Assembly (NCBI GenBank): GCA_028710605.1
Contig: JAQTTU010000009.1
Span: 62,001-126,000 of the forward strand
DNA from: Sideroxydans sp.
GTDB taxonomy: Bacteria; Pseudomonadota; Gammaproteobacteria; Burkholderiales; Gallionellaceae
Direction of reading: 5' to 3'
DNA length: 64,000 bases
Under the pieces are notes generated by a model. That model was not told the DNA's origin. It saw only the letters and a program-made list of their open reading frames with translations, and ran no database searches. How positions within the stretch are numbered: the first letter of the stretch is position 1; each line of letters begins with the position of its first letter. Shown here piece by piece: positions 1-64,000 of this stretch. A program made the position numbers and the translations under genes.

Positions 1-1068
1 CTGAATTCGCCGGAAACGCCGTTGTTCGAAAAAGGCCACGAACTCTACGGTTTGTATCAGGCGCAAAAATCCATTCGCGCGCAGCAACGCGTGATCGTGG
101 TCGAAGGCTACATGGATGTGGTGGCGCTGGCGCAGCACGGCGTGGAATATGCCGTGGCGACTTTGGGCACAGCCACCACGCCCTATCACGTGCAAAAGTT
201 GCTGCGCCTGTGCGATCAAGTGGTGTTCTGCTTCGATGGTGACAAGCCCGGGCAAAAAGCCGCATGGCGCGCGTTGGAAAATGCATTGCCGCAACTGGTG
301 GATGGCAAGCGCTTGGGATTTTTGTTTCTGCCGGAAGAGCACGACCCCGACACCTACATCCGCGAATACGGCACGGAAGCCTTCGAGCATGAGGTGGAAA
401 ATTCGCTGCCGCTTTCCGGCTATCTGTTGCGCGAACTTACCGCGCAAGTCGATCTGCACACGCAGGAAGGCCGCAGCGCCTTGCTGAAGAATGCGCAGCC
501 GCTGCTCACCGCCATCACCGCGCCGACCACCGCGCTGCTGCTGCGCAAGGAAGTGGCGGCGCTGGCGGGCGTGACGCAGGCTGAACTGGAAGCGCTGTAT
601 GTCATCAAGCCCATCGCAGCGCCGCAACGTGCTGCGCCGCAAAAAGCCAAGCGTTCCACGCCGACCGGCTTGCGCACGCTGTTGCGCTGTCTGGTGATGC
701 GACCGGAACTTGCGCGCCAGTTGCCGCACGACTGGCACGGGGATAATGCGGAAGCGGCGGCTATTGCCGCTTTGGCCGACTGGTTGCGCGAATCGGCGGA
801 CGAAACCAGCACGGCGGCGATGATCCAGCATTTCCAGGGCACGGTACACGAAGCGGTATTTGCTTCGGTGCAGGGCGAGGTGATGCAGTGGGGCGAGGAG
901 TTCGATGTCGAGGCGGAATTCGCCGGATCAATGGAAAAACTGCGCGAGGAATCGCGCCGGGCGGAGCTGGAATCCTTGCACGCAAAAATGCAGGGCAAAG
1001 ATTCAAAAGTCCTGAATGAACAAGAACGGGCACGTTATTTGCAGTTGCTGCAAAGAGGTCAAGTGTAG
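1..1068 (+). CDS. dnaG: DNA primase DnaG, C-terminal part (5' truncated by window)
   Basis: Frame 1 open from base 1; TOPRIM-region peptide FEKGHELYGLYQAQKSIRAQQRVIVVEGYMDVVALAQHG; upstream of rpoD. Confidence 0.95.
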   Translation: MNSPETPLFEKGHELYGLYQAQKSIRAQQRVIVVEGYMDVVALAQHGVEYAVATLGTATTPYHVQKLLRLCDQVVFCFDGDKPGQKAAWRALENALPQLVDGKRLGFLFLPEEHDPDTYIREYGTEAFEHEVENSLPLSGYLLRELTAQVDLHTQEGRSALLKNAQPLLTAITAPTTALLLRKEVAALAGVTQAELEALYVIKPIAAPQRAAPQKAKRSTPTGLRTLLRCLVMRPELARQLPHDWHGDNAEAAAIAALADWLRESADETSTAAMIQHFQGTVHEAVFASVQGEVMQWGEEFDVEAEFAGSMEKLREESRRAELESLHAKMQGKDSKVLNEQERARYLQLLQRGQV

Positions 1069-1182
1069 CTAACCTTCGGAAAAGTTTTGGAAATCGGGTA
1101 TAATCCGCGACCTTTTCGAAAGCGCTTTTGATTTGAAGCGCCCGCAGTACTCGAGTAAAAATCAACTTTGGGAACCCTCAAA

Positions 1183-3150
<1,968 letters not shown>

Positions 3151-3156
3151 GTTAAC

Positions 3157-3233
3157 GGGCCCTTAGCTCAGTTGGTTAGAGCAGAGGACTCATAATCCTT
3201 TGGTCCCCGGTTCAAGTCCGGGAGGGCCCACCA
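3157..3233 (+). tRNA. tRNA with CAU anticodon; probably tRNA-Ile2 (lysidine type), possibly elongator Met
   Basis: 77 nt cloverleaf with encoded CCA; acceptor GGGCCCT/AGGGCCC; anticodon loop CTCATAA; T-loop GGTTCAAGTCC; acceptor resembles E. coli ileX/ileY. Confidence 0.9.
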
Positions 3234-3241
3234 ACAAAGCG

Positions 3242-3274
3242 AAAGCCTCGTATCTCCGCGAGGCTTTTGTTTTC
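3242..3274 (+). terminator. Rho-independent terminator after tRNA
   Basis: AAAGCCTCG - TATCTCCG - CGAGGCTTT followed by TGTTTTC. Confidence 0.75.
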
Positions 3275-3300
3275 CCACAATGAATTTTCAGATGTGCGCG

Positions 3301-3507
3301 CTAGTAATGCGGCGGTCTTTCGTTGGCGGCAGGTTTTTCGTTCCCTTCTTCGGCCAGTGATTGGATGTGTTTTGCGAGCGATGCGCAAATCGCTTCCAGT
3401 CGATCCAGTTTTTGTTGTAGCTGATAAACCGTTTTGTTCAGTTCTTCGATCAGGTCTTCCTGGTAGGTGATTTTTGTTTCGATGTTGACTAAACGTTCTT
3501 CAAGCAT
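3301..3507 (-). CDS. slyX: SlyX family protein
   Basis: 68 aa coiled coil MLEERLVNIETKITYQEDLIEELNKTVYQLQQKLDRLE...PPHY, characteristic SlyX C-terminus. Confidence 0.85.
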   Translation of the reverse strand: MLEERLVNIETKITYQEDLIEELNKTVYQLQQKLDRLEAICASLAKHIQSLAEEGNEKPAANERPPHY

Positions 3508-3609
3508 GGGGTGGTCCTGAAAGTTCGGCGACTGGCCGGGAGCGGGCGCTCATTCTAAAATAATCGGACTGCGAATGCTGCGCTAACGGAATCTGTCAAA
3601 GGGGCTCTC

Positions 3610-3903
3610 ATGAAAAACCATCACATCGCTTCACCCGCCACCCCGTTCGATTTCGATGCCGCCCTCAAACGCGCCACCGCAGTTGCCGACGAGCAGCTCG
3701 GCGAAAATATGCTGCTCTCATGGTATGACCGCGAGCGCGACATCGAATCGCCCGCGCATGTCAGCGAGTGTCACGAGGGCTGTGCCATCAAGGGTTTCTG
3801 GGATTACGCGCTGAACCGGGGCGGGGCGCTGGCGGTGAATTTTGACGAAGGGCGTTTCGTGTTTTGCTTTATGCCGCTGGGGGATTTTGCGCGGCTAGTG
3901 TAG
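3610..3903 (+). CDS. Small conserved hypothetical (AF1514-like)
   Basis: 97 aa ORF; MLLSWYDRERDIESPAHVSECH; stop codon lies inside a repeat arm. Confidence 0.6.
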   Translation: MKNHHIASPATPFDFDAALKRATAVADEQLGENMLLSWYDRERDIESPAHVSECHEGCAIKGFWDYALNRGGALAVNFDEGRFVFCFMPLGDFARLV

Positions 3904-3926
3904 GTGCGAATTCATTCGCACTTACA
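3899..3926. repeat. REP-like hairpin, GTAGGTGCGAATTCATTCGCAC core
   Basis: TGTAGGTGCGAATTCATTCGCACTTACA. Confidence 0.75.
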
Positions 3927-3982
3927 AATACCCCGGCTACATTTTTCGCTTCATGCCAAGCCCGCAGCGCTGCGGGACCCGG

Positions 3983-5404
3983 TTATTTTTTCTTTTGCGC
4001 ATCGAAGATTTCGCGGTATTGCTTGAGTTCGGTCTCTATGGTGGAGAGCTGGTAGTAGTCGGTTCCCGCGCGTTTGGCGAGTTCGAGCTGTGCGATGGCT
4101 TCGCGCAGATTGCCGTGCAATATTTGGTAATAGGACAGCACGTGGTGATATTCCTGCAGGCGGTTTAGCGGCAGATAGGCGCGGGCTTGCAGTTCGTACA
4201 GTTTGGCATCGTTGCCGTCGCGCAGCACCTGCTCGTCCAGCAGCTTGAGCGCGTCGAGATATTGTTGGTCTTGCAGCAGCGCTTCGGCGTAGTCGTAAAT
4301 CAGCGCGTGGTGTCCGGGAAATTGTTTGAGCGCTTTGCTGTAGAAGGCCAGCACGTCTTTGTCTTTGTTGTTCAGGCGTTTGATTTGTCCGGCCAGCGTT
4401 TCGATGCTGGCGTTGCCCGGAGCTTGTTTGTAGAGCGTGGCGAATTCGGCGGTGGCGAGCGCGTCCTGTTTGTCGCGCAACAGCGCCAGCACCAGGCCGT
4501 AGCGCTGCGCGACGGGGTTGCCGAAGCGCTGTTCGCCCACCAATGCGGCTTTGAAAAACGCCACGCCTTCCGACGGCGGTTTTTGCAGGGCGTACAGCCG
4601 GGCGCGCATCAGTTGGAAATCGAGGCTGTCTGGCACCAGATGAAACGGGATTTGCTGCACGCGGTTATCCACATCGGCGATACGTTCGGCGGTGAGCGGG
4701 TGGGTGCGCAAATAGGAGGGCGTGTCGCCGTCCAGTATCTGCGTGGCTTTTTGCATGTGCTCGAAGAAGGTGGGCATGCCCCGCGTGTCGAAGCCGGATT
4801 TGTCGAGGATGCCCAGGCCGATGCGGTCGGCTTCTTTTTCGTATTCGCGGGTGAAATTCAATTGCCGTTGCGCCATGCCGCCCTGCGCGCCGACGATGGC
4901 GGCAGTGGCCGCATCCGGGTTGCTGCGCGCGGCGAGTATGGCTACCGCCATGGTGGCCATGGCGGCGAGCGAATCGTATTTTTGCCCGGATACCATGCGC
5001 GCCAGATGGTGTTGCGTGACGTGCGAGATTTCGTGGCTCAGCACCGAAGCCAACTCGGATTCGGTTTGCGTCAGCTGGATCAATCCGGTGTTCACGCCGA
5101 TGAAGCCGCCGGGCAGAGCGAAGGCGTTGATGGCGTTGTCGTTGATCAGGAAGAATTCAAACGGCTGGCTGGGTTCGCTGCTGTTGGACACCAGCAGCGA
5201 ACCCAGACGATTCAGGTAATCGACCACTTCCGGGTCGTCCATGTAATTGGCCTGCGCGCGGATCTGGAACATGCTTTGTTCGCCGATCTGGCGTTCCATT
5301 TGCGGCGAGACCATTTCCTGCGAGACATCGCCCAGGTCGGGCAGGCCGTCGGCGTGCGCCAGCAGCGGTAAGGCGCACAGCGCGGAGAGTAGAAGTTTTT
5401 TCAT
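3983..5404 (-). CDS. M48 family metalloprotease with TPR region (BepA-like)
   Basis: HEISHVTQHH zinc motif, signal peptide MKKLLLSALCALPLLAHA, C-terminal TPR-like region. Confidence 0.88.
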   Translation of the reverse strand: MKKLLLSALCALPLLAHADGLPDLGDVSQEMVSPQMERQIGEQSMFQIRAQANYMDDPEVVDYLNRLGSLLVSNSSEPSQPFEFFLINDNAINAFALPGGFIGVNTGLIQLTQTESELASVLSHEISHVTQHHLARMVSGQKYDSLAAMATMAVAILAARSNPDAATAAIVGAQGGMAQRQLNFTREYEKEADRIGLGILDKSGFDTRGMPTFFEHMQKATQILDGDTPSYLRTHPLTAERIADVDNRVQQIPFHLVPDSLDFQLMRARLYALQKPPSEGVAFFKAALVGEQRFGNPVAQRYGLVLALLRDKQDALATAEFATLYKQAPGNASIETLAGQIKRLNNKDKDVLAFYSKALKQFPGHHALIYDYAEALLQDQQYLDALKLLDEQVLRDGNDAKLYELQARAYLPLNRLQEYHHVLSYYQILHGNLREAIAQLELAKRAGTDYYQLSTIETELKQYREIFDAQKKK

Positions 5405-5586
5405 GGGCAATATGATAGCACTGCCCCCGCAGAGTTCCCCGTGTCGGACAGGTAATTCCGTATGCATGGAATGGTTTACTGTTATTTCAGAACTTGTATT
5501 TTGAATGCCTGTCACAAGGGCTGCGAACGCTGGACAGTCGGCTACCTAGCACTCAGAATGTCGCCCTTCAAGAATAAGGCAAGCAC

Positions 5587-6879
5587 ATGGATTACATCGG
5601 CAAGTATCAGATCGTCAAGGAAATCGGGCGCGGCGCGACCAGCACGGTATATCTCGCACTCGATCCGTTCAACAACCAGCAGGTGGCACTCAAACTTTTC
5701 GACCCGGAAGCGTTGAAGCACGTGACCAACGGCAAGGCGTTCCGCAAGCAACTGGCGATCGAGGCATCGCTCGCGGGCAAGCTGTCGCATCCGCACATCG
5801 CGAAGATTCACGACGCGGTGCTGGAAGGTGAAATGAGTTACATGGTGATGGAATTCGTCGAGGGCGAGACGCTGGAAAAATACGGCGAAGTGGATAACTT
5901 GCTCGACTTCGGGCGCATCGCCGAGATCATCTACAAATGCTGCAAAGCGCTGGAATACGCGCAGTATCAGGGGGTCATCCACCGCGACATCAAGCCCGCC
6001 AACATTCTCATCAGCGGCGAGAGCAACATCAAGATTTCCGATTTCGGCGCGGCCATGATAGAGAACCAGCAGACCACGCAAGTGAACGGTCTGGGTTCGC
6101 CGGCGTACATGTCGCCCGAACAAATCCGCGAACAGCCGCTGACGCACCAGACCGACATCTATTCGCTGGGTGTCACCATGTACCGCCTGCTGACCGGCAA
6201 AGTGCCGTTCCTGGCGGCCAACAGCTACAGCATGATCTACCAGATCATGAACATCGAACCCGCGCCGCCCAGCATCTACCGCCCCGATCTGCCGCCCGCG
6301 CTGGATGCCATCGTGATGCGCGCGATGCACAAGGACGTGGCGCAGCGCTATCAAACCTGGGAAGAGTTTTCCAACGAACTGGTGACGTTCATCAGCGACA
6401 GCCTGCCGCAACAGGAGGCGATATTCGATACCGAAAAATTCGACACCGTGCGCTCGCTGCCGTTCTTCAAGGACTTCAACGATGTCGAGTTGTGGGAAGT
6501 GTTGCGCATCAGCGAGTGGTACAAAGTGGCCAAGGATGAACAGATTCTGCGCGAAGGCGAGACCGGGCAGAAGATATACATCATCGCCGACGGCTCGGTG
6601 CGCGTGCTCAAGCAGGGGCGCTTGTTGAGCCTGCTGCATCAGGGCGATTGCTTCGGCGAAATGGCGCACTTGTTCGGCAAGGATTCGCTGCGCTCCACCG
6701 ACGTGCAGAGCAAAACCGACGTGAAGCTGATCGAAATCGACCCCGATGTGATGGCGCTGGCCTCGGCCAATTGCCGCTTTCATTTCGGCGAAGCCTTTTC
6801 GCGCATTCTGGCAAAACGGCTGGCGCTGTCCAACACGCGCATCTCGCGCTTGTTGAGCGACGGCACGGAAGAACAATGA
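5587..6879 (+). CDS. Serine/threonine protein kinase with C-terminal cyclic-nucleotide-binding domain
   Basis: Kinase motifs HRDIKPANI, DFG, APE-like SPAYMSPEQ; C-terminal cNMP fold GETGQKIYIIADGSVRVLKQGR...GDCFGEMAHLFG. Confidence 0.9.
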   Translation: MDYIGKYQIVKEIGRGATSTVYLALDPFNNQQVALKLFDPEALKHVTNGKAFRKQLAIEASLAGKLSHPHIAKIHDAVLEGEMSYMVMEFVEGETLEKYGEVDNLLDFGRIAEIIYKCCKALEYAQYQGVIHRDIKPANILISGESNIKISDFGAAMIENQQTTQVNGLGSPAYMSPEQIREQPLTHQTDIYSLGVTMYRLLTGKVPFLAANSYSMIYQIMNIEPAPPSIYRPDLPPALDAIVMRAMHKDVAQRYQTWEEFSNELVTFISDSLPQQEAIFDTEKFDTVRSLPFFKDFNDVELWEVLRISEWYKVAKDEQILREGETGQKIYIIADGSVRVLKQGRLLSLLHQGDCFGEMAHLFGKDSLRSTDVQSKTDVKLIEIDPDVMALASANCRFHFGEAFSRILAKRLALSNTRISRLLSDGTEEQ

Positions 6880-7115
6880 GCGCCGAAATCGCTTTCGACG
6901 CGGAGCTGGATGTGCGGCAACTGGCGTGCCCGCTGCCCATCCTGCGCGCCAAGAAATCGCTGTCCGCGATGAGTGCCGGACAAGTGTTGAAAATCGCGGC
7001 GACCGACAAAGGCTCGCCCAAAGACTTCGCCGATTTTTGCAGCAAGACCGGCAACGAGCTGTTGTCTTCAACCGAGGCGGATGGCGAATATATTTTTCTG
7101 ATTCGCCGCCGCTGA
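6876..7115 (+). CDS. tusA: Sulfurtransferase TusA family protein
   Basis: LDVRQLACPLPILRAKKSL (CPxP motif); ATGA overlap with kinase gene. Confidence 0.88.
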   Translation: MSAEIAFDAELDVRQLACPLPILRAKKSLSAMSAGQVLKIAATDKGSPKDFADFCSKTGNELLSSTEADGEYIFLIRRR

Positions 7116-7143
7116 AACACCGATTCAAAACACCAACTTAACG

Positions 7144-7216
7144 GGAACGCCCGTCAATAGGCGATCTGCGTCTTGCACTTGATGGAGATGCCCGTGAATA
7201 GGGGCTTGCGGGCAAG
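7144..7216 (+). repeat. Q-family intergenic repeat, copy A
   Basis: CGCCCGTCAATAGGCGATCTGCGTCTTGCACTTGATGGAGATGCCCGTGAATAGGGGCTTGCGGGC. Confidence 0.85.
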
Positions 7217-7231
7217 GCGGGTTTTCAAAAA

Positions 7232-7579
7232 CTACTCCGCCGCTTTCTTTTCGATTTCCTGCGCCAGAAAATACGCCATCACCGTGCGTATCACCACGAT
7301 GCCGCCCAGAACCAGCAGCGTGTCTTTGCTCGGAACGACAATCGTGCCGATGATGTCGCCCGCCAGAAAGAAGTCCAGACCCAGTGCCATCTTCTCGCCG
7401 ATGGCGATGCGCACGTCGCGCAACGTTTCTTCCATCGGCAGATGCTGCGCGTAGCGCCAGCCCCGGCGCACCAGCATCAGCAAGCCGTGCAAACTGCCCC
7501 AGGTAACCACCGCCGCACCCAGCATCTCGGTGAGCGGCACGATGTAAGCGATAACCTCGACCAGAAATTCGTGCAGCAT
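7232..7579 (-). CDS. DUF1622 family membrane protein
   Basis: 115 aa, MRDVRIAIGEKMALGLDFFLAGDII-type signature. Confidence 0.75.
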   Translation of the reverse strand: MLHEFLVEVIAYIVPLTEMLGAAVVTWGSLHGLLMLVRRGWRYAQHLPMEETLRDVRIAIGEKMALGLDFFLAGDIIGTIVVPSKDTLLVLGGIVVIRTVMAYFLAQEIEKKAAE

Positions 7580-7600
7580 GATGTCTCCTTGACGGGTGGG

Positions 7601-7661
7601 TGTAGGGGCGAATTCATTCGCCCAACCCAGCGTAAAACGGGCGAATGAATTCGCCCCTACA
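7601..7661. repeat. REPIN-like inverted repeat
   Basis: TGTAGGGGCGAATTCATTCGCCC...GGGCGAATGAATTCGCCCCTACA. Confidence 0.9.
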
Positions 7662-7690
7662 AAAGCGGCACAACGCCATTAGGCAAGCGC

Positions 7691-7775
7691 GTAGGATGGG
7701 TTGAGCGCAGCGATACCCATCGTTCAAACTTGTGAGGACATCTTGATGGGTATCGCTGCGCTCAACCCATCCTAC
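7691..7775. repeat. REPIN-like inverted repeat overlapping valS stop
   Basis: GTAGGATGGGTTGAGCGCAGCGATACCCATC...GATGGGTATCGCTGCGCTCAACCCATCCTAC. Confidence 0.9.
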
Positions 7776-10747
7776 GAAAGCTTTTTGCGCTGCGCCTGCA
7801 ACTGCACCAGCGTTGAACCAAACTCTTCCAGACGTTTCTTTTCCTGCTCTACCACCGCCGCCGGAGCGCGTGCCACGAAACTATCGTTGCCCAGCTTGGC
7901 ATTCGCTTTGGTGATCTCGTTGCTGAGGCGCGCGATCTCTTTGTCCAGACGCTCGCGCTCTGCCGCCACGTCGATCTCCACTTTCAGCATCAGCTTGAAA
8001 TTGCCGACGATGGACACCGGCGCATCGCCTTCCGGCAAGTCGGCGACCACTTGCACTTCGCTCAGTTTGCCGAGGCTGCTGATGTACGGCGCGAGTGCGT
8101 TCAGCACCGTCGCATCGCCTGCCGCGATCAGCGGCACGCGTGCGGCAGGCGACAAGTTCATTTCGCTGCGCAAGCTGCGGGTGGCGGTGATGAGTTCCTG
8201 CAGCAGCGTGATCTGCGCGATGGATGCTTCGTCGATCTTGCTTGTATCGGCCTTGGGATAGGCTTGCAGCATGATGCTCGCGCCCGCTTTGTTCGCCATC
8301 GGCGCCACCGATTGCCACAACTCTTCGGTGATGAACGGAATGATCGGATGCGCTAGGCGCAGGATGGTTTCCAGCACGCGCACCAAGGTGCGGCGGGTGG
8401 CGCGTTGTGCCGCGTCGCTGCCGTTCGCCATCTGCACCTTGGCCAACTCCACATACCAGTCGCAGTAAGTGTTCCACACCAGTTCGTACACCGCGCGTGC
8501 CGCCATGTCGAAACGGTAGTCGGCGAAATGCGTCGCCATCTCGGCTTCGGTTTGCTGCAACAAGCTCATCATCCATTTGTCGGCAGCCGAATATTCGAGC
8601 GTATCGCCAGAGGGTTCCCTCACCCCACCCCTCCCCCGGTGGGAGAGGGAGCTATCGGCGTTTTCGCCTTCGGCGAAAGCGGAGTCAAAGGCATTCAAGC
8701 CGACATCCTTGCCTTCGCAATTCATCAGCACGAAGCGCGTGGCGTTCCACAGTTTGTTGCAGAAGTTGCGATAGCCTTCGCAGCGTTGCATGTCGAACTT
8801 GATGTCGCGTCCGGGCGAAGCGAGCGAGGCGAAGGTGAAGCGCAGCGCGTCGGTGCCGAAGGCGGTGATGCCCTCGGGGAATTCCTTGCGTGTGCGTTTT
8901 TCGATCTGTTCGGCTTGCTTGGGATTCATCAGGCCGGTGGTGCGTTTCTTCACCAGCTCGTCGAGCGCGATACCGTCGATCAAGTCGATCGGGTCGAGCA
9001 CGTTGCCCTTGGACTTGGACATCTTCTGTCCTTCCGCATCGCGGATCAGGCCATGCACGTACACATCCTTGAACGGAATCTTGCCGGTGATGTGCTTGGT
9101 CATCATCACCATGCGCGCCACCCAGAAGAAGATGATGTCGAAGCCGGTGACCAGCACCGACGACGGCAGGTATTGTTTGACGAACTGGTTCTGCTGCGCG
9201 AACGGTTTGCCTTCTTCCCAGTCCAGCGTGGAGAACGGCCACAGCGCGGAAGAGAACCAGGTGTCGAGCACGTCGTTGTCGCGGTCGAGTTGTCCGGCAT
9301 AGCCCGCCTTGTCCGCCAGATGGCGCGCCTCGGCTTCGTCGCGCGCGACGAATACTTCGCCGTTCACGCCGTACCATGCCGGAATCTGATGTCCCCACCA
9401 CAGTTGGCGCGAGATGCACCAGTCCTGAATGTTGTTCAGCCACTGGTTGTAAGTGTTGACCCAATTCTCCGGGTGAAATTTGATCTCGCCCGAAGCCACA
9501 CATTCCAGCGCCTGCTCGGTGATGCTCTTGCCTTCAGGGCCGGGCTTGCTCATCGCCACGAACCACTGGTCGGTCAGCATCGGCTCGATCACCACGCCAG
9601 TGCGGTCGCCGCGCGGCACTTTGAGTTTGTGCTTCTCAATTTTTTCAAGCGATCCTAAAGCTTCTAGATCGGCCACGATCTGTTTGCGTGCATCAAAGCG
9701 GTCGAGGCCGTGATATTTTTTCGGGATAGTCTCAGCTACGGCTTTACCCATGATTGGAGATGGCATAGAGATACGAAATCCATCTTCATTTCGTGCGCTC
9801 TGATAAGTACGGTCAACGTCATCAAAGACATTGCTTTTTATTTTTCCATCAAGCGTCAAAACGCTAATTGGTTTGAGATTGTGCCGTTGCCCCACCGCAT
9901 AGTCGTTGAAGTCATGCGCGGGCGTGACCTTGACCACGCCGGTGCCGAATTCCTTGTCCACATAATCATCGGCGATGATGGGGATGGTGCGGTCGCACAG
10001 CGGCAGTTGTACTTGCTTGCCGATCAGGTGTTTGTAACGCTCGTCCTCGGGATGTACCATCACCGCCACGTCGCCCAGCATGGTCTCGGGGCGGGTGGTC
10101 GCCACGGTCAGATGGCCGCTGCCGTCCGCCAGCGGATAGCGGATGTGGTACATGAAACCGTCTTCTTCTTCCTGCACCACTTCCAGATCGGAGACGGCGG
10201 TGTGCAGCTTCGGGTCCCAGTTCACCAGACGCTTGCCGCGATAGATCAGGCCTTCGTTGAACAGGCGCACGAAGGTTTCGGTAACCGAGCGCGACAGCCC
10301 TTCGTCCATGGTGAAGCGCTCGCGCGACCAGTCGGGCGACGTGCCGAGGCGGCGCATTTGTTTGGTGATGGTGTTGCCGGAATATTCCTTCCACTCCCAC
10401 ACTTTTTCGATGAACTTTTCGCGTCCCAAATCGTGGCGCGAAATCTTTTGCGCATCAAGCTGGCGCTCCACCACGATCTGCGTGGCGATGCCCGCATGGT
10501 CGGTGCCCGGTTGCCACAGCGTGTTGTCGCCCTTCATGCGGTGATAGCGCGTGAGCGCATCCATCAAGGTCTGGTTGAAGCCGTGCCCCATGTGCAGCGT
10601 GCCGGTGACGTTGGGCGGCGGCAACTGGATGCAGAACGATTCGGTCTTGTGCGGATCGAGTCCGGCCTTGAAATAGCCGGCGTTTTCCCAGGTGGGATAC
10701 CAGCGGGCTTCGATGTCTTTCGGGTCAAAACTTTTGGCGAGTTCCAT
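7772..10747 (-). CDS. valS: Valyl-tRNA synthetase
   Basis: [16 protein letters not shown] (HIGH), KMSKSKGN (KMSKS), coiled-coil C-terminus; contains a repeat-derived in-frame insert. Confidence 0.97.
8610..8651. repeat. CCCTCTCCC-class repeat inside valS
   Basis: GAGGGTTCCCTCACCCCACCCCTCCCCCGGTGGGAGAGGGAGC. Confidence 0.8.
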
Positions 10748-10830
10748 TGCGGTGTGTGCGAAAAATGCGTGGATTTATGAAGGGCGCGATTATACAGGCG
10801 CGGAAGTCGTAGGGTGCGCCTGCTACATAT

Positions 10831-10942
10831 TCCCTCTCCCGCTGGCGGGAGAGGGTTAGGGTGAGGGTCGTTGAGCTGTTACCAAGTGGATTGCAACGCA
10901 CAGACCCTCATCCCCAACCCTTCTCCCGCCTGCGGGAGAAGG
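10831..10942. repeat. CCCTCTCCC-class composite repeat
   Basis: CCCTCTCCCGCTGGCGGGAGAGGGTTAGGGTGAGGGTC...GACCCTCATCCCCAACCCTTCTCCCGCCTGCGGGAGAAGG. Confidence 0.88.
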
Positions 10943-10962
10943 AAGCAAAAGTTCAAGCTCTC

Positions 10963-11036
10963 TGAAGATGCCCGTCAATAGGCGGTCTGCATGATGCTCT
11001 TGATGGAGATGCCCGTATTTACTGGTCTGCGGGCAG
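10963..11036 (+). repeat. Q-family intergenic repeat, copy B
   Basis: GAAGATGCCCGTCAATAGGCGGTCTGCATGATGCTCTTGATGGAGATGCCCGTATTTACTGGTCTGCGGGC. Confidence 0.88.
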
Positions 11037-11423
11037 GGAGGGGGTGTCCAGTGCGTCGTGGATCAGTTGCGGCAGTTCGCTTTTCAGTTCGGCGATGGTT
11101 TGGGCGATGGCGATCTGCTGGGCTTCAGCCAGTTTTTCGGCGAGCTTTTGCGCGAAGGCGTTTTCCAGATGGCTTTCCAGATAGTGCAGCAGTTGCGGCG
11201 TAATGTCGGTTGGCGCGGGCGGTTCGGCGCTCATCATTTCGATGAAATCGGTTTGTGCGGAAAAATCTGCGGTTGTTTCTTCGGCAGCTTCTTCGATTGG
11301 CGCGGAGAAATTCCCGGTGGCTTCGCCCACCACTTCGGTGAGCATAGGAAATCCACCCGTGGCTTCGCCTACCACTTCGGTGAGCATCGGTAGATCGTCG
11401 GCGGGTATTTTTTTGCGGCTCAT
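11019..11423 (-). CDS. Hypothetical protein upstream of/overlapping holC
   Basis: 134 aa; N-terminal tandem duplication MLTEVVGEATGGFP/MLTEVVGEATGNF; overlaps holC by 4 nt; stop codon inside an intergenic repeat. Confidence 0.65.
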   Translation of the reverse strand: MSRKKIPADDLPMLTEVVGEATGGFPMLTEVVGEATGNFSAPIEEAAEETTADFSAQTDFIEMMSAEPPAPTDITPQLLHYLESHLENAFAQKLAEKLAEAQQIAIAQTIAELKSELPQLIHDALDTPSLPADQ

Positions 11424-11845
11424 GTGCGTAGTTTGGCTAAGTCGGTGTGGCCGGGATCAAAACCCCGGTCGCGGTAAAACTTGAAGCGCGCGCGTCCCAG
11501 TTTGGCATCTTCGTCGCTGTTGCCGACGATTTCGATGACGCGCTCGAAGCGGCTGAAAAATGTGGTGCATTCGTCGTGCAGGCTGATGAGCAGTTCGGAA
11601 TGCGGAAAATTTTCGTCGCTGCCGATGACCACGGGCAGCGTGGCGGCATCCGCGTCGGTGCTGCGGCAATGCGGCATGAAAGCCGTGGCGGGAAAGTGCC
11701 ACAGCAATTGATCCAGCTTGTGCGCCGTCGCCTCGTCCGCCACATGCAGCAGCACGCGCAGGCCGTTCTGCATCGCCTTGTGGCTCAGCTGGCAAGCGGT
11801 GCGCAGCTTGTCTTCGCTGCCGGTGTAGAAATCGACTTTGGTCAT
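11420..11845 (-). CDS. holC: DNA polymerase III subunit chi
   Basis: MTKVDFYTGSEDKLRTACQLSHKA...; next to pepA as in many proteobacteria. Confidence 0.88.
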   Translation of the reverse strand: MTKVDFYTGSEDKLRTACQLSHKAMQNGLRVLLHVADEATAHKLDQLLWHFPATAFMPHCRSTDADAATLPVVIGSDENFPHSELLISLHDECTTFFSRFERVIEIVGNSDEDAKLGRARFKFYRDRGFDPGHTDLAKLRT

Positions 11846-11865
11846 ATATGTAAAACCAATTTGCC

Positions 11866-11937
11866 ACGGAGAACACAGAGATCACAGAGCGAGTGGCTGC
11901 GGGTTTTCTCTGTGTACTCTGTGGTCTCTGTGGCAAA
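11866..11937. repeat. CACAGAG-class inverted repeat between holC and pepA
   Basis: TTGCCACGGAGAACACAGAGATCACAGAG...CTCTGTGTACTCTGTGGTCTCTGTGGCAAA. Confidence 0.8.
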
Positions 11938-11939
11938 AA

Positions 11940-13427
11940 TCACTTGCCGTTTGTGCGGTTGATTAAATATTGCATCAGCATCGGCACTGGTCGTCCCGTC
12001 GCGCCTTTGTGTTTGCCGGATTTGTTGGCCGTGCCCGCGATGTCCAGATGCGCCCAGCGGTAGTCCTTGGTGAAGCGCGCGAGGAAGCAGGCGGCAGTAA
12101 TCGTGCCGCCCGCGCGTCCGCCGATGTTTTGCATGTCGGCGAAGTTGCTGTCCAGCAGGTGTTGGTAATCGTCCCACAGCGGCAGTTGCCAGGCGCGGTC
12201 GTGCGCTTGTTCGCCTGCGGCCAGCAGTTCCTGCGCGAGTTTGTCTTCATTGCTGAACAGGCCGTGCGCGACATGTCCCAAGGCGATGACGCAAGCGCCG
12301 GTGAGTGTGGCGATGTCGATCACGGTGTCCGGTTTGAACTTGGCGGAGTAGGTCAGCGCGTCGCACAAAATCAGACGGCCTTCGGCATCGGTATTCAAAA
12401 TTTCGATGGTCTGGCCGGACATGGAGGTGACGATGTCGCCGGGCTTGGTGGCGCGGCCTGACGGCAGATTTTCGCAAGTGGGAATCACGCCGACCACGTT
12501 GAGCTTCAGCCCCAGTTCGGCGATGGTTTGCATCACGCCGAGCACGCTGGCCGCGCCGCACATGTCGTATTTCATTTCGTCCATATCGGCACCCGGCTTG
12601 AGCGAAATGCCGCCGCTGTCGAAGGTGATGCCTTTGCCCACCAGCACGGTGGGCTTTTGCGTTTTGGCCGCGCCGGTGTATTCCATCGTGATGAGCTTGG
12701 CCGGTTGTTCGCTGCCGCGCGTGACGGAGAGGAAAGAACCCATGCCCAGTTTCTGCATGTCTTTTTCTTCGAGCACGGTGGTCTTGATGCTGGCGTGCGC
12801 TTTGCCCAGTGCCAGCGCCTGTGCGGCGAGGTAGGTCGGGGTGCAGATGTTGCCGGGCAGATTGGCCAGTGTCTTGGTCAGTTCCATGCCGCGTGTGGTG
12901 GCGGCGGTTTGTTCCAGCACGTTTTTCAGCGCGGCTGTCGGTTTGTTCAGCGAAGCGAAGATGATGTGTTTGAGTGTGGCGGGTTTGCCGGGCTTGCTCT
13001 TCAGGCCGTCGGCGCGGAACGCCTGCCCGGCGGCGGTGAACACCGCTTGCTTGATGACCCAGCTCGCATCGCTGCCCACGCCTTCGTCGCTGAGGTACAG
13101 CGCGGCATCCTTGGCGGGTGTGGTGTTCAGTGCGTGGAAAGTTGCCCCCAGAATTTCCAGGCTGACTTTGTTGTTCAGTTCTTCCGGCTTGCCCAGTCCG
13201 ACCAGCAACACGCGCTCGGCGGCAACGCCGGGCAGCTTGTGCAACAGCAGGGTGCTGGCGGCCTTGCCGCTCATGTCGCCGCGCTTAACGAGGTCGCTTA
13301 ATACTTGCTGTGATGCTTTGTCTATGGCTTGCGCCGCTGCGGACAATTTGCCGCCCTCGAACACGCCGACTACCACACAGCCACTCTTCAACGAGTCCGG
13401 GTTGCTTTGTTTTATGCTAAATTCCAC
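11940..13427 (-). CDS. pepA: Leucyl aminopeptidase (M17)
   Basis: NTDAEGRLILCDAL and KGITFDSGGISLKP signatures. Confidence 0.96.
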   Translation of the reverse strand: MEFSIKQSNPDSLKSGCVVVGVFEGGKLSAAAQAIDKASQQVLSDLVKRGDMSGKAASTLLLHKLPGVAAERVLLVGLGKPEELNNKVSLEILGATFHALNTTPAKDAALYLSDEGVGSDASWVIKQAVFTAAGQAFRADGLKSKPGKPATLKHIIFASLNKPTAALKNVLEQTAATTRGMELTKTLANLPGNICTPTYLAAQALALGKAHASIKTTVLEEKDMQKLGMGSFLSVTRGSEQPAKLITMEYTGAAKTQKPTVLVGKGITFDSGGISLKPGADMDEMKYDMCGAASVLGVMQTIAELGLKLNVVGVIPTCENLPSGRATKPGDIVTSMSGQTIEILNTDAEGRLILCDALTYSAKFKPDTVIDIATLTGACVIALGHVAHGLFSNEDKLAQELLAAGEQAHDRAWQLPLWDDYQHLLDSNFADMQNIGGRAGGTITAACFLARFTKDYRWAHLDIAGTANKSGKHKGATGRPVPMLMQYLINRTNGK

Positions 13428-13461
13428 GCGTTGCTCCTAAATAAAAATTAATTGAATTTCA

Positions 13462-14604
13462 ATGCCCGATTATCCGCAATCAACAGAGCAAAAGTCAAAG
13501 AAGCCGCGCAAACGCAAAGCGCACGGCATCTTCTATTGGTCATTGGTGCGCGAATTTGCGGTCATGGGCTTGCTGGTTTTTTCCGTGTTGCTGGGCATTG
13601 TGGTGTTCACCCAGTTGATCCGTTTCCTCGGCGAATCGGTGAGCGGCCTGCTGGCGGTGGACGGTATTCTGGTGATGCTGGGGTTCAGCGCGCTCAACTA
13701 TTTGCCGGTGCTGCTTTCCATCAGTTTGTTCCTGTCCGTGCTGATTTCCCTGAGCCGATGTTACCGCGATAGCGAGATGGTGGTGTGGTTCTCTTCCGGT
13801 GTCGGGCTGACGCGCTGGATACGTCCGGTGCTGGGTTATGCGGTTCCGGTGGCGCTGCTGATCGCGTCGTTGAGCCTGATAATTTCCCCTTGGGCGTTGT
13901 CCAAGGCCGACGAATTCAAGCGCAGGCTGGACAGCCGCGACGATGTTTCCGCCGCCACGCCCGGTGCATTCCGCGAGTCCAAGCAGGCCGACCGCGTGTT
14001 CTTTCTGGAAGATGTGGATGCCGAGAAAAAACGCGTCGGCAATATTTTTGTGCAGTCGGTGCAGAACGGCAAAGAAGGCACGATGTTGGCCAAGGAGGGC
14101 TATCAGGAAACGGCGGTGAACGGCGACCGCTTTCTGGTGCTGATTAACGGCACACGCTATGAAGGCATTCCGGGGCAAGCCAATTTCAAGATCGCCGAGT
14201 TCGAGCGTTACGCCATGCGCATCGAGCCGGTGGAGCTGCGCCAGGAAGCGCCCAATCTGAAAGCCCGTTCAACCCTGTACCTGCTGCAAAATCCGACGGC
14301 ATGGAATATGTCCGAGCTGGAGTGGCGCGTCGGCTTGCCGCTCAGCGCCTTGATTCTGGCACTGCTGGCGATCCCGCTCAGCTTTGTCGATCCGCGCGCG
14401 GGACGGTCGCTCAATCTCATCACCGCCGTGATTGTTTATATGATTTACAACAACATGATCAGCGTCACCAATTCCTGGGTGGCGCATGAAAAGATCAGCG
14501 TGATGGCCGGGTTGTGGGGCATTCATTTGGTGATGTTCGCCATACTGTTGGCGATGTTCTACCACCGCATTTCGATGCGTCCGTGGCAATGGTGGAAACG
14601 ATGA
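13462..14604 (+). CDS. lptF: LPS export ABC transporter permease LptF
   Basis: YjgP/YjgQ-family permease, divergent from pepA, overlaps lptG. Confidence 0.92.
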   Translation: MPDYPQSTEQKSKKPRKRKAHGIFYWSLVREFAVMGLLVFSVLLGIVVFTQLIRFLGESVSGLLAVDGILVMLGFSALNYLPVLLSISLFLSVLISLSRCYRDSEMVVWFSSGVGLTRWIRPVLGYAVPVALLIASLSLIISPWALSKADEFKRRLDSRDDVSAATPGAFRESKQADRVFFLEDVDAEKKRVGNIFVQSVQNGKEGTMLAKEGYQETAVNGDRFLVLINGTRYEGIPGQANFKIAEFERYAMRIEPVELRQEAPNLKARSTLYLLQNPTAWNMSELEWRVGLPLSALILALLAIPLSFVDPRAGRSLNLITAVIVYMIYNNMISVTNSWVAHEKISVMAGLWGIHLVMFAILLAMFYHRISMRPWQWWKR

Positions 14605-15677
14605 AGATTCTTACCAAATATCTGGCGCGGGAAATCTATTTCAGCGTGGCGCTGGTGTTTGCCGCGTTGCTCATGCTGTTCGCGCTGCTCGATCTGATTA
14701 ACGAGCTGAGTGCGATGGGGCGCGGCGATTACAAGCTGGGCTACGTGCTGCTGTTCGTGGTGCTGACGTTGCCGGGGCACATCTACGAATTGTTTCCGGT
14801 GGCGGTGCTGATCGGCACCATATTCGCGCTGGTGCAGATGGCGGCCAACTCCGAACTTACCGTGTATCGCGCATCCGGCGTGTCGCTGCTGCAAATGATC
14901 GCGGCGCTGCTGAAAATCGGCGCGCCGCTGCTCGTGCTGTGTTTTGTGTTCAGCGAATTCATCGCGCCGCCCAGCGAACGTCTGGCGCAACAGACCAAAC
15001 TCAAGGCGCAGAACGCGCAGATCAGCCTGCGCGAATTTCGCTCCGGCGTGTGGGTGAAGGACGAAGGCAGTTTCGTCAACGTGAAAAGCGTGATGCCCGA
15101 CACTTCACTGCTGGATGTGAGCATTTTTCAGATGGATGCCAACAACCGTTTGCGCAGCATCACCGCCGCCGACCGCGCCTCGTTTGTGCACGACGAACTG
15201 TGGGCGCTGGAAGGGGTCAGGCAGACGCTGTTCGGCGCGCAGGGCGCGAGCGTCAACCAACAGGCGCGGATGGAATGGCATTCGTCGCTGAACCCGGACA
15301 TCCTCAGCGTGCTGATGGTGGTGCCGGAGCAGATGTCAGCCTGGAACCTCTACCAATACACGCAGCATCTGGCCGACAACCACCAGAAGACCGCGCGCTA
15401 CGAGATCGCCATGTGGAATAAACTGGCCTATCCGTTTGCGGTGCTGGTGATGATGCTGCTGGCGCTGCCGTTCTCTTCCTATCAGCGGCGCGAGGGTGGA
15501 GTCAGCGGCAAGATATTTGTCGGTGTCGTGCTCGGTTTGAGTTTTCACTTTGCGGGCAGATTGTTCGCCAATCTGGGCGCGCTCAACGAGTGGCCTGCGG
15601 TGTTGAGCGCGACGGCGATGAGCTGGATATTTCTCGGGTTGGCGCTGACTATGCTGTGGCGCACCGAGCGCAGGTGA
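14601..15677 (+). CDS. lptG: LPS export ABC transporter permease LptG
   Basis: MKILTKYLAREIYFSVALVFAALLMLFALLDLINEL; ATGA overlap with lptF. Confidence 0.93.
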   Translation: MKILTKYLAREIYFSVALVFAALLMLFALLDLINELSAMGRGDYKLGYVLLFVVLTLPGHIYELFPVAVLIGTIFALVQMAANSELTVYRASGVSLLQMIAALLKIGAPLLVLCFVFSEFIAPPSERLAQQTKLKAQNAQISLREFRSGVWVKDEGSFVNVKSVMPDTSLLDVSIFQMDANNRLRSITAADRASFVHDELWALEGVRQTLFGAQGASVNQQARMEWHSSLNPDILSVLMVVPEQMSAWNLYQYTQHLADNHQKTARYEIAMWNKLAYPFAVLVMMLLALPFSSYQRREGGVSGKIFVGVVLGLSFHFAGRLFANLGALNEWPAVLSATAMSWIFLGLALTMLWRTERR

Positions 15678-15678
15678 T

Positions 15679-16086
15679 TTAGCGGGGTTGGTTCTGTTCC
15701 GTTGCCGGAACACTGCTGGCGCTGGCGGAAACGGCTTGCTGCTCGCGCACCATCCGTTTTACTTCTTCGCGTTTTTCCTTGGGTACTTTGCTGAATGCCT
15801 TGTATTTTTCGCGGGCGCGTTCGCGTTGTTCCGGCGTGAGCTTGCTCCAGGTTTTCATGCGCGCGTGCAGGCGCTGGCGTTGCAGTTCATTGAGCTTGGG
15901 ATAGCGCTTGGTGATGGCCAGAAAATTCGTCTGCTGTTTTTCCGACAAGGAATTCCACGTTTCGGACAACGGGGACAGCGCATCCTTTTGTTGCGGGTTC
16001 AAATTTTCCCATGTCTGGGCGAGTGCCGATAGCGGCAGGCCAACCAAGGTTAACAGCAGAAAGCAATTTCTGATCAGGGCAGACAT
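15679..16086 (-). CDS. DUF3106 domain protein
   Basis: Signal peptide plus W.x.L.P.Q...L repeats (TWENLNPQQKDALSPLSETWNSLSEKQQTNF). Confidence 0.75.
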   Translation of the reverse strand: MSALIRNCFLLLTLVGLPLSALAQTWENLNPQQKDALSPLSETWNSLSEKQQTNFLAITKRYPKLNELQRQRLHARMKTWSKLTPEQRERAREKYKAFSKVPKEKREEVKRMVREQQAVSASASSVPATEQNQPR

Positions 16087-16104
16087 AGTGCGGTCCGGGT
16101 TGGT

Positions 16105-16455
16105 TTAATCGACGTACATATCGACCGGCAGATCGTCGGTCAGGATGGCAATATCAATCTCGGCGTGGTCGTGTTCGTTGAGGCTCTGCCAATACAGGGA
16201 GCCGCCGAACAGAACTGCAACGAGCAATACCGCCAAGCCCCAATTGCCCGCGCGGCTATATGGCAGATGCAGGTGGCTATGCGCCAGCACGTTGCCCCCC
16301 AGCCAGTTGGGGATGTAGAAATGCGACGCGGCGCGCTGGTGTTGCAGCGCGTTCTGGCGCGCTGCCTGCAATTTGTTCAGGATATTGTTGTCGAGTTGCG
16401 TGGCGGAGCGTTCGATCAGTTGCCCGACATCACGTGTGTTCAGTTTGATATTCAT
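16105..16455 (-). CDS. DUF3619-like single-TM protein
   Basis: N-terminal cytoplasmic segment, one TM helix (WGLAVLLVAVLFGGSLYW); overlaps the sigma-factor gene. Confidence 0.7.
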   Translation of the reverse strand: MNIKLNTRDVGQLIERSATQLDNNILNKLQAARQNALQHQRAASHFYIPNWLGGNVLAHSHLHLPYSRAGNWGLAVLLVAVLFGGSLYWQSLNEHDHAEIDIAILTDDLPVDMYVD

Positions 16456-17021
16456 GATAGGTCGATTCCCTTCTCTTTTAGCATCAACGCCAGCGCATGC
16501 GTTGCGCGTGAGCAGTGGGTTTTGACGCTGCCTTCGGAGCAGCCCATCGCGGCGGCGGTTTCCGCTGTATCCAATTGGTCCCAGTAACGCAGCAGGAAGG
16601 CTTCCCGTTGACGGGCGGGAAGATGTTGCAACGCTTCCTCTATTGCCGTCAATACCTGATCCTGTTGCAGAGCCGCATCCGGGAGTTGCGGTTGGCTGGC
16701 ATTTTCCTTGTCTTCCAGCACATCGAGCGGATCAAATTCTTCTTCCGCATTCTTCTGGGAAAACGACGAAAACAGGGTTAACCAGAACGAGCGTACTTTC
16801 TGGCGGCGAAAATTGTCAAGAATGGTGTTTTGCAGGATGCGGTGGAACAGCATCGGAAATTCTTCCGCAGGCTTGTCGCCGTAGCGTTCGGCCAGTTTAA
16901 GCATGGCATCCTGCACGATGTCCAGCGCCACATGTTCGTCGCGCACGGCAAACATCGCCTGCTTGAAAGCGCGGCGCTCAATTTGGGCGAGGAAATCGGA
17001 TAGTTGTTCTCTGGTGGACAA
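16452..17021 (-). CDS. RNA polymerase sigma factor (ECF-like)
   Basis: Sigma region 2 FAVRDEHVALDIVQDAMLKLAERY and region 4 LPARQREAFLLRYWDQLDTAETAAAMGCSEGSVKTHCSRA; TTG start at 17021 or ATG at 17087. Confidence 0.85.
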   Translation of the reverse strand: MSTREQLSDFLAQIERRAFKQAMFAVRDEHVALDIVQDAMLKLAERYGDKPAEEFPMLFHRILQNTILDNFRRQKVRSFWLTLFSSFSQKNAEEEFDPLDVLEDKENASQPQLPDAALQQDQVLTAIEEALQHLPARQREAFLLRYWDQLDTAETAAAMGCSEGSVKTHCSRATHALALMLKEKGIDLS

Positions 17022-17169
17022 GGCTGGCCTCTCTGAAGGCGGCGCATGATAGCAAATTCCCGTGGTTGCAAGGGTTTTCGGGGGCATCCGGCTTGATTGG
17101 GGTTGACCAAAATGCCGCCAGCCTTTATCTTGCGCGGTCTTAAATTAAAGCTAATTGGGTAGTTTTGTC

Positions 17170-18876
17170 ATGGAACTGACGGGCGCAGAAATAACCATCC
17201 GCTGTTTGCAGGAAGAAGGGGTCGAATACATATTCGGCTATCCCGGCGGCGCGGTGTTGTTCATTTACGACGAGTTATTCAAACAGGATAAGGTCAAGCA
17301 CGTGCTGGTGCGCCACGAGCAGGCCGCCGTGCATGCCGCCGACGGCTATGCGCGTTCCACCGACAAGGTCGGTGTGGCACTGGTCACTTCCGGCCCCGGC
17401 GTAACCAATGCCGTCACCGGTATCGCCACTGCGTATCTGGATTCCATTCCGCTGGTGGTCATCAGCGGCCAGGTGCCGACCAGTTTCATCGGCGAAGATG
17501 CTTTTCAAGAGGTCGATGCGGTCGGCATCACGCGTCCCTGCGTCAAGCACAACTTTTTGGTGAAAGATGCCAAGGACATCGCTAGCACGCTGAAGAAGGC
17601 ATTTTATCTGGCCAAGAGCGGTCGCCCCGGCCCGGTATTGGTGGACATTCCCAAAGACGTGTCGAACCAGAAGACGGAGTTCTCCTATCCCGAGACGGTG
17701 CATATCCGCTCCTACAACCCGCAAGTCCAAGGCGACATCGGGCAGATCAAGCGCGCGGCGCAGATGTTGCTGGAAGCCAAGCGTCCCATGGTGTATGCGG
17801 GCGGCGGCGTGGTGCTGTCGGATGCCTCCAAACAATTGACCGAACTGGTGCGCCTGCTGGGTTCGCCCTGCACCAACACGCTGATGGGGCTGGGCGGCTA
17901 TCCGGCCAGCGACAAACAGTTCGTCGGCATGCTCGGCATGCACGGCACTTATGAAGCCAATATGGGCATGCAGAACTGCGACGTGCTGCTGGCCGTGGGC
18001 GCGCGCTTCGACGATCGCGTGATCGGCAACGTGGCGCATTTCAATTCCGTGCCGCGCAAGATCATCCATATCGACATCGACCCGGCTTCCATCTCCAAGC
18101 GGGTGAAGGTGGATGTGTCCATTGTGGGCGACGTGGCGAATGTGCTGACGGATCTGCTGGCGGTGCTGAACAGCAGCAAGCAGAAGCCGGATGCGGCCGC
18201 GCTGAAAAACTGGTGGAAGCAAATCGACGAATGGCGCGGCAGCAATTCGCTGTCGTACAAGAATTCGAGCGAACTCATCAAGCCGCAATACGTGATCGAG
18301 ACGCTGCACAAGATCACTCAGGGCGATGCTTACGTGGTGTCCGATGTGGGGCAGCACCAGATGTGGGCGGCGCAGTATTACAAGTTCGACCAGCCGCGTC
18401 GCTGGATCAATTCCGGCGGTCTGGGCACGATGGGTTTCGGCTTGCCTGCGGCGATGGGCGTGCAACTGGCGCATCCGGGCGCGACCGTGGCCTGCGTGAC
18501 GGGCGAGGGCAGCATCCAGATGAACATCCAGGAGCTTTCGACCTGCAAGCAATACAACGTGCCGATCAAGATCATCGCGCTGAACAACCGTTATCTGGGC
18601 ATGGTGCGCCAGTGGCAGGAATTCTTCCACGGCAACCGCTACTCGCATTCTTACATGGATGCGTTGCCGGACTTCGTCAAGCTGGCCGAAGCCTACGGGC
18701 ACGTGGGCATTCTGGTGGAGAAACCTTCCGATGTGGAAGGCGCGCTGAAAGAGGCCTTCGCGCGCAAGGATGAACTGGTGTTTCTCGACTTCCGCACCGA
18801 TTCCACCGAGAACGTGTACCCCATGGTTCCCGGCGGCAAGGGCTTGTCCGAAGTGATTCTGGCGGAGGATTTGTAA
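17170..18876 (+). CDS. ilvB: Acetolactate synthase large subunit
   Basis: MELTGAEITIRCLQEEGVEYIFGYPGGAVL; TPP motif GEGSIQMNIQELSTCKQYNVPIKIIALNN; followed by ilvN, ilvC. Confidence 0.97.
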   Translation: MELTGAEITIRCLQEEGVEYIFGYPGGAVLFIYDELFKQDKVKHVLVRHEQAAVHAADGYARSTDKVGVALVTSGPGVTNAVTGIATAYLDSIPLVVISGQVPTSFIGEDAFQEVDAVGITRPCVKHNFLVKDAKDIASTLKKAFYLAKSGRPGPVLVDIPKDVSNQKTEFSYPETVHIRSYNPQVQGDIGQIKRAAQMLLEAKRPMVYAGGGVVLSDASKQLTELVRLLGSPCTNTLMGLGGYPASDKQFVGMLGMHGTYEANMGMQNCDVLLAVGARFDDRVIGNVAHFNSVPRKIIHIDIDPASISKRVKVDVSIVGDVANVLTDLLAVLNSSKQKPDAAALKNWWKQIDEWRGSNSLSYKNSSELIKPQYVIETLHKITQGDAYVVSDVGQHQMWAAQYYKFDQPRRWINSGGLGTMGFGLPAAMGVQLAHPGATVACVTGEGSIQMNIQELSTCKQYNVPIKIIALNNRYLGMVRQWQEFFHGNRYSHSYMDALPDFVKLAEAYGHVGILVEKPSDVEGALKEAFARKDELVFLDFRTDSTENVYPMVPGGKGLSEVILAEDL

Positions 18877-18877
18877 T

Positions 18878-19369
18878 ATGCGACATATCATTTCTTTGCT
18901 GATGGAAAACGAAGCGGGTGCGCTGTCGCGCGTGGCCGGGCTGTTCTCGGCGCGCGGTTACAACATCGAATCGCTGACTGTCGCGCCGACCGAAGACCCG
19001 ACCATGTCGCGCATGACCATCGTCACCAGCGGTTCGGACGAGGTGATCGAGCAGATCAACAAGCAGCTGAACAAGCTGGTGGATGTGGTTACCGTGATGG
19101 ATCTGACCGACGGCGACCATATCGAGCGCGAACTGATGCTGGTCAAAGTGCTGGCGCAGGGCGATGCGCGTGAGGAGCTGAAACGCATCGCGGACATATT
19201 CCGTGGGCGCATCATCGACGTGTCCGACAAGACTTACACCATCGAGCTGACCGGCGCGGGTTCCAAGCTGGACAGTTTTTTGCAGGCTATTGATCGCGGC
19301 CTGATTCTGGAAACCGTGCGCACCGGTGCATCCGGTATCGGGCGCGGCGACCGCATTTTGAAACTTTGA
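18878..19369 (+). CDS. ilvN: Acetolactate synthase small subunit
   Basis: ACT domain MRHIISLLMENEAGALSRVAGLFSARGYNIESLTVAPTEDP. Confidence 0.97.
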   Translation: MRHIISLLMENEAGALSRVAGLFSARGYNIESLTVAPTEDPTMSRMTIVTSGSDEVIEQINKQLNKLVDVVTVMDLTDGDHIERELMLVKVLAQGDAREELKRIADIFRGRIIDVSDKTYTIELTGAGSKLDSFLQAIDRGLILETVRTGASGIGRGDRILKL

Positions 19370-20416
<1,047 letters not shown>

Positions 20417-20421
20417 AAAAA

Positions 20422-20512
20422 CGGGAAGGGGGAAGAGTTAAGGGGGAAGGGTAAAACCTTTGCGCTCTGAACGCTTTCCCCTTCTCCCTTCCCTCTTTAC
20501 CCTTCTCAATAA
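20422..20512. repeat. Polypurine/polypyrimidine inverted repeat between ilvC and psd
   Basis: GGGAAGGGGGAAGAGTTAAGGGGGAAGGGTAAAA...CCCCTTCTCCCTTCCCTCTTTACCC. Confidence 0.75.
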
Positions 20513-21151
20513 ATGAACAACTATCCCCACCCCATCATCGCCCGCGAGGGTTGGCCGTTTCTGGCGATCACTTTGGCGTTGGCCGTTGCTGCCAGCGTCT
20601 GGTGCGCCTCTTGGTCGATTCCGTTGTGGATCATTTTTGTGTTCGTGTTGCAGTTCTTCCGCGATCCGGCACGTGTGATACCGCAGCAAGCCGGTGCGGT
20701 GCTGTCGGCCTGCGACGGGCGCGTCATCAAGGTGGAACGCGCGCAAGACCCTTACGTGCAACGCGAAGCGATTCTGGTCAGCGTGTTCATGAACGTGTTC
20801 AACGTGCATTCCAACCGCAGCCCGGTGGACGGCATGGTGCAGCACATCTGGTACAAACCGGGCAAGTTCGTGAACGCCGATCTGGACAAGGCTTCCACCG
20901 AGAACGAACGCAACGCGGTGTGGCTGAAGACCGCCGACGGACAGGACGTGACCAGCGTGCAAGTGGCCGGACTCATCGCGCGCCGCATCCTGTGCTACGT
21001 CAACGCGGGCGACGTGCTGACGCGCGGCCAGCGTTACGGCTTCATCCGTTTCGGTTCGCGCGTGGATGTCTATCTGCCGTTGACCGCTAACGTCAAGGTC
21101 GCCATCGGTGATAAAGTACGCGCCACCGAAACCATCCTGGCGCAACTCTGA
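20513..21151 (+). CDS. psd: Phosphatidylserine decarboxylase proenzyme (short form)
   Basis: [14 protein letters not shown] cleavage-site GS motif; adjacent pssA. Confidence 0.93.
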
Positions 21152-21158
21152 ACACACC

Positions 21159-21914
21159 ATGACCGAACCGATACAGCGCAAGAACATGGATTTACGCAGG
21201 CGCAGCATCTATCTGTTGCCCAACCTGTTCACCACGGCAGCGCTGTTCGCCGGTTTTTACGCCATCGTGCAGGCGATGAACAGCAAGTTCGAATATGCCG
21301 CCGTGGCCATTTTTATCGCCATGGTGCTGGATGGACTGGATGGGCGCGTGGCGCGCATGACGCACACGCAGAGCGAATTCGGTGCCGAATACGACAGTCT
21401 GTCCGACATGGTGTCGTTCGGCGTTGCCCCTTCCATCCTGATGTACGAATGGGCGTTCCGCGACTTGGGCAAATGGGGCTGGTTCGCCGCCTTCATCTAC
21501 TGCGCGGGCGCGGCGCTGCGTCTGGCGCGTTTCAACACCAACATCGACGTGGTCGATAAACATTACTTTCAGGGCTTGCCCAGTCCGGCGGCGGCGGCGC
21601 TGGTGGCGGGATTTGTGTGGGTGATGCTGGACAACCGTTTCAGCGGTTTCGAGCTGCGCTGGTATGCTGTGGCGCTGACCGTGTTCGCGGGCTTGAGCAT
21701 GGTGAGCAACCTCAAGTACTACAGCTTCAAATCGATCAACATGCGCAAGAGCGTGCCGTTCATTGTCATCTTCCTGTTCGCATTGTTCTTCATGTTCGTG
21801 GCGCAAGACCCGCCGCTGCATTTATTCCTGCTGTTCCTCGCGTATTGCCTGTCCGGCTACGTGATGCTGCTGCTCAAATTGCGCAAGCCGAAAACGCCAC
21901 CGCCGTTGCCGTAA
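21159..21914 (+). CDS. pssA: CDP-diacylglycerol-serine O-phosphatidyltransferase
   Basis: CDP-OH-P motif DGLDGRVARMTHTQSEFGAEYDSLSDMVSFG. Confidence 0.95.
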   Translation: MTEPIQRKNMDLRRRSIYLLPNLFTTAALFAGFYAIVQAMNSKFEYAAVAIFIAMVLDGLDGRVARMTHTQSEFGAEYDSLSDMVSFGVAPSILMYEWAFRDLGKWGWFAAFIYCAGAALRLARFNTNIDVVDKHYFQGLPSPAAAALVAGFVWVMLDNRFSGFELRWYAVALTVFAGLSMVSNLKYYSFKSINMRKSVPFIVIFLFALFFMFVAQDPPLHLFLLFLAYCLSGYVMLLLKLRKPKTPPPLP

Positions 21915-21918
21915 TTTT

Positions 21919-22452
21919 TCATCGCTGCCACAGCGTCTCTGCCTGTCCCGCCGCCCGATTCAACACGCGGCATAGCACGAACAATAAATCCGAAAGCCGA
22001 TTGAGATATTTCAGCCCCTCCGCCGGGGCTGTTTCTTTTTGTATGAGCTGAAAATAATCGCGTTCCGCGCGCCGTGCCACACTGCGCGCCACGTGGCATA
22101 GCGCCGCTGCGCGCGTACCGCCGGGCAGGATGAATTCCTTGAGCGGCGGCAGAGCGGCGTTGTAATGTTCAATGGCGCTATCAAGGCGAACGAGTTTTCC
22201 TGCGTCGAACGGTGCGCCCGGCGTGGCGAGTGCGCCGCCCAGATCGAACAGATCGTGCTGGATACGCAACAACTCATCGCGAACATTTTGCGGCAACGTC
22301 TCGGCGAGCAATACGCCGAGCTGGCTGTTCAGTTCATCCACGCTGCCGATAGCGCTGATGCGCGCGCTGTCCTTGGCGACGCGCGAACCGTCCGCCAACC
22401 CGGTGCTGCCATCGTCGCCGGTGCGTGTGGTGATTTTGCCGAGCCGCATCAT
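21919..22452 (-). CDS. Cob(I)yrinic acid a,c-diamide adenosyltransferase (PduO/MMAB type)
   Basis: KITTRTGDDGSTGLADGSRVAKDSARISAIGSVDELNSQLG; FILPGGTRAAALCHVARSVARRAER. Confidence 0.93.
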   Translation of the reverse strand: MMRLGKITTRTGDDGSTGLADGSRVAKDSARISAIGSVDELNSQLGVLLAETLPQNVRDELLRIQHDLFDLGGALATPGAPFDAGKLVRLDSAIEHYNAALPPLKEFILPGGTRAAALCHVARSVARRAERDYFQLIQKETAPAEGLKYLNRLSDLLFVLCRVLNRAAGQAETLWQR

Positions 22453-22871
22453 TGTTTTCCCAGACAAGCCAGATAAACCGCCGCATCCGGCGCGGTCTTG
22501 TTGCGCTGCGCCTGCCAGATCATTTCACCCAGACAATCCATCATCGCGTGCTGCGCCTCGTGTTCAGATTGGTATTTGTGCGTGAGCCGCGCGAATTGTT
22601 CGCGTATGCCCTGCGGTTGGCCGATGGAAATCTGCTCCTCGATGGTGAGGTGCATCATCAGGTGCAGAAAGGGATTGAGCACATTGCCGTCCGCCGCGTA
22701 ATCCTTGTCCCGATTGCGTTCCGGGTCGTTGAACAGTGCGTGAAATTCGGGGTGCTTGTCTATGAGTTGAGCGGTCAGGTCTTCCAGCGGCGCGAGCAAT
22801 TCCTTCGCGCAACGTTTACGCCAGGATTCAAACAGAAACAGCCTTGCTTCGTCGCGGGTCGGATTGAACAT
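22449..22871 (-). CDS. DUF1841 family protein
   Basis: MFNPTRDEARLFLFESWRKR...NPFLHLMMHLTIEEQISIGQPQGIR; ATGA overlap with the downstream gene. Confidence 0.85.
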   Translation of the reverse strand: MFNPTRDEARLFLFESWRKRCAKELLAPLEDLTAQLIDKHPEFHALFNDPERNRDKDYAADGNVLNPFLHLMMHLTIEEQISIGQPQGIREQFARLTHKYQSEHEAQHAMMDCLGEMIWQAQRNKTAPDAAVYLACLGKQ

Positions 22872-23092
22872 TTTGCATTCCTGAAAAGAGCGCTGGATTG
22901 TCCTTGCAACCGCCGCAGCCGTCAACGAACAGGGGGCGAGTTGGGATTGAAGCAAAGACCTCGCGGTTAATATGTCCTCTTCGGGGGAATTGCGGTAACA
23001 TGAATTCCGCATAAAAAATCGGCTTCAGACCGGTTCATTATCTAAAAAACAATAATGATTGTCGTCAAATATCGCCGTAGGAGGGTATCGCT

Positions 23093-25126
23093 GTGAAAAC
23101 AATGAATAGCCGAATCTTGCGCAAAATTTCCTGTATTTTTTTTGGCATATTCTGGGTTGGCGCGGTTGGTGCACAGTCCAGCGAAGAAGAAAATCTGGCG
23201 CTGGTGTACGGCGACCAATTCACCACCAGCCTTGCCACCGGCAGCCGCCAGTCCGTCTCCAAAGCCCCCGCAGCAGCCACCGTTATCACTGCCCAGGACA
23301 TTCAGGCCATGGGCGCAACCGATCTGGATCAGGTGATGGAAAGCGTGCCCGGTGTGCATGTTTCCATGCAGCACGTCGCCATGAACCCGATCTACAGCTT
23401 TCGGGGCATTCACACCAAGGAAAATCCGCAAGTCCTGATGCTGGTGAACGGACTCCCGATCACCAATGTATTTGTGGGCGACCGCAGCCAGCTCTGGGGC
23501 GGTATGCCGCTGGAAAACGTGGAGCGCATCGAAGTGATACGCGGGCCGGGATCGGCGCTGTACGGAGCAGATGCCTTCTCCGGGGTCGTCAATATCATTA
23601 CCAAGACTTCGGCAAACATTCAGGGAACCGAAGCCGGTTTGCGCAAAGGCAGTTTTAATGCAACCGATGCGTGGGCGCAATACGGCGGTACGCTGGGAGA
23701 ACTGGACAGCGCTTTCTATCTGCGTGCCGGAAATACCGACGGCTCTCAAGCCAATATTCACGATGTCCTTGGCGCATCCGGCCCGCTCAGCACGTCGCGC
23801 AAGGCAATAGATGCGCGCGCCGATTTGTCCAAAGAAGCGTGGCGTTTGCGCGCGGGCTACCAGCAGCGCGAATTGGGTGTGGGTGCGGGGCTGGCCGGTG
23901 CGCTGGATGCCAATTCTCGCGGAAATGTGAAAAAATTTAATCTGGATATGAGTTACGACCAAACAAACTGGGCTCCGAATTGGGATGTGTCCGGGGTGGC
24001 CGGTTATTACAATATCAGGGAGCATGGCGAGCCGTACTACACTCTTTTTCCAGGAATGCTCGGCAACCCGGCTCATTCCGAGCAACACACTCACGCCAGT
24101 GCTTCCGCTTTCTATACCGGCTTTGACAAGCATCGGATACGCATAGGCTCTGGAGTCCAGGTGGATGACTTGTATTCGGTTCGGGAAAGCAAGAACTATA
24201 AGTTTGTGCTTGTGGCAGGTGTACCGACTCTGCAACCTATTGCGTGGCAGGATGTGAGCGGCACTTCTCTAGCCTATCTGCTGCCGCACAAACGCAACGT
24301 GATTTATGCCTACGCTCAGGATGAATGGAGCATTGCCAACGACTGGGCGCTGACCGCCGGCGTGCGGCACGACCGCTATTCCGACTTCGGCAGCACCACC
24401 AATCCGCGTCTGGCGCTGGTATGGGATGCCGCCTACAACGTCGTGGTCAAGGCCATGCATGGCACGGCTTTTCGCGCTCCAGCCTTCACCGAAATGTACA
24501 ACACCACCAACCCGGTTGGAACGGGCAATTCCAGCATCAAGCCGGAGACCATTACCACGGACGAACTTGCTTTCTCATGGCAGCAAACAAGCAAATTACG
24601 CAGCAACCTGAATCTTTTCCGTTACCACATGAGCAACATCATCATCCCCGATCTCACCCCAACGCATGTGTATCAGAATGAGGGCGACCAGACCGGGCGC
24701 GGGCTGGAATTGGAAGCAACTTACGATGCGACCAGCAATCTGCGATATTCCGGCAATTATTCCTTGCAGCATTCCATTGATAGTAAAACAGGAAAAGATG
24801 CGGGGTTGGCTCCGCGCAGGCACTTGTTTGCTCGAGTTGACTGGCGTTTTGCGCCGCAATGGCAATTCGGTACCACGCTCAACCATGTGGCAGACCGCAT
24901 GCGCGAGCCTAACGATACGCTTCACCCCAACAAGATTCCCGATTACACCACCGTGGATATGAATCTGCGGTGCGAAAATTTTGTCGAGGGATGGGATGCG
25001 CGCGTCATGATAACGAACCTGTTCAACCGCAACGCGCTGGAGCCGACATTCTTATCGTCGGGTATTACCTCCGATTTGCCGCTGCCCGGACGCGCTTTGT
25101 ATGTGCAGCTGCAGTACTGGCTTTAA
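23093..25126 (+). CDS. TonB-dependent outer membrane receptor
   Basis: Plug domain (AAATVITAQDIQAMGATDLDQVMESVPGVHV, RIEVIRGPGSALYGADAFSGVVNIITK), 22-strand-type barrel, C-terminal aromatic/Leu. Confidence 0.93.
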   Translation: MKTMNSRILRKISCIFFGIFWVGAVGAQSSEEENLALVYGDQFTTSLATGSRQSVSKAPAAATVITAQDIQAMGATDLDQVMESVPGVHVSMQHVAMNPIYSFRGIHTKENPQVLMLVNGLPITNVFVGDRSQLWGGMPLENVERIEVIRGPGSALYGADAFSGVVNIITKTSANIQGTEAGLRKGSFNATDAWAQYGGTLGELDSAFYLRAGNTDGSQANIHDVLGASGPLSTSRKAIDARADLSKEAWRLRAGYQQRELGVGAGLAGALDANSRGNVKKFNLDMSYDQTNWAPNWDVSGVAGYYNIREHGEPYYTLFPGMLGNPAHSEQHTHASASAFYTGFDKHRIRIGSGVQVDDLYSVRESKNYKFVLVAGVPTLQPIAWQDVSGTSLAYLLPHKRNVIYAYAQDEWSIANDWALTAGVRHDRYSDFGSTTNPRLALVWDAAYNVVVKAMHGTAFRAPAFTEMYNTTNPVGTGNSSIKPETITTDELAFSWQQTSKLRSNLNLFRYHMSNIIIPDLTPTHVYQNEGDQTGRGLELEATYDATSNLRYSGNYSLQHSIDSKTGKDAGLAPRRHLFARVDWRFAPQWQFGTTLNHVADRMREPNDTLHPNKIPDYTTVDMNLRCENFVEGWDARVMITNLFNRNALEPTFLSSGITSDLPLPGRALYVQLQYWL

Positions 25127-25142
25127 GGCGTAAGGAACCGGT

Positions 25143-25949
25143 TCAACCCGCCGGATGCCAGCGCCGCTTGGCTGGCCCTTCGTACAGGATATGCGCGCAA
25201 GTCAACGGGAATAAACTTCCCTCCTCTCGTTGTTCCGCTTCGATATAGCAGGGCGGCATGCCAGCGAGGAATGCGGGAAACAGGTACAGGTAGTATTCCT
25301 GCGGCGTAAGCCCCAAATCTGCCGCCAGCGCGGCGGACAAACCGCCGTAATTCATGCGCTGCCGCCAGCGTCCACCGATCAATATCTCTTCGATTGAAAA
25401 CGCGAGCCGGACATACGCGCCGTCGGCCAAGCCGAGCTTCTCTGCCAACGCCATGGTCGGTTTGATGCGCTCGTCTGCGGCGGCGATGGGGCGACCGTAA
25501 CCGGCGATGCTGCGCTTCTGCTTGAGTTCTGTCGCCACCAGTTCGGCCAGATTGCCGCCGTCCTCCACCTGTTTTTTTGCGCGGATAAAAAATTCGATGG
25601 CGCGAATATCGATGCCGCGTCCGTAGATGGTTGCTTCGGACACCGCCAGCGCGGCGGCGATGCCCAGGTTGCCGGTGCTGCGCGCCGTGCCGGCCAGCGC
25701 CGCCACGCGGTTGTTCCAGATGCGCGCATCGGGGTAGCTGGTGTGCGCCCAGATAGCCTGCATCAGCCGCAATTGCTCAGGCGAAAAACGGCGACCGGTA
25801 ATGCCGAATACATACAACTCAACCCATTCCATATCCTTCAGATCGGCGTGCAAATCGTGTCCCCGGAACACCGCCCGACTGCCGACAAAGCACGCGCCCA
25901 TCTGCGTCTTCAAATGCCCCACGTGTTCCAGCAGTGTCTGCGGATTCAT
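25143..25949 (-). CDS. Citrate synthase-superfamily protein (citryl-CoA lyase-like), apparently catalytically degenerate
   Basis: CS-like segments ARIWNNRVAALAGTARSTGNLGIAAALAVSEATIYGRGID and AGYGRPIAAADERI (compare GFGHxVYxxxDPRA); overlaps neighbour by ATGA. Confidence 0.7.
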   Translation of the reverse strand: MNPQTLLEHVGHLKTQMGACFVGSRAVFRGHDLHADLKDMEWVELYVFGITGRRFSPEQLRLMQAIWAHTSYPDARIWNNRVAALAGTARSTGNLGIAAALAVSEATIYGRGIDIRAIEFFIRAKKQVEDGGNLAELVATELKQKRSIAGYGRPIAAADERIKPTMALAEKLGLADGAYVRLAFSIEEILIGGRWRQRMNYGGLSAALAADLGLTPQEYYLYLFPAFLAGMPPCYIEAEQREEGSLFPLTCAHILYEGPAKRRWHPAG

Positions 25950-26737
25950 GCTTGGTCTCCTATCTTGTCGTGTTGCAGTTCGATGGTGAAGAACGGGAAT
26001 TTCTTGTGCCCGAGTTGGCGTTGTTCCAGCGCGTGCGCGGCGGCTCCCGGCAGGCGCAGCAAGAGGTGGAGCATTTCCCCTTGTTCCGGGGTGAAGCCCA
26101 AATCGGCAAGCGCGGCGGCGGCGACGGCGGACAGCGCCAGCGGCAGGCCGCTTATTGCCTCCAGTTCGGCGCGCTGCTGTTCCAGCCAGGCCAGACGTGC
26201 GCTCGAATTCAGGCTGACAAAACATGCGAGCGCCTGCTTGACCGGAGTTGCCGTGCTCACACCGTGCGGATCGAAGCCCGGCGGGTGTTGCGGCGCAGGC
26301 CAGATGGAAACTTCATCTGGCGCTGGCGCAGTCAGCCACTGCCGCCACGCGTCGAGGTTAGTGCCGCAAACCTCCCATGCCTGCATCACCAGAAATACTT
26401 CGCGTCCGCCTGCGTTCTGGCCTGCGCCCACCGCCAACGCCGCGATCAGGCTGGCGGCGGAAGTGGAGCCGCCCACGCCGCCGCACATCGCGGCATGCAC
26501 CGCCGCATCGCGCGGGCCGGGGTTGGCCAAGGCGACGGCCAGCGCTTCCAGCAAATCGGCTTCGGCCTTGCTCAGCGCCTCATCGCGGAACAGCAGGGCG
26601 AGCATTTCCACCCAGCGGATTTGTCCCAGCAATTCGCCATATACGTCGTAGCCCCGGCAGTAGGCGGCGCGCGCGGCGAAAGGATTGTCGGCTTCCGGCT
26701 CTTCCTGCCAGATGCGGGTATGGATGCCCATGGTCAT
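25946..26737 (-). CDS. Second citrate synthase-superfamily protein, divergent
   Basis: CS-like arrangement HAAMCGGVGGSTSAASLIAALAVGAGQNAGGREVFLVMQ and LADLGFTPEQGEMLHLLLRLPGAAAHALEQ; ATGA overlaps both sides. Confidence 0.6.
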   Translation of the reverse strand: MTMGIHTRIWQEEPEADNPFAARAAYCRGYDVYGELLGQIRWVEMLALLFRDEALSKAEADLLEALAVALANPGPRDAAVHAAMCGGVGGSTSAASLIAALAVGAGQNAGGREVFLVMQAWEVCGTNLDAWRQWLTAPAPDEVSIWPAPQHPPGFDPHGVSTATPVKQALACFVSLNSSARLAWLEQQRAELEAISGLPLALSAVAAAALADLGFTPEQGEMLHLLLRLPGAAAHALEQRQLGHKKFPFFTIELQHDKIGDQA

Positions 26738-28542
26738 CGCAGTGCTCCCAGAGATTTCATGCGCACGCCGATGGGCGGCACTTCTTCCGCGTCAACGCGG
26801 ATGTCGAGCAAGGTCGGCCCTTTGCGGCGCAGCATCGCATCGAAATCGAGCTTGTCCAACTCTTGCGGCGAACGGATCACGTGCGCGGGAATATTCATCG
26901 CTTCGGCAAGTTTGCCGTAATCGACGGGCGAAATTTCGCAGCCTATGGATTCGGCCTTGGCGATGCGCTGCCCGTGCCTGACCATGCCCAAGGCGCTGTC
27001 GTTGAGTACCACAAACACCACCGTAAGCTGCTCCATCACCGCCACGGTGATCTCCTGCCCGCTCATCAGGTAAGCGCCGTCGCCCGTGATGCACACCACC
27101 GGATCTTTCGGGTTACCGCGCGCCGTGCCGATTGCCGCGCCTATGGACCAACCCATAGGGCAAAAATCCATCAGCACGCGCAGCCAACTGGCCAGCCCCG
27201 AGCGCTGTTCCGGCTTTTGCACATCGGCATTCTGCTGTCCCCGATTGAGCCGCCGGTTGCGCGGCTGGAGATAATGCACCGTCCACACCATGCTGTTGCC
27301 GATGTCGGCGAGAAAGCGCGTGGTGGGCGGGCAGCGCTCGGACAGGGTTTTCATCAGGCGCTGCGGTTTGATCGGCGCGACTTCGGAATGGTAACTATCG
27401 GGCGAATCGAACATGACTCCGGCCTGATAGCTGTCCGCGCGTTGGATGTTGGGTCGGTAAGCATCGGCTTTCAACAGTTCGATCAGATGGTCGCAGGTCG
27501 AGCGGATATGGCCGCGCACATGCAGCTTGGCCATGGGCGAACGCATCAGGTTGTCCTCCGAATTGTCGATGTGCACCAAGCGGTTGTTGAGCAGGGAATC
27601 GCACCAGCCGCGACTGATGAGTTCGCTGAATCCTGTGCCGAATGCCAGTACGATGTCCGGCGCGCTGGCTAAAAGTTCGGTGGCACTGAGATGCCCGCCG
27701 AAACCGAAAACGCCGCAATACGCCGGATGCAGCGGATTGATAAAGCCTTTTGCATCGGGCGTGGTGACGAACAATGCGCGGGTCAGCTCGGCCAGTTCCA
27801 TGATCGCCTCGATGGCATCGCCGCACGCCGCGCCGATCAGGAACACCACGCGCGGGCTATGCTCTAGCTCGTCCTTGAGACGGAGTACCGCATGCTCGTC
27901 AATCAGCACGGGCTCGTGTTTGAACAAGGCGGCCAGATCGTAGGCGGGAGTCACGCTTGGCACAGCGCCGCGCAAAATATCCAGCGGAATCGCCAGATGC
28001 ACCGCGCCGCCGGGAGCCTGGTGCGCCGTCATCAGCGCGTTGGCCAGCTTGCGCTCGAACTGGCTGGGATGGGACACCATGGCGTTGTAGCGGGTGCAGT
28101 GTTGAAACATGGCAAAGGCGTTGACCCCGGTGCTGGAGGATTCCTGCAATGCGCCCTTGCCGAAGGAAGACAGCACCGGCAAACCGCTGATCGCCAGCAG
28201 CGGAATGTTGTTGTCGTGGGCGCAGGCCACGCCGGTGAGCATATTGGTCGAGCCGGGGCCGGAAGTGGCGCAGCACACGCCCAAGCGCCCGGTCTCGCGC
28301 GCATAACCGTCGGCCATGAAGGCCGCCCCCGCTTCATGCCGCGCCACGATTGGCCGCAAACCGCCGCGCCGCTGGCTGCGCGCCATCGCGTTGTACAACG
28401 GTTCGATCGCGCCGCCCGGCACGCCGAACACATACTCAACACCGATTTGTTCCAGATAAGCCACCAGCAAATCCGCTACTTCCAGCGTGTGCGGCGGCAC
28501 GGTTTTGTGATGTTTATGGGCAAGCGAAATTTCAGCATCCAT
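26734..28542 (-). CDS. Thiamine-pyrophosphate-dependent enzyme, acetolactate-synthase-like
   Basis: ARHEAGAAFMADGYARETGRLGVCCATSGPGSTNMLTG; TPP motif GDGAYLMSGQEITVAVMEQLTVVFVVLND. Confidence 0.9.
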   Translation of the reverse strand: MDAEISLAHKHHKTVPPHTLEVADLLVAYLEQIGVEYVFGVPGGAIEPLYNAMARSQRRGGLRPIVARHEAGAAFMADGYARETGRLGVCCATSGPGSTNMLTGVACAHDNNIPLLAISGLPVLSSFGKGALQESSSTGVNAFAMFQHCTRYNAMVSHPSQFERKLANALMTAHQAPGGAVHLAIPLDILRGAVPSVTPAYDLAALFKHEPVLIDEHAVLRLKDELEHSPRVVFLIGAACGDAIEAIMELAELTRALFVTTPDAKGFINPLHPAYCGVFGFGGHLSATELLASAPDIVLAFGTGFSELISRGWCDSLLNNRLVHIDNSEDNLMRSPMAKLHVRGHIRSTCDHLIELLKADAYRPNIQRADSYQAGVMFDSPDSYHSEVAPIKPQRLMKTLSERCPPTTRFLADIGNSMVWTVHYLQPRNRRLNRGQQNADVQKPEQRSGLASWLRVLMDFCPMGWSIGAAIGTARGNPKDPVVCITGDGAYLMSGQEITVAVMEQLTVVFVVLNDSALGMVRHGQRIAKAESIGCEISPVDYGKLAEAMNIPAHVIRSPQELDKLDFDAMLRRKGPTLLDIRVDAEEVPPIGVRMKSLGALR

Positions 28543-28695
28543 GTCAGAACTCCTCCTGAAGAAGTTTAAGAACTCATTGTTGTTAGCCTGTGATGAAAAC
28601 CGGCTGGACGGTCTGGAGCCGCTTAATCTTGCTGTGAATCATGCTACCGCAATTTTGCAATAAACCTCAAATGAAAAGTGGGTACTATGATGCCG

Positions 28696-28770
28696 TGAAG
28701 ATGCCCGTCAATAGGCGATCCGCATGATGCGCATGCTGGAGAGTGGCGTATTTATTGGTCTGCGGGCGAG
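28696..28770 (+). repeat. Q-family intergenic repeat, copy C
   Basis: TGAAGATGCCCGTCAATAGGCGATCCGCATGATGCGCATGCTGGAGAGTGGCGTATTTATTGGTCTGCGGGC. Confidence 0.88.
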
Positions 28771-28789
28771 GCAGGGGTGTCTGACGGCA

Positions 28790-29425
28790 TCAGGCGAGGT
28801 TCTTTTCCTTGAATTCGCACAAATCCTGAATCACGCACTCGCGGCATTTTGGCTTCCTCGCCGTGCACACATAGCGACCGTGCAGGATCAGCCAGTGGTG
28901 CGCATCGAGTTTGAATTCGTCGGGCACGACTTTCATTAGTTTCTTTTCGACTTCAAATACATCTTTGCCGGGTGCCAAGCCGATGCGGTTGCTGATGCGG
29001 AAAATGTGGGTATCGACGGCGATGGCGGGCTGGCCGAAGGCGGTGTTGAGCATCACGTTGGCGGTCTTGCGGCCCACGCCGGGCAAGGCTTCCAGCGCCT
29101 CGCGCGTATGCGGCACCTGGCCGTGGTGCAGTTCGACCAGCATGCGGCACATCTGCATGATGTGTTTGCTTTTGGTTTGATACAAGCCGATGCGCTGCAC
29201 GTATTCGCGCAGCGCGTCTTCACCCAGATCGAGGATGGTTTGTGGCGTGTTGGCGACGGGAAACAGTTCGCGCGTGGCGAGGTTGACGCTCTTGTCGGTG
29301 GCCTGCGCCGACAGGATTACCGCCACCAATAACTCGAACGGCGAAGTGTGTTTCAGTTCGGTAGTCGGGTGCGGATTGGCTGCTTGCAGCCGTAAAAAAA
29401 TCTCGCGGCGTTTAGCGGGGTTCAC
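28790..29425 (-). CDS. nth: Endonuclease III
   Basis: HhH ALPGVGRKTANVMLNTAFG, VDTHIFRISNRIGL, FeS motif C-X6-C-X2-C-X5-C (VCTARKPKCRECVIQDLCEF); GTG start at 29425. Confidence 0.96.
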   Translation of the reverse strand: MNPAKRREIFLRLQAANPHPTTELKHTSPFELLVAVILSAQATDKSVNLATRELFPVANTPQTILDLGEDALREYVQRIGLYQTKSKHIMQMCRMLVELHHGQVPHTREALEALPGVGRKTANVMLNTAFGQPAIAVDTHIFRISNRIGLAPGKDVFEVEKKLMKVVPDEFKLDAHHWLILHGRYVCTARKPKCRECVIQDLCEFKEKNLA

Positions 29426-29898
29426 GAAGCGTGTTTGTCCAATTTGAATTTGGACTGGCAGTAGCTGCCAGCATCTGCTTGCCATTGCAGCAAAGCGGGG
29501 ATGCTGCCCACCATTTTCTTGATAATCTCGGCCAGCGCTTCGGGATCGTCTTCGTACTCGTGGTTGATCTGGTTGCGTACCTCGCGGATTTCTTTCCAAG
29601 CGGATTCGCTGCCGATAATCCCGGCCTTTTCGGCGAAAGCCAGCACATCGGAGAATCCGCTGTACGCGACTTCCTCCTCGCGGGCAATGGAGGCCAGCAG
29701 CTTGCCGAGATGTTCCTGAAACTCCGACACGCGCATGCGGAATGCGGCGAGATGATTGGAATCATCCAGCGAATATTGCGCGGGATTTTTTTTCAGTATC
29801 CCGCATTCTTCGATCTTGCCGGTGGCGTGAATCAAATAAGCGCGCAACTTGTCCAGTTGCGCGAGGCGCGATGCGATCAATTGCAGATGGGTTTTCAT
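29422..29898 (-). CDS. HEPN-domain (HepT-like) toxin
   Basis: RNQINHEY matches the RX4HXY motif of HepT; paired with an MNT-family gene by ATGA overlap. Confidence 0.82.
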   Translation of the reverse strand: MKTHLQLIASRLAQLDKLRAYLIHATGKIEECGILKKNPAQYSLDDSNHLAAFRMRVSEFQEHLGKLLASIAREEEVAYSGFSDVLAFAEKAGIIGSESAWKEIREVRNQINHEYEDDPEALAEIIKKMVGSIPALLQWQADAGSYCQSKFKLDKHAS

Positions 29899-30188
29899 GC
29901 CAGCCGAATCCCTTCTTCACGTGCGATTTGATAGATGGGGCGGGACTTGCGGTGATTGTTGACGACCAGATCCACCGAGCGCCCGAACAAATCGTTCAGC
30001 GCGATTTTCGCGTGAACTGTTTCGTCCAGCAACACGCCGGGCAAGGAGGTCTCCGCGTACAAATCCACATCGCCGCCGCGCTTGGCATCGTCTGTGCGCG
30101 AACCGAACAGCCACACAGCCGCTTCCGCGCCAAGCGTGCTGCGGATAATGGCGACTGCTTGTTCGGCTTGAGTGCTGGAGATGCGCAT
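29895..30188 (-). CDS. MNT-type nucleotidyltransferase antitoxin (MntA-like)
   Basis: VWLFGSRTDDAKRGGDVDLY (GS...DxD nucleotidyltransferase motif). Confidence 0.85.
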   Translation of the reverse strand: MRISSTQAEQAVAIIRSTLGAEAAVWLFGSRTDDAKRGGDVDLYAETSLPGVLLDETVHAKIALNDLFGRSVDLVVNNHRKSRPIYQIAREEGIRLA

Positions 30189-30242
30189 GTATTGCTCCTG
30201 TGAAACTGGCAGGCATTTTACTGCACGATACCAGCCCTGCGG

Positions 30243-30947
30243 TTAATGCGTCGCGGGTGAGCAGCCGCCGTCAATCGGTGCGGGAGCGATCACGTCTTTG
30301 CGCTTTTTCGCGGCGCGCAAGCTGAGCCAGTTCTTCCACGCGATGATGCAGCCCAGCCCGATGAACGCGCCGGGCGGCAGGATGGCGATGAGGAAGCCGT
30401 GGTAGTTGGGGATGACGTGCAAAACCAGGTCTTTGGCCGAGTCGCCCAGCGCGAGGTCGATACCGGAGAACAGCGTGCCTTTGCCGATCAGTTCGCGCAT
30501 CGCGCCCAGCACGCCGAGCACGGCGGTCAGCCCCAGCCCCATGGCGAAGCCGTCCAGCGCGGAAGACAGCGCATCGTTCTTGGAGGCGAACGCTTCCACG
30601 CGCGCCAGCACGATGCAGTTGGTGACGATCAGCGGGATGAAAATGCCCAGCACCACGAACAGGCCGTACATATAGGCATTCATCAGGTATTGCACCACGG
30701 TGACCAGCACCGCGATGATGAGGATGAATACCGGAATGCGGATTTCGTTCGGCACATAGCTGCGGATGGGGGCGATGGAACCGCTGCTGAGCGTCATCAC
30801 CAGCGTGGTCGCCAGACCGAGGCTCACACCGTTCACCACCGTGCTGCTCACTGCCAGCAACGGGCACAGGCCGAGCAGTTGCACGATACCGGCATTCTGT
30901 TTCCACAGGCCGTTCAAGAAAATGTCTTTGTATTGTTGAAGGTTCAT
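30243..30947 (-). CDS. rnfE: Rnf complex subunit RnfE
   Basis: NGLWKQNAGIVQLLGLCPLLAVSSTVVNGVSLGLATTLVM; operon context. Confidence 0.94.
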   Translation of the reverse strand: MNLQQYKDIFLNGLWKQNAGIVQLLGLCPLLAVSSTVVNGVSLGLATTLVMTLSSGSIAPIRSYVPNEIRIPVFILIIAVLVTVVQYLMNAYMYGLFVVLGIFIPLIVTNCIVLARVEAFASKNDALSSALDGFAMGLGLTAVLGVLGAMRELIGKGTLFSGIDLALGDSAKDLVLHVIPNYHGFLIAILPPGAFIGLGCIIAWKNWLSLRAAKKRKDVIAPAPIDGGCSPATH

Positions 30948-31591
30948 TTCGTTTCCTCCGTCTTCGCCGCATTTTCAGCAAACAGTTTGTCGCGGTTCGC
31001 GTCGAAATACATCAATGCCTTGTGCGCCGCTTTGACCACGGCGCGCGGCGTGATGGTGGCACCGGCCATGTAGTCGAACTTGCCGCCGTCCTTCTTCACT
31101 TTCCAGTCGTCGTCTTTGTAAAGCGCGCGCGATTTGCCGTCGAAATTTTTGATCCACGGACTTTTCTGGATGTCGATGTAATCGCCCAGCCCCGGCGTTT
31201 CCTTGTGCGTCACCACGCGCACCCCGGCCAGTTCGCCGTTGGCGTGCACCGCCAGAATCAAAAATATCTTGCCGCTGTAACCGTCCGGCGCGATGGCTTC
31301 CAGCACCACCGCCGACGGCTCACCTTTGAGGCGCGCGCGGTAGGCGAGCGTGGTGTCGTCATTGTTCAGCAGCGGGTCGGCGGGAATGCTTATCGTGTCG
31401 TGAATGATGTCGTTGTCGAACATCGTCGGCGGCACGATCTGGGTGATGAGCTTCATCTTTTCCGCCTGCTCGCTTTTCACGATCGCGTCGTGCGTCATGA
31501 AATAAGTCGAAGCCAGAATGGCCGTGCCGATCACGGCGAAGAACACCAGATTGACGGCGGTCTGCAAAGTGGAACGGGCGATGCGCTTCAT
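30944..31591 (-). CDS. rnfG: Rnf complex subunit RnfG (FMN-binding)
   Basis: FMN attachment context DYMAGATITPRAVVKAAH. Confidence 0.94.
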   Translation of the reverse strand: MKRIARSTLQTAVNLVFFAVIGTAILASTYFMTHDAIVKSEQAEKMKLITQIVPPTMFDNDIIHDTISIPADPLLNNDDTTLAYRARLKGEPSAVVLEAIAPDGYSGKIFLILAVHANGELAGVRVVTHKETPGLGDYIDIQKSPWIKNFDGKSRALYKDDDWKVKKDGGKFDYMAGATITPRAVVKAAHKALMYFDANRDKLFAENAAKTEETK

Positions 31592-32616
31592 TTGCCGTCT
31601 CCTTTTTTGCCGAACACTTTGGGTTGCGAGTAAGCGTCGATCAGCGGCACGCAGATGTTCATCAGCACGGCGGCGAACGCCACGCCGTCGGGGAAGCCGC
31701 CGAAGGTGCGGATCAGATAGGTGAGCAGCGCTGCACCGGCGGCGTAGATCACTTGGCCTCTATGCGTGGTGGGGCTGCCGATGGGGTCGGTGTAGATAAA
31801 GAACGCGCCTAGCATCGCAGCGCCGGAGAACCAGTGGAACAGCGGCGCGACATAGTGCGCGGGATCGGCCAGATGGAAGATGGCGGCGATGGCGAACAGC
31901 GTGCCGAGGTAAGTGGCCGGGATCACCCAACTGATGACGCGCGTCAGCAGCAGATACGCACCGCCGACCGCGAAACCGATGGCGACCATCTCGCCGCCCT
32001 TGCCGCCGAGATAACCGAAGATAGGCATGTCGCGGATGACATCGACCGACAGCCCGAGATGCAGCTGCGTCTTCAGCGTGTCCAGCGGCGTGGCCATGGT
32101 CACCGCGTCCAGCTTCAACCCGCCGGGCAGCACACCGTTGAACGTGTAATTCAATTGCTCGACAAACGATAAACCGATACCGCCCAGCGTGTTCGGCGAA
32201 ATCCAGTGGGTCATGTGCGCCGGGAAGGAAATGATGAGCACCGCATAACCGATCATCGCCGGATTGAACACGTTGTTGCCCAGCCCTCCATACAGATGCT
32301 TGGCGATCACGATGCCGAACGCGGTGCCGACCACGATCAGCCACCACGGCGCGAGCGCGGGAATGGACAGCGCCAGCAGCCAGCCGGTGATCAGCGCGCT
32401 GTTGTCGGACAGGAACGGCTTGAGCGGACGGTTGCGCAGCTTGAGCATGATCGCTTCGGTCGCCAGCGCGGTGATCGAAGCCAGTGTGAGAGACACCAGA
32501 ATCGCCGGCCCGAAATACCACACGTACAGCGCGATGCCGGGAATCAGCGCCAGCAGTACGCGCAGCATGATCTGGCTGACGCTGGTGGGGGTAGTGATGA
32601 AGGGCGATGACCACAT
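31588..32616 (-). CDS. rnfD: Rnf complex subunit RnfD
   Basis: MWSSPFITTPTSVSQIMLRVLLALIPGI; longer ORF upstream is repeat sequence. Confidence 0.93.
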   Translation of the reverse strand: MWSSPFITTPTSVSQIMLRVLLALIPGIALYVWYFGPAILVSLTLASITALATEAIMLKLRNRPLKPFLSDNSALITGWLLALSIPALAPWWLIVVGTAFGIVIAKHLYGGLGNNVFNPAMIGYAVLIISFPAHMTHWISPNTLGGIGLSFVEQLNYTFNGVLPGGLKLDAVTMATPLDTLKTQLHLGLSVDVIRDMPIFGYLGGKGGEMVAIGFAVGGAYLLLTRVISWVIPATYLGTLFAIAAIFHLADPAHYVAPLFHWFSGAAMLGAFFIYTDPIGSPTTHRGQVIYAAGAALLTYLIRTFGGFPDGVAFAAVLMNICVPLIDAYSQPKVFGKKGDGK

Positions 32617-32645
32617 GGCTATTTTGTCCGTTGGATTGGTGCAGA

Positions 32646-32755
32646 TTCCCTCTCCCGCAGGCGGGAGAGGGTTAGGGGTGCCGGGTAACAATCACTTTTA
32701 CTGTAACTCATAGACCCTCATCCCCAACCCTTCTCCCGCCTGCGGGAGAAGGGAG
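32646..32755. repeat. CCCTCTCCC-class composite repeat between rnfD and rnfC
   Basis: CCCTCTCCCGCAGGCGGGAGAGGGTTAGGGGTG...GACCCTCATCCCCAACCCTTCTCCCGCCTGCGGGAGAAGGG. Confidence 0.88.
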
Positions 32756-32809
32756 TAGTGCGTGCAGTTCAGTGACAATGATTTCATCCGTGGCTCACTT
32801 GGCATTTAA

Positions 32810-34534
32810 CTATTGTTTCGGCGACTCGTCGTCCGCGCCGGGATGTGAGGCGATCTCGTGGAACTTGGCGCGGCGCGCTTCAATTTCGGCGATTTCCGCC
32901 TGCTGTTGCGGTGTCAGCGCATCGGTGTTTTTCGGTTGCTCGGTGGCGACTTGTTCTTTGGCGCGCGCCGCTGCGGCATCAATGCGCATTTGCATGTTGG
33001 AGTGGGCGACGGCGGAATCAATGCGCATTTGCAGGGTGTTTTCCGGGTCGGCATTCGGATCGGCGGCAACAGGCAACGGCGTTGGTGCGGCGGGTTTCGC
33101 GGCCAGCGCGGCTTTTTCTTTTTGCGCCAGACGTTCGGCCTTTTCCTGTTTCTCGCGCTCGATGCGCAGCATGTGAAACTCGTGGCGTTCGCGCGCGACT
33201 TCGGCGGCTTGCTGCTCCTGCTCGCGCTGCCAGATTTCGCTCTTGGCAAAACGGTAATACTGCACCAGCGGAATGTGGCTGGGGCACACGTAGGCGCACG
33301 CGCCGCACTCGATGCAATCGAACAGATGGAATTCCTGCGTCTTGCCGAAATCCTTGCCCTTGGCGAACCAGTACATATCCTGCGGCTGCAATTCCGCCGG
33401 GCACACGGCGGCGCAACGCGCGCAGCGGATGCAGGGCATGGCCGCTTGCGGCGGCGGGAACATGGCTTGCGAAGCTTCGATGATGCAGTTGGTGGCCTTG
33501 GTCACGCCCACCGCACCGGACGGCAAATCCACACCCATCATCGGCCCGCCCATGATGTGTTTGTAGGTGTCCGCTTTGCTGCCTGCCTGCGCCACCAGTT
33601 CATCGACTGGTGTGCCGAGCAATACCTCGAAATTTTGTGCGCGTTCGACGTTGCCGGTGACGGTGACGATGCGCGACAGCAGCGGTTCGCCGAAAGTGAT
33701 CGCGCGCCAGGCACAATAGGCGGTGGCCACGTTGAAACATTGCACGCCTTTTTCGGTGGAGCGCACGCCCGCCGCGACTTCGATGCCGGTGAGCACGCGG
33801 ATCAACTGCTTCGCGCCGCCGCCCGGATACAGCGTGGGCACGGCGATCACTTCCATGCGCGCGTGGCCGTCGTCCGCCACCGCTTGTCGCATGGCGGCGA
33901 TGGCTTCCGGCTTGTTGTCCTCGATGCCGATCAGCACTTCTTCCGCGTACAGCAATTCGCGCAACACTTCCGCGCCGCGCAGGATTTCGTTGGCGCGTTC
34001 GCGCATCAGCAAATCGTCGCAGGTGATGTACGGCTCGCACTCCGCGCCGTTGAGCACCAGTGTCTTGATTTTGTGTTTGTGCGAATACGATTTCATGTCG
34101 CTGGGGAACACCGCGCCGCCCAGACCGACGATGCCCGCCTCGCGCAAACGCTGGCGCAATTCGCTGTGCGGCGTTTGCTTGTAATCCATGCCGCTGTGCG
34201 CGATCCATTCGTCCTTGCCGTCGGGGATGATGGTCACGCACAAATCGGGCAAGCCAGAAAAATGCGCCACGACTTGCATATCCACTGCGCTTACCGTGCC
34301 CGAAGTGGAAGCATGCACCGCGCTGGACAGGCGGCCTTCCGGGCGGCCTATGATTTGCCCTTTGAGCACGCGCTCGCCGACTTGCACCGTTGGCACGGCG
34401 CGGTTGCCCACGTGCTGATGCAGCGGAATCACCAGTTTGCTTGGCATCGCGGCTTGCACGATCGGCGTGCGCGACGATTCGGTTTTATGCGTGGGCGGAT
34501 GTACGCCGCCGTGGAATTTGAAAAGTTTTCTCAT
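32810..34534 (-). CDS. rnfC: Rnf complex subunit RnfC
   Basis: [35 protein letters not shown] and [17 protein letters not shown]; long charged C-terminal extension. Confidence 0.95.
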
Positions 34535-35085
34535 CGTGCGGCCACCTGAACGATGGAATGGGTGGGGTACTGCCATTTCCAGTTGCCGATGTGTTGGGGA
34601 ATCGTTTGCATGCTGATGCAATCCACCGGACAGGGCGCGAGGCACAACTCGCAGCCCGTGCATTCGGAAGCAATGATGGTGTGCATTTGTTTCGCCGCGC
34701 CGACGATGGCATCCACCGGGCAGGCTTGCAAACACAGGGTGCAACCGATGCAGGTGTTCTCGTCGATGAACGCCACGGCCTTGGCGCGCGGTCCCGCCCC
34801 TTCGCCGAAAGGCTTGAAATCCACGCCCAGCAATTCGGCCAGTTTGCGGATGCCTTCCTCGCCGCCGGGCGGACACAGGTTGATGTCGGCTTCGCCTTTG
34901 GCGATGGCTTCGGCGTAGGGCATGCAGCCGGGGTAGCCGCACTGGCCGCATTGCGTCTGCGGCAATACCGCGTCGATTTTTTCCACCAGCGGATTGCCTT
35001 CGACCTTGAACTTGATCGCGGAATAACCCAGCACTGCGCCCAGCAACAAAGAGATGCCGATCATCACCAACAGCGCAGAAATCAT
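34531..35085 (-). CDS. rnfB: Rnf complex subunit RnfB
   Basis: [21 protein letters not shown]; two 4Fe-4S motifs. Confidence 0.96.
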
Positions 35086-35109
35086 TTAGAAAATCTCGAT
35101 TGGGGTGTT

Positions 35110-35169
35110 TGTAGGTGCGAATTTATTCGCACATCGCACGTTATTTGTGCGAATAAATTCGCACCTACA
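35110..35169. repeat. REPIN-like inverted repeat between rnfA and rnfB
   Basis: TGTAGGTGCGAATTTATTCGCAC...GTGCGAATAAATTCGCACCTACA. Confidence 0.9.
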
Positions 35170-35227
35170 AAAAAAGCACAATGCCGTGAAATATTGGAGT
35201 CGCCAGCGCCGAATAAATTTTTTGAAA

Positions 35228-35803
35228 TCATTTCACCAGCCCCGAGAATCCCATGAACGACAAACTCATCAAACCGGCGGTAACCATGGCGATGGCCGAA
35301 CCTTTGAAGATACCCGGCACGTCCGCGCCTTCCAACCGTTCGCGGATACCGGCGAACAACACCATCACCAATGTAAAGCCCAGCGCACCGCCGAAGCCGA
35401 ACAGCAGCGACTCGATGAAATCATGCTTGGCCTGCACGTTGAGCAGCGGGATGCCCAGCACCGCGCAGTTGGTGGTAATCAGCGGCAGATAAATGCCGAG
35501 AATCTGATACAGATCGGGACTGGTTTTTTTGATCGCCATCTCGGTGAACTGCACGATCCCGGCGATGATCACGATGAACGACAGCGTGGTGAGATAAGCC
35601 AGTTCCGGGCCCAGCACATAATGCTGGATCAGATAACTCGCCCCCGAACCCAGCGTCAACACGAACGTCGTCGCCAAGCCCATGCCCACGGCGGCTTCCA
35701 GCTTTTTGGACACGCCCATGAACGGGCACAACCCGAGAATCTTCACCATCACGATGTTGTTCACAAACACCGTGCTGACGAGGATGAGTAAGTATTCAGT
35801 CAT
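35228..35803 (-). CDS. rnfA: Rnf complex subunit RnfA
   Basis: [32 protein letters not shown]. Confidence 0.96.
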
Positions 35804-36044
35804 TTGAAATGGCCACTTCCAGAGAGGCGCGGATTATCCGCCGAAACAGAGGCAGCTTCAACCGCAGACGGGCTATAAGCATATAACCTGTGTTGCGGCG
35901 GGGATGTGGATTTAATAACTTTTCTTGCACTAGTTGCTTGTCAATTGGCAAATTGCAGTGTGCCTGAATATCGGTGACTTCATTTGATTGTAGGCTTCAG
36001 ATAAGTCGTATTAAAAAATATTCAATATGCATAATCAATGATTT

Positions 36045-36093
36045 ATTTGCGCAGGTGTGGCATTTGTATAGAATGCCATTTGCGCAGGTGTGG
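36045..36093. promoter_or_regulatory. Candidate regulator site: direct repeat ATTTGCGCAGGTGTGG x2 (33 bp spacing) bracketing an inverted repeat
   Basis: ATTTGCGCAGGTGTGG at 36045-36060 and 36078-36093; TGGCAT-N9-ATGCCA at 36058-36078; in AT-rich leader of the 36181 gene. Confidence 0.5.
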
Positions 36094-36180
36094 TCTTTTG
36101 GGCCGATTTTTCGCAGAAACAGTGCTTCGCAAGTCTCATGGTCATCATTTCAAATGGAAAAAAATAGGGAGATTTTAGAA

Positions 36181-37233
36181 ATGAAAAAAACGAATCGAAT
36201 AATTATGGTTAGCGCGATTTTGTTGGGATGCGTTGCTCAGGTGCAAGCCGCCATCACGAATGTGACAGTCTCTGCAAATGTGTTGACCGGGATTCCGGCT
36301 GCGCCTGCGGCTCCGGCAATAATTTCTGCCCCGTCGGATGTGCTGGATGGATGCGCAACAGCAGGAGGGCAGGTTGGATTTGATGAAGCGCAGGGGGTGT
36401 TGTTGAGTGCACCGCTCTATGCAGATGATGGCGTGGTTATTCCGGCAGGCACCGTGGTAGATAGCCATATGATCTTTCTTAACCTACCTGTTTCGATCAG
36501 CTCAGCTCAACAAGAAGCTATCTGGATATTCAAGAAACCGATTGTCGCAGTGATGTCCGATTCGGGCGGAATATATGAAGCGGCTTCTTCCTCATTATTG
36601 GGTGCGCCTTCGACTAACTACCTCGTCAGCCCTTCGCCCTCCACCCCCGGTTGTATGAATGCAGCGCCATTCAATGCTCGCGGTTTGGAAACATCAACCC
36701 AGTATTTGCATAGAAAATGCGTTTCAGCTAATCCTGACGATTGTTATACGGTTTCCGGCAATTCAATTGACTTGCTTATGGCAGCTTCCCAGCCTGGGGA
36801 TTGGATACGTGTCATCACCCAAGGCGCACTTAAAGTGGCTATCGACATCAAGAACGAAGGTGAACACAAACGCAAATGCATTGAAAACCATAAGCACGAG
36901 CAGTTGCACGTGACAATATTGGGCAACGCTAATGTGGATGTGAAACAAATCAACACTGCCAGTCTTAGTCTTGCGGATATGACCGTTCAGGTGCATGGGG
37001 ACGAAGGTAAACAAGGAAAAGACCGGCGTGAAGAAGGGCGCGGCAGAGATAAGGGCGAAAGCAACAAATCCTGCAAGGTGCATGACACGAACCATGACGG
37101 GTTCTATGACTTAGTGTGCGAGTTCCGAGGGGATGCAACCGGGATCAGTGAGGGCAGCACATTGCTGGAACTGAGCGGACAATTGAAGAATGGGGTTCCG
37201 ATCGAAGGTTCCGATACAGTCTGCGTTCGTTAA
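36181..37233 (+). CDS. Secreted hypothetical protein
   Basis: Signal peptide MKKTNRIIMVSAILLGCVAQVQA; internal DTNHDGFYD (EF-hand-like loop); no family recognised. Confidence 0.7.
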   Translation: MKKTNRIIMVSAILLGCVAQVQAAITNVTVSANVLTGIPAAPAAPAIISAPSDVLDGCATAGGQVGFDEAQGVLLSAPLYADDGVVIPAGTVVDSHMIFLNLPVSISSAQQEAIWIFKKPIVAVMSDSGGIYEAASSSLLGAPSTNYLVSPSPSTPGCMNAAPFNARGLETSTQYLHRKCVSANPDDCYTVSGNSIDLLMAASQPGDWIRVITQGALKVAIDIKNEGEHKRKCIENHKHEQLHVTILGNANVDVKQINTASLSLADMTVQVHGDEGKQGKDRREEGRGRDKGESNKSCKVHDTNHDGFYDLVCEFRGDATGISEGSTLLELSGQLKNGVPIEGSDTVCVR

Positions 37234-37259
37234 TTTACTGTTGAATTTCAAGGTCGCGT

Positions 37260-37288
37260 GTATCTACGGCATTTAGCGCCGTAGATAC
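37260..37288. repeat. Perfect 11-bp-arm hairpin, possible bidirectional terminator
   Basis: GTATCTACGGC-ATTTAGC-GCCGTAGATAC after the 36181 gene; no clear U-tract. Confidence 0.6.
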
Positions 37289-37348
37289 AGTGCGGTTTCG
37301 CAATATGCCTTTGCGCATACGTCGATTTTACTAGCCCGACTTTATGTA

Positions 37349-37420
37349 TATGCCCGTCAATAGGGGATCTACATCAATCGCTAAATGGAGATGACCGTGT
37401 TTATTGGCTTGCGGGCAAGT
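37349..37420 (+). repeat. Q-family intergenic repeat, copy D
   Basis: ATGCCCGTCAATAGGGGATCTACATCAATCGCTAAATGGAGATGACCGTGTTTATTGGCTTGCGGGC. Confidence 0.85.
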
Positions 37421-37441
37421 TGATTTTATTTTTCGGCTCAA

Positions 37442-39310
37442 CTACAGCATCACCTTCGTCCCCAACTCCACCACCTGATTCGCAGGCAAATTGAAGAAGC
37501 TGGCCGCGCCTTCCGATTGGCGGGTCATCCAGCCGAACAGGGCGCTGCGCCAGGCGGGCATGCCGCCGGGGCCGTCGGCCACGTTGGAGCGGGCGATGAA
37601 GTAGGTGGTGTTCATCGCTTCGAGTTTTACGCCGCGCGTGGCCAGGCCTTTCAGCGCGTGCGGGATGTCCACTTCCTGGCGGAAGCCGTAATGCAGCGCG
37701 ACGTTGTACATGCCCGGTGCGATCCGTTGCACTTCCATGCGATCTGCGGCGGCAATGTGGGGCACGTCGGCGGTGATCACGTGCAGGAACAGCGTTTGTT
37801 CGTGCAGCACTTTGAAGTGTTTGAGGTTGTGGAACAGGGCGCTGGGGACGAAGTTGGGATCGGCGGTCAGATAGATGGCCGTGCCTTCGACGCGCGGAAT
37901 TTCGGAATGCGTGCTGGAGGTGAATATCGCCATCGGAATGTCCAGTTTGCGCCGCTGCTTGGCGATCAGCGAGCTGCCTTTTTTCCAGGTGGAAAGCAGC
38001 AGGAACAGGAACAGTCCGAACAGCAGCGGCATCCAGCCGCCGTGGAACAGCTTGGACAGGTTGGAGCCGAAGAACATCAGTTCCAGCAGCGCGAATACCA
38101 GCAACGCGGGCAACAGGAAAGTGCGTATCCGGCCCGGCAGCGTCAGCGCCACGAAGAAGGTGAGCAGGGTGGTGATAATCATGGTGCCGGACACGGCGAT
38201 GCCGTAAGCGGCGGCCAGCGCGCCCGATGAACGGAATTCAAATACCAGAATAATCACGCCGGCCAGCATCATCCAGTTCACCGCCGGAATATAGATTTGT
38301 CCGCGTTCCGAATCGGAGGTGTGCTGGATGAACAGGCGCGGCAGGTAGCCCATGCGCATGGCTTGCAGCGTCATCGAATACGCGCCGGAGATGGTGGCCT
38401 GCGAGGCGATCACCGTGGCGGCGGTGGCCAGCGCCACCAGCGGTAACGTGAACCATTCGGGCGACATCAGGTAGAACGGATTCTGGATCGCGTCCGCAGA
38501 ACGCAGCACCAGCGCGCCCTGGCCGAAATAGTTGATGAGCAGCGCCGGACACACCAGGCCGAACCACGCCAGCCGCACCGGCTTCGCGCCGAAGTGTCCC
38601 ATGTCCGCATACAGCGCTTCGCCGCCGGTGAGCGCGAGGAATACGGCGGACAACAGCAGGAACATGCCCGCCGGATGTTCGACCGCGAAATTGATGGCGT
38701 ACAGCGGATTGATGGCGTTCAACACCACGGGATTTTGCGCGATGCTGATCGCGCCCAGCACGGCCAGCGCGGCGAACCACAGCAGGGTAACGGGGCCGAA
38801 CAATTTACCCATGCTGCCCGTGCCGTGGCGCTGGATAAAGAACAGTCCGACCAGCACGCCGACGGTGACCGGGATAATGAGCTGTTCCAGCGCGGGCGCG
38901 GCCACACTCAATCCTTCTACCGCCGACAGCACCGAGATCGCCGGAGTAATCAGCGCGTCGCCGTAAAACAAGGCCGCCGCAAAAATGCCCGCCGTGGCGA
39001 TCAGTTTTTTCCATCTGGACGCGTCTTCGACCGAGCGGTTCGCCAAGGCGGCCAACGCCAGCACGCCGCCCTCGCCTTCGTTGTCGAAACGCAGCATCAC
39101 CCACACGTATTTGACCGAGATGATGAGCATCATCGCCCACAACATCGCCGACAACGTCGCCAGCACATTCGGTTCGGTCGGCGCTAATCCGTGCGCTCCG
39201 GCGAAGGCTTCCTTGAAGGCGTACAGCGGGCTGGTGCCGATGTCGCCATAGACTACGCCGAGCGCGGCGAGGGCCAAAACGCCGGTTGAGGCTTTGCTTG
39301 GTTGAGACAT
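37442..39310 (-). CDS. kup: Low-affinity potassium transporter Kup
   Basis: LGVVYGDIGTSPLYAFKEAF; family-specific N-terminus. Confidence 0.96.
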   Translation of the reverse strand: MSQPSKASTGVLALAALGVVYGDIGTSPLYAFKEAFAGAHGLAPTEPNVLATLSAMLWAMMLIISVKYVWVMLRFDNEGEGGVLALAALANRSVEDASRWKKLIATAGIFAAALFYGDALITPAISVLSAVEGLSVAAPALEQLIIPVTVGVLVGLFFIQRHGTGSMGKLFGPVTLLWFAALAVLGAISIAQNPVVLNAINPLYAINFAVEHPAGMFLLLSAVFLALTGGEALYADMGHFGAKPVRLAWFGLVCPALLINYFGQGALVLRSADAIQNPFYLMSPEWFTLPLVALATAATVIASQATISGAYSMTLQAMRMGYLPRLFIQHTSDSERGQIYIPAVNWMMLAGVIILVFEFRSSGALAAAYGIAVSGTMIITTLLTFFVALTLPGRIRTFLLPALLVFALLELMFFGSNLSKLFHGGWMPLLFGLFLFLLLSTWKKGSSLIAKQRRKLDIPMAIFTSSTHSEIPRVEGTAIYLTADPNFVPSALFHNLKHFKVLHEQTLFLHVITADVPHIAAADRMEVQRIAPGMYNVALHYGFRQEVDIPHALKGLATRGVKLEAMNTTYFIARSNVADGPGGMPAWRSALFGWMTRQSEGAASFFNLPANQVVELGTKVML

Positions 39311-39334
39311 GTTGAAACTCCTTGTTAAGGTGTT

Positions 39335-39362
39335 TGTCGGTGCGAATAAATTCGCACCGACA
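39335..39362. repeat. REP-like palindrome upstream of kup
   Basis: TGTCGGTGCGAATAAATTCGCACCGACA. Confidence 0.85.
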
Positions 39363-39392
39363 AAACTGAGCCAATCGGCAAATAATTCCGTT

Positions 39393-40082
39393 TCAAATTT
39401 GGAACCGGTAACCCACTCCGGTCTCCGTCAAAAAATGTTTCGGTTGCGCCGCGTCGTCTTCCAGCTTTTGCCGCAGGTGGCTGACGTAGATGCGCAGGTA
39501 ATGGTTGCTCTCGCTGTGCGCGTTGCCCCACACCGCGCGCAGCAGGTGGCGGTAGGTCAGCACTTTGCCCGCGTCGGATAACATGGCGCACAGCAGCCGG
39601 TATTCGATGGGCGTGAGATGCACGAGGTTGCCCCGGCGCGCGACCTGGCGGCGCACCAGATCGACTTGGACTTCGCCGAAACTGAATGCCGATTCGGGCG
39701 CGCTATTTTCTGCTTTGTTGCGCCGCAACAAAGCGCGCACGCGCGCCAGCAGTTCGCCGATGGAAAACGGTTTGGTCAGATAGTCGTCCGCACCCGCGTC
39801 CAGCGCGCGGATTTTTTCGCCCTCCGCCGAGCGCGCGGAAAGCACCAGCACCGGCAGCGCCGACTGCGTGCGCAGCTCGCGGATAAAACTGATGCCGTCG
39901 CCGTCCGGCAGGCCGAGGTCGAGAACGGCGAGTTGCGGTTTCGACTCATGCACGTGCGCCATGCTGTGCGCCAGCGTGGCGCATTCCAGCACCTGATGGC
40001 CTTCATCTTCGAGCGCCTTGCGCACGAAGCGGCGGATTTGCGCTTCGTCTTCGATTAACAAGATGACGGCTGAATCAGACAT
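39393..40082 (-). CDS. kdpE: KdpE-like response regulator
   Basis: Receiver domain (LDLGLPDGDG) plus winged helix; LTPIEYRLLCAMLSDAGKVLTYRHLLRAVWG. Confidence 0.88.
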   Translation of the reverse strand: MSDSAVILLIEDEAQIRRFVRKALEDEGHQVLECATLAHSMAHVHESKPQLAVLDLGLPDGDGISFIRELRTQSALPVLVLSARSAEGEKIRALDAGADDYLTKPFSIGELLARVRALLRRNKAENSAPESAFSFGEVQVDLVRRQVARRGNLVHLTPIEYRLLCAMLSDAGKVLTYRHLLRAVWGNAHSESNHYLRIYVSHLRQKLEDDAAQPKHFLTETGVGYRFQI

Positions 40083-40097
40083 AGTGCAAAAAACTAT

Positions 40098-40231
40098 TTG
40101 CCACAGAGAACACAGAGGCCACAGAGAAAACCATTGCATTTGATTCGTGTGTGCGAATGACTCTTCTGGTAAACCCGCAACAGGTAGTCGAGCCACTTCT
40201 TTCTCTGTGATCTCTGTGTTCTCTGTGGCTA
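40098..40231. repeat. CACAGAG-class inverted repeat between kdpE and kdpD-like genes
   Basis: TTGCCACAGAGAACACAGAGGCCACAGAGAAA...TTTCTCTGTGATCTCTGTGTTCTCTGTGGC. Confidence 0.8.
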
Positions 40232-40243
40232 GTTTTTTTGTTT

Positions 40244-41791
40244 TTAGTCATCGCTCTCTTCTGTTTCGATAACGGGCGGCTCGCCCAGCGGCAGGGTGAA
40301 GGTCACGCATGCGCCGCCGCAATTTTCGGCGCGGATTTCGCCGCCGTGCGCGGCTACGATGCTGCGGCAGATCGCCAGCCCAAGCCCCACGCCGGGCACG
40401 AGGGATTCCGTTTCGCCGCGCTCGAACAGGTCGAACACTTTGCCCAGTTTGTGCGGCGGAAAACCGGGGCCAGTGTCGCGCACGCTGATGTGCGCGAAGC
40501 CGTCGGCGACTCGCGCGCCGATGCCGATGGACGAAGCGGGCGGCGCATATTTGGCGGCGTTCTCCAGCAGGTTGCACAGCACGCGCTCCAGCAGCACGGC
40601 ATCGAATTTCAGCAGCGGCATATCTGCGGGCAGGCTGACTTTTACCGGATGTTGCGCCAGCGCATCGCCCAGCAGTTTGATGCTGGCTCCTATCACTTCT
40701 TCCAGCGGCTGCCATTCCATGTTCGGGCGAATATTTCCGGCGCGCAACTTGGCCATGTCCAGCAGATTGGATACCATGCTGTTCAGGCGCAATGCCTGCT
40801 CGCGCATCGCCGCCACGGTTTCTCTCGCGGCGGCGGGCAATTGCGCCAGCGCCAGCGCGTCAGCCATGCCGTAGAGCACGGTGAGCGGGGTGCGGATGTC
40901 GTGCGACAGCGCGGCGAGGATGGCGCTGCGCAGGCGTTCGTCGGTCATCTGCAACTGTGTGCGCTGCGCCACCTCGACGAAATGCAGGCGTTCGGCGGCG
41001 ATGGCGACCAGCGCAGCGATGGCTTCGTACAGCGCCTGCTGCGCGCAGACAGTGGCGGGAACCGCATCGCCGAAATCAATGGCGAGCACGCCCCGGACGT
41101 AGGTCGAGCCGTGCAGCGGCAGGAACAGCCAGTAATCATTTCCCTCCTGCGCATGCCGCGTTTGTTGCAGGCGCAACGCGGCGATTGCGGCGGCGGATTG
41201 CAGTTCGCTTTGCAGATGATGCGACGGTTCGAGCGGAAGCAGCTTGTCGTCGCCGCGCATCAGCAGCACGCTGCGACCGTTGTGAGACTGATGCAGAAAA
41301 TCGCGCGTGGCATTGTTCACCTGTTCCAGCGTCGTCGCTCCGGCAAGCTGGCTGGCGAACTGGTACAAGGCGTGAGCCTGGCGCTCGCGCTCGACGGCGG
41401 CGACGGTCTGGCGTTGCAGCACGATGGTGAGATTGCCGACGATGAGCGCCACCACCAGCATCACCGCCAGCGTGACGACATGTTGCACATCGCCCACGGT
41501 GAACGTAAACCGGGGAAACATGAAAAAGAAATCGAGCAGCGCGGTGCTGAGGAATGCCGCCATGATTGCCGCAATTTTTCCGGCGCGCAGCGCGACCAGC
41601 GCCACGGCAAGCACATACAGCATGGCGACGTTGGCGGGATCAATCACTTTATGCAGCGGCCAGGCCAGCAGCGTGACCAGGCCGCATATCGCCACCATCC
41701 AGGCCATGCGCGCGATGGCGTTGCGCGGATGCCCGAGCGAATTAAGGATCTCGGCAAAATGCGGGGGCGGCGTGGGCGAAGCGGGATTCAT
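40244..41791 (-). CDS. KdpD-like sensor histidine kinase lacking the N-terminal KdpD/USP domains
   Basis: DUF4118-type TM block, GAF-like region, HisKA (LSHDIRTPLTVLYGMADAL) and HATPase_c. Confidence 0.88.
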   Translation of the reverse strand: MNPASPTPPPHFAEILNSLGHPRNAIARMAWMVAICGLVTLLAWPLHKVIDPANVAMLYVLAVALVALRAGKIAAIMAAFLSTALLDFFFMFPRFTFTVGDVQHVVTLAVMLVVALIVGNLTIVLQRQTVAAVERERQAHALYQFASQLAGATTLEQVNNATRDFLHQSHNGRSVLLMRGDDKLLPLEPSHHLQSELQSAAAIAALRLQQTRHAQEGNDYWLFLPLHGSTYVRGVLAIDFGDAVPATVCAQQALYEAIAALVAIAAERLHFVEVAQRTQLQMTDERLRSAILAALSHDIRTPLTVLYGMADALALAQLPAAARETVAAMREQALRLNSMVSNLLDMAKLRAGNIRPNMEWQPLEEVIGASIKLLGDALAQHPVKVSLPADMPLLKFDAVLLERVLCNLLENAAKYAPPASSIGIGARVADGFAHISVRDTGPGFPPHKLGKVFDLFERGETESLVPGVGLGLAICRSIVAAHGGEIRAENCGGACVTFTLPLGEPPVIETEESDD

Positions 41792-41854
41792 GCGGCGGCA
41801 TTATTCCAGCCCGAACATAAAAATGCTGTAAAAACTCGCGCACGGTGTGCGGCA

Positions 41855-41917
41855 TGCCCGCGAGCCAGCACCCACAGGGTGCAAGAACCTCTTCGAGGTA
41901 AATACGGGCATCTACAG
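41855..41917 (-). repeat. Q-family-like variant H with two internal palindromes
   Basis: Reverse complement: GTAGATGCCCGTATTTACCTCGAAGAGGTTCTTGCACCCTGTGGGTGCTGGCTCGCGGGCAT. Confidence 0.55.
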
Positions 41918-42042
41918 CGTATTCAATCTGCGGTAAACTAAAATCACAGCATGCGATTCGCTCCGGCAGGCCGCGCCTTGAGGTATCCTGCGGCTTCCGC
42001 GCAAGCGAATACCCTGTTTCAAGAAATGAACTTTTACTTCCC

Positions 42043-42996
42043 ATGATTCTTTCCAGCAGAGTCAATACTTTCGGTCAGGATCTGCTGCGCCGCCACGGCG
42101 AGCGGGTGCACAAGATCGCGCTCGATGCCGGTTTCACCTGCCCCAACCGCGACGGCAGCAAAGGGCGCGGCGGCTGCTCTTTCTGCAACAACGTTTCGTT
42201 CAGCCCGGATGCCGATGCGCGTCTCGACCTCGCCGCGCAGATCGCCAAGGCGCGGCGCGCCATTGCCAGGCGCACCCGCGCCCAAAAATTCATCGCCTAT
42301 TTTCAGGCCTACACCAACACCTACGCCAAGATCGAAGCCTTGGAAGCGCTGTACCGCGCAGCGCTGCAAGAGCCGGACATGGTGGGCATCGCCGTGGGCA
42401 CTCGCCCCGATTGCGTGTCGGCCGAGGTGCTGGATTTGCTCGACCGCTTCCGCGATCAAGGGTTGGAAGTGTGGCTGGAATTGGGGTTGCAGTCCGCCTT
42501 CGACAACACGCTGGCGCGGGTCAATCGCGGCCATACCTTCGCCGAATATGAAGCCACCGCGTTGGCGGCGCGGCGGCGCGGCATTCCCTTGTGCACCCAC
42601 CTGATCGTCGGCCTGCCCGGAGAAACCGAAGCGCACTGTCATGCCACGCTGGACAGCGTGCTGCAAATCGGGGTGGACGGACTCAAGCTGCATCCTTTGC
42701 ATGTGGTGAAGCACACGCTGTTGGCGCATCAATGGCGGCAGGGCGAATACCTTCCGCTGTCGCGCGCGGACTACATCGGCATGGCGGCCAACCTGATCGA
42801 GCGCACCCCGGAACATATCGTTTACCACCGCGTGACCGCTACCGCGTCGCGCGACGTGTTGCTGGCTCCCGCTTGGTGCGCGGAAAAATGGAATGTGCTG
42901 AACGGTATCGAATTCGAACTGCGCCAGCGCGGCACGCAACAGGGTTGCCGCGCCGGGATTCCGTTCGAGATGGACGGGCTGAAACGAGCCGCCTGA
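42043..42996 (+). CDS. TIGR01212-type radical SAM protein (YhcC-like)
   Basis: CPNRDGSKGRGGCSFCNN; WLELGLQSAFDNTLARVNRGH. Confidence 0.92.
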   Translation: MILSSRVNTFGQDLLRRHGERVHKIALDAGFTCPNRDGSKGRGGCSFCNNVSFSPDADARLDLAAQIAKARRAIARRTRAQKFIAYFQAYTNTYAKIEALEALYRAALQEPDMVGIAVGTRPDCVSAEVLDLLDRFRDQGLEVWLELGLQSAFDNTLARVNRGHTFAEYEATALAARRRGIPLCTHLIVGLPGETEAHCHATLDSVLQIGVDGLKLHPLHVVKHTLLAHQWRQGEYLPLSRADYIGMAANLIERTPEHIVYHRVTATASRDVLLAPAWCAEKWNVLNGIEFELRQRGTQQGCRAGIPFEMDGLKRAA

Positions 42997-43023
42997 TTTG
43001 ACTAACAACCGGATTAAACCGCC

Positions 43024-43989
43024 ATGCTAATCAACTGCGTTGCCTACCAGAACGGCGTGAAACTCGCCGACATCACCGTCGAAGAAATCAGCGATTACCT
43101 CGAACGCAAAGAGTGTTTCGTGTGGGTGGCGTTGCGCGACACCACCGATGTCGAACTGGAAAAAATGCAGGAAGAATTCGCGCTGCACGATCTGGCGATC
43201 GAGGATGCGAGCCACGGCCACCAGCGCCCCAAGATAGAGGAATACGGCGACACGCTGTTCGTGGTGATGCATCTGGTGGAAATCGGCCATCCCGATCTGA
43301 CGCTGGGCGAAATCAGCATCTTCGTCGGACGCAATTTCATTCTTTCCATCCGCAACCGCAGCGCGCGCGATTTGCACGGCGTGCGCGAGCGTTGCGAACG
43401 CGAACCGGAGCTGCTGCAACTGGGATCGGGCTTCGTGTTGTACGCGCTGATGGACGCGGTGGTGGACAGTTATTTTCCGGTGATAGACGAGTTCGAGTCG
43501 CAACTGGAATCCATCGAAGAACATCTGTTCGACAAGGATGCCGCGCTCACCAATATCGAACAACTGTACCAACTCAAACGCAAAGTGGTGGTGCTCAAAC
43601 ATGCGGTGATGCCGCTGATGGAAGCGTCCGGCAGATTGCACGGCGGGCGCGTGCCGCCGGTGTGCGCCACCACGCAGGAATATTTCCGCGACGTGTTCGA
43701 CCACCTGACGCGCATCAACGCCACCATAGACGCGATACGCGACACCATTACCACCGCCATCCTGGTGTGCCAGTCCACCGTCTCCATCGAACAGAACGAA
43801 GTGAACAAACGCCTCGCCGCCTGGGCCGGCATCTTCGCCGTCGCCACCGCCTTCGCCGGCATCTGGGGCATGAACTTCCAGCACATGCCGGAATTGTCGC
43901 TGGTCTATGGCTACCCGATGGCGCTGTTTTTGATTCTGGCGATTTGCGGAGTTTTGTACTACCGGTTCAAGAAGTCGGGGTGGTTGTAA
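43024..43989 (+). CDS. corA: Magnesium/cobalt transporter CorA
   Basis: C-terminal GMNFQHMPEL (GMN motif) and two TM helices. Confidence 0.94.
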   Translation: MLINCVAYQNGVKLADITVEEISDYLERKECFVWVALRDTTDVELEKMQEEFALHDLAIEDASHGHQRPKIEEYGDTLFVVMHLVEIGHPDLTLGEISIFVGRNFILSIRNRSARDLHGVRERCEREPELLQLGSGFVLYALMDAVVDSYFPVIDEFESQLESIEEHLFDKDAALTNIEQLYQLKRKVVVLKHAVMPLMEASGRLHGGRVPPVCATTQEYFRDVFDHLTRINATIDAIRDTITTAILVCQSTVSIEQNEVNKRLAAWAGIFAVATAFAGIWGMNFQHMPELSLVYGYPMALFLILAICGVLYYRFKKSGWL

Positions 43990-44008
43990 ATTTTCTTTGG
44001 AGTTGAAT

Positions 44009-44036
44009 CGTCATTCCCGCTTTCGCGGGAATGACG
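44009..44036. repeat. Palindromic repeat between corA and pyrD (convergent)
   Basis: CGTCATTCCCGCTTTCGCGGGAATGACG. Confidence 0.85.
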
Positions 44037-44056
44037 GGTAAATGGAAATTTTTGGA

Positions 44057-45073
44057 TTATTTGGCTTTAACCGCCGACGCACACTCCGCGATCAAATCCC
44101 ACCCCCGATACACCATGCCGCTGTACATCTGCACCAGAGCCGCACCGGCCTGCATTTTCTCCAGCGCATGTTCGCCTTTGAGGATGCCGCCCACGCCGAT
44201 GATGGGCAGCGCGCCGTGCAGTTCGGCGGCGAGTTGGCGGATGACGGCAGTGGATTTTTCGCGCACGGGTGCGCCGCTTAAGCCGCCTGCCTCGTTGCCG
44301 TGCGGCAGACCTTGCACGCCTTCGCGCGACAGCGTGGTGTTGGTGGCGATCACGCCGTCGATGCGGTGTTTGATGAGCAGGGCGGCGATTTGTTTGATCT
44401 GGTCGCTGTCGAGGTCGGGCGCGATCTTCACTGCCAGCGGCACGTACTTGCCGTGTTGCTGCGCGAGTTTTTCCTGCTCCGCTTTCAGTTGTCCCAGCAG
44501 CGCATCCAGTTCGTCGCCGCCCTGCAACTGGCGCAGGTTCTTGGTGTTGGGCGAGGAGATGTTGATGGCGACGTAGCTGGCGTGCGCATAAACCTTGCGC
44601 AGACCGATCAGGTAATCGTCCGCCGCTTTCTCGATGGGGGTGTCGGCGTTCTTGCCGATGTTGATGCCGAGGATGCCTTTGAAGTTGGCGCGCTTCACGT
44701 TTTCGACCAGCGCGTCCACGCCGTCGTTGTTGAAGCCCATGCGGTTGATGATGGCCTGCGCTTGCGGCAGGCGGAACATGCGCGGCTTGGGATTGCCCGG
44801 TTGCGGGCGCGGGGTGACCGTGCCGATTTCGATGAAGCCGAAACCGAGCGCGGCCAGTGCGTTGATGTAGCCGCCGTTCTTGTCCAGGCCTGCGGCCAGT
44901 CCTACCGGGTTGGGGAAGGTCAGTCCCATCACCGTGCGCGGATCATTTTGCGGACGTTTCACCACCAGAGGCAGCGTGCCCAGGCAATGCGCGGCTTTCA
45001 GCGCATCGAGAGTGGCGTGGTGGGCGGTCTCGGGGTTGAGGGCGAACAGGGCGGGGCGGAGTAATTGGAACAT
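44057..45073 (-). CDS. pyrD: Dihydroorotate dehydrogenase (quinone)
   Basis: [45 protein letters not shown]. Confidence 0.97.
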
Positions 45074-45943
45074 CTATAAATCTCTCTTGGTGACGACGGG
45101 AATGGGAAACGGTTTTTTCTTGAACACTTGGCCGCGCGGCTTGCCGCGCCAATGTTCGGCGACGACATCGCCGAGTTGCAAACAGAGCAGGCCGAATACG
45201 GCGAGATAGGCGGATAGTTGCCACACCGTCGCGGAAAATAACAGCGCGCCTCCGCTCGCATCATAAACCGCCAGCGCGAGGCCGCCGACCACGATGCCGG
45301 AGAGTGCACCCAGCAAAATGCGACTCCAGTCGCCTTGCGGCAAGCCAGTAAATACGGTGCTCTCCAGCCATAGCAGTTGCAGCGCGACGAGCAGCAGCAA
45401 CGGCGCTAGCCAGAATAGCCAGCCCAAATATTCCGGCCAAACCGTGCCGCAAAACAACCCGCCCAGTGCCGCCAGCAGCAGCATGTAGGCGGCGGTTTCG
45501 GCGGGCAAGGCGGGGAGCGCGAATCTGCGCGTGTTCAAGTGCAACAGACCGGCCAGCCACAAACGGGTGAGCAACACGGTGGGCAACAGCGCCGCGCCGC
45601 ACAGCGCGGCCAGCAGCAACGAGGCGACCGGACTGACGGGAATGAACCACGCGCTTGCGAACAGATTCAGATAAGCGAGCAGCAAGCAAATGATTGCCCC
45701 GGCCACGCCGCTCCACAGCAGAAAACCGCGTTGCTCGCGCAACAGGCTGTGGCCGCTGCGGCGCAAGTTGAGCGTGTCGAGCAGCAGACCGAAAGCGAGC
45801 AGAGCGAGGGTGCCGAACAAGGCGGGCAACCAGGCTGCGCCCGCGATGGGCGCGGGTGCAACCCAATCAAGACCGGCGAGCGAGAGCGCCAGCGGCGGCA
45901 ACAGCAGCAGCGCGGCGACGTAGGCGGTGAGGCGAATAATCAT
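45074..45943 (-). CDS. Hypothetical multi-pass membrane protein
   Basis: Hydrophobic 289 aa ORF directly upstream of pyrD; longer ORF start is repeat-derived. Confidence 0.65.
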   Translation of the reverse strand: MIIRLTAYVAALLLLPPLALSLAGLDWVAPAPIAGAAWLPALFGTLALLAFGLLLDTLNLRRSGHSLLREQRGFLLWSGVAGAIICLLLAYLNLFASAWFIPVSPVASLLLAALCGAALLPTVLLTRLWLAGLLHLNTRRFALPALPAETAAYMLLLAALGGLFCGTVWPEYLGWLFWLAPLLLLVALQLLWLESTVFTGLPQGDWSRILLGALSGIVVGGLALAVYDASGGALLFSATVWQLSAYLAVFGLLCLQLGDVVAEHWRGKPRGQVFKKKPFPIPVVTKRDL

Positions 45944-45967
45944 TTTAACTCCCGAGGTTAGGGTGTT

Positions 45968-46027
45968 TGTAGGTGCGAATTCATTCGCACGCAACACAAT
46001 ATTCGTGCGAATGAATTCGCACCCACA
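45968..46027. repeat. REPIN-like inverted repeat
   Basis: TGTAGGTGCGAATTCATTCGCAC...GTGCGAATGAATTCGCACCCACA. Confidence 0.9.
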
Positions 46028-46052
46028 CACCAGCAGAATCCGCCGTAGATAT

Positions 46053-46790
46053 TCATGCGCAGTTTTTACTCAAGATGGTTTGCCACACATCATCCCGCAA
46101 ACCTTGCAGCGGCTGGAAGTGAGCCTTGTACGCCATCTTGCGGCTGCCCTCTATCCAGTAACCGAGATACAGATAAGGCAGTTGCAACTTGCGGCACAGT
46201 TCGATCTGCCACAGCACGTTGTAAGTGCCGTAGCTGCTGTGCGGCACTACGGGGTCGTAGAAAGTATAGACCGCCGACAAGCCGTCCTGCAGCACATCGA
46301 TCACGCTCACCATGCGCAGGATGTCGCCCTCGCGGAATTCCACCAGCAGCGTATCGACCTGGCTTTGTAGCAGGAAGCTGCGGTATTGCTCCGGGTCATC
46401 ATCGTCCATGCCGCCGTCGCGGTGGCGCGCTTGCTGGTAGCGGCAATACAACTCGAAATACTCCGGCTTGTCTTGCAGGGTATGCAGCGTGGCCTTTAGC
46501 TCGTAATGCTGCTTGCAGCTGCGGCGCTGCGAGCGCGTGCTCTGAAAATCCTTGACCACCACGCGCGCCGGAACGCACTGCTGGCAGTTGTCGCAATGCG
46601 GGCGATACGTGAACGTGCCGCTGCGGCGAAAGCCGTGGCGCACCAGTTCGGAATAGACCGGCGTGGTGATGAACTGGCTGGGCGTGGCGACTTGCGAGCG
46701 CGCTTCCCTGCCTTCCAGATAACTGCACGGGTAGGGCGCAGTCAGATAGAAGTGCAATGTGACGGGTGGGATGTCGTTGAGCAGGCTCAT
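46053..46790 (-). CDS. bpt: Aspartate/glutamate leucyltransferase (Bpt) / arginyltransferase family
   Basis: [42 protein letters not shown]. Confidence 0.93.
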
Positions 46791-47482
46791 TTGAAAAGGT
46801 CGCGGTCGAATCGCCAGTCAGCGATTGGCACGTAGTTTATCAAGTCTTCCAGTCGCGCGATGAATTCGCTGCGCGGAATTTCGCGCGCGCCCAGTGAGGC
46901 CAAGTGCGGTGTGTGCATCTGGCAGTCGATCATGCCGAAATCCCATCGTTTGAGTTGCGCGGCGAGATGCGCCAACGCGATCTTGGAGGCATCGGTGCGG
47001 CGGCTGAACATGGATTCGCCGTAAAACATTCTGCCTAGCGCCATGCCGTACAGTCCGCCCACCAGTTCGCCGTCCAGCCAGGTTTCCACCGAATGCGCAA
47101 AGCCCATACGGTGCAGTTCGCAATAGGCGGCGACCATATCATCCAAAATCCATGTGCCGCTCGCCCCTTCGCGAGGGGCGGCACAGGCGCGCATCACCCG
47201 CTCAAAGGCGGTATCAAAGCGCACTTCGTGGCGACCGTTGCGCAGCGTTTTGCGCAACGAGTGCGAGATTTTGAATTCGTGCGGGAACAGCACCATGCGC
47301 GGATCGGGGCTCCACCACAGGATGGGATCGCCTTCGCTGAACCAGGGGAAGATGCCGTGGCGATAGGCATCCAGCAAACGCGCCGGAGAAAGATCGCCGC
47401 CCGCCGCCAGTAATCCGTTGGGATATTCAAGCGCGTGGTGTACGGGCGGGAAGGGGACGGAGTTTTGCAGCAGCGGGATCAT
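46787..47482 (-). CDS. aat: Leucyl/phenylalanyl-tRNA-protein transferase
   Basis: [40 protein letters not shown]. Confidence 0.96.
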
Positions 47483-47540
47483 CGTTGGAGGCGAAAAATT
47501 ATATATAGGTCGTCGTAATTGTAGGCATGCACGGCGAATT

Positions 47541-49121
47541 ATGTTTATATTACGCCTGTTAACGGGCATGACGCTCTTGGAGGTTTTCGTGGTACTGGGT
47601 TTGTTTGGGAAAAAATCGGATCATCCGCTGGCTGACATGAAGTCGGCGCAGCTGATATTGGATGATGTTCCCAGGAACGATCCGTTCAAGGCGTTGCAGG
47701 AACTGGGCGATTGGGTAGAGGCGATCCGCGAGGAAGCGAAGAATTTCCGGCTGGATCACCAGTGGGCTGTTTTGCGCCTGTTCGATCAGGCCGCGCAACC
47801 CTATCTGCGCAAGTTGTTGTGCGATTATTTTTCCGTGCAGTCCCTGTCCCAGTTTCAGGAAAACCGGCTGTGGACCTTGCTGGAAAGGTATTTGACCCAG
47901 AGCGAGTTGTGCCACTTCGATGTGTTGACCCGTTATCGCAAGGGCGAAAAAGGGGCTTCTTCGGTCAAGCCGGATTTGACGCTGTTGTGCGCGCGCGGCA
48001 TCTCGGCAAACACCGGCAGGCTCAAGCTGGCGGCGGCGCGCTATACCCTGGTCGAACCGTGGCTCTGGGAACATCTGGCCGGGTATTACGGCCTTGCTGA
48101 AGCGCAAAATTTTCAGGATGAACTGGTGTCCCTGTATCCCGGGGTGAACTCTACGGTGGCGCAGGAATTTGCGGTGCTGATGGTCTGGTACGGCAGCAGT
48201 GCCGGGACGCTGAGCCCGTTGCAGGAACACATCACCGAACGTCTTTTTGCGCATCTGGGCAAAGGGCTGCAAATCAGCAAGGCGTACAACGCTTCCGGCC
48301 TGTTCATCTTCGATCTGGCGCAACCCACACCGCCCATGCGCGCTTCGCTGGAGATCACGCTGCATCCCTCGTTGCGCTATTTCGATGCCGAAGCGATGAA
48401 GCCGCAATTGGACAGCCTGATTAAAACCCTGGACAAGGGCATCCTGCCGGAAAACTTCAATCTGTACGGCGCAAAATACGAATCGGAAATGCTGCGCGAT
48501 TTCGCCCAGCGTTTGTTGCAAAGTCTGGTTCTGCCCGCCCCGATGCGCCGCAGTCCGCGCCGCAAGATCAATGTCAATCTGAAAGTGGCCAGCGGCTTTT
48601 TCAGAATGCTGGAGAAAACCGATGTCGGTCCCAACTTCGACGAGCACAACGGCGAGATTTGGGACGTGGAAGACATCAGCGCGTCCGGCTTCCGCAGCGT
48701 GATCCCGATGTCGCGCGCAGATGGAATCAAGATCGGTACGCTACTGGGCAGCAGGCCGGAGAGCGTTTCGCATTGGGGTGCGGGCGTGGTGCGCCGCTTG
48801 AGCCGCGACAAGGAAGGCAACCTGCACGTCGGGGTCGAGATATTGAGCCACCGCTTTGTCGGCGTACCGCTGAAGGATCAAGCCCAACCGGGTGCGGAAA
48901 GCGATATGGCGGGCATTTATTTGAACCGCCCCTCCGATACCAGCGGCGAAGCGTGGCTACTCATGAAGCCGGAAATATTTTCCGCCAGCCGCAGTATGAC
49001 CATGCAGATGGACGGCAAGGAATACTTGTTGTTGCCGTTGGCGCTGGTCGAACACGGGCACGATTACGACCTCGCGCGCTACCGCATGATGGAGCAGGAC
49101 GGCATACACGAGGAAGAGTAG
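47541..49121 (+). CDS. Conserved hypothetical protein with PilZ-like C-terminal region
   Basis: Long [28 protein letters not shown]...[24 protein letters not shown] resembles PilZ-type segments. Confidence 0.6.
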
Positions 49122-49125
49122 TTTT

Positions 49126-49785
49126 CTACATCCGCTGTTTCAGCCACTGCGCGATCGCATCGACTTCTTCCATACACACTGTGTGCTGCATTGCGTATTC
49201 GTGCCACTCCAGCGCATAGCCGCGTTTTAGCAATTCTTCCGCCGAAGCTCTCCCCAGCATATAAGGAACCACCGGGTCATTGCGCCCGTGTGCCATGAAG
49301 ATGGCCGTGGATAGGGCATCTTCAGAGGTTGCTTGGGGCAGGCTGTGCGCCAGCGGCAGGTAAGCGGACAGCGCGAGAATGCCGCCCAGCTTGTGTTTGC
49401 TACGCAAACCGCTATGCAAAGCGATTGCGCCGCCCTGCGAAAATCCCGCCAGAAAAATATGATTCGCAGCGATGCCGCGCGCGATTTCCTGTGCGATCAA
49501 CTTCTCCACTTCCTGCTGCGAAGCGTTGATGCCCGCTTCATCCTGTTCTCCGCCTATATCGGCGCTACGGATGTCGTACCAGGCGGGCATGATGAAACCG
49601 CCGTTGATGGTGACCGGGCGCTTGGGCGCATGCGGAAAAATGTAGCGCACGGCTTGCGGCAGATGGATCTCGTCAACGATAGGCACAAAGTCGTCGCCGG
49701 AAGCGCCCAGGCCGTGCAGCCAGATGACGCTGTATTGCGGATTGCGTCCGCTGAGCAGCATGATGTGGGGGAGTAGATCGCTCAT
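49126..49785 (-). CDS. Alpha/beta hydrolase (carboxylesterase/phospholipase family)
   Basis: VIWLHGLGASGDDFVPIV; GFSQGGAIAL nucleophile elbow. Confidence 0.92.
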   Translation of the reverse strand: MSDLLPHIMLLSGRNPQYSVIWLHGLGASGDDFVPIVDEIHLPQAVRYIFPHAPKRPVTINGGFIMPAWYDIRSADIGGEQDEAGINASQQEVEKLIAQEIARGIAANHIFLAGFSQGGAIALHSGLRSKHKLGGILALSAYLPLAHSLPQATSEDALSTAIFMAHGRNDPVVPYMLGRASAEELLKRGYALEWHEYAMQHTVCMEEVDAIAQWLKQRM

Positions 49786-49835
49786 TCAAAAACCTTTGTT
49801 AGTCACGGACTGAAACGGAAAAGCCAAAAACTATT

Positions 49836-50025
49836 TGCCACAGAGGACAGTGCGTGTGTTGTTGGGGCTTTAGCCCCTTACAACCACGGCCTACCCCTTG
49901 CGGGTACAGAGATCACAGAGAAAGTTCATCACAGGCAATAAGCGTGCGAATTACCTTTCAGTTGGAACAGCGAACGATTGATAACCGCTGTTTTCTCTGT
50001 GCCCTCTGTGTCCTCTGTGGCTGAA
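49836..50025. repeat. CACAGAG-class inverted repeat with an internal insertion
   Basis: TTTGCCACAGAGGACAG...ACAGAGATCACAGAGAAA...TTTTCTCTGTGCCCTCTGTGTCCTCTGTGGC. Confidence 0.75.
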
Positions 50026-50039
50026 TTGAGGTTTTCTGG

Positions 50040-50678
50040 TTACGGCTCAGGAATCACATCGCGCAGCACTTGAAACAACTCGCGATAGCTCTTCGGCGGT
50101 TTCGCCAATTCTTTTTCCTTGAGCGCGTTGCGGATCAGTGTGCGCAGATGTTGCGCGTCGGCTTCGGGATGCTCGGCCAGCAATTCGGTGAGCGCATCCG
50201 GCTGTTCCAGCAAACGGTCGCGCAAGCTTTCCACTTGGTGCAGCCACGCCGTGTGCTGGCGCGACGTGCCGTTCCAGGCATCCAGCTTGGCCTGGATGGG
50301 CGCGGGATCGACCTCGCGCATCAGTCTGCCGATGTATTGCAGTTGGCGGTTGAGCGCGCCGAACTTGGTCATGCGCTTGTATTCCAGAATCGCTTCCAGC
50401 AAATTTTCATCCAGATTCAAATCGCGCAGTTTTTCTTTGGACAGCTCGGTCAGCGTTTTGCCGAGGTCTTGCAGCTCAAGCATTTGCTTTTTGATTTTGG
50501 TCTTGCTGGGCGGAAGTTCTTCGGGGTCAGAAGGGTCGCGCAGCGATTCGTTTGTCCCCTCTCCCTTCGGGAGAGGGTTAGGGTGAGGGAAACGGGCATG
50601 GCGTTTTTTCCCCGTAGGGGCGGTATCGGCTTCATGCCCGTTCAGCTCGTCGTCGTGATGTCTTTGGCGCGTGTTCAT
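50040..50678 (-). CDS. darP: Ribosome biogenesis factor DarP (YjgA, DUF615)
   Basis: SKTKIKKQMLELQDLGKTLTELSKEKL; divergent from pmbA; repeat-derived N-terminal insert. Confidence 0.9.
   Translation of the reverse strand: MNTRQRHHDDELNGHEADTAPTGKKRHARFPHPNPLPKGEGTNESLRDPSDPEELPPSKTKIKKQMLELQDLGKTLTELSKEKLRDLNLDENLLEAILEYKRMTKFGALNRQLQYIGRLMREVDPAPIQAKLDAWNGTSRQHTAWLHQVESLRDRLLEQPDALTELLAEHPEADAQHLRTLIRNALKEKELAKPPKSYRELFQVLRDVIPEP
50555..50590. repeat. CCCTCTCCC-class repeat inside darP
   Basis: CCCCTCTCCCTTCGGGAGAGGGTTAGGGTGAGGGA. Confidence 0.82.
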
Positions 50679-50745
50679 GGGTTCGGTAAGGTTCAACAGA
50701 TGTTGCTATGATAGCGCCTCCCGACGAACCAGCCTCCCGAATTTT

Positions 50746-52092
50746 ATGAACGCCAACGTTTCAAAAGCCGCGCACAGCGCCGATTCCCTGCAACAACTCG
50801 CCGCCGATATCGTGCGCTACGCCCGCCAACAGGGCGCTTCCGCCAGTGCGGCGGAAGTCTCGGAAGGCTTCGGCCAGACCGTCAGCGTGCGTCAGGGCGT
50901 GGTCGAAACCATCGAATACAACCGCGACAAAGGCTTGAGCGTCAGCGTTTACATGGGCCAGCGGCGCGGCAACGCCAGCACCTCTGATTTTTCGCAGCAA
51001 GCCGTGCGCGACACCGTGGATGCCGCGCTCAACATCGCGCGCTACACCGCCGAAGATGATTGCGCCGGGCTGCCCGATGCCGACCAGCTCGCCACCGAAT
51101 TCCCCGACCTCGACCTGTATCACCCGTGGAAATTGAATGTGGAGCAGGCCATCGCATTGGCCAGCGAATGCGAAGAAGCCGCGTTCAGCGCCGACAAACG
51201 CATCAACAATTCCGAAGGCTGCACCATCAACGTCAACGAAGGCCGCTTCGTGCAAGCCAACAGTTTGGGCTTTGTCGGCGGCTATCCCAGCTCGCGCCAC
51301 AGCATCAGCTGCTCGGTGATCGCCGGTAAAGGCGACGGCATGCAGCGCGACTACTGGTACAGCGTGGCGCGCAACGCCAGCGAGATTCTGAAAGTGGAAG
51401 AGATCGGACGCATCGCCGCCGAACGCACCGTGCGCCGCCTCAAAGCGCGCAAAATGCCGACCACGCAATGTCCGGTGCTGTTTGAAGCGCCGGTCGCGGG
51501 CGGCCTGTTCGGCCACTTCGTCGGCGCGGTGAGCGGCGGCAGCCTGTATCGCAAATCCTCCTTCCTGCTTGACCAACTCGACCAAAAAGTATTCTCCGAC
51601 ATCGTGCGCCTTGACGACGTGCCCAACATCCCGCGCGGTCTGGGCAGCAGCGCGTTCGACGACGAAGGCGTGCGCACCCGGCAACGCGCCATCGTCGAAG
51701 CGGGCGTGCTGCGCGGCTACTTCCTCGGCAGCTACAGCGCGCGCAAACTCGGCATGCAAACCACCGGCAATGCGGGCGGCACGCACAACCTCATCGTGCA
51801 ACATGGCGACCTGGATTTCGCCGGACTGCTGCGCAAAATGGGGCGCGGCTTGGTTGTCACCGAACTGCTGGGTCACGGTGTCAATCCCGTCACCGGCGAC
51901 TACTCGCGCGGCGCGGCGGGCTTCTGGGTCGAACACGGCGAGATCCAATATCCCGTGGAAGAAATCACCATCGCCGGTAACCTCAAAGACATGTACAAAA
52001 ACATCATCGCCATCGGCAACGACGTACTGGCGCAAGGCGCGCGCCAGTGCGGCTCGGTGCTGGTGGAGCGGATGGCGGTGGCGGGGAGTTGA
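50746..52092 (+). CDS. pmbA: Metalloprotease PmbA (TldE)
   Basis: TldD/PmbA fold; GRGLVVTELLGHGVNPVTGDYSRGAAGFWVE. Confidence 0.95.
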   Translation: MNANVSKAAHSADSLQQLAADIVRYARQQGASASAAEVSEGFGQTVSVRQGVVETIEYNRDKGLSVSVYMGQRRGNASTSDFSQQAVRDTVDAALNIARYTAEDDCAGLPDADQLATEFPDLDLYHPWKLNVEQAIALASECEEAAFSADKRINNSEGCTINVNEGRFVQANSLGFVGGYPSSRHSISCSVIAGKGDGMQRDYWYSVARNASEILKVEEIGRIAAERTVRRLKARKMPTTQCPVLFEAPVAGGLFGHFVGAVSGGSLYRKSSFLLDQLDQKVFSDIVRLDDVPNIPRGLGSSAFDDEGVRTRQRAIVEAGVLRGYFLGSYSARKLGMQTTGNAGGTHNLIVQHGDLDFAGLLRKMGRGLVVTELLGHGVNPVTGDYSRGAAGFWVEHGEIQYPVEEITIAGNLKDMYKNIIAIGNDVLAQGARQCGSVLVERMAVAGS

Positions 52093-52105
52093 ACATCCGA
52101 CATTG

Positions 52106-52179
52106 CGAAGATGCCCGTCAATAGGCGATCTGCAATATGTGGTGCATGGAGAATGGCGTATTTATTGGTTCACGGGCGT
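52106..52179 (+). repeat. Q-family intergenic repeat, copy E
   Basis: GAAGATGCCCGTCAATAGGCGATCTGCAATATGTGGTGCATGGAGAATGGCGTATTTATTGGTTCACGGGC. Confidence 0.87.
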
Positions 52180-52271
52180 GTTGTGTTTAGTGATTTCGGG
52201 TTCATGGGCAACCATGACACCCCGCAAGCCATCAGGTAAGATGCCTCACCTTACCAACGCAGGAGATCGCC

Positions 52272-52541
52272 GTGGAAACCATCACTCTTTCTACCAAGGG
52301 GCAGCTCGTCATCCCCAAGGAAATCCGCAAAGCCCACCATCTGGCCGTCGGCACCAAATTTTCCGTTTCCTTCGTGGGCGATGAAATACGCCTGACTCCG
52401 TTGCCGATGTTTCCGCGCACCACCGTCGCCGATGCCGCAGGCATGTTGGCAAAGCGCGGACAGAAAACCACGAGCGAAGCCAAAACCCGCGCCAGCATCA
52501 GCAAAACTTTGAAGGCGCGCGACCTCGCCACCCGCTCATGA
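52272..52541 (+). CDS. AbrB/MazE-type antitoxin
   Basis: TITLSTKGQLVIPKEIRKAHHLAVGTKFSV swapped-hairpin motif; ATGA overlap with PIN gene. Confidence 0.88.
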   Translation: METITLSTKGQLVIPKEIRKAHHLAVGTKFSVSFVGDEIRLTPLPMFPRTTVADAAGMLAKRGQKTTSEAKTRASISKTLKARDLATRS

Positions 52542-52990
52542 TTTCGCTCGACACCAACATTCTTGCGCGCTTCCTGCTGAACGACGATCCCGTCCAGTTC
52601 AAGCAAGCTCGCGACCTGCTGGCGCGACCCGACGAATATACCGCGCCACCCACCGTATTGCTCGAACTGGTGTGGGTGCTGGAATCCTACGACTGCACCC
52701 GCGCCGAAGTCATCCAGGCTTTGCGCGTGTTGCTGGGGCTGTCCAACTTCAAACCCAAATCGTTCGAGGCAGTTTGCTACGCGGTGAATTGGTATGAAAC
52801 AGGCATGGACTTCGGCGACGCGCTGCACCTCGCACTGAGCGCCGGAGATGATGCCTTTGCCACTTTCGACAAGGCGTTGGGAAAGTGGCGACACAGAATG
52901 GGATTGCGCCGTTGGTTAAAGTGTTGGGACGCTAATACGCATGACTGCAACATTATCCCGGATTGTCTATTAGCCGTTTGTTCACTGTAG
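52538..52990 (+). pseudogene. PIN-domain (VapC-like) toxin, apparent C-terminal frameshift
   Basis: MISLDTNILARFLLND...DFGDALHLALSAGDDAFATFDKALGK; +1 frame then reads VATQNGIAPLVKVLGR-stop (ending 52935). Confidence 0.7.
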
Positions 52991-53038
52991 GAGCGAGCTT
53001 GCTCGCGAAAGCACTTCGCGAGCAAGCTCGCTCCTACA
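52986..53038. repeat. REPIN (GAGCGAGCTTGCTCGC class), 53 bp
   Basis: TGTAGGAGCGAGCTTGCTCGCGAAAGCACTTCGCGAGCAAGCTCGCTCCTACA. Confidence 0.92.
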
Positions 53039-53277
53039 AGTGCTTTCGGCCTAATGAACTACCCGGGTTTATGTTTGAACCCGGAATATCTTTACACCCA
53101 AACCCCTCCCAGCCTCCCCTTATCAAGGGAAGAATGAGGCAGTTCATGTTCGAGGTGCGAGCGTGCCTAATATATTATCTTGGATAATTCACAGCGCGGA
53201 ATCCCCAACCAATTTCCCCGCGCCTCCGTGATAAAATGCGCGCCTTTCCGTTTCCGCATCTATTTTGAAAGGCTGCC

Positions 53278-54525
53278 ATGTTCTCCAGAAAAAACACCAT
53301 CGCCGTTACCGACCCCGAACTCTGGAGCGCTATCCAGAATGAAACCCGCCGTCAGGAAGATCACATCGAGTTGATCGCTTCGGAGAATTACACCAGCCCG
53401 GCGGTGATGGAAGCGCAGGGCAGCCAGCTCACCAACAAGTATGCGGAAGGCTATCCGGGCAAGCGTTATTACGGCGGTTGCGAGTATGTGGACGTGGCGG
53501 AGCAACTGGCGATCGATCGCGCGAAAGCCCTGTTCGGCGCGGAATACGCCAACGTGCAGCCGCACTCCGGTTCGCAGGCCAACCAGGCGGTGTATGTGTC
53601 GGTGCTGAAACCCGGCGACACCATCCTTGGCATGTCGCTGGCGCATGGCGGTCACCTGACCCACGGCGCAACGGTGAACATCAGCGGCAAGCTGTACAAC
53701 GCCATCCAGTACGGGCTGAACGACAAGGAAGAAATCGACTACGACCAGGTGCAAGCGCTGGCAACTCAGCACAAGCCGAAGATGATCGTGGCCGGTGCTT
53801 CAGCGTATTCGCTGGTGATCGACTGGAAGCGTTTCCGCGCGATTGCCGACAGCGTCGGCGCATACCTGTTCGTGGATATGGCGCACTACGCCGGTCTGGT
53901 CGCGGCGGGTTATTACCCCAGCCCGGTCGGCATCGCCGACTTCGTCACCACGACAACGCACAAGACCTTGCGCGGCCCGCGCGGCGGTTTGATTTTGGCC
54001 AAGGCCGAACACGAGAAGGCGCTCAACTCTGCCATCTTCCCGCAACTGCAAGGCGGCCCGCTGATGCACGTGATCGCGGCCAAGGCCGTGGCGTTCAAGG
54101 AAGCATCGAGCAAAGAGTTCAAGGAATACCAAAAGCAAGTGATCGACAACGCGCGCGTGATGGCCAAAGTGTTGACCGAGCGCGGCGTGCGCATCGTCTC
54201 TGGCCGCACCGACAGCCACGTGTTTCTCGTCGATCTGCAAGCCAAGAACCTCACCGGTAAAGATGCCGAGGCTGCACTGGGCAAGGCGCACATCACGGTG
54301 AACAAGAACGCCATCCCCAACGACCCGCAAAAACCATTCGTCACCAGCGGCATCCGCGTCGGCTCCCCCGCCATGACCACGCGCGGCTTCAAGGAACTGG
54401 AGGCCGAGCAACTGGCACACCTGATCGCCGACGTGCTGGATGCGCCGAACGACGAGGCGGTGATCGCACGCGTGGTGGGCGAAGTGAAGAAGCTGACCGC
54501 GAAGTTTCCGGTGTACGGCGCTTAA
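53278..54525 (+). CDS. glyA: Serine hydroxymethyltransferase
   Basis: [42 protein letters not shown]. Confidence 0.98.
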
Positions 54526-54532
54526 AACATGA

Positions 54533-54620
54533 GAAGGGGGAAGAGAGAAGGGAGAAGGGAAACAGCGGTGTATTACCCTTCCCCCTTCTCCCTTTACCCT
54601 TCCCCAATTCCCCCCTTCCC
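54533..54620. repeat. Polypurine/polypyrimidine inverted repeat between glyA and nrdR
   Basis: GAAGGGGGAAGAGAGAAGGGAGAAGGG...CCCTTCCCCCTTCTCCCTTTACCCTTCCCC. Confidence 0.75.
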
Positions 54621-54622
54621 AA

Positions 54623-55099
54623 ATGAAATGCCCCTTCTGTAAACACCCCGACACCCAAGTCGTCGATACCCGCGAGAGCGAGGAGGGCGACAGCGTGCGC
54701 CGTCGGCGGCGTTGCCTGTCATGCGAAAAACGGTTCACCACTTACGAAACGGTGGAGATGCGCATGCCGCAAGTGGTCAAGCAGAACGGCATGCGCAGCG
54801 AGTTCGATGCGGAAAAATTGCGCACCAGTTTTTCCCGCGCGCTGCACAAGCGTCCGGTTTCCACCGAACTGGTGGATGCGGCCATCGACCATGTCACGCA
54901 AAAAGTATTTGCCTTCGGCGAACGCGAAATCGGTTCGCGCCAGATCGGCGAGTTGGTGATGAAAGAGCTGCTCAAGCTGGACAAAGTGGCCTACATCCGT
55001 TTCGCCTCCGTGTATAAAAGTTTTCAGGATGTCGGCGATTTCTCCGATGCCATCGACGCGGTGAGCAGGCCGCGTGCGCGCCGCAGCAAGACGGATTAA
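54623..55099 (+). CDS. nrdR: Transcriptional regulator NrdR
   Basis: [42 protein letters not shown]. Confidence 0.98.
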
Positions 55100-55101
55100 C
55101 C

Positions 55102-56244
55102 ATGCTCGATTCGACCGACAGCCAATGGATGGCGCGCGCGCTGCAACTGGCGGAGCGCGGGCTATACACCACCTCGCCCAACCCTCGCGTCGGCTGCGTG
55201 CTGGTGAAAGACGGCGCGGTGGTCGGCGAAGGCTGGCATGTGCGCGCGGGCGAGCCGCATGCCGAAGTGCACGCTTTGCGCGCGGCAGGCGATGCGGCGC
55301 GCGGTGCGACGGCGTATGTCACGCTGGAACCGTGCAGCCATTACGGGCGCACGCCGCCCTGCGCCGATGCGCTGATCGCGGCGGGTGTGGCGCGGGTAGT
55401 GATCGCCGCGCAAGACACCAATCCTCTGGTTGGCGGGCAAGGCATCGCCAAATTGCGCGCCGCAGGAATCGAAGTGGAATGCGGCTTGATGGAAGCCGCA
55501 GCGCGCGAACTCAATGTAGGATTTTTTTCGCGCATGACGCGCGGCACGCCCTGGGTGCGCAGCAAAATCGCGGCCAGTCTGGATGGTCGTACTGCGCTGG
55601 AAAACGGCACGAGCAAATGGATTACCGGCGAAGCGGCGCGACGCGACGTGCAACATTGGCGCGCGCGCTCCTGCGCGGTGTTGACCGGCATCGGCACGGT
55701 ACTGGCGGATGATCCGCAACTCAATGTGCGCGGGAAAGAAACAGAACGCCAACCATTGCGCGTGGTGCTGGATAGAAAACTGCGTATGTCGCCAGAGGCC
55801 AAAATTTTGCAAGGCGGCAACACGCTGATCTACACCGCATCGAGCGATGCGAAAAAACACGCCGCATTGCAAGCGCGCGGTGCGGAGGTGGTGGCACTTC
55901 CTGTAGGAGCGAGCTTGCTCGCGAAAGCACTTCGCGAGCAAGCTCGCTCCTACAACAGCGAAGCATCGCTCGATCTGGCCGCAGTCATGCGCGACCTGGC
56001 GCAACGCGGCATCAACGAGGTGCTGGTGGAAGCCGGGCGCACGCTGAACGGCGCGCTGTTCAGGGCGGGTTTGGTGGATGAACTGGTGCTGTATCTGGCA
56101 CCGCAACTGTTGGGCGATGCCGCGCGCGGCATGGCGGATTTGGGTGCGCTGACGCAACTGGAGCAGCGCGTGGAACTGGCGTGGCAGGATGTGCGCCAGG
56201 TGGGAAACGATTTACGGATAACAGCGAGGATCAAAAATGTTTAG
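55102..56244 (+). CDS. ribD: Bifunctional diaminohydroxyphosphoribosylaminopyrimidine deaminase / reductase
   Basis: PNPRVGCVLVKDGAVVGEGWHVRAGEPHAEVHAL; PCSHYGRTPPCADALI; carries REPIN insert at 55902-55954. Confidence 0.96.
   Translation: MLDSTDSQWMARALQLAERGLYTTSPNPRVGCVLVKDGAVVGEGWHVRAGEPHAEVHALRAAGDAARGATAYVTLEPCSHYGRTPPCADALIAAGVARVVIAAQDTNPLVGGQGIAKLRAAGIEVECGLMEAAARELNVGFFSRMTRGTPWVRSKIAASLDGRTALENGTSKWITGEAARRDVQHWRARSCAVLTGIGTVLADDPQLNVRGKETERQPLRVVLDRKLRMSPEAKILQGGNTLIYTASSDAKKHAALQARGAEVVALPVGASLLAKALREQARSYNSEASLDLAAVMRDLAQRGINEVLVEAGRTLNGALFRAGLVDELVLYLAPQLLGDAARGMADLGALTQLEQRVELAWQDVRQVGNDLRITARIKNV
55902..55954. repeat. REPIN identical to 52986-53038, inside ribD
   Basis: Identical 53 bp, read in frame as VGASLLAKALREQARSY. 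Confidence 0.92.
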
Positions 56245-56833
56245 CGGAATTATTGCCGATGTGGGATTGATTAAAACTGCGCAAGATCGCGATGGCGGTT
56301 TGCGCCTGACCGTGGCCACCAGCAAGCTCGGCATGGACGATGTGCAACTCGGAGACAGCATCGCGGTGAACGGGGTATGCCTCACCGTGATCGAAAAGCA
56401 GGGCAACGATTTTACGGTGGAAGTCTCGCGCGAAACCCTGAACTGCACCGCCGGGCTGGACAAGCAAGGCAATCACGTCAATCTGGAAAAAGCCTTGCGT
56501 TTGTCCGACCGTTTGGGCGGGCATCTGGTCAGCGGTCACGTCGATGGCGTGGGCGAAGTGGCGAGCTTCACCAACCTGGGTGAAAGCTGGCGCTTGGTTG
56601 TGCGCGCCCCGCAAACACTGGCGAAATACATCGCGTTCAAAGGTTCCATCACCATCAACGGCGTGAGCCTCACCGTGAACCGGGTGGCGGGCAGCGAGTT
56701 TGAGGTCAACCTGATCCCGCATACCTTGCAGGAAACCACGCTGAAGGAATTGCAGGCCGGCACGCGCGTCAATCTGGAAATCGACCTGATCGCGCGTTAC
56801 GTCGAGCGCATGCAAACAGCGGATAATGTGTAA
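56237..56833 (+). CDS. ribE: Riboflavin synthase alpha subunit
   Basis: MFSGIIADVG; VNGVCLTV; duplicated lumazine-binding repeats. Confidence 0.96.
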   Translation: MFSGIIADVGLIKTAQDRDGGLRLTVATSKLGMDDVQLGDSIAVNGVCLTVIEKQGNDFTVEVSRETLNCTAGLDKQGNHVNLEKALRLSDRLGGHLVSGHVDGVGEVASFTNLGESWRLVVRAPQTLAKYIAFKGSITINGVSLTVNRVAGSEFEVNLIPHTLQETTLKELQAGTRVNLEIDLIARYVERMQTADNV

Positions 56834-56898
56834 ACGCACCGCGTGAAGATGCCCGCTTTTGTCCGACAAGACAGCTGCAATATTTTCAAGGAGAAAAC

Positions 56899-57090
56899 AT
56901 GCAAGTCGAACGTTTTGATCTAAACGATATTCAGCATGAACCTAGCGACAAGCAACTTGAATCATTGATGGATTCGGTGGCGGATGCGGCGCGAATCCGG
57001 GCGGCGCAAGCAAAGGAAAAAATGCTGCTGCGCCTGCGCGCCGAAATCGTGTCGGCCAAATCGCTTACGAGACAAAATGAACGGGCTTGA
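56899..57090 (+). CDS. Putative small antitoxin of zeta-toxin module
   Basis: 63 aa charged ORF with AAGGAG RBS, overlapping the zeta-toxin start by 14 nt. Confidence 0.6.
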   Translation: MQVERFDLNDIQHEPSDKQLESLMDSVADAARIRAAQAKEKMLLRLRAEIVSAKSLTRQNERA

Positions 57091-57694
57091 AAAGCCGCGT
57101 CTTATTGTGGTCGCCGGCCCGAACGGTGCTGGCAAAACTTCTATCACCGAGCAACTGCTCCGCCATGAATGGATGGAAGGGTGCGCTTATGTCAATCCCG
57201 ATTTTGTCGCGCGCGACGAATTTGGGGATTGGAATGCGCCCGATGCGGTTATCAAAGCAGCCGTGCGATCCGCAGAAATCCGTGAGGCATGTTTGAAAGA
57301 GTCGCGCAGCCTGGCTTTTGAAACCGTGCTCTCCATGCCGGACAAGTTGGAATTTATTCGCAGGGCCAAAGAAGCCGGTTTTTTTGTCCGCCTGTTTTTT
57401 GTGGGTACGGATGACCCTTCCATCAATGCCAAGCGCGTTGCACTGCGGGTGATGGAAGGTGGACATGACGTGCCTATAGCCAAGATCATCGCCCGATATA
57501 CGCGCTCCATCGCCAATTGCACCGTCGCGGCGCGCATTGCCGACCGCTCATATATTTACGATAACTCGGTCGATGATGTGTCTGCCCGTCTCTTGTTCCG
57601 TGCGAGCGAGGGGCGATTGGTCAAGTGCTACGGCAATACAAATAGCTGGGCGCAAAATATTTTGGAGAATCTGAGTGGCAGTTCTCATTCTTGA
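57077..57694 (+). CDS. Zeta toxin family protein
   Basis: Walker A GPNGAGKTS; YVNPDFVARDE; SLAFETVLS. Confidence 0.85.
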   Translation: MNGLEKPRLIVVAGPNGAGKTSITEQLLRHEWMEGCAYVNPDFVARDEFGDWNAPDAVIKAAVRSAEIREACLKESRSLAFETVLSMPDKLEFIRRAKEAGFFVRLFFVGTDDPSINAKRVALRVMEGGHDVPIAKIIARYTRSIANCTVAARIADRSYIYDNSVDDVSARLLFRASEGRLVKCYGNTNSWAQNILENLSGSSHS

Positions 57695-57730
57695 ATTTGG
57701 GGTGTATTACATTTCAATTTGATACCCCAT

Positions 57731-57807
57731 CGCGTGAAGACTCCCGCCAATAGGCGACCTACATGATGTCCATGCGGCAAATCGCCTATTGGCGGGCATC
57801 TTCACGT
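57731..57807. repeat. Q-family copy F, near-perfect palindrome
   Basis: CGTGAAGACTCCCGCCAATAGGCGA...TCGCCTATTGGCGGGCATCTTCACG. Confidence 0.88.
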
Positions 57808-57841
57808 TGTGTCGTGATTGAAAAACTCCCGGAATGAATCC

Positions 57842-58381
57842 TTAAAACGCCATCCCCGCCTGAATCTGAATGCTAAAGTTGCCGCTGGATTCTTCCGAGC
57901 TGATGGCGGTTTGGGTGGTCAGGTTGGCGTTGGGGGCGATGAACATGCCCAGATTGTAGTAAATGTTTTTGCCTAACAACCCGGTGAAGCCGCCGCCGAA
58001 ATACAGATCGGCCCGGGATTGGGTGTCCGACGCGGCGGCCACCAACAGCGGCGTTTCGGTGCGCGTCCATTTCAGCAGCGAAGCGCCCGCGTAAAACGAA
58101 CTATCCGCTGCGGGGTGAAACAGGTAAACCAGTTGCGGGCCGGCCAGCGTGTTGGTGGTTGAAGAGTGCGCGTTGCCGCTAAAGGGGTCGTGGAATACGT
58201 CGGTCCAGCGTATGTATTGGAAGCCGAACTGGTAATGGCTTTGCGGCGCGCGGTAGTTGATCTGGAAGTCCGCACCGTCCTGTGCCAGCGCAAACACGCC
58301 GACCCCGACTTGCAATCCTTCGGCTTGCGCCAATGAGTTATGCAATAGCAGCATTGTCGCAATCAACCAAAACTTTCGCAT
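57842..58381 (-). CDS. Outer-membrane beta-barrel-like hypothetical protein
   Basis: Signal peptide, alternating beta pattern, C-terminal Phe (IQIQAGMAF). Confidence 0.6.
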   Translation of the reverse strand: MRKFWLIATMLLLHNSLAQAEGLQVGVGVFALAQDGADFQINYRAPQSHYQFGFQYIRWTDVFHDPFSGNAHSSTTNTLAGPQLVYLFHPAADSSFYAGASLLKWTRTETPLLVAAASDTQSRADLYFGGGFTGLLGKNIYYNLGMFIAPNANLTTQTAISSEESSGNFSIQIQAGMAF

Positions 58382-58517
58382 TTAAAACTCCCTCGCGTTG
58401 TTCTATGTGCCAAGCATAGTCCCTCGCTGCTGGCATTTCAAAAGGAACGCGCGGTGTCGGGATGGTAGAATTGCCAACCTCACGGCGGATGCGCCGCAAT
58501 ATTTGAAAGTGTTACAA

Positions 58518-59624
58518 ATGACTGACATCGCACCAATCACCGAAATCATCGAAGAAATACGTGCCGGACGCATGGTCGTGCTGGTGGACGAAGAAGACCG
58601 CGAGAACGAAGGCGATCTGGTATTTGCCGCCGAATTCACCACGCCGGAAAAGATCAACTTCATGGCCAAACACGGGCGCGGACTGATTTGCCTGACGCTG
58701 ACGCAAGAACATTGCCAGCAACTCAACCTGCCGCTGATGGTGCGCGATAACGGGCTGTCTCTGGCGACCAATTTCACCGTTTCCATCGAAGCCGCTACCG
58801 GCGTGACCACCGGCATTTCCGCCGCTGACCGTTCGCGTACTATCAAGGTCGCAGCGGACAAGAATGCCAAACCCGCCGACATCGTCCAGCCCGGCCACAT
58901 CTTCCCGTTGCGCGCGCAACCCGGCGGCGTGCTGGTGCGCGCCGGACACACCGAAGCGGGCTGCGATCTGGCGCAACTGGCGGGCGTGATGCCAGCCTCG
59001 GTGATCTGCGAAATTTTGAAAGAGGACGGCGAAATGGCGCGCCTGCCCGACCTGATCCCGTTCGCCAAGGAACACGGTTTGAAGATAGGCACCATCGCCG
59101 ATCTGATCGAGTATCGCAGCCACAACGAAACGCTGATCCAGCGCGTGGCGCGGCGCACGGTGCAGACCGCCTACGGCGAGCTCGATCTGGTGACCTACAC
59201 CGACAAGACTTCGCAGCGCACGCATCTGGCGCTGGTCAAGGGCGACATCCAGCCGGAAACGGAAACGCTGGTGCGCGTGCACGAGCCGCTGTCGGCGCTG
59301 GATTTTCTGGAACAAGTCAGCCTGCCCAACACCACCAGCGTGCATGACGCGCTGAAGCGCATCAGCCAGTCCGATGCGGGCGTGCTGGTGCTGATGCATC
59401 ACACCGAAACCTCGGCGGACATTCTGGCGCGCGCCGCCGCCATGCCCGAGCCGCAACACGCGAAATGGGATCCGCGCAACTACGGCATAGGCGCGCAGAT
59501 ATTGCGCGACCTCAACGTCGGCAAGATGTGCCTGATCGCCACCCCGCGCAAACTGCCGAGCATGACTGGCTTCGGTTTGGAAATTGTGGGGTATTGCTGT
59601 GCTAATAAGGACAAGAAAGCGTAA
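58518..59624 (+). CDS. 3,4-dihydroxy-2-butanone-4-phosphate synthase with degenerate GTP cyclohydrolase II-like domain (RibBX-like)
   Basis: VVLVDEEDRENEGDLVFAAEFTT; C-terminal domain lacks the GCHII zinc-Cys motif. Confidence 0.9.
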   Translation: MTDIAPITEIIEEIRAGRMVVLVDEEDRENEGDLVFAAEFTTPEKINFMAKHGRGLICLTLTQEHCQQLNLPLMVRDNGLSLATNFTVSIEAATGVTTGISAADRSRTIKVAADKNAKPADIVQPGHIFPLRAQPGGVLVRAGHTEAGCDLAQLAGVMPASVICEILKEDGEMARLPDLIPFAKEHGLKIGTIADLIEYRSHNETLIQRVARRTVQTAYGELDLVTYTDKTSQRTHLALVKGDIQPETETLVRVHEPLSALDFLEQVSLPNTTSVHDALKRISQSDAGVLVLMHHTETSADILARAAAMPEPQHAKWDPRNYGIGAQILRDLNVGKMCLIATPRKLPSMTGFGLEIVGYCCANKDKKA

Positions 59625-59630
59625 CGCTTT

Positions 59631-59698
59631 TGTAGGTCGGGATTTATCCCGACGTTTTTTTAACCCGTTAACACCGTCGGGATAAATCCCGACCTACG
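59631..59698. repeat. REPIN-like inverted repeat between ribBX and ribH
   Basis: TGTAGGTCGGGATTTATCCCGAC...GTCGGGATAAATCCCGACCTACG. Confidence 0.9.
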
Positions 59699-59770
59699 AA
59701 AATCAGCACGGTTCACGGAATTTAATTCGGGCGAACGTTGATCGCCTAGGCCAACAACTAAGGAAATGAA

Positions 59771-60223
59771 ATGAAAGAGATCGAACAAAACCTGAACGGA
59801 AAAGGCTTGCGTATCGGCATCGTGCAAAGCCGTTTCAACACGCCGGTATGCGAAGGTTTGCTGGGCGCGTGCCGCGCGCAACTGGTGCAAAGCGGCGTGG
59901 GCGAGAACGACATCACGCTGGCCACCGTGCCCGGCGCGCTGGAAATCCCGCTGGTGTTGCAGGCGATGGCGCAGAGCAAAAAATTCGACGCGCTGATCGC
60001 GCTGGGCGCGGTGATTCGCGGCGACACGTATCACTTTGAAGTGGTGTCCAACGAATCCGCGCGCTGCGTGGGCGATGTGCAACTGCAATGCGGCGTGCCG
60101 ATTGCCAACGCGATCCTCACCACCGATACCGACGAGCAAGCCGAAGTGCGCATGAACGTGAAGGGCGCGGAAGCCGCGCTGGTCGCCATCGAAATGGTGC
60201 ATCTGCTGAAGGCGCTCGCATGA
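59771..60223 (+). CDS. ribH: 6,7-dimethyl-8-ribityllumazine synthase
   Basis: [53 protein letters not shown]. Confidence 0.96.
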
Positions 60224-60672
60224 GCGAGAACAAGGCGGCGACACCTGCCAAAAGTGCGCGCCACCGTGCGCGCGAACTGGCGATGCAGGGCATTTACGAA
60301 TGGCGGGTTTCCGGCACGACGGCCAGACTGATCGAAAAAGCCACGCGCGATGAAAAAAGTCTGGGGCGCTACGACCACGAATTTTTCAGCCAGTTGCTGA
60401 ACGGCGCAATCGCACAAAGCGAGGGGCTGTCAGAACAACTCGCCCCGCTGCTGGACCGCCCGCTGAGCGAACTGAGTCCGGTCGAATTTTCCGTGCTGCT
60501 GCTGGGCGCGTATGAATTGATCCAGCATCCCGAAGTGCCGTACCGTGTGGTCATCAACGAAGCGGTGGAACTCGCCAAAACCTTCGGCGGCAGCGACGGT
60601 CACAAATTCGTCAACGGCGTGCTGGACAAGCTGGCGGCCAAGGTAAGAGCGGTAGAAGTTTCCGCTAAATAG
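60220..60672 (+). CDS. nusB: Transcription antitermination factor NusB
   Basis: [45 protein letters not shown]. Confidence 0.96.
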
Positions 60673-60680
60673 AAAACGTC

Positions 60681-60781
60681 TTTTCCCGCAGATTACGCAG
60701 ATTAAACAGATTAATTCAACAGCAAACCCATTTGATTGAATGCTTTTAAATCTGAGTAATCTGCGTAATCTGCGGGAAAAA
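60681..60781. repeat. Long inverted repeat between nusB and thiL
   Basis: TTTTCCCGCAGATTACGCAGATTAAACAGATTA...AATCTGAGTAATCTGCGTAATCTGCGGGAAAA. Confidence 0.85.
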
Positions 60782-60806
60782 GTTTTTCAGGATTCTTTCA
60801 ATCAAC

Positions 60807-61769
60807 ATGTCTTCTGAATTCGATCTCATTCAACGCTATTTCACCCGCCCCGCGCCGAGCGCGGTGTTGGGCGTGGGCGACGATGCGGCGTTGTTGCGCG
60901 TGGGCGAGGGCATGGAGCTGGCGGTTTCCACCGACATGCTGGTGAGCGGTACGCATTTTTTCCCCGATGCCGATCCTTTTCTGCTGGGCTACAAAACGCT
61001 GGCGGTGAATCTTTCCGACATGGCCGCGATGGGCGCTGCGCCGCGCTGGGCCACGCTGTCGCTGGCGTTGCCGGAAGCGAATGAAACTTGGCTGAAAAAA
61101 TTCAGCGCGGGATTTTTTGCGCTGGCCGACGAGCACAAAATCGAACTTGTCGGCGGCGACACCACGCGCGGCCCGCTCAACCTGTGCGTCACCATCATGG
61201 GCGAAGTGCCTAGCGGCAAAGCGCTGCGCCGCAGCGGCGCGCAAATCGGCGACGACATCTGGGTGTCCGGCGAATTGGGCGAAGCCGCGCTGGGGCTGGC
61301 GCATCTGCAAAAAGAAATCGAACTGCCCGAAGATGCCCGTGTTTCCTGCCTTACCGCGCTGCATCAACCGCAGCCGCGCGTGGCATTGGGACTGAAATTG
61401 CGCGACATCGCCAACAGCGCGGTCGATATATCGGACGGGCTGCTGGCCGATCTCGGGCACATTCTCGACTGTTCCAATGTGGCTGCCGAAGTGCGCTACG
61501 ACAAGATGCCGCTGTCGCCGCTGTTCGCTTCCGGCCATCTCGTGGCGCAGGAAATGATGCGGCGCTGCGTGCTGTCCGGCGGCGACGACTACGAATTGTG
61601 TTTCACCGCCCCGGTGGCGCGACGCGACGAGATCGAAGCGCTGGAGCACCTGTTTCATTTGCCGCTGACCCGTATCGGTAAAATCGTTTCCGGGCAAGGA
61701 TGCAAGGTGCGCGCGCATGACGGCAATGCGCTGCATATCGAGAAAGGCGGCTATGACCACTTCGCGTGA
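60807..61769 (+). CDS. thiL: Thiamine-monophosphate kinase
   Basis: SEFDLIQRYF; VGDDAALL; DISDGLLADLGHI. Confidence 0.96.
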   Translation: MSSEFDLIQRYFTRPAPSAVLGVGDDAALLRVGEGMELAVSTDMLVSGTHFFPDADPFLLGYKTLAVNLSDMAAMGAAPRWATLSLALPEANETWLKKFSAGFFALADEHKIELVGGDTTRGPLNLCVTIMGEVPSGKALRRSGAQIGDDIWVSGELGEAALGLAHLQKEIELPEDARVSCLTALHQPQPRVALGLKLRDIANSAVDISDGLLADLGHILDCSNVAAEVRYDKMPLSPLFASGHLVAQEMMRRCVLSGGDDYELCFTAPVARRDEIEALEHLFHLPLTRIGKIVSGQGCKVRAHDGNALHIEKGGYDHFA

Positions 61770-62262
61770 CGACCAATTGCGCTTTAAGCCGGGCTGGCGT
61801 TTTCTGTTCAGCCATCCGGCGCATTTTCTTTCGTTCGGTTTCGGCGCGGGACTGGTGCCGAAATCGCCGGGCACGGCGGGCACGCTGGTCGCCTTTCCCT
61901 TGTACTGGTATCTCGCGCCGCGCCTGACCGATGCCATGTTTTTGCTGGTGCTCATCTGGGCGTTCGCTTTCGGCGTATGGGTGTGCGACATCACCGGCAA
62001 AGCGCTGGGCGTGGCCGATTACGGCGGCATCGTGTGGGACGAGATCGTGGCGTTTCTGCTGGTGCTGTTCTTCACGCCGGAAGGGCTGGTGTGGCAGTTG
62101 CTGGCGTTCTCGCTGTTCCGTTTTTTCGACATCGTCAAACCGCAGCCCATACGCCATTTCGACCAGACATGGCACGGCGGTCTGGGCGTGATGTTCGACG
62201 ATATTCTCGCGGCGGGCTACACCTTGTTTTGTCTGGCCGTCATCAAAAGCGTTTTGGTATGA
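61753..62262 (+). CDS. pgpA: Phosphatidylglycerophosphatase A
   Basis: GFGAGLVPKSPGTAGTLVAFPL; DYGGIVWDEIVAF. Confidence 0.94.
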   Translation: MTTSRDDQLRFKPGWRFLFSHPAHFLSFGFGAGLVPKSPGTAGTLVAFPLYWYLAPRLTDAMFLLVLIWAFAFGVWVCDITGKALGVADYGGIVWDEIVAFLLVLFFTPEGLVWQLLAFSLFRFFDIVKPQPIRHFDQTWHGGLGVMFDDILAAGYTLFCLAVIKSVLV

Positions 62263-62981
62263 ACCTGCCATGCCCGTTGGAAGATTCTCCCGGTGTAGGA
62301 GCTAGCTTGCTAGCGAAAATGCCGGTGAAATTCGCGAGCAAGCTCGCTCCTACAATATTGTTGTGCTGCCTTGCGTTGAGCGCCCAGGCCGAAACCTTCA
62401 GCGCCAAAGTCATCATGGTGATGGACGGCGACACCATGCTGGTGTTGCGCGGAAACCAAAAAATCAAAGTGCGCATGGCGAACATCGACGCGCCGGAAAA
62501 AGACCAGGCCTTCGGCCAGCAGTCGCGCGACTCGTTGCAGGAAATGATAGGCAAGAAACAGGTGCAGATCGACAGCCGGGCCGCAGATCAATACGGGCGC
62601 ATCGTCGGCACGATTTCGCTGGACGGGCGCAACATCAACCGCGAACAAGTGCGGCGCGGCATGGCGTGGGAGTACTCGAATTTTCACAGCGACAAAGCCT
62701 ATGTCGGCCTGCAAAAAGAAGCCCGGCAATTGCAGCGCGGACTGTGGTCGCAAGCCGGGCCGCAAGCGCCGTGGGTGTGGCGCAAGGAACATCCGTCAAC
62801 GCAAAGCAGTGCCGCGCCGAAAACGCTTTCCGATGCGGCCTGCGAAAAAAAACACCACTGTGCGCAAATGGCTTCATGCGAAGAAGCGCAGTTCTACCTC
62901 GCCCATTGCGGTGTGAAGTCGCTGGATGGCAACAGGGACGGCATACCGTGCGAGAGTTTGTGCGCGGGCAACAACAAGTAA
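62259..62981 (+). CDS. Thermonuclease (SNase) family protein with C-terminal Excalibur domain
   Basis: VMDGDTMLVLRGNQKIKVRMANIDAPEKDQAFGQQS; DGNRDGIPCESLC; N-terminus partly REP-derived. Confidence 0.88.
   Translation: MNLPCPLEDSPGVGASLLAKMPVKFASKLAPTILLCCLALSAQAETFSAKVIMVMDGDTMLVLRGNQKIKVRMANIDAPEKDQAFGQQSRDSLQEMIGKKQVQIDSRAADQYGRIVGTISLDGRNINREQVRRGMAWEYSNFHSDKAYVGLQKEARQLQRGLWSQAGPQAPWVWRKEHPSTQSSAAPKTLSDAACEKKHHCAQMASCEEAQFYLAHCGVKSLDGNRDGIPCESLCAGNNK
62294..62354. repeat. REPIN variant inside SNase gene 5' end
   Basis: TGTAGGAGCTAGCTTGCTAGCGAAAATGCCGGTGAAATTCGCGAGCAAGCTCGCTCCTACA. Confidence 0.9.
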
Positions 62982-63006
62982 ATTTTTCGTGAACAAAGGA
63001 AACAAC

Positions 63007-63246
63007 ATGAACAGGGAACAAGTCACCCGCATCATCGAATCCGCGCTCAAGAGCGGCGACAAAACGCCGGGTCTTTTTGATTTGCCAAAGATCATGGGCA
63101 TCCGTTCCGAGCTGCAATCGTGCAGTTCGATCGACGATGTGCTGGGCATCATAGACAACCACAAAGACCTCATCTGCAAGGCGTTTGGCCTGAGCGAAGA
63201 CGTGATCGCGGAAGCGGTGGAGAAGATCAAGGCGCTGGAAAGTTAA
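63007..63246 (+). CDS. Small conserved hypothetical protein
   Basis: 79 aa ORF, good RBS context (AAAGGAAACAAC ATG). Confidence 0.5.
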   Translation: MNREQVTRIIESALKSGDKTPGLFDLPKIMGIRSELQSCSSIDDVLGIIDNHKDLICKAFGLSEDVIAEAVEKIKALES

Positions 63247-63421
63247 TTTTCAGAACCGCATTGACACAACGCAATTCATCACCAGATAATCCGGCCATGA
63301 ACATTTCTCTGACCATTCGCCGCAACCACGTCATGCCTCGCGCCAATCTGCGCAAGGTATGGCATCGCGCGTCAGGTGGTCTGGAGAGTTAGCGTTTAGA
63401 TTTTTGCAGCAGCAACTTTCG

Positions 63422-63457
63422 ACAGGCCACAGAATTTTCTGTGGCCTGTTTGTTTTT
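63422..63457 (+). terminator. Strong rho-independent terminator
   Basis: ACAGGCCACAGAA-TT-TTCTGTGGCCTGT followed by TTGTTTTT. Confidence 0.85.
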
Positions 63458-63523
63458 GGGCTGTTCACCCTTCGACAAGCTCAGGGCGAACGGAGCGGTA
63501 AATGTTGAGCTTAGGAGAAAATC

Positions 63524-64000
63524 ATGTCGCTTCCGGCAGCATTCGTTTCGGTCATTCTGATCTGGTCAACCACGCCTTTGGCGATCAAGTGGAGCTCGCT
63601 GGGCATCGGCTTCAGCTTCGCGGTGCTGGCGCGTATGACCATCGGTGTGCTGCTGAGCGCGGTGCTGCTGGCGGCGTTCCGCATCCGCTTTCCGCTGCAC
63701 CGCAAAGCCTTGCAGGCCTATCTGGCGGGCGGCTTGAGCATGTTCGCGGCGATGGCGCTCACCTATTGGTCGTCGCAATTCGTCAGCTCCGGCACCATCG
63801 CCGTGCTGTTCGGTTTGTCGCCGCTCATCACCAGTCTGGGGGCGATGCTGTGGCTGAAAGAAGAAGCGCTCACGCCGGGCAAACTGGCGGGCATGCTGCT
63901 GGGCGTGCTCGGTTTGTTGCTGGTATTCCACGGCGGCTTGGGTGCGGGTTCGGCGGGCGGTTTGCTCGCCTTGTTCATGGCCGTGGTCGCGCAATCGCTG
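63524..64000 (+). CDS. EamA/DMT family transporter (3' truncated by window)
   Basis: Hydrophobic repeats; FVSSGTIAVLFGLSPLITSLGAMLWLKEEALTPGKLAGMLLGVLGLLLV. Confidence 0.88.
   Translation, partial: MSLPAAFVSVILIWSTTPLAIKWSSLGIGFSFAVLARMTIGVLLSAVLLAAFRIRFPLHRKALQAYLAGGLSMFAAMALTYWSSQFVSSGTIAVLFGLSPLITSLGAMLWLKEEALTPGKLAGMLLGVLGLLLVFHGGLGAGSAGGLLALFMAVVAQSL

Follow-up and report, generated by a model that had tools for sequence, protein, structure and literature searches.

Compact proteins with a citrate synthase-like fold are known from Hydrogenobacter citryl-CoA lyase (PDB 6hxp) and from the citrate synthase-homology module of ATP-citrate lyase. ThDP-dependent enzymes of the acetolactate synthase type include AHAS/ALS as well as BbmA/CsmA (PDB 8x3x and 8x3z), and no function for BbmA/CsmA was found in the open-access literature. 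Self-made ligands that are used together with a TonB receptor and signalling are known from siderophore systems (pyoverdine-FpvA) and from methanobactin, and LuxP-LuxQ is an example of sensing by a periplasmic binding protein and a kinase. Here, we analysed a three-gene operon that joins a ThDP-dependent enzyme to two proteins with the citryl-CoA lyase fold, within a 64,000-nt stretch of DNA from Sideroxydans sp. (family Gallionellaceae), referred to as the window. The original prediction had taken this trio for a possibly new pathway, and no description of an orthologous operon was found in the open-access literature. The operon spans Beta- and Gammaproteobacteria and Geobacter relatives and has no assigned product in the open literature that we searched.

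Gene layout and the ThDP-dependent enzyme

The three genes lie on the minus strand. The first (26734-28542) encodes a ThDP-dependent enzyme of the acetolactate synthase superfamily with 602 residues, and is followed by the genes for two citryl-CoA-lyase-fold proteins, CS1 (25946-26737, 263 residues) and CS2 (25143-25949, 268 residues). Neighbouring genes share ATGA overlaps, one between the ThDP gene and CS1 (26734-26737) and one between CS1 and CS2 (25946-25949). The coordinates, strand and both overlaps are as originally predicted. The long open reading frame listed mechanically at 25143-26225 is spurious: the start codon of CS2 is the ATG that ends at 25949, and it is preceded by AGGAGA. 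Coupled expression had been predicted for all three genes. It is well supported for CS1 and CS2, for which a 4-nt overlap is seen in 18 of 24 loci from the window's family and an 8-nt overlap in three more. The case for the whole trio is weaker because the 4-nt overlap between the ThDP gene and CS1 recurs in only 7 of the 24 loci, with an SDR gene often intervening. The only RNA element found in the window was a tRNA. A TTCACAGCAAG-like word lies upstream of the ThDP gene (window ~28630-28650) and recurs in up to 8 of 65 relatives.

The ThDP enzyme carries all three TPP domains (Pfam TPP_enzyme_N/M/C), with a ThDP glutamate (E70) and a GDG...N motif that do not vary among 20 relatives. The 26734-28542 product thus has the domains, the catalytic Glu and the motif that mark the ThDP superfamily, and from its sequence it appears to be an intact-looking member of the acetolactate synthase superfamily. 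The best PDB relatives are BbmA/CsmA (8x3x and 8x3z), followed by AHAS/ALS. The enzyme scores far under every NCBIfam ALS cut-off, and its assignment as an acetolactate/acetohydroxyacid synthase equivalog was rejected, at 264.8 bits against a cut-off of 538 for TIGR00118. It is also distinct from the ilvB-like gene at 17155-18876, as had been proposed, with 1053 vs 260 bits on the family profile.

Fold, residue loss and co-inheritance of CS1 and CS2

Plain sequence matches of CS1 and CS2 to citryl-CoA lyase are distant, with a weak match to PRK06224. As a genome-wide probe, PRK06224 mostly retrieves ordinary citrate synthases and is therefore unfit as a membership test. A profile search against 6hxp gave E values of 2.4e-10 for CS1 and 3e-9 for CS2. 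AlphaFold models reached pLDDT values of 85.9 (CS1) and 84.6 (CS2), dropping to about 55-80 around the segment with the HGGA site, and a Foldseek search with these models again gave 6hxp as the best match (E = 1.8e-8 for CS1 and 7.2e-9 for CS2, ~20% identity). Both proteins therefore share the compact citrate synthase/citryl-CoA lyase fold that had been read from their sequences.

We aligned types I and II of CS1 and CS2 to 6hxp and to intact citrate synthases. The labels His274, His320, Asp375, Arg329 and Arg401 follow pig citrate synthase numbering. Equivalents of His320 and Asp375 are missing from all aligned CS1 and CS2 proteins of both types. The His274 (HGGA) equivalent is kept only in type II of CS1, the divergent CS1 type; type I has Leu, Ser, Tyr, Phe, Asn or Val at this position in CS1 and Tyr in CS2. 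The His320 (GxGH) column holds Arg in CS2 and Pro or Ser in CS1, where the loop is remodelled and the column is less sure; near this loop, a His (H151) of CS1 is nearly invariant. At the Asp375 column, type I proteins have mostly Ser, Thr or Ala in CS1 and Ala, Gly or Val in CS2, and type II proteins have Pro, Val or Thr in CS1 and Asn or Gly in CS2. In the window itself, His274 is replaced by Tyr, His320 by Arg and Asp375 by Ala/Gly in CS2, and CS1 is without equivalents of all three. The loss of the canonical catalytic residues that had been noticed by eye is thus real and fixed across relatives, and the alignment showed no intact His/Asp set in either protein. The motifs behind that observation had been read correctly but were assigned to the wrong genes: YGRGI and GYGRPI are found in CS2, the third gene, and QNAGGR in CS1, the second.

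Other positions are kept. Of the two carboxylate-binding arginines, the Arg401 equivalent is found in type I CS1 only, where R228 is retained in the window and nearly invariant, and the Arg329 equivalent (R161 in the window) is confined to CS2 and invariant there. Further invariant residues are P75-R76 and W146-P147 in CS1, and D74, R76, WNNR, GxGRP, DER, R262 and W264 in CS2. Values of dN/dS for CS1 and CS2 fall at 0.13-0.17; between the window and its close relative L036 they are 0.148 for CS1, 0.159 for CS2 and 0.097 for the ThDP enzyme. By these substitution patterns, CS1 and CS2 are under purifying selection and strongly constrained. The possibility that they are pseudogenes was ruled out by dN/dS and the invariant positions, and the new invariant residues show that both are kept for another purpose.

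In a tree with canonical relatives, CS1 forms one clade and CS2 another, each with type I and type II branches, and the two clades are sisters, although the root is uncertain given the long branches to the outgroup. The ALS (ThDP enzyme) of locus L061 is 92% identical to that of L046, while their CS1 and CS2 proteins are only 37% and 29% identical. The type II pair of L061 is instead 93% (CS1) and 89% (CS2) identical to that of L051. These identities indicate that the CS pair is exchanged as one cassette between ALS backgrounds. The pair can also be lost: in three family genomes the ALS adjoins the receptor gene described below, with the CS pair gone from two of them and only a CS2 remnant left in the third. 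Because the pair is swapped together and lost together, an obligate partnership of CS1 and CS2 is likely, and we infer that the two form a physical complex.

Cassette exchange of this kind involves L061, L046, L051, L052 and L053, where a type II CS1-CS2 pair stands in place of the type I pair while the adjoining ThDP enzymes are almost the same. Duplicated sets were observed as well, with two ALS-CS1-CS2 units at one locus, an extra CS pair or extra CS2 at another, and two ALS genes at a third.

Receptor, binding protein and sensor genes

We searched GTDB representative genomes once with a CS2 profile, which gave 333 relatives, and kept 79 loci; context was counted in 47 loci flanked by 6 kb each way. 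ALS and CS1 accompany CS2 in 47/47, and the three genes are kept together in numerous genomes. The original prediction had missed a near-constant link to a TonB-dependent outer-membrane receptor (TBDR, 45 loci), a periplasmic binding protein (SBP, 40 loci) and a kinase or c-di-GMP sensor (41 loci), with all six genes present in 40 loci. An SDR gene occurs in 21 of the 47. The commonest gene order is ALS-(SDR)-CS1-CS2-TBDR-SBP-sensor. Geobacter-type loci and a few others have neither SBP nor sensor nearby. Type II pairs also adjoin a TBDR in other families of the class; one such locus has genes for a YfiR-like protein and a GGDEF-EAL protein close by.

The TBDR of the window (23093-25126, plus strand, 677 residues) has Pfam Plug and TonB_dep_Rec barrel domains and lies tail to tail with the trio; in most relatives it is co-directional and downstream. 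Its nearest solved relatives are of the Cir/BtuB/FepA types, and the nearest receptor families are siderophore, haem and B12 receptors. A hydrophobic N-terminus is present in the receptor and absent from the trio enzymes. The SBP is a periplasmic ABC_sub_bind protein (PF04392) whose closest solved relatives are uncharacterised. The sensor has a HAMP domain and a weak sCache_4 match; after these come GGDEF-EAL, kinase-REC-Hpt-REC-GGDEF-EAL or kinase-REC. Across the loci, we found no further conserved operon gene (such as a permease, ATPase or exporter) and no conserved inner-membrane transporter, and the regions ahead of ALS, TBDR and SBP were not enriched in Fur boxes.

Two other neighbours were seen. 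In L106, L131 and about 10 other loci, mostly of Rhodocyclales, a divergent gene located a few kb upstream of the operon looks by eye like aconitase B; this is probably a matter of local synteny. In the window, a gene at 21919-22467, near the TBDR, reads like a cobalamin adenosyltransferase and is shared only with L036.

Within Gallionellaceae, CS1 is present in 24 of 120 genomes. With weak hits excluded, the SBP occurs in 23/24 genomes with the trio vs 10/96 of the others (Fisher p = 7e-16, uncorrected for phylogeny). Among the ten SBP-positive genomes without the trio, five have neither ALS nor CS genes and five still have an ALS. Several carry TBDR-SBP-sensor modules, and some of the loci are at contig ends, so that assembly gaps may explain part of the pattern. 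Modules of this kind, lacking synthase genes, would be expected if some cells do no more than listen or scavenge. In the window's genome, the SBP and sensor are found away from the trio, in two further TBDR-SBP-sensor modules without synthase genes that lie on other contigs and have receptors of their own. A full-length citrate-synthase-type gene also sits elsewhere in this genome.

Possible roles of the trio and comparison with known systems

Synthase, receptor, binding-protein and sensor genes are linked and co-occur, the genetic pattern expected if a self-made ligand is sensed. The near-constant presence of a TBDR, an SBP and a kinase or c-di-GMP sensor points to the making and sensing of a ligand and not to a purely metabolic pathway. 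The enzymes are without an export signal, a receptor, SBP and sensor are present, and no conserved permease was found; read most simply, the enzymes would make a ligand that is then detected from outside. Our leading explanation, to which we give a probability of roughly 0.45, is a make-and-sense system for a small ligand, in which the trio supplies the biosynthetic half and CS1-CS2 act as a non-canonical, acyl-CoA-type partner to the ThDP enzyme. The ThDP enzyme would decarboxylate or ligate a 2-oxo acid. The CS1-CS2 heteromer may bind an acyl-CoA or carboxylate partner, its non-canonical residues setting the second substrate; this role is suggested by the fold, the retained Arg residues and the cassette exchange. 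Where present, the SDR could reduce the product, which would leave the cell, perhaps as a metal chelate. The receptor would then bring it into the periplasm, where the SBP would bind it and report to the membrane sensor, shifting a c-di-GMP or phosphorelay output. The ALS may also act alone, since three family genomes keep it beside the receptor without an intact CS pair. Against a make-and-sense system stand the window's own SBP and sensor, which are on other contigs, and the Geobacter-type loci without an SBP or sensor nearby.

The same genes could serve uptake and catabolism, in which the receptor imports an external compound (e.g., a xenosiderophore or a carboxylate), the SBP and sensor signal its presence, and the trio cleaves and degrades it. 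Enzymes beside TonB receptors are often catabolic, the closest CS-fold relatives are lyases, and receptor modules exist without the trio. However, the lyase His/Asp residues are gone, and with no conserved inner-membrane transporter and no export signal on the enzymes, a periplasmic ligand would have no evident route to them. A transporter could lie elsewhere in the genome, which makes the catabolic direction possible, but overall we consider it unlikely. We hold it quite unlikely that the trio makes a nutritional metal chelator which the receptor takes up, with sensing secondary. TonB receptors usually carry metal chelates or cobalamin, which fits the siderophore, haem and B12 receptors nearest to the TBDR, and the synthase-less modules look like siderophore piracy; yet Fur boxes are not enriched upstream of ALS, TBDR and SBP, no transport ATPase or permease is conserved, and sensor genes are as constant as the SBP. 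An ordinary, active role of CS1 and CS2 as citryl-CoA lyases or TCA-type citrate synthases is already disfavoured and highly improbable: the shared fold and the weak PRK06224 match are set against the absence of His320 and Asp375 equivalents from every aligned protein of both types, and against the full-length citrate-synthase-type gene elsewhere in the genome.

A make-and-sense system could be taken further, to a novel signalling class in which the ThDP enzyme and a repurposed CS-fold heteromer would make a diffusible signal read through the TBDR, SBP and c-di-GMP sensor, with exchangeable CS cassettes as signal variants and receptor-only genomes as eavesdroppers; we regard this as rather doubtful. 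If a self-made ligand is indeed produced and sensed, the product would be a new small molecule, the citrate synthase fold would have found a new use that does not depend on its textbook residues, and iron oxidisers, methanotrophs and denitrifiers would have a TonB-gated route by which c-di-GMP or a phosphorelay is controlled. Few genes are involved and cultured genera carry them, so that the system can be tested.

In comparison with described proteins, CS1 and CS2 resemble Hydrogenobacter citryl-CoA lyase and the ATP-citrate lyase module in fold, length (~260 aa) and distant sequence similarity. Unlike these, they are two diverged, paired paralogues instead of one protein, are without His320 and Asp375 equivalents, and have the genes for a ThDP enzyme and a TonB receptor as neighbours. 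The trio's ThDP enzyme has its ThDP domains, catalytic Glu and GDG motif in common with BbmA/CsmA and AHAS/ALS, and a FGKGALQES-like segment with BbmA, but it lies far below the curated ALS cut-offs and has other partner proteins and another context. As a whole, the locus is like pyoverdine-FpvA, methanobactin and LuxP-LuxQ-type systems in that biosynthesis, outer-membrane receptor, periplasmic binding protein and regulator are encoded together. It differs from them in that no NRPS, peptide precursor or sigma/anti-sigma pair was noted, a GGDEF/EAL protein or hybrid kinase serves as sensor, and the enzymes are a ThDP enzyme and a degenerate CS pair.
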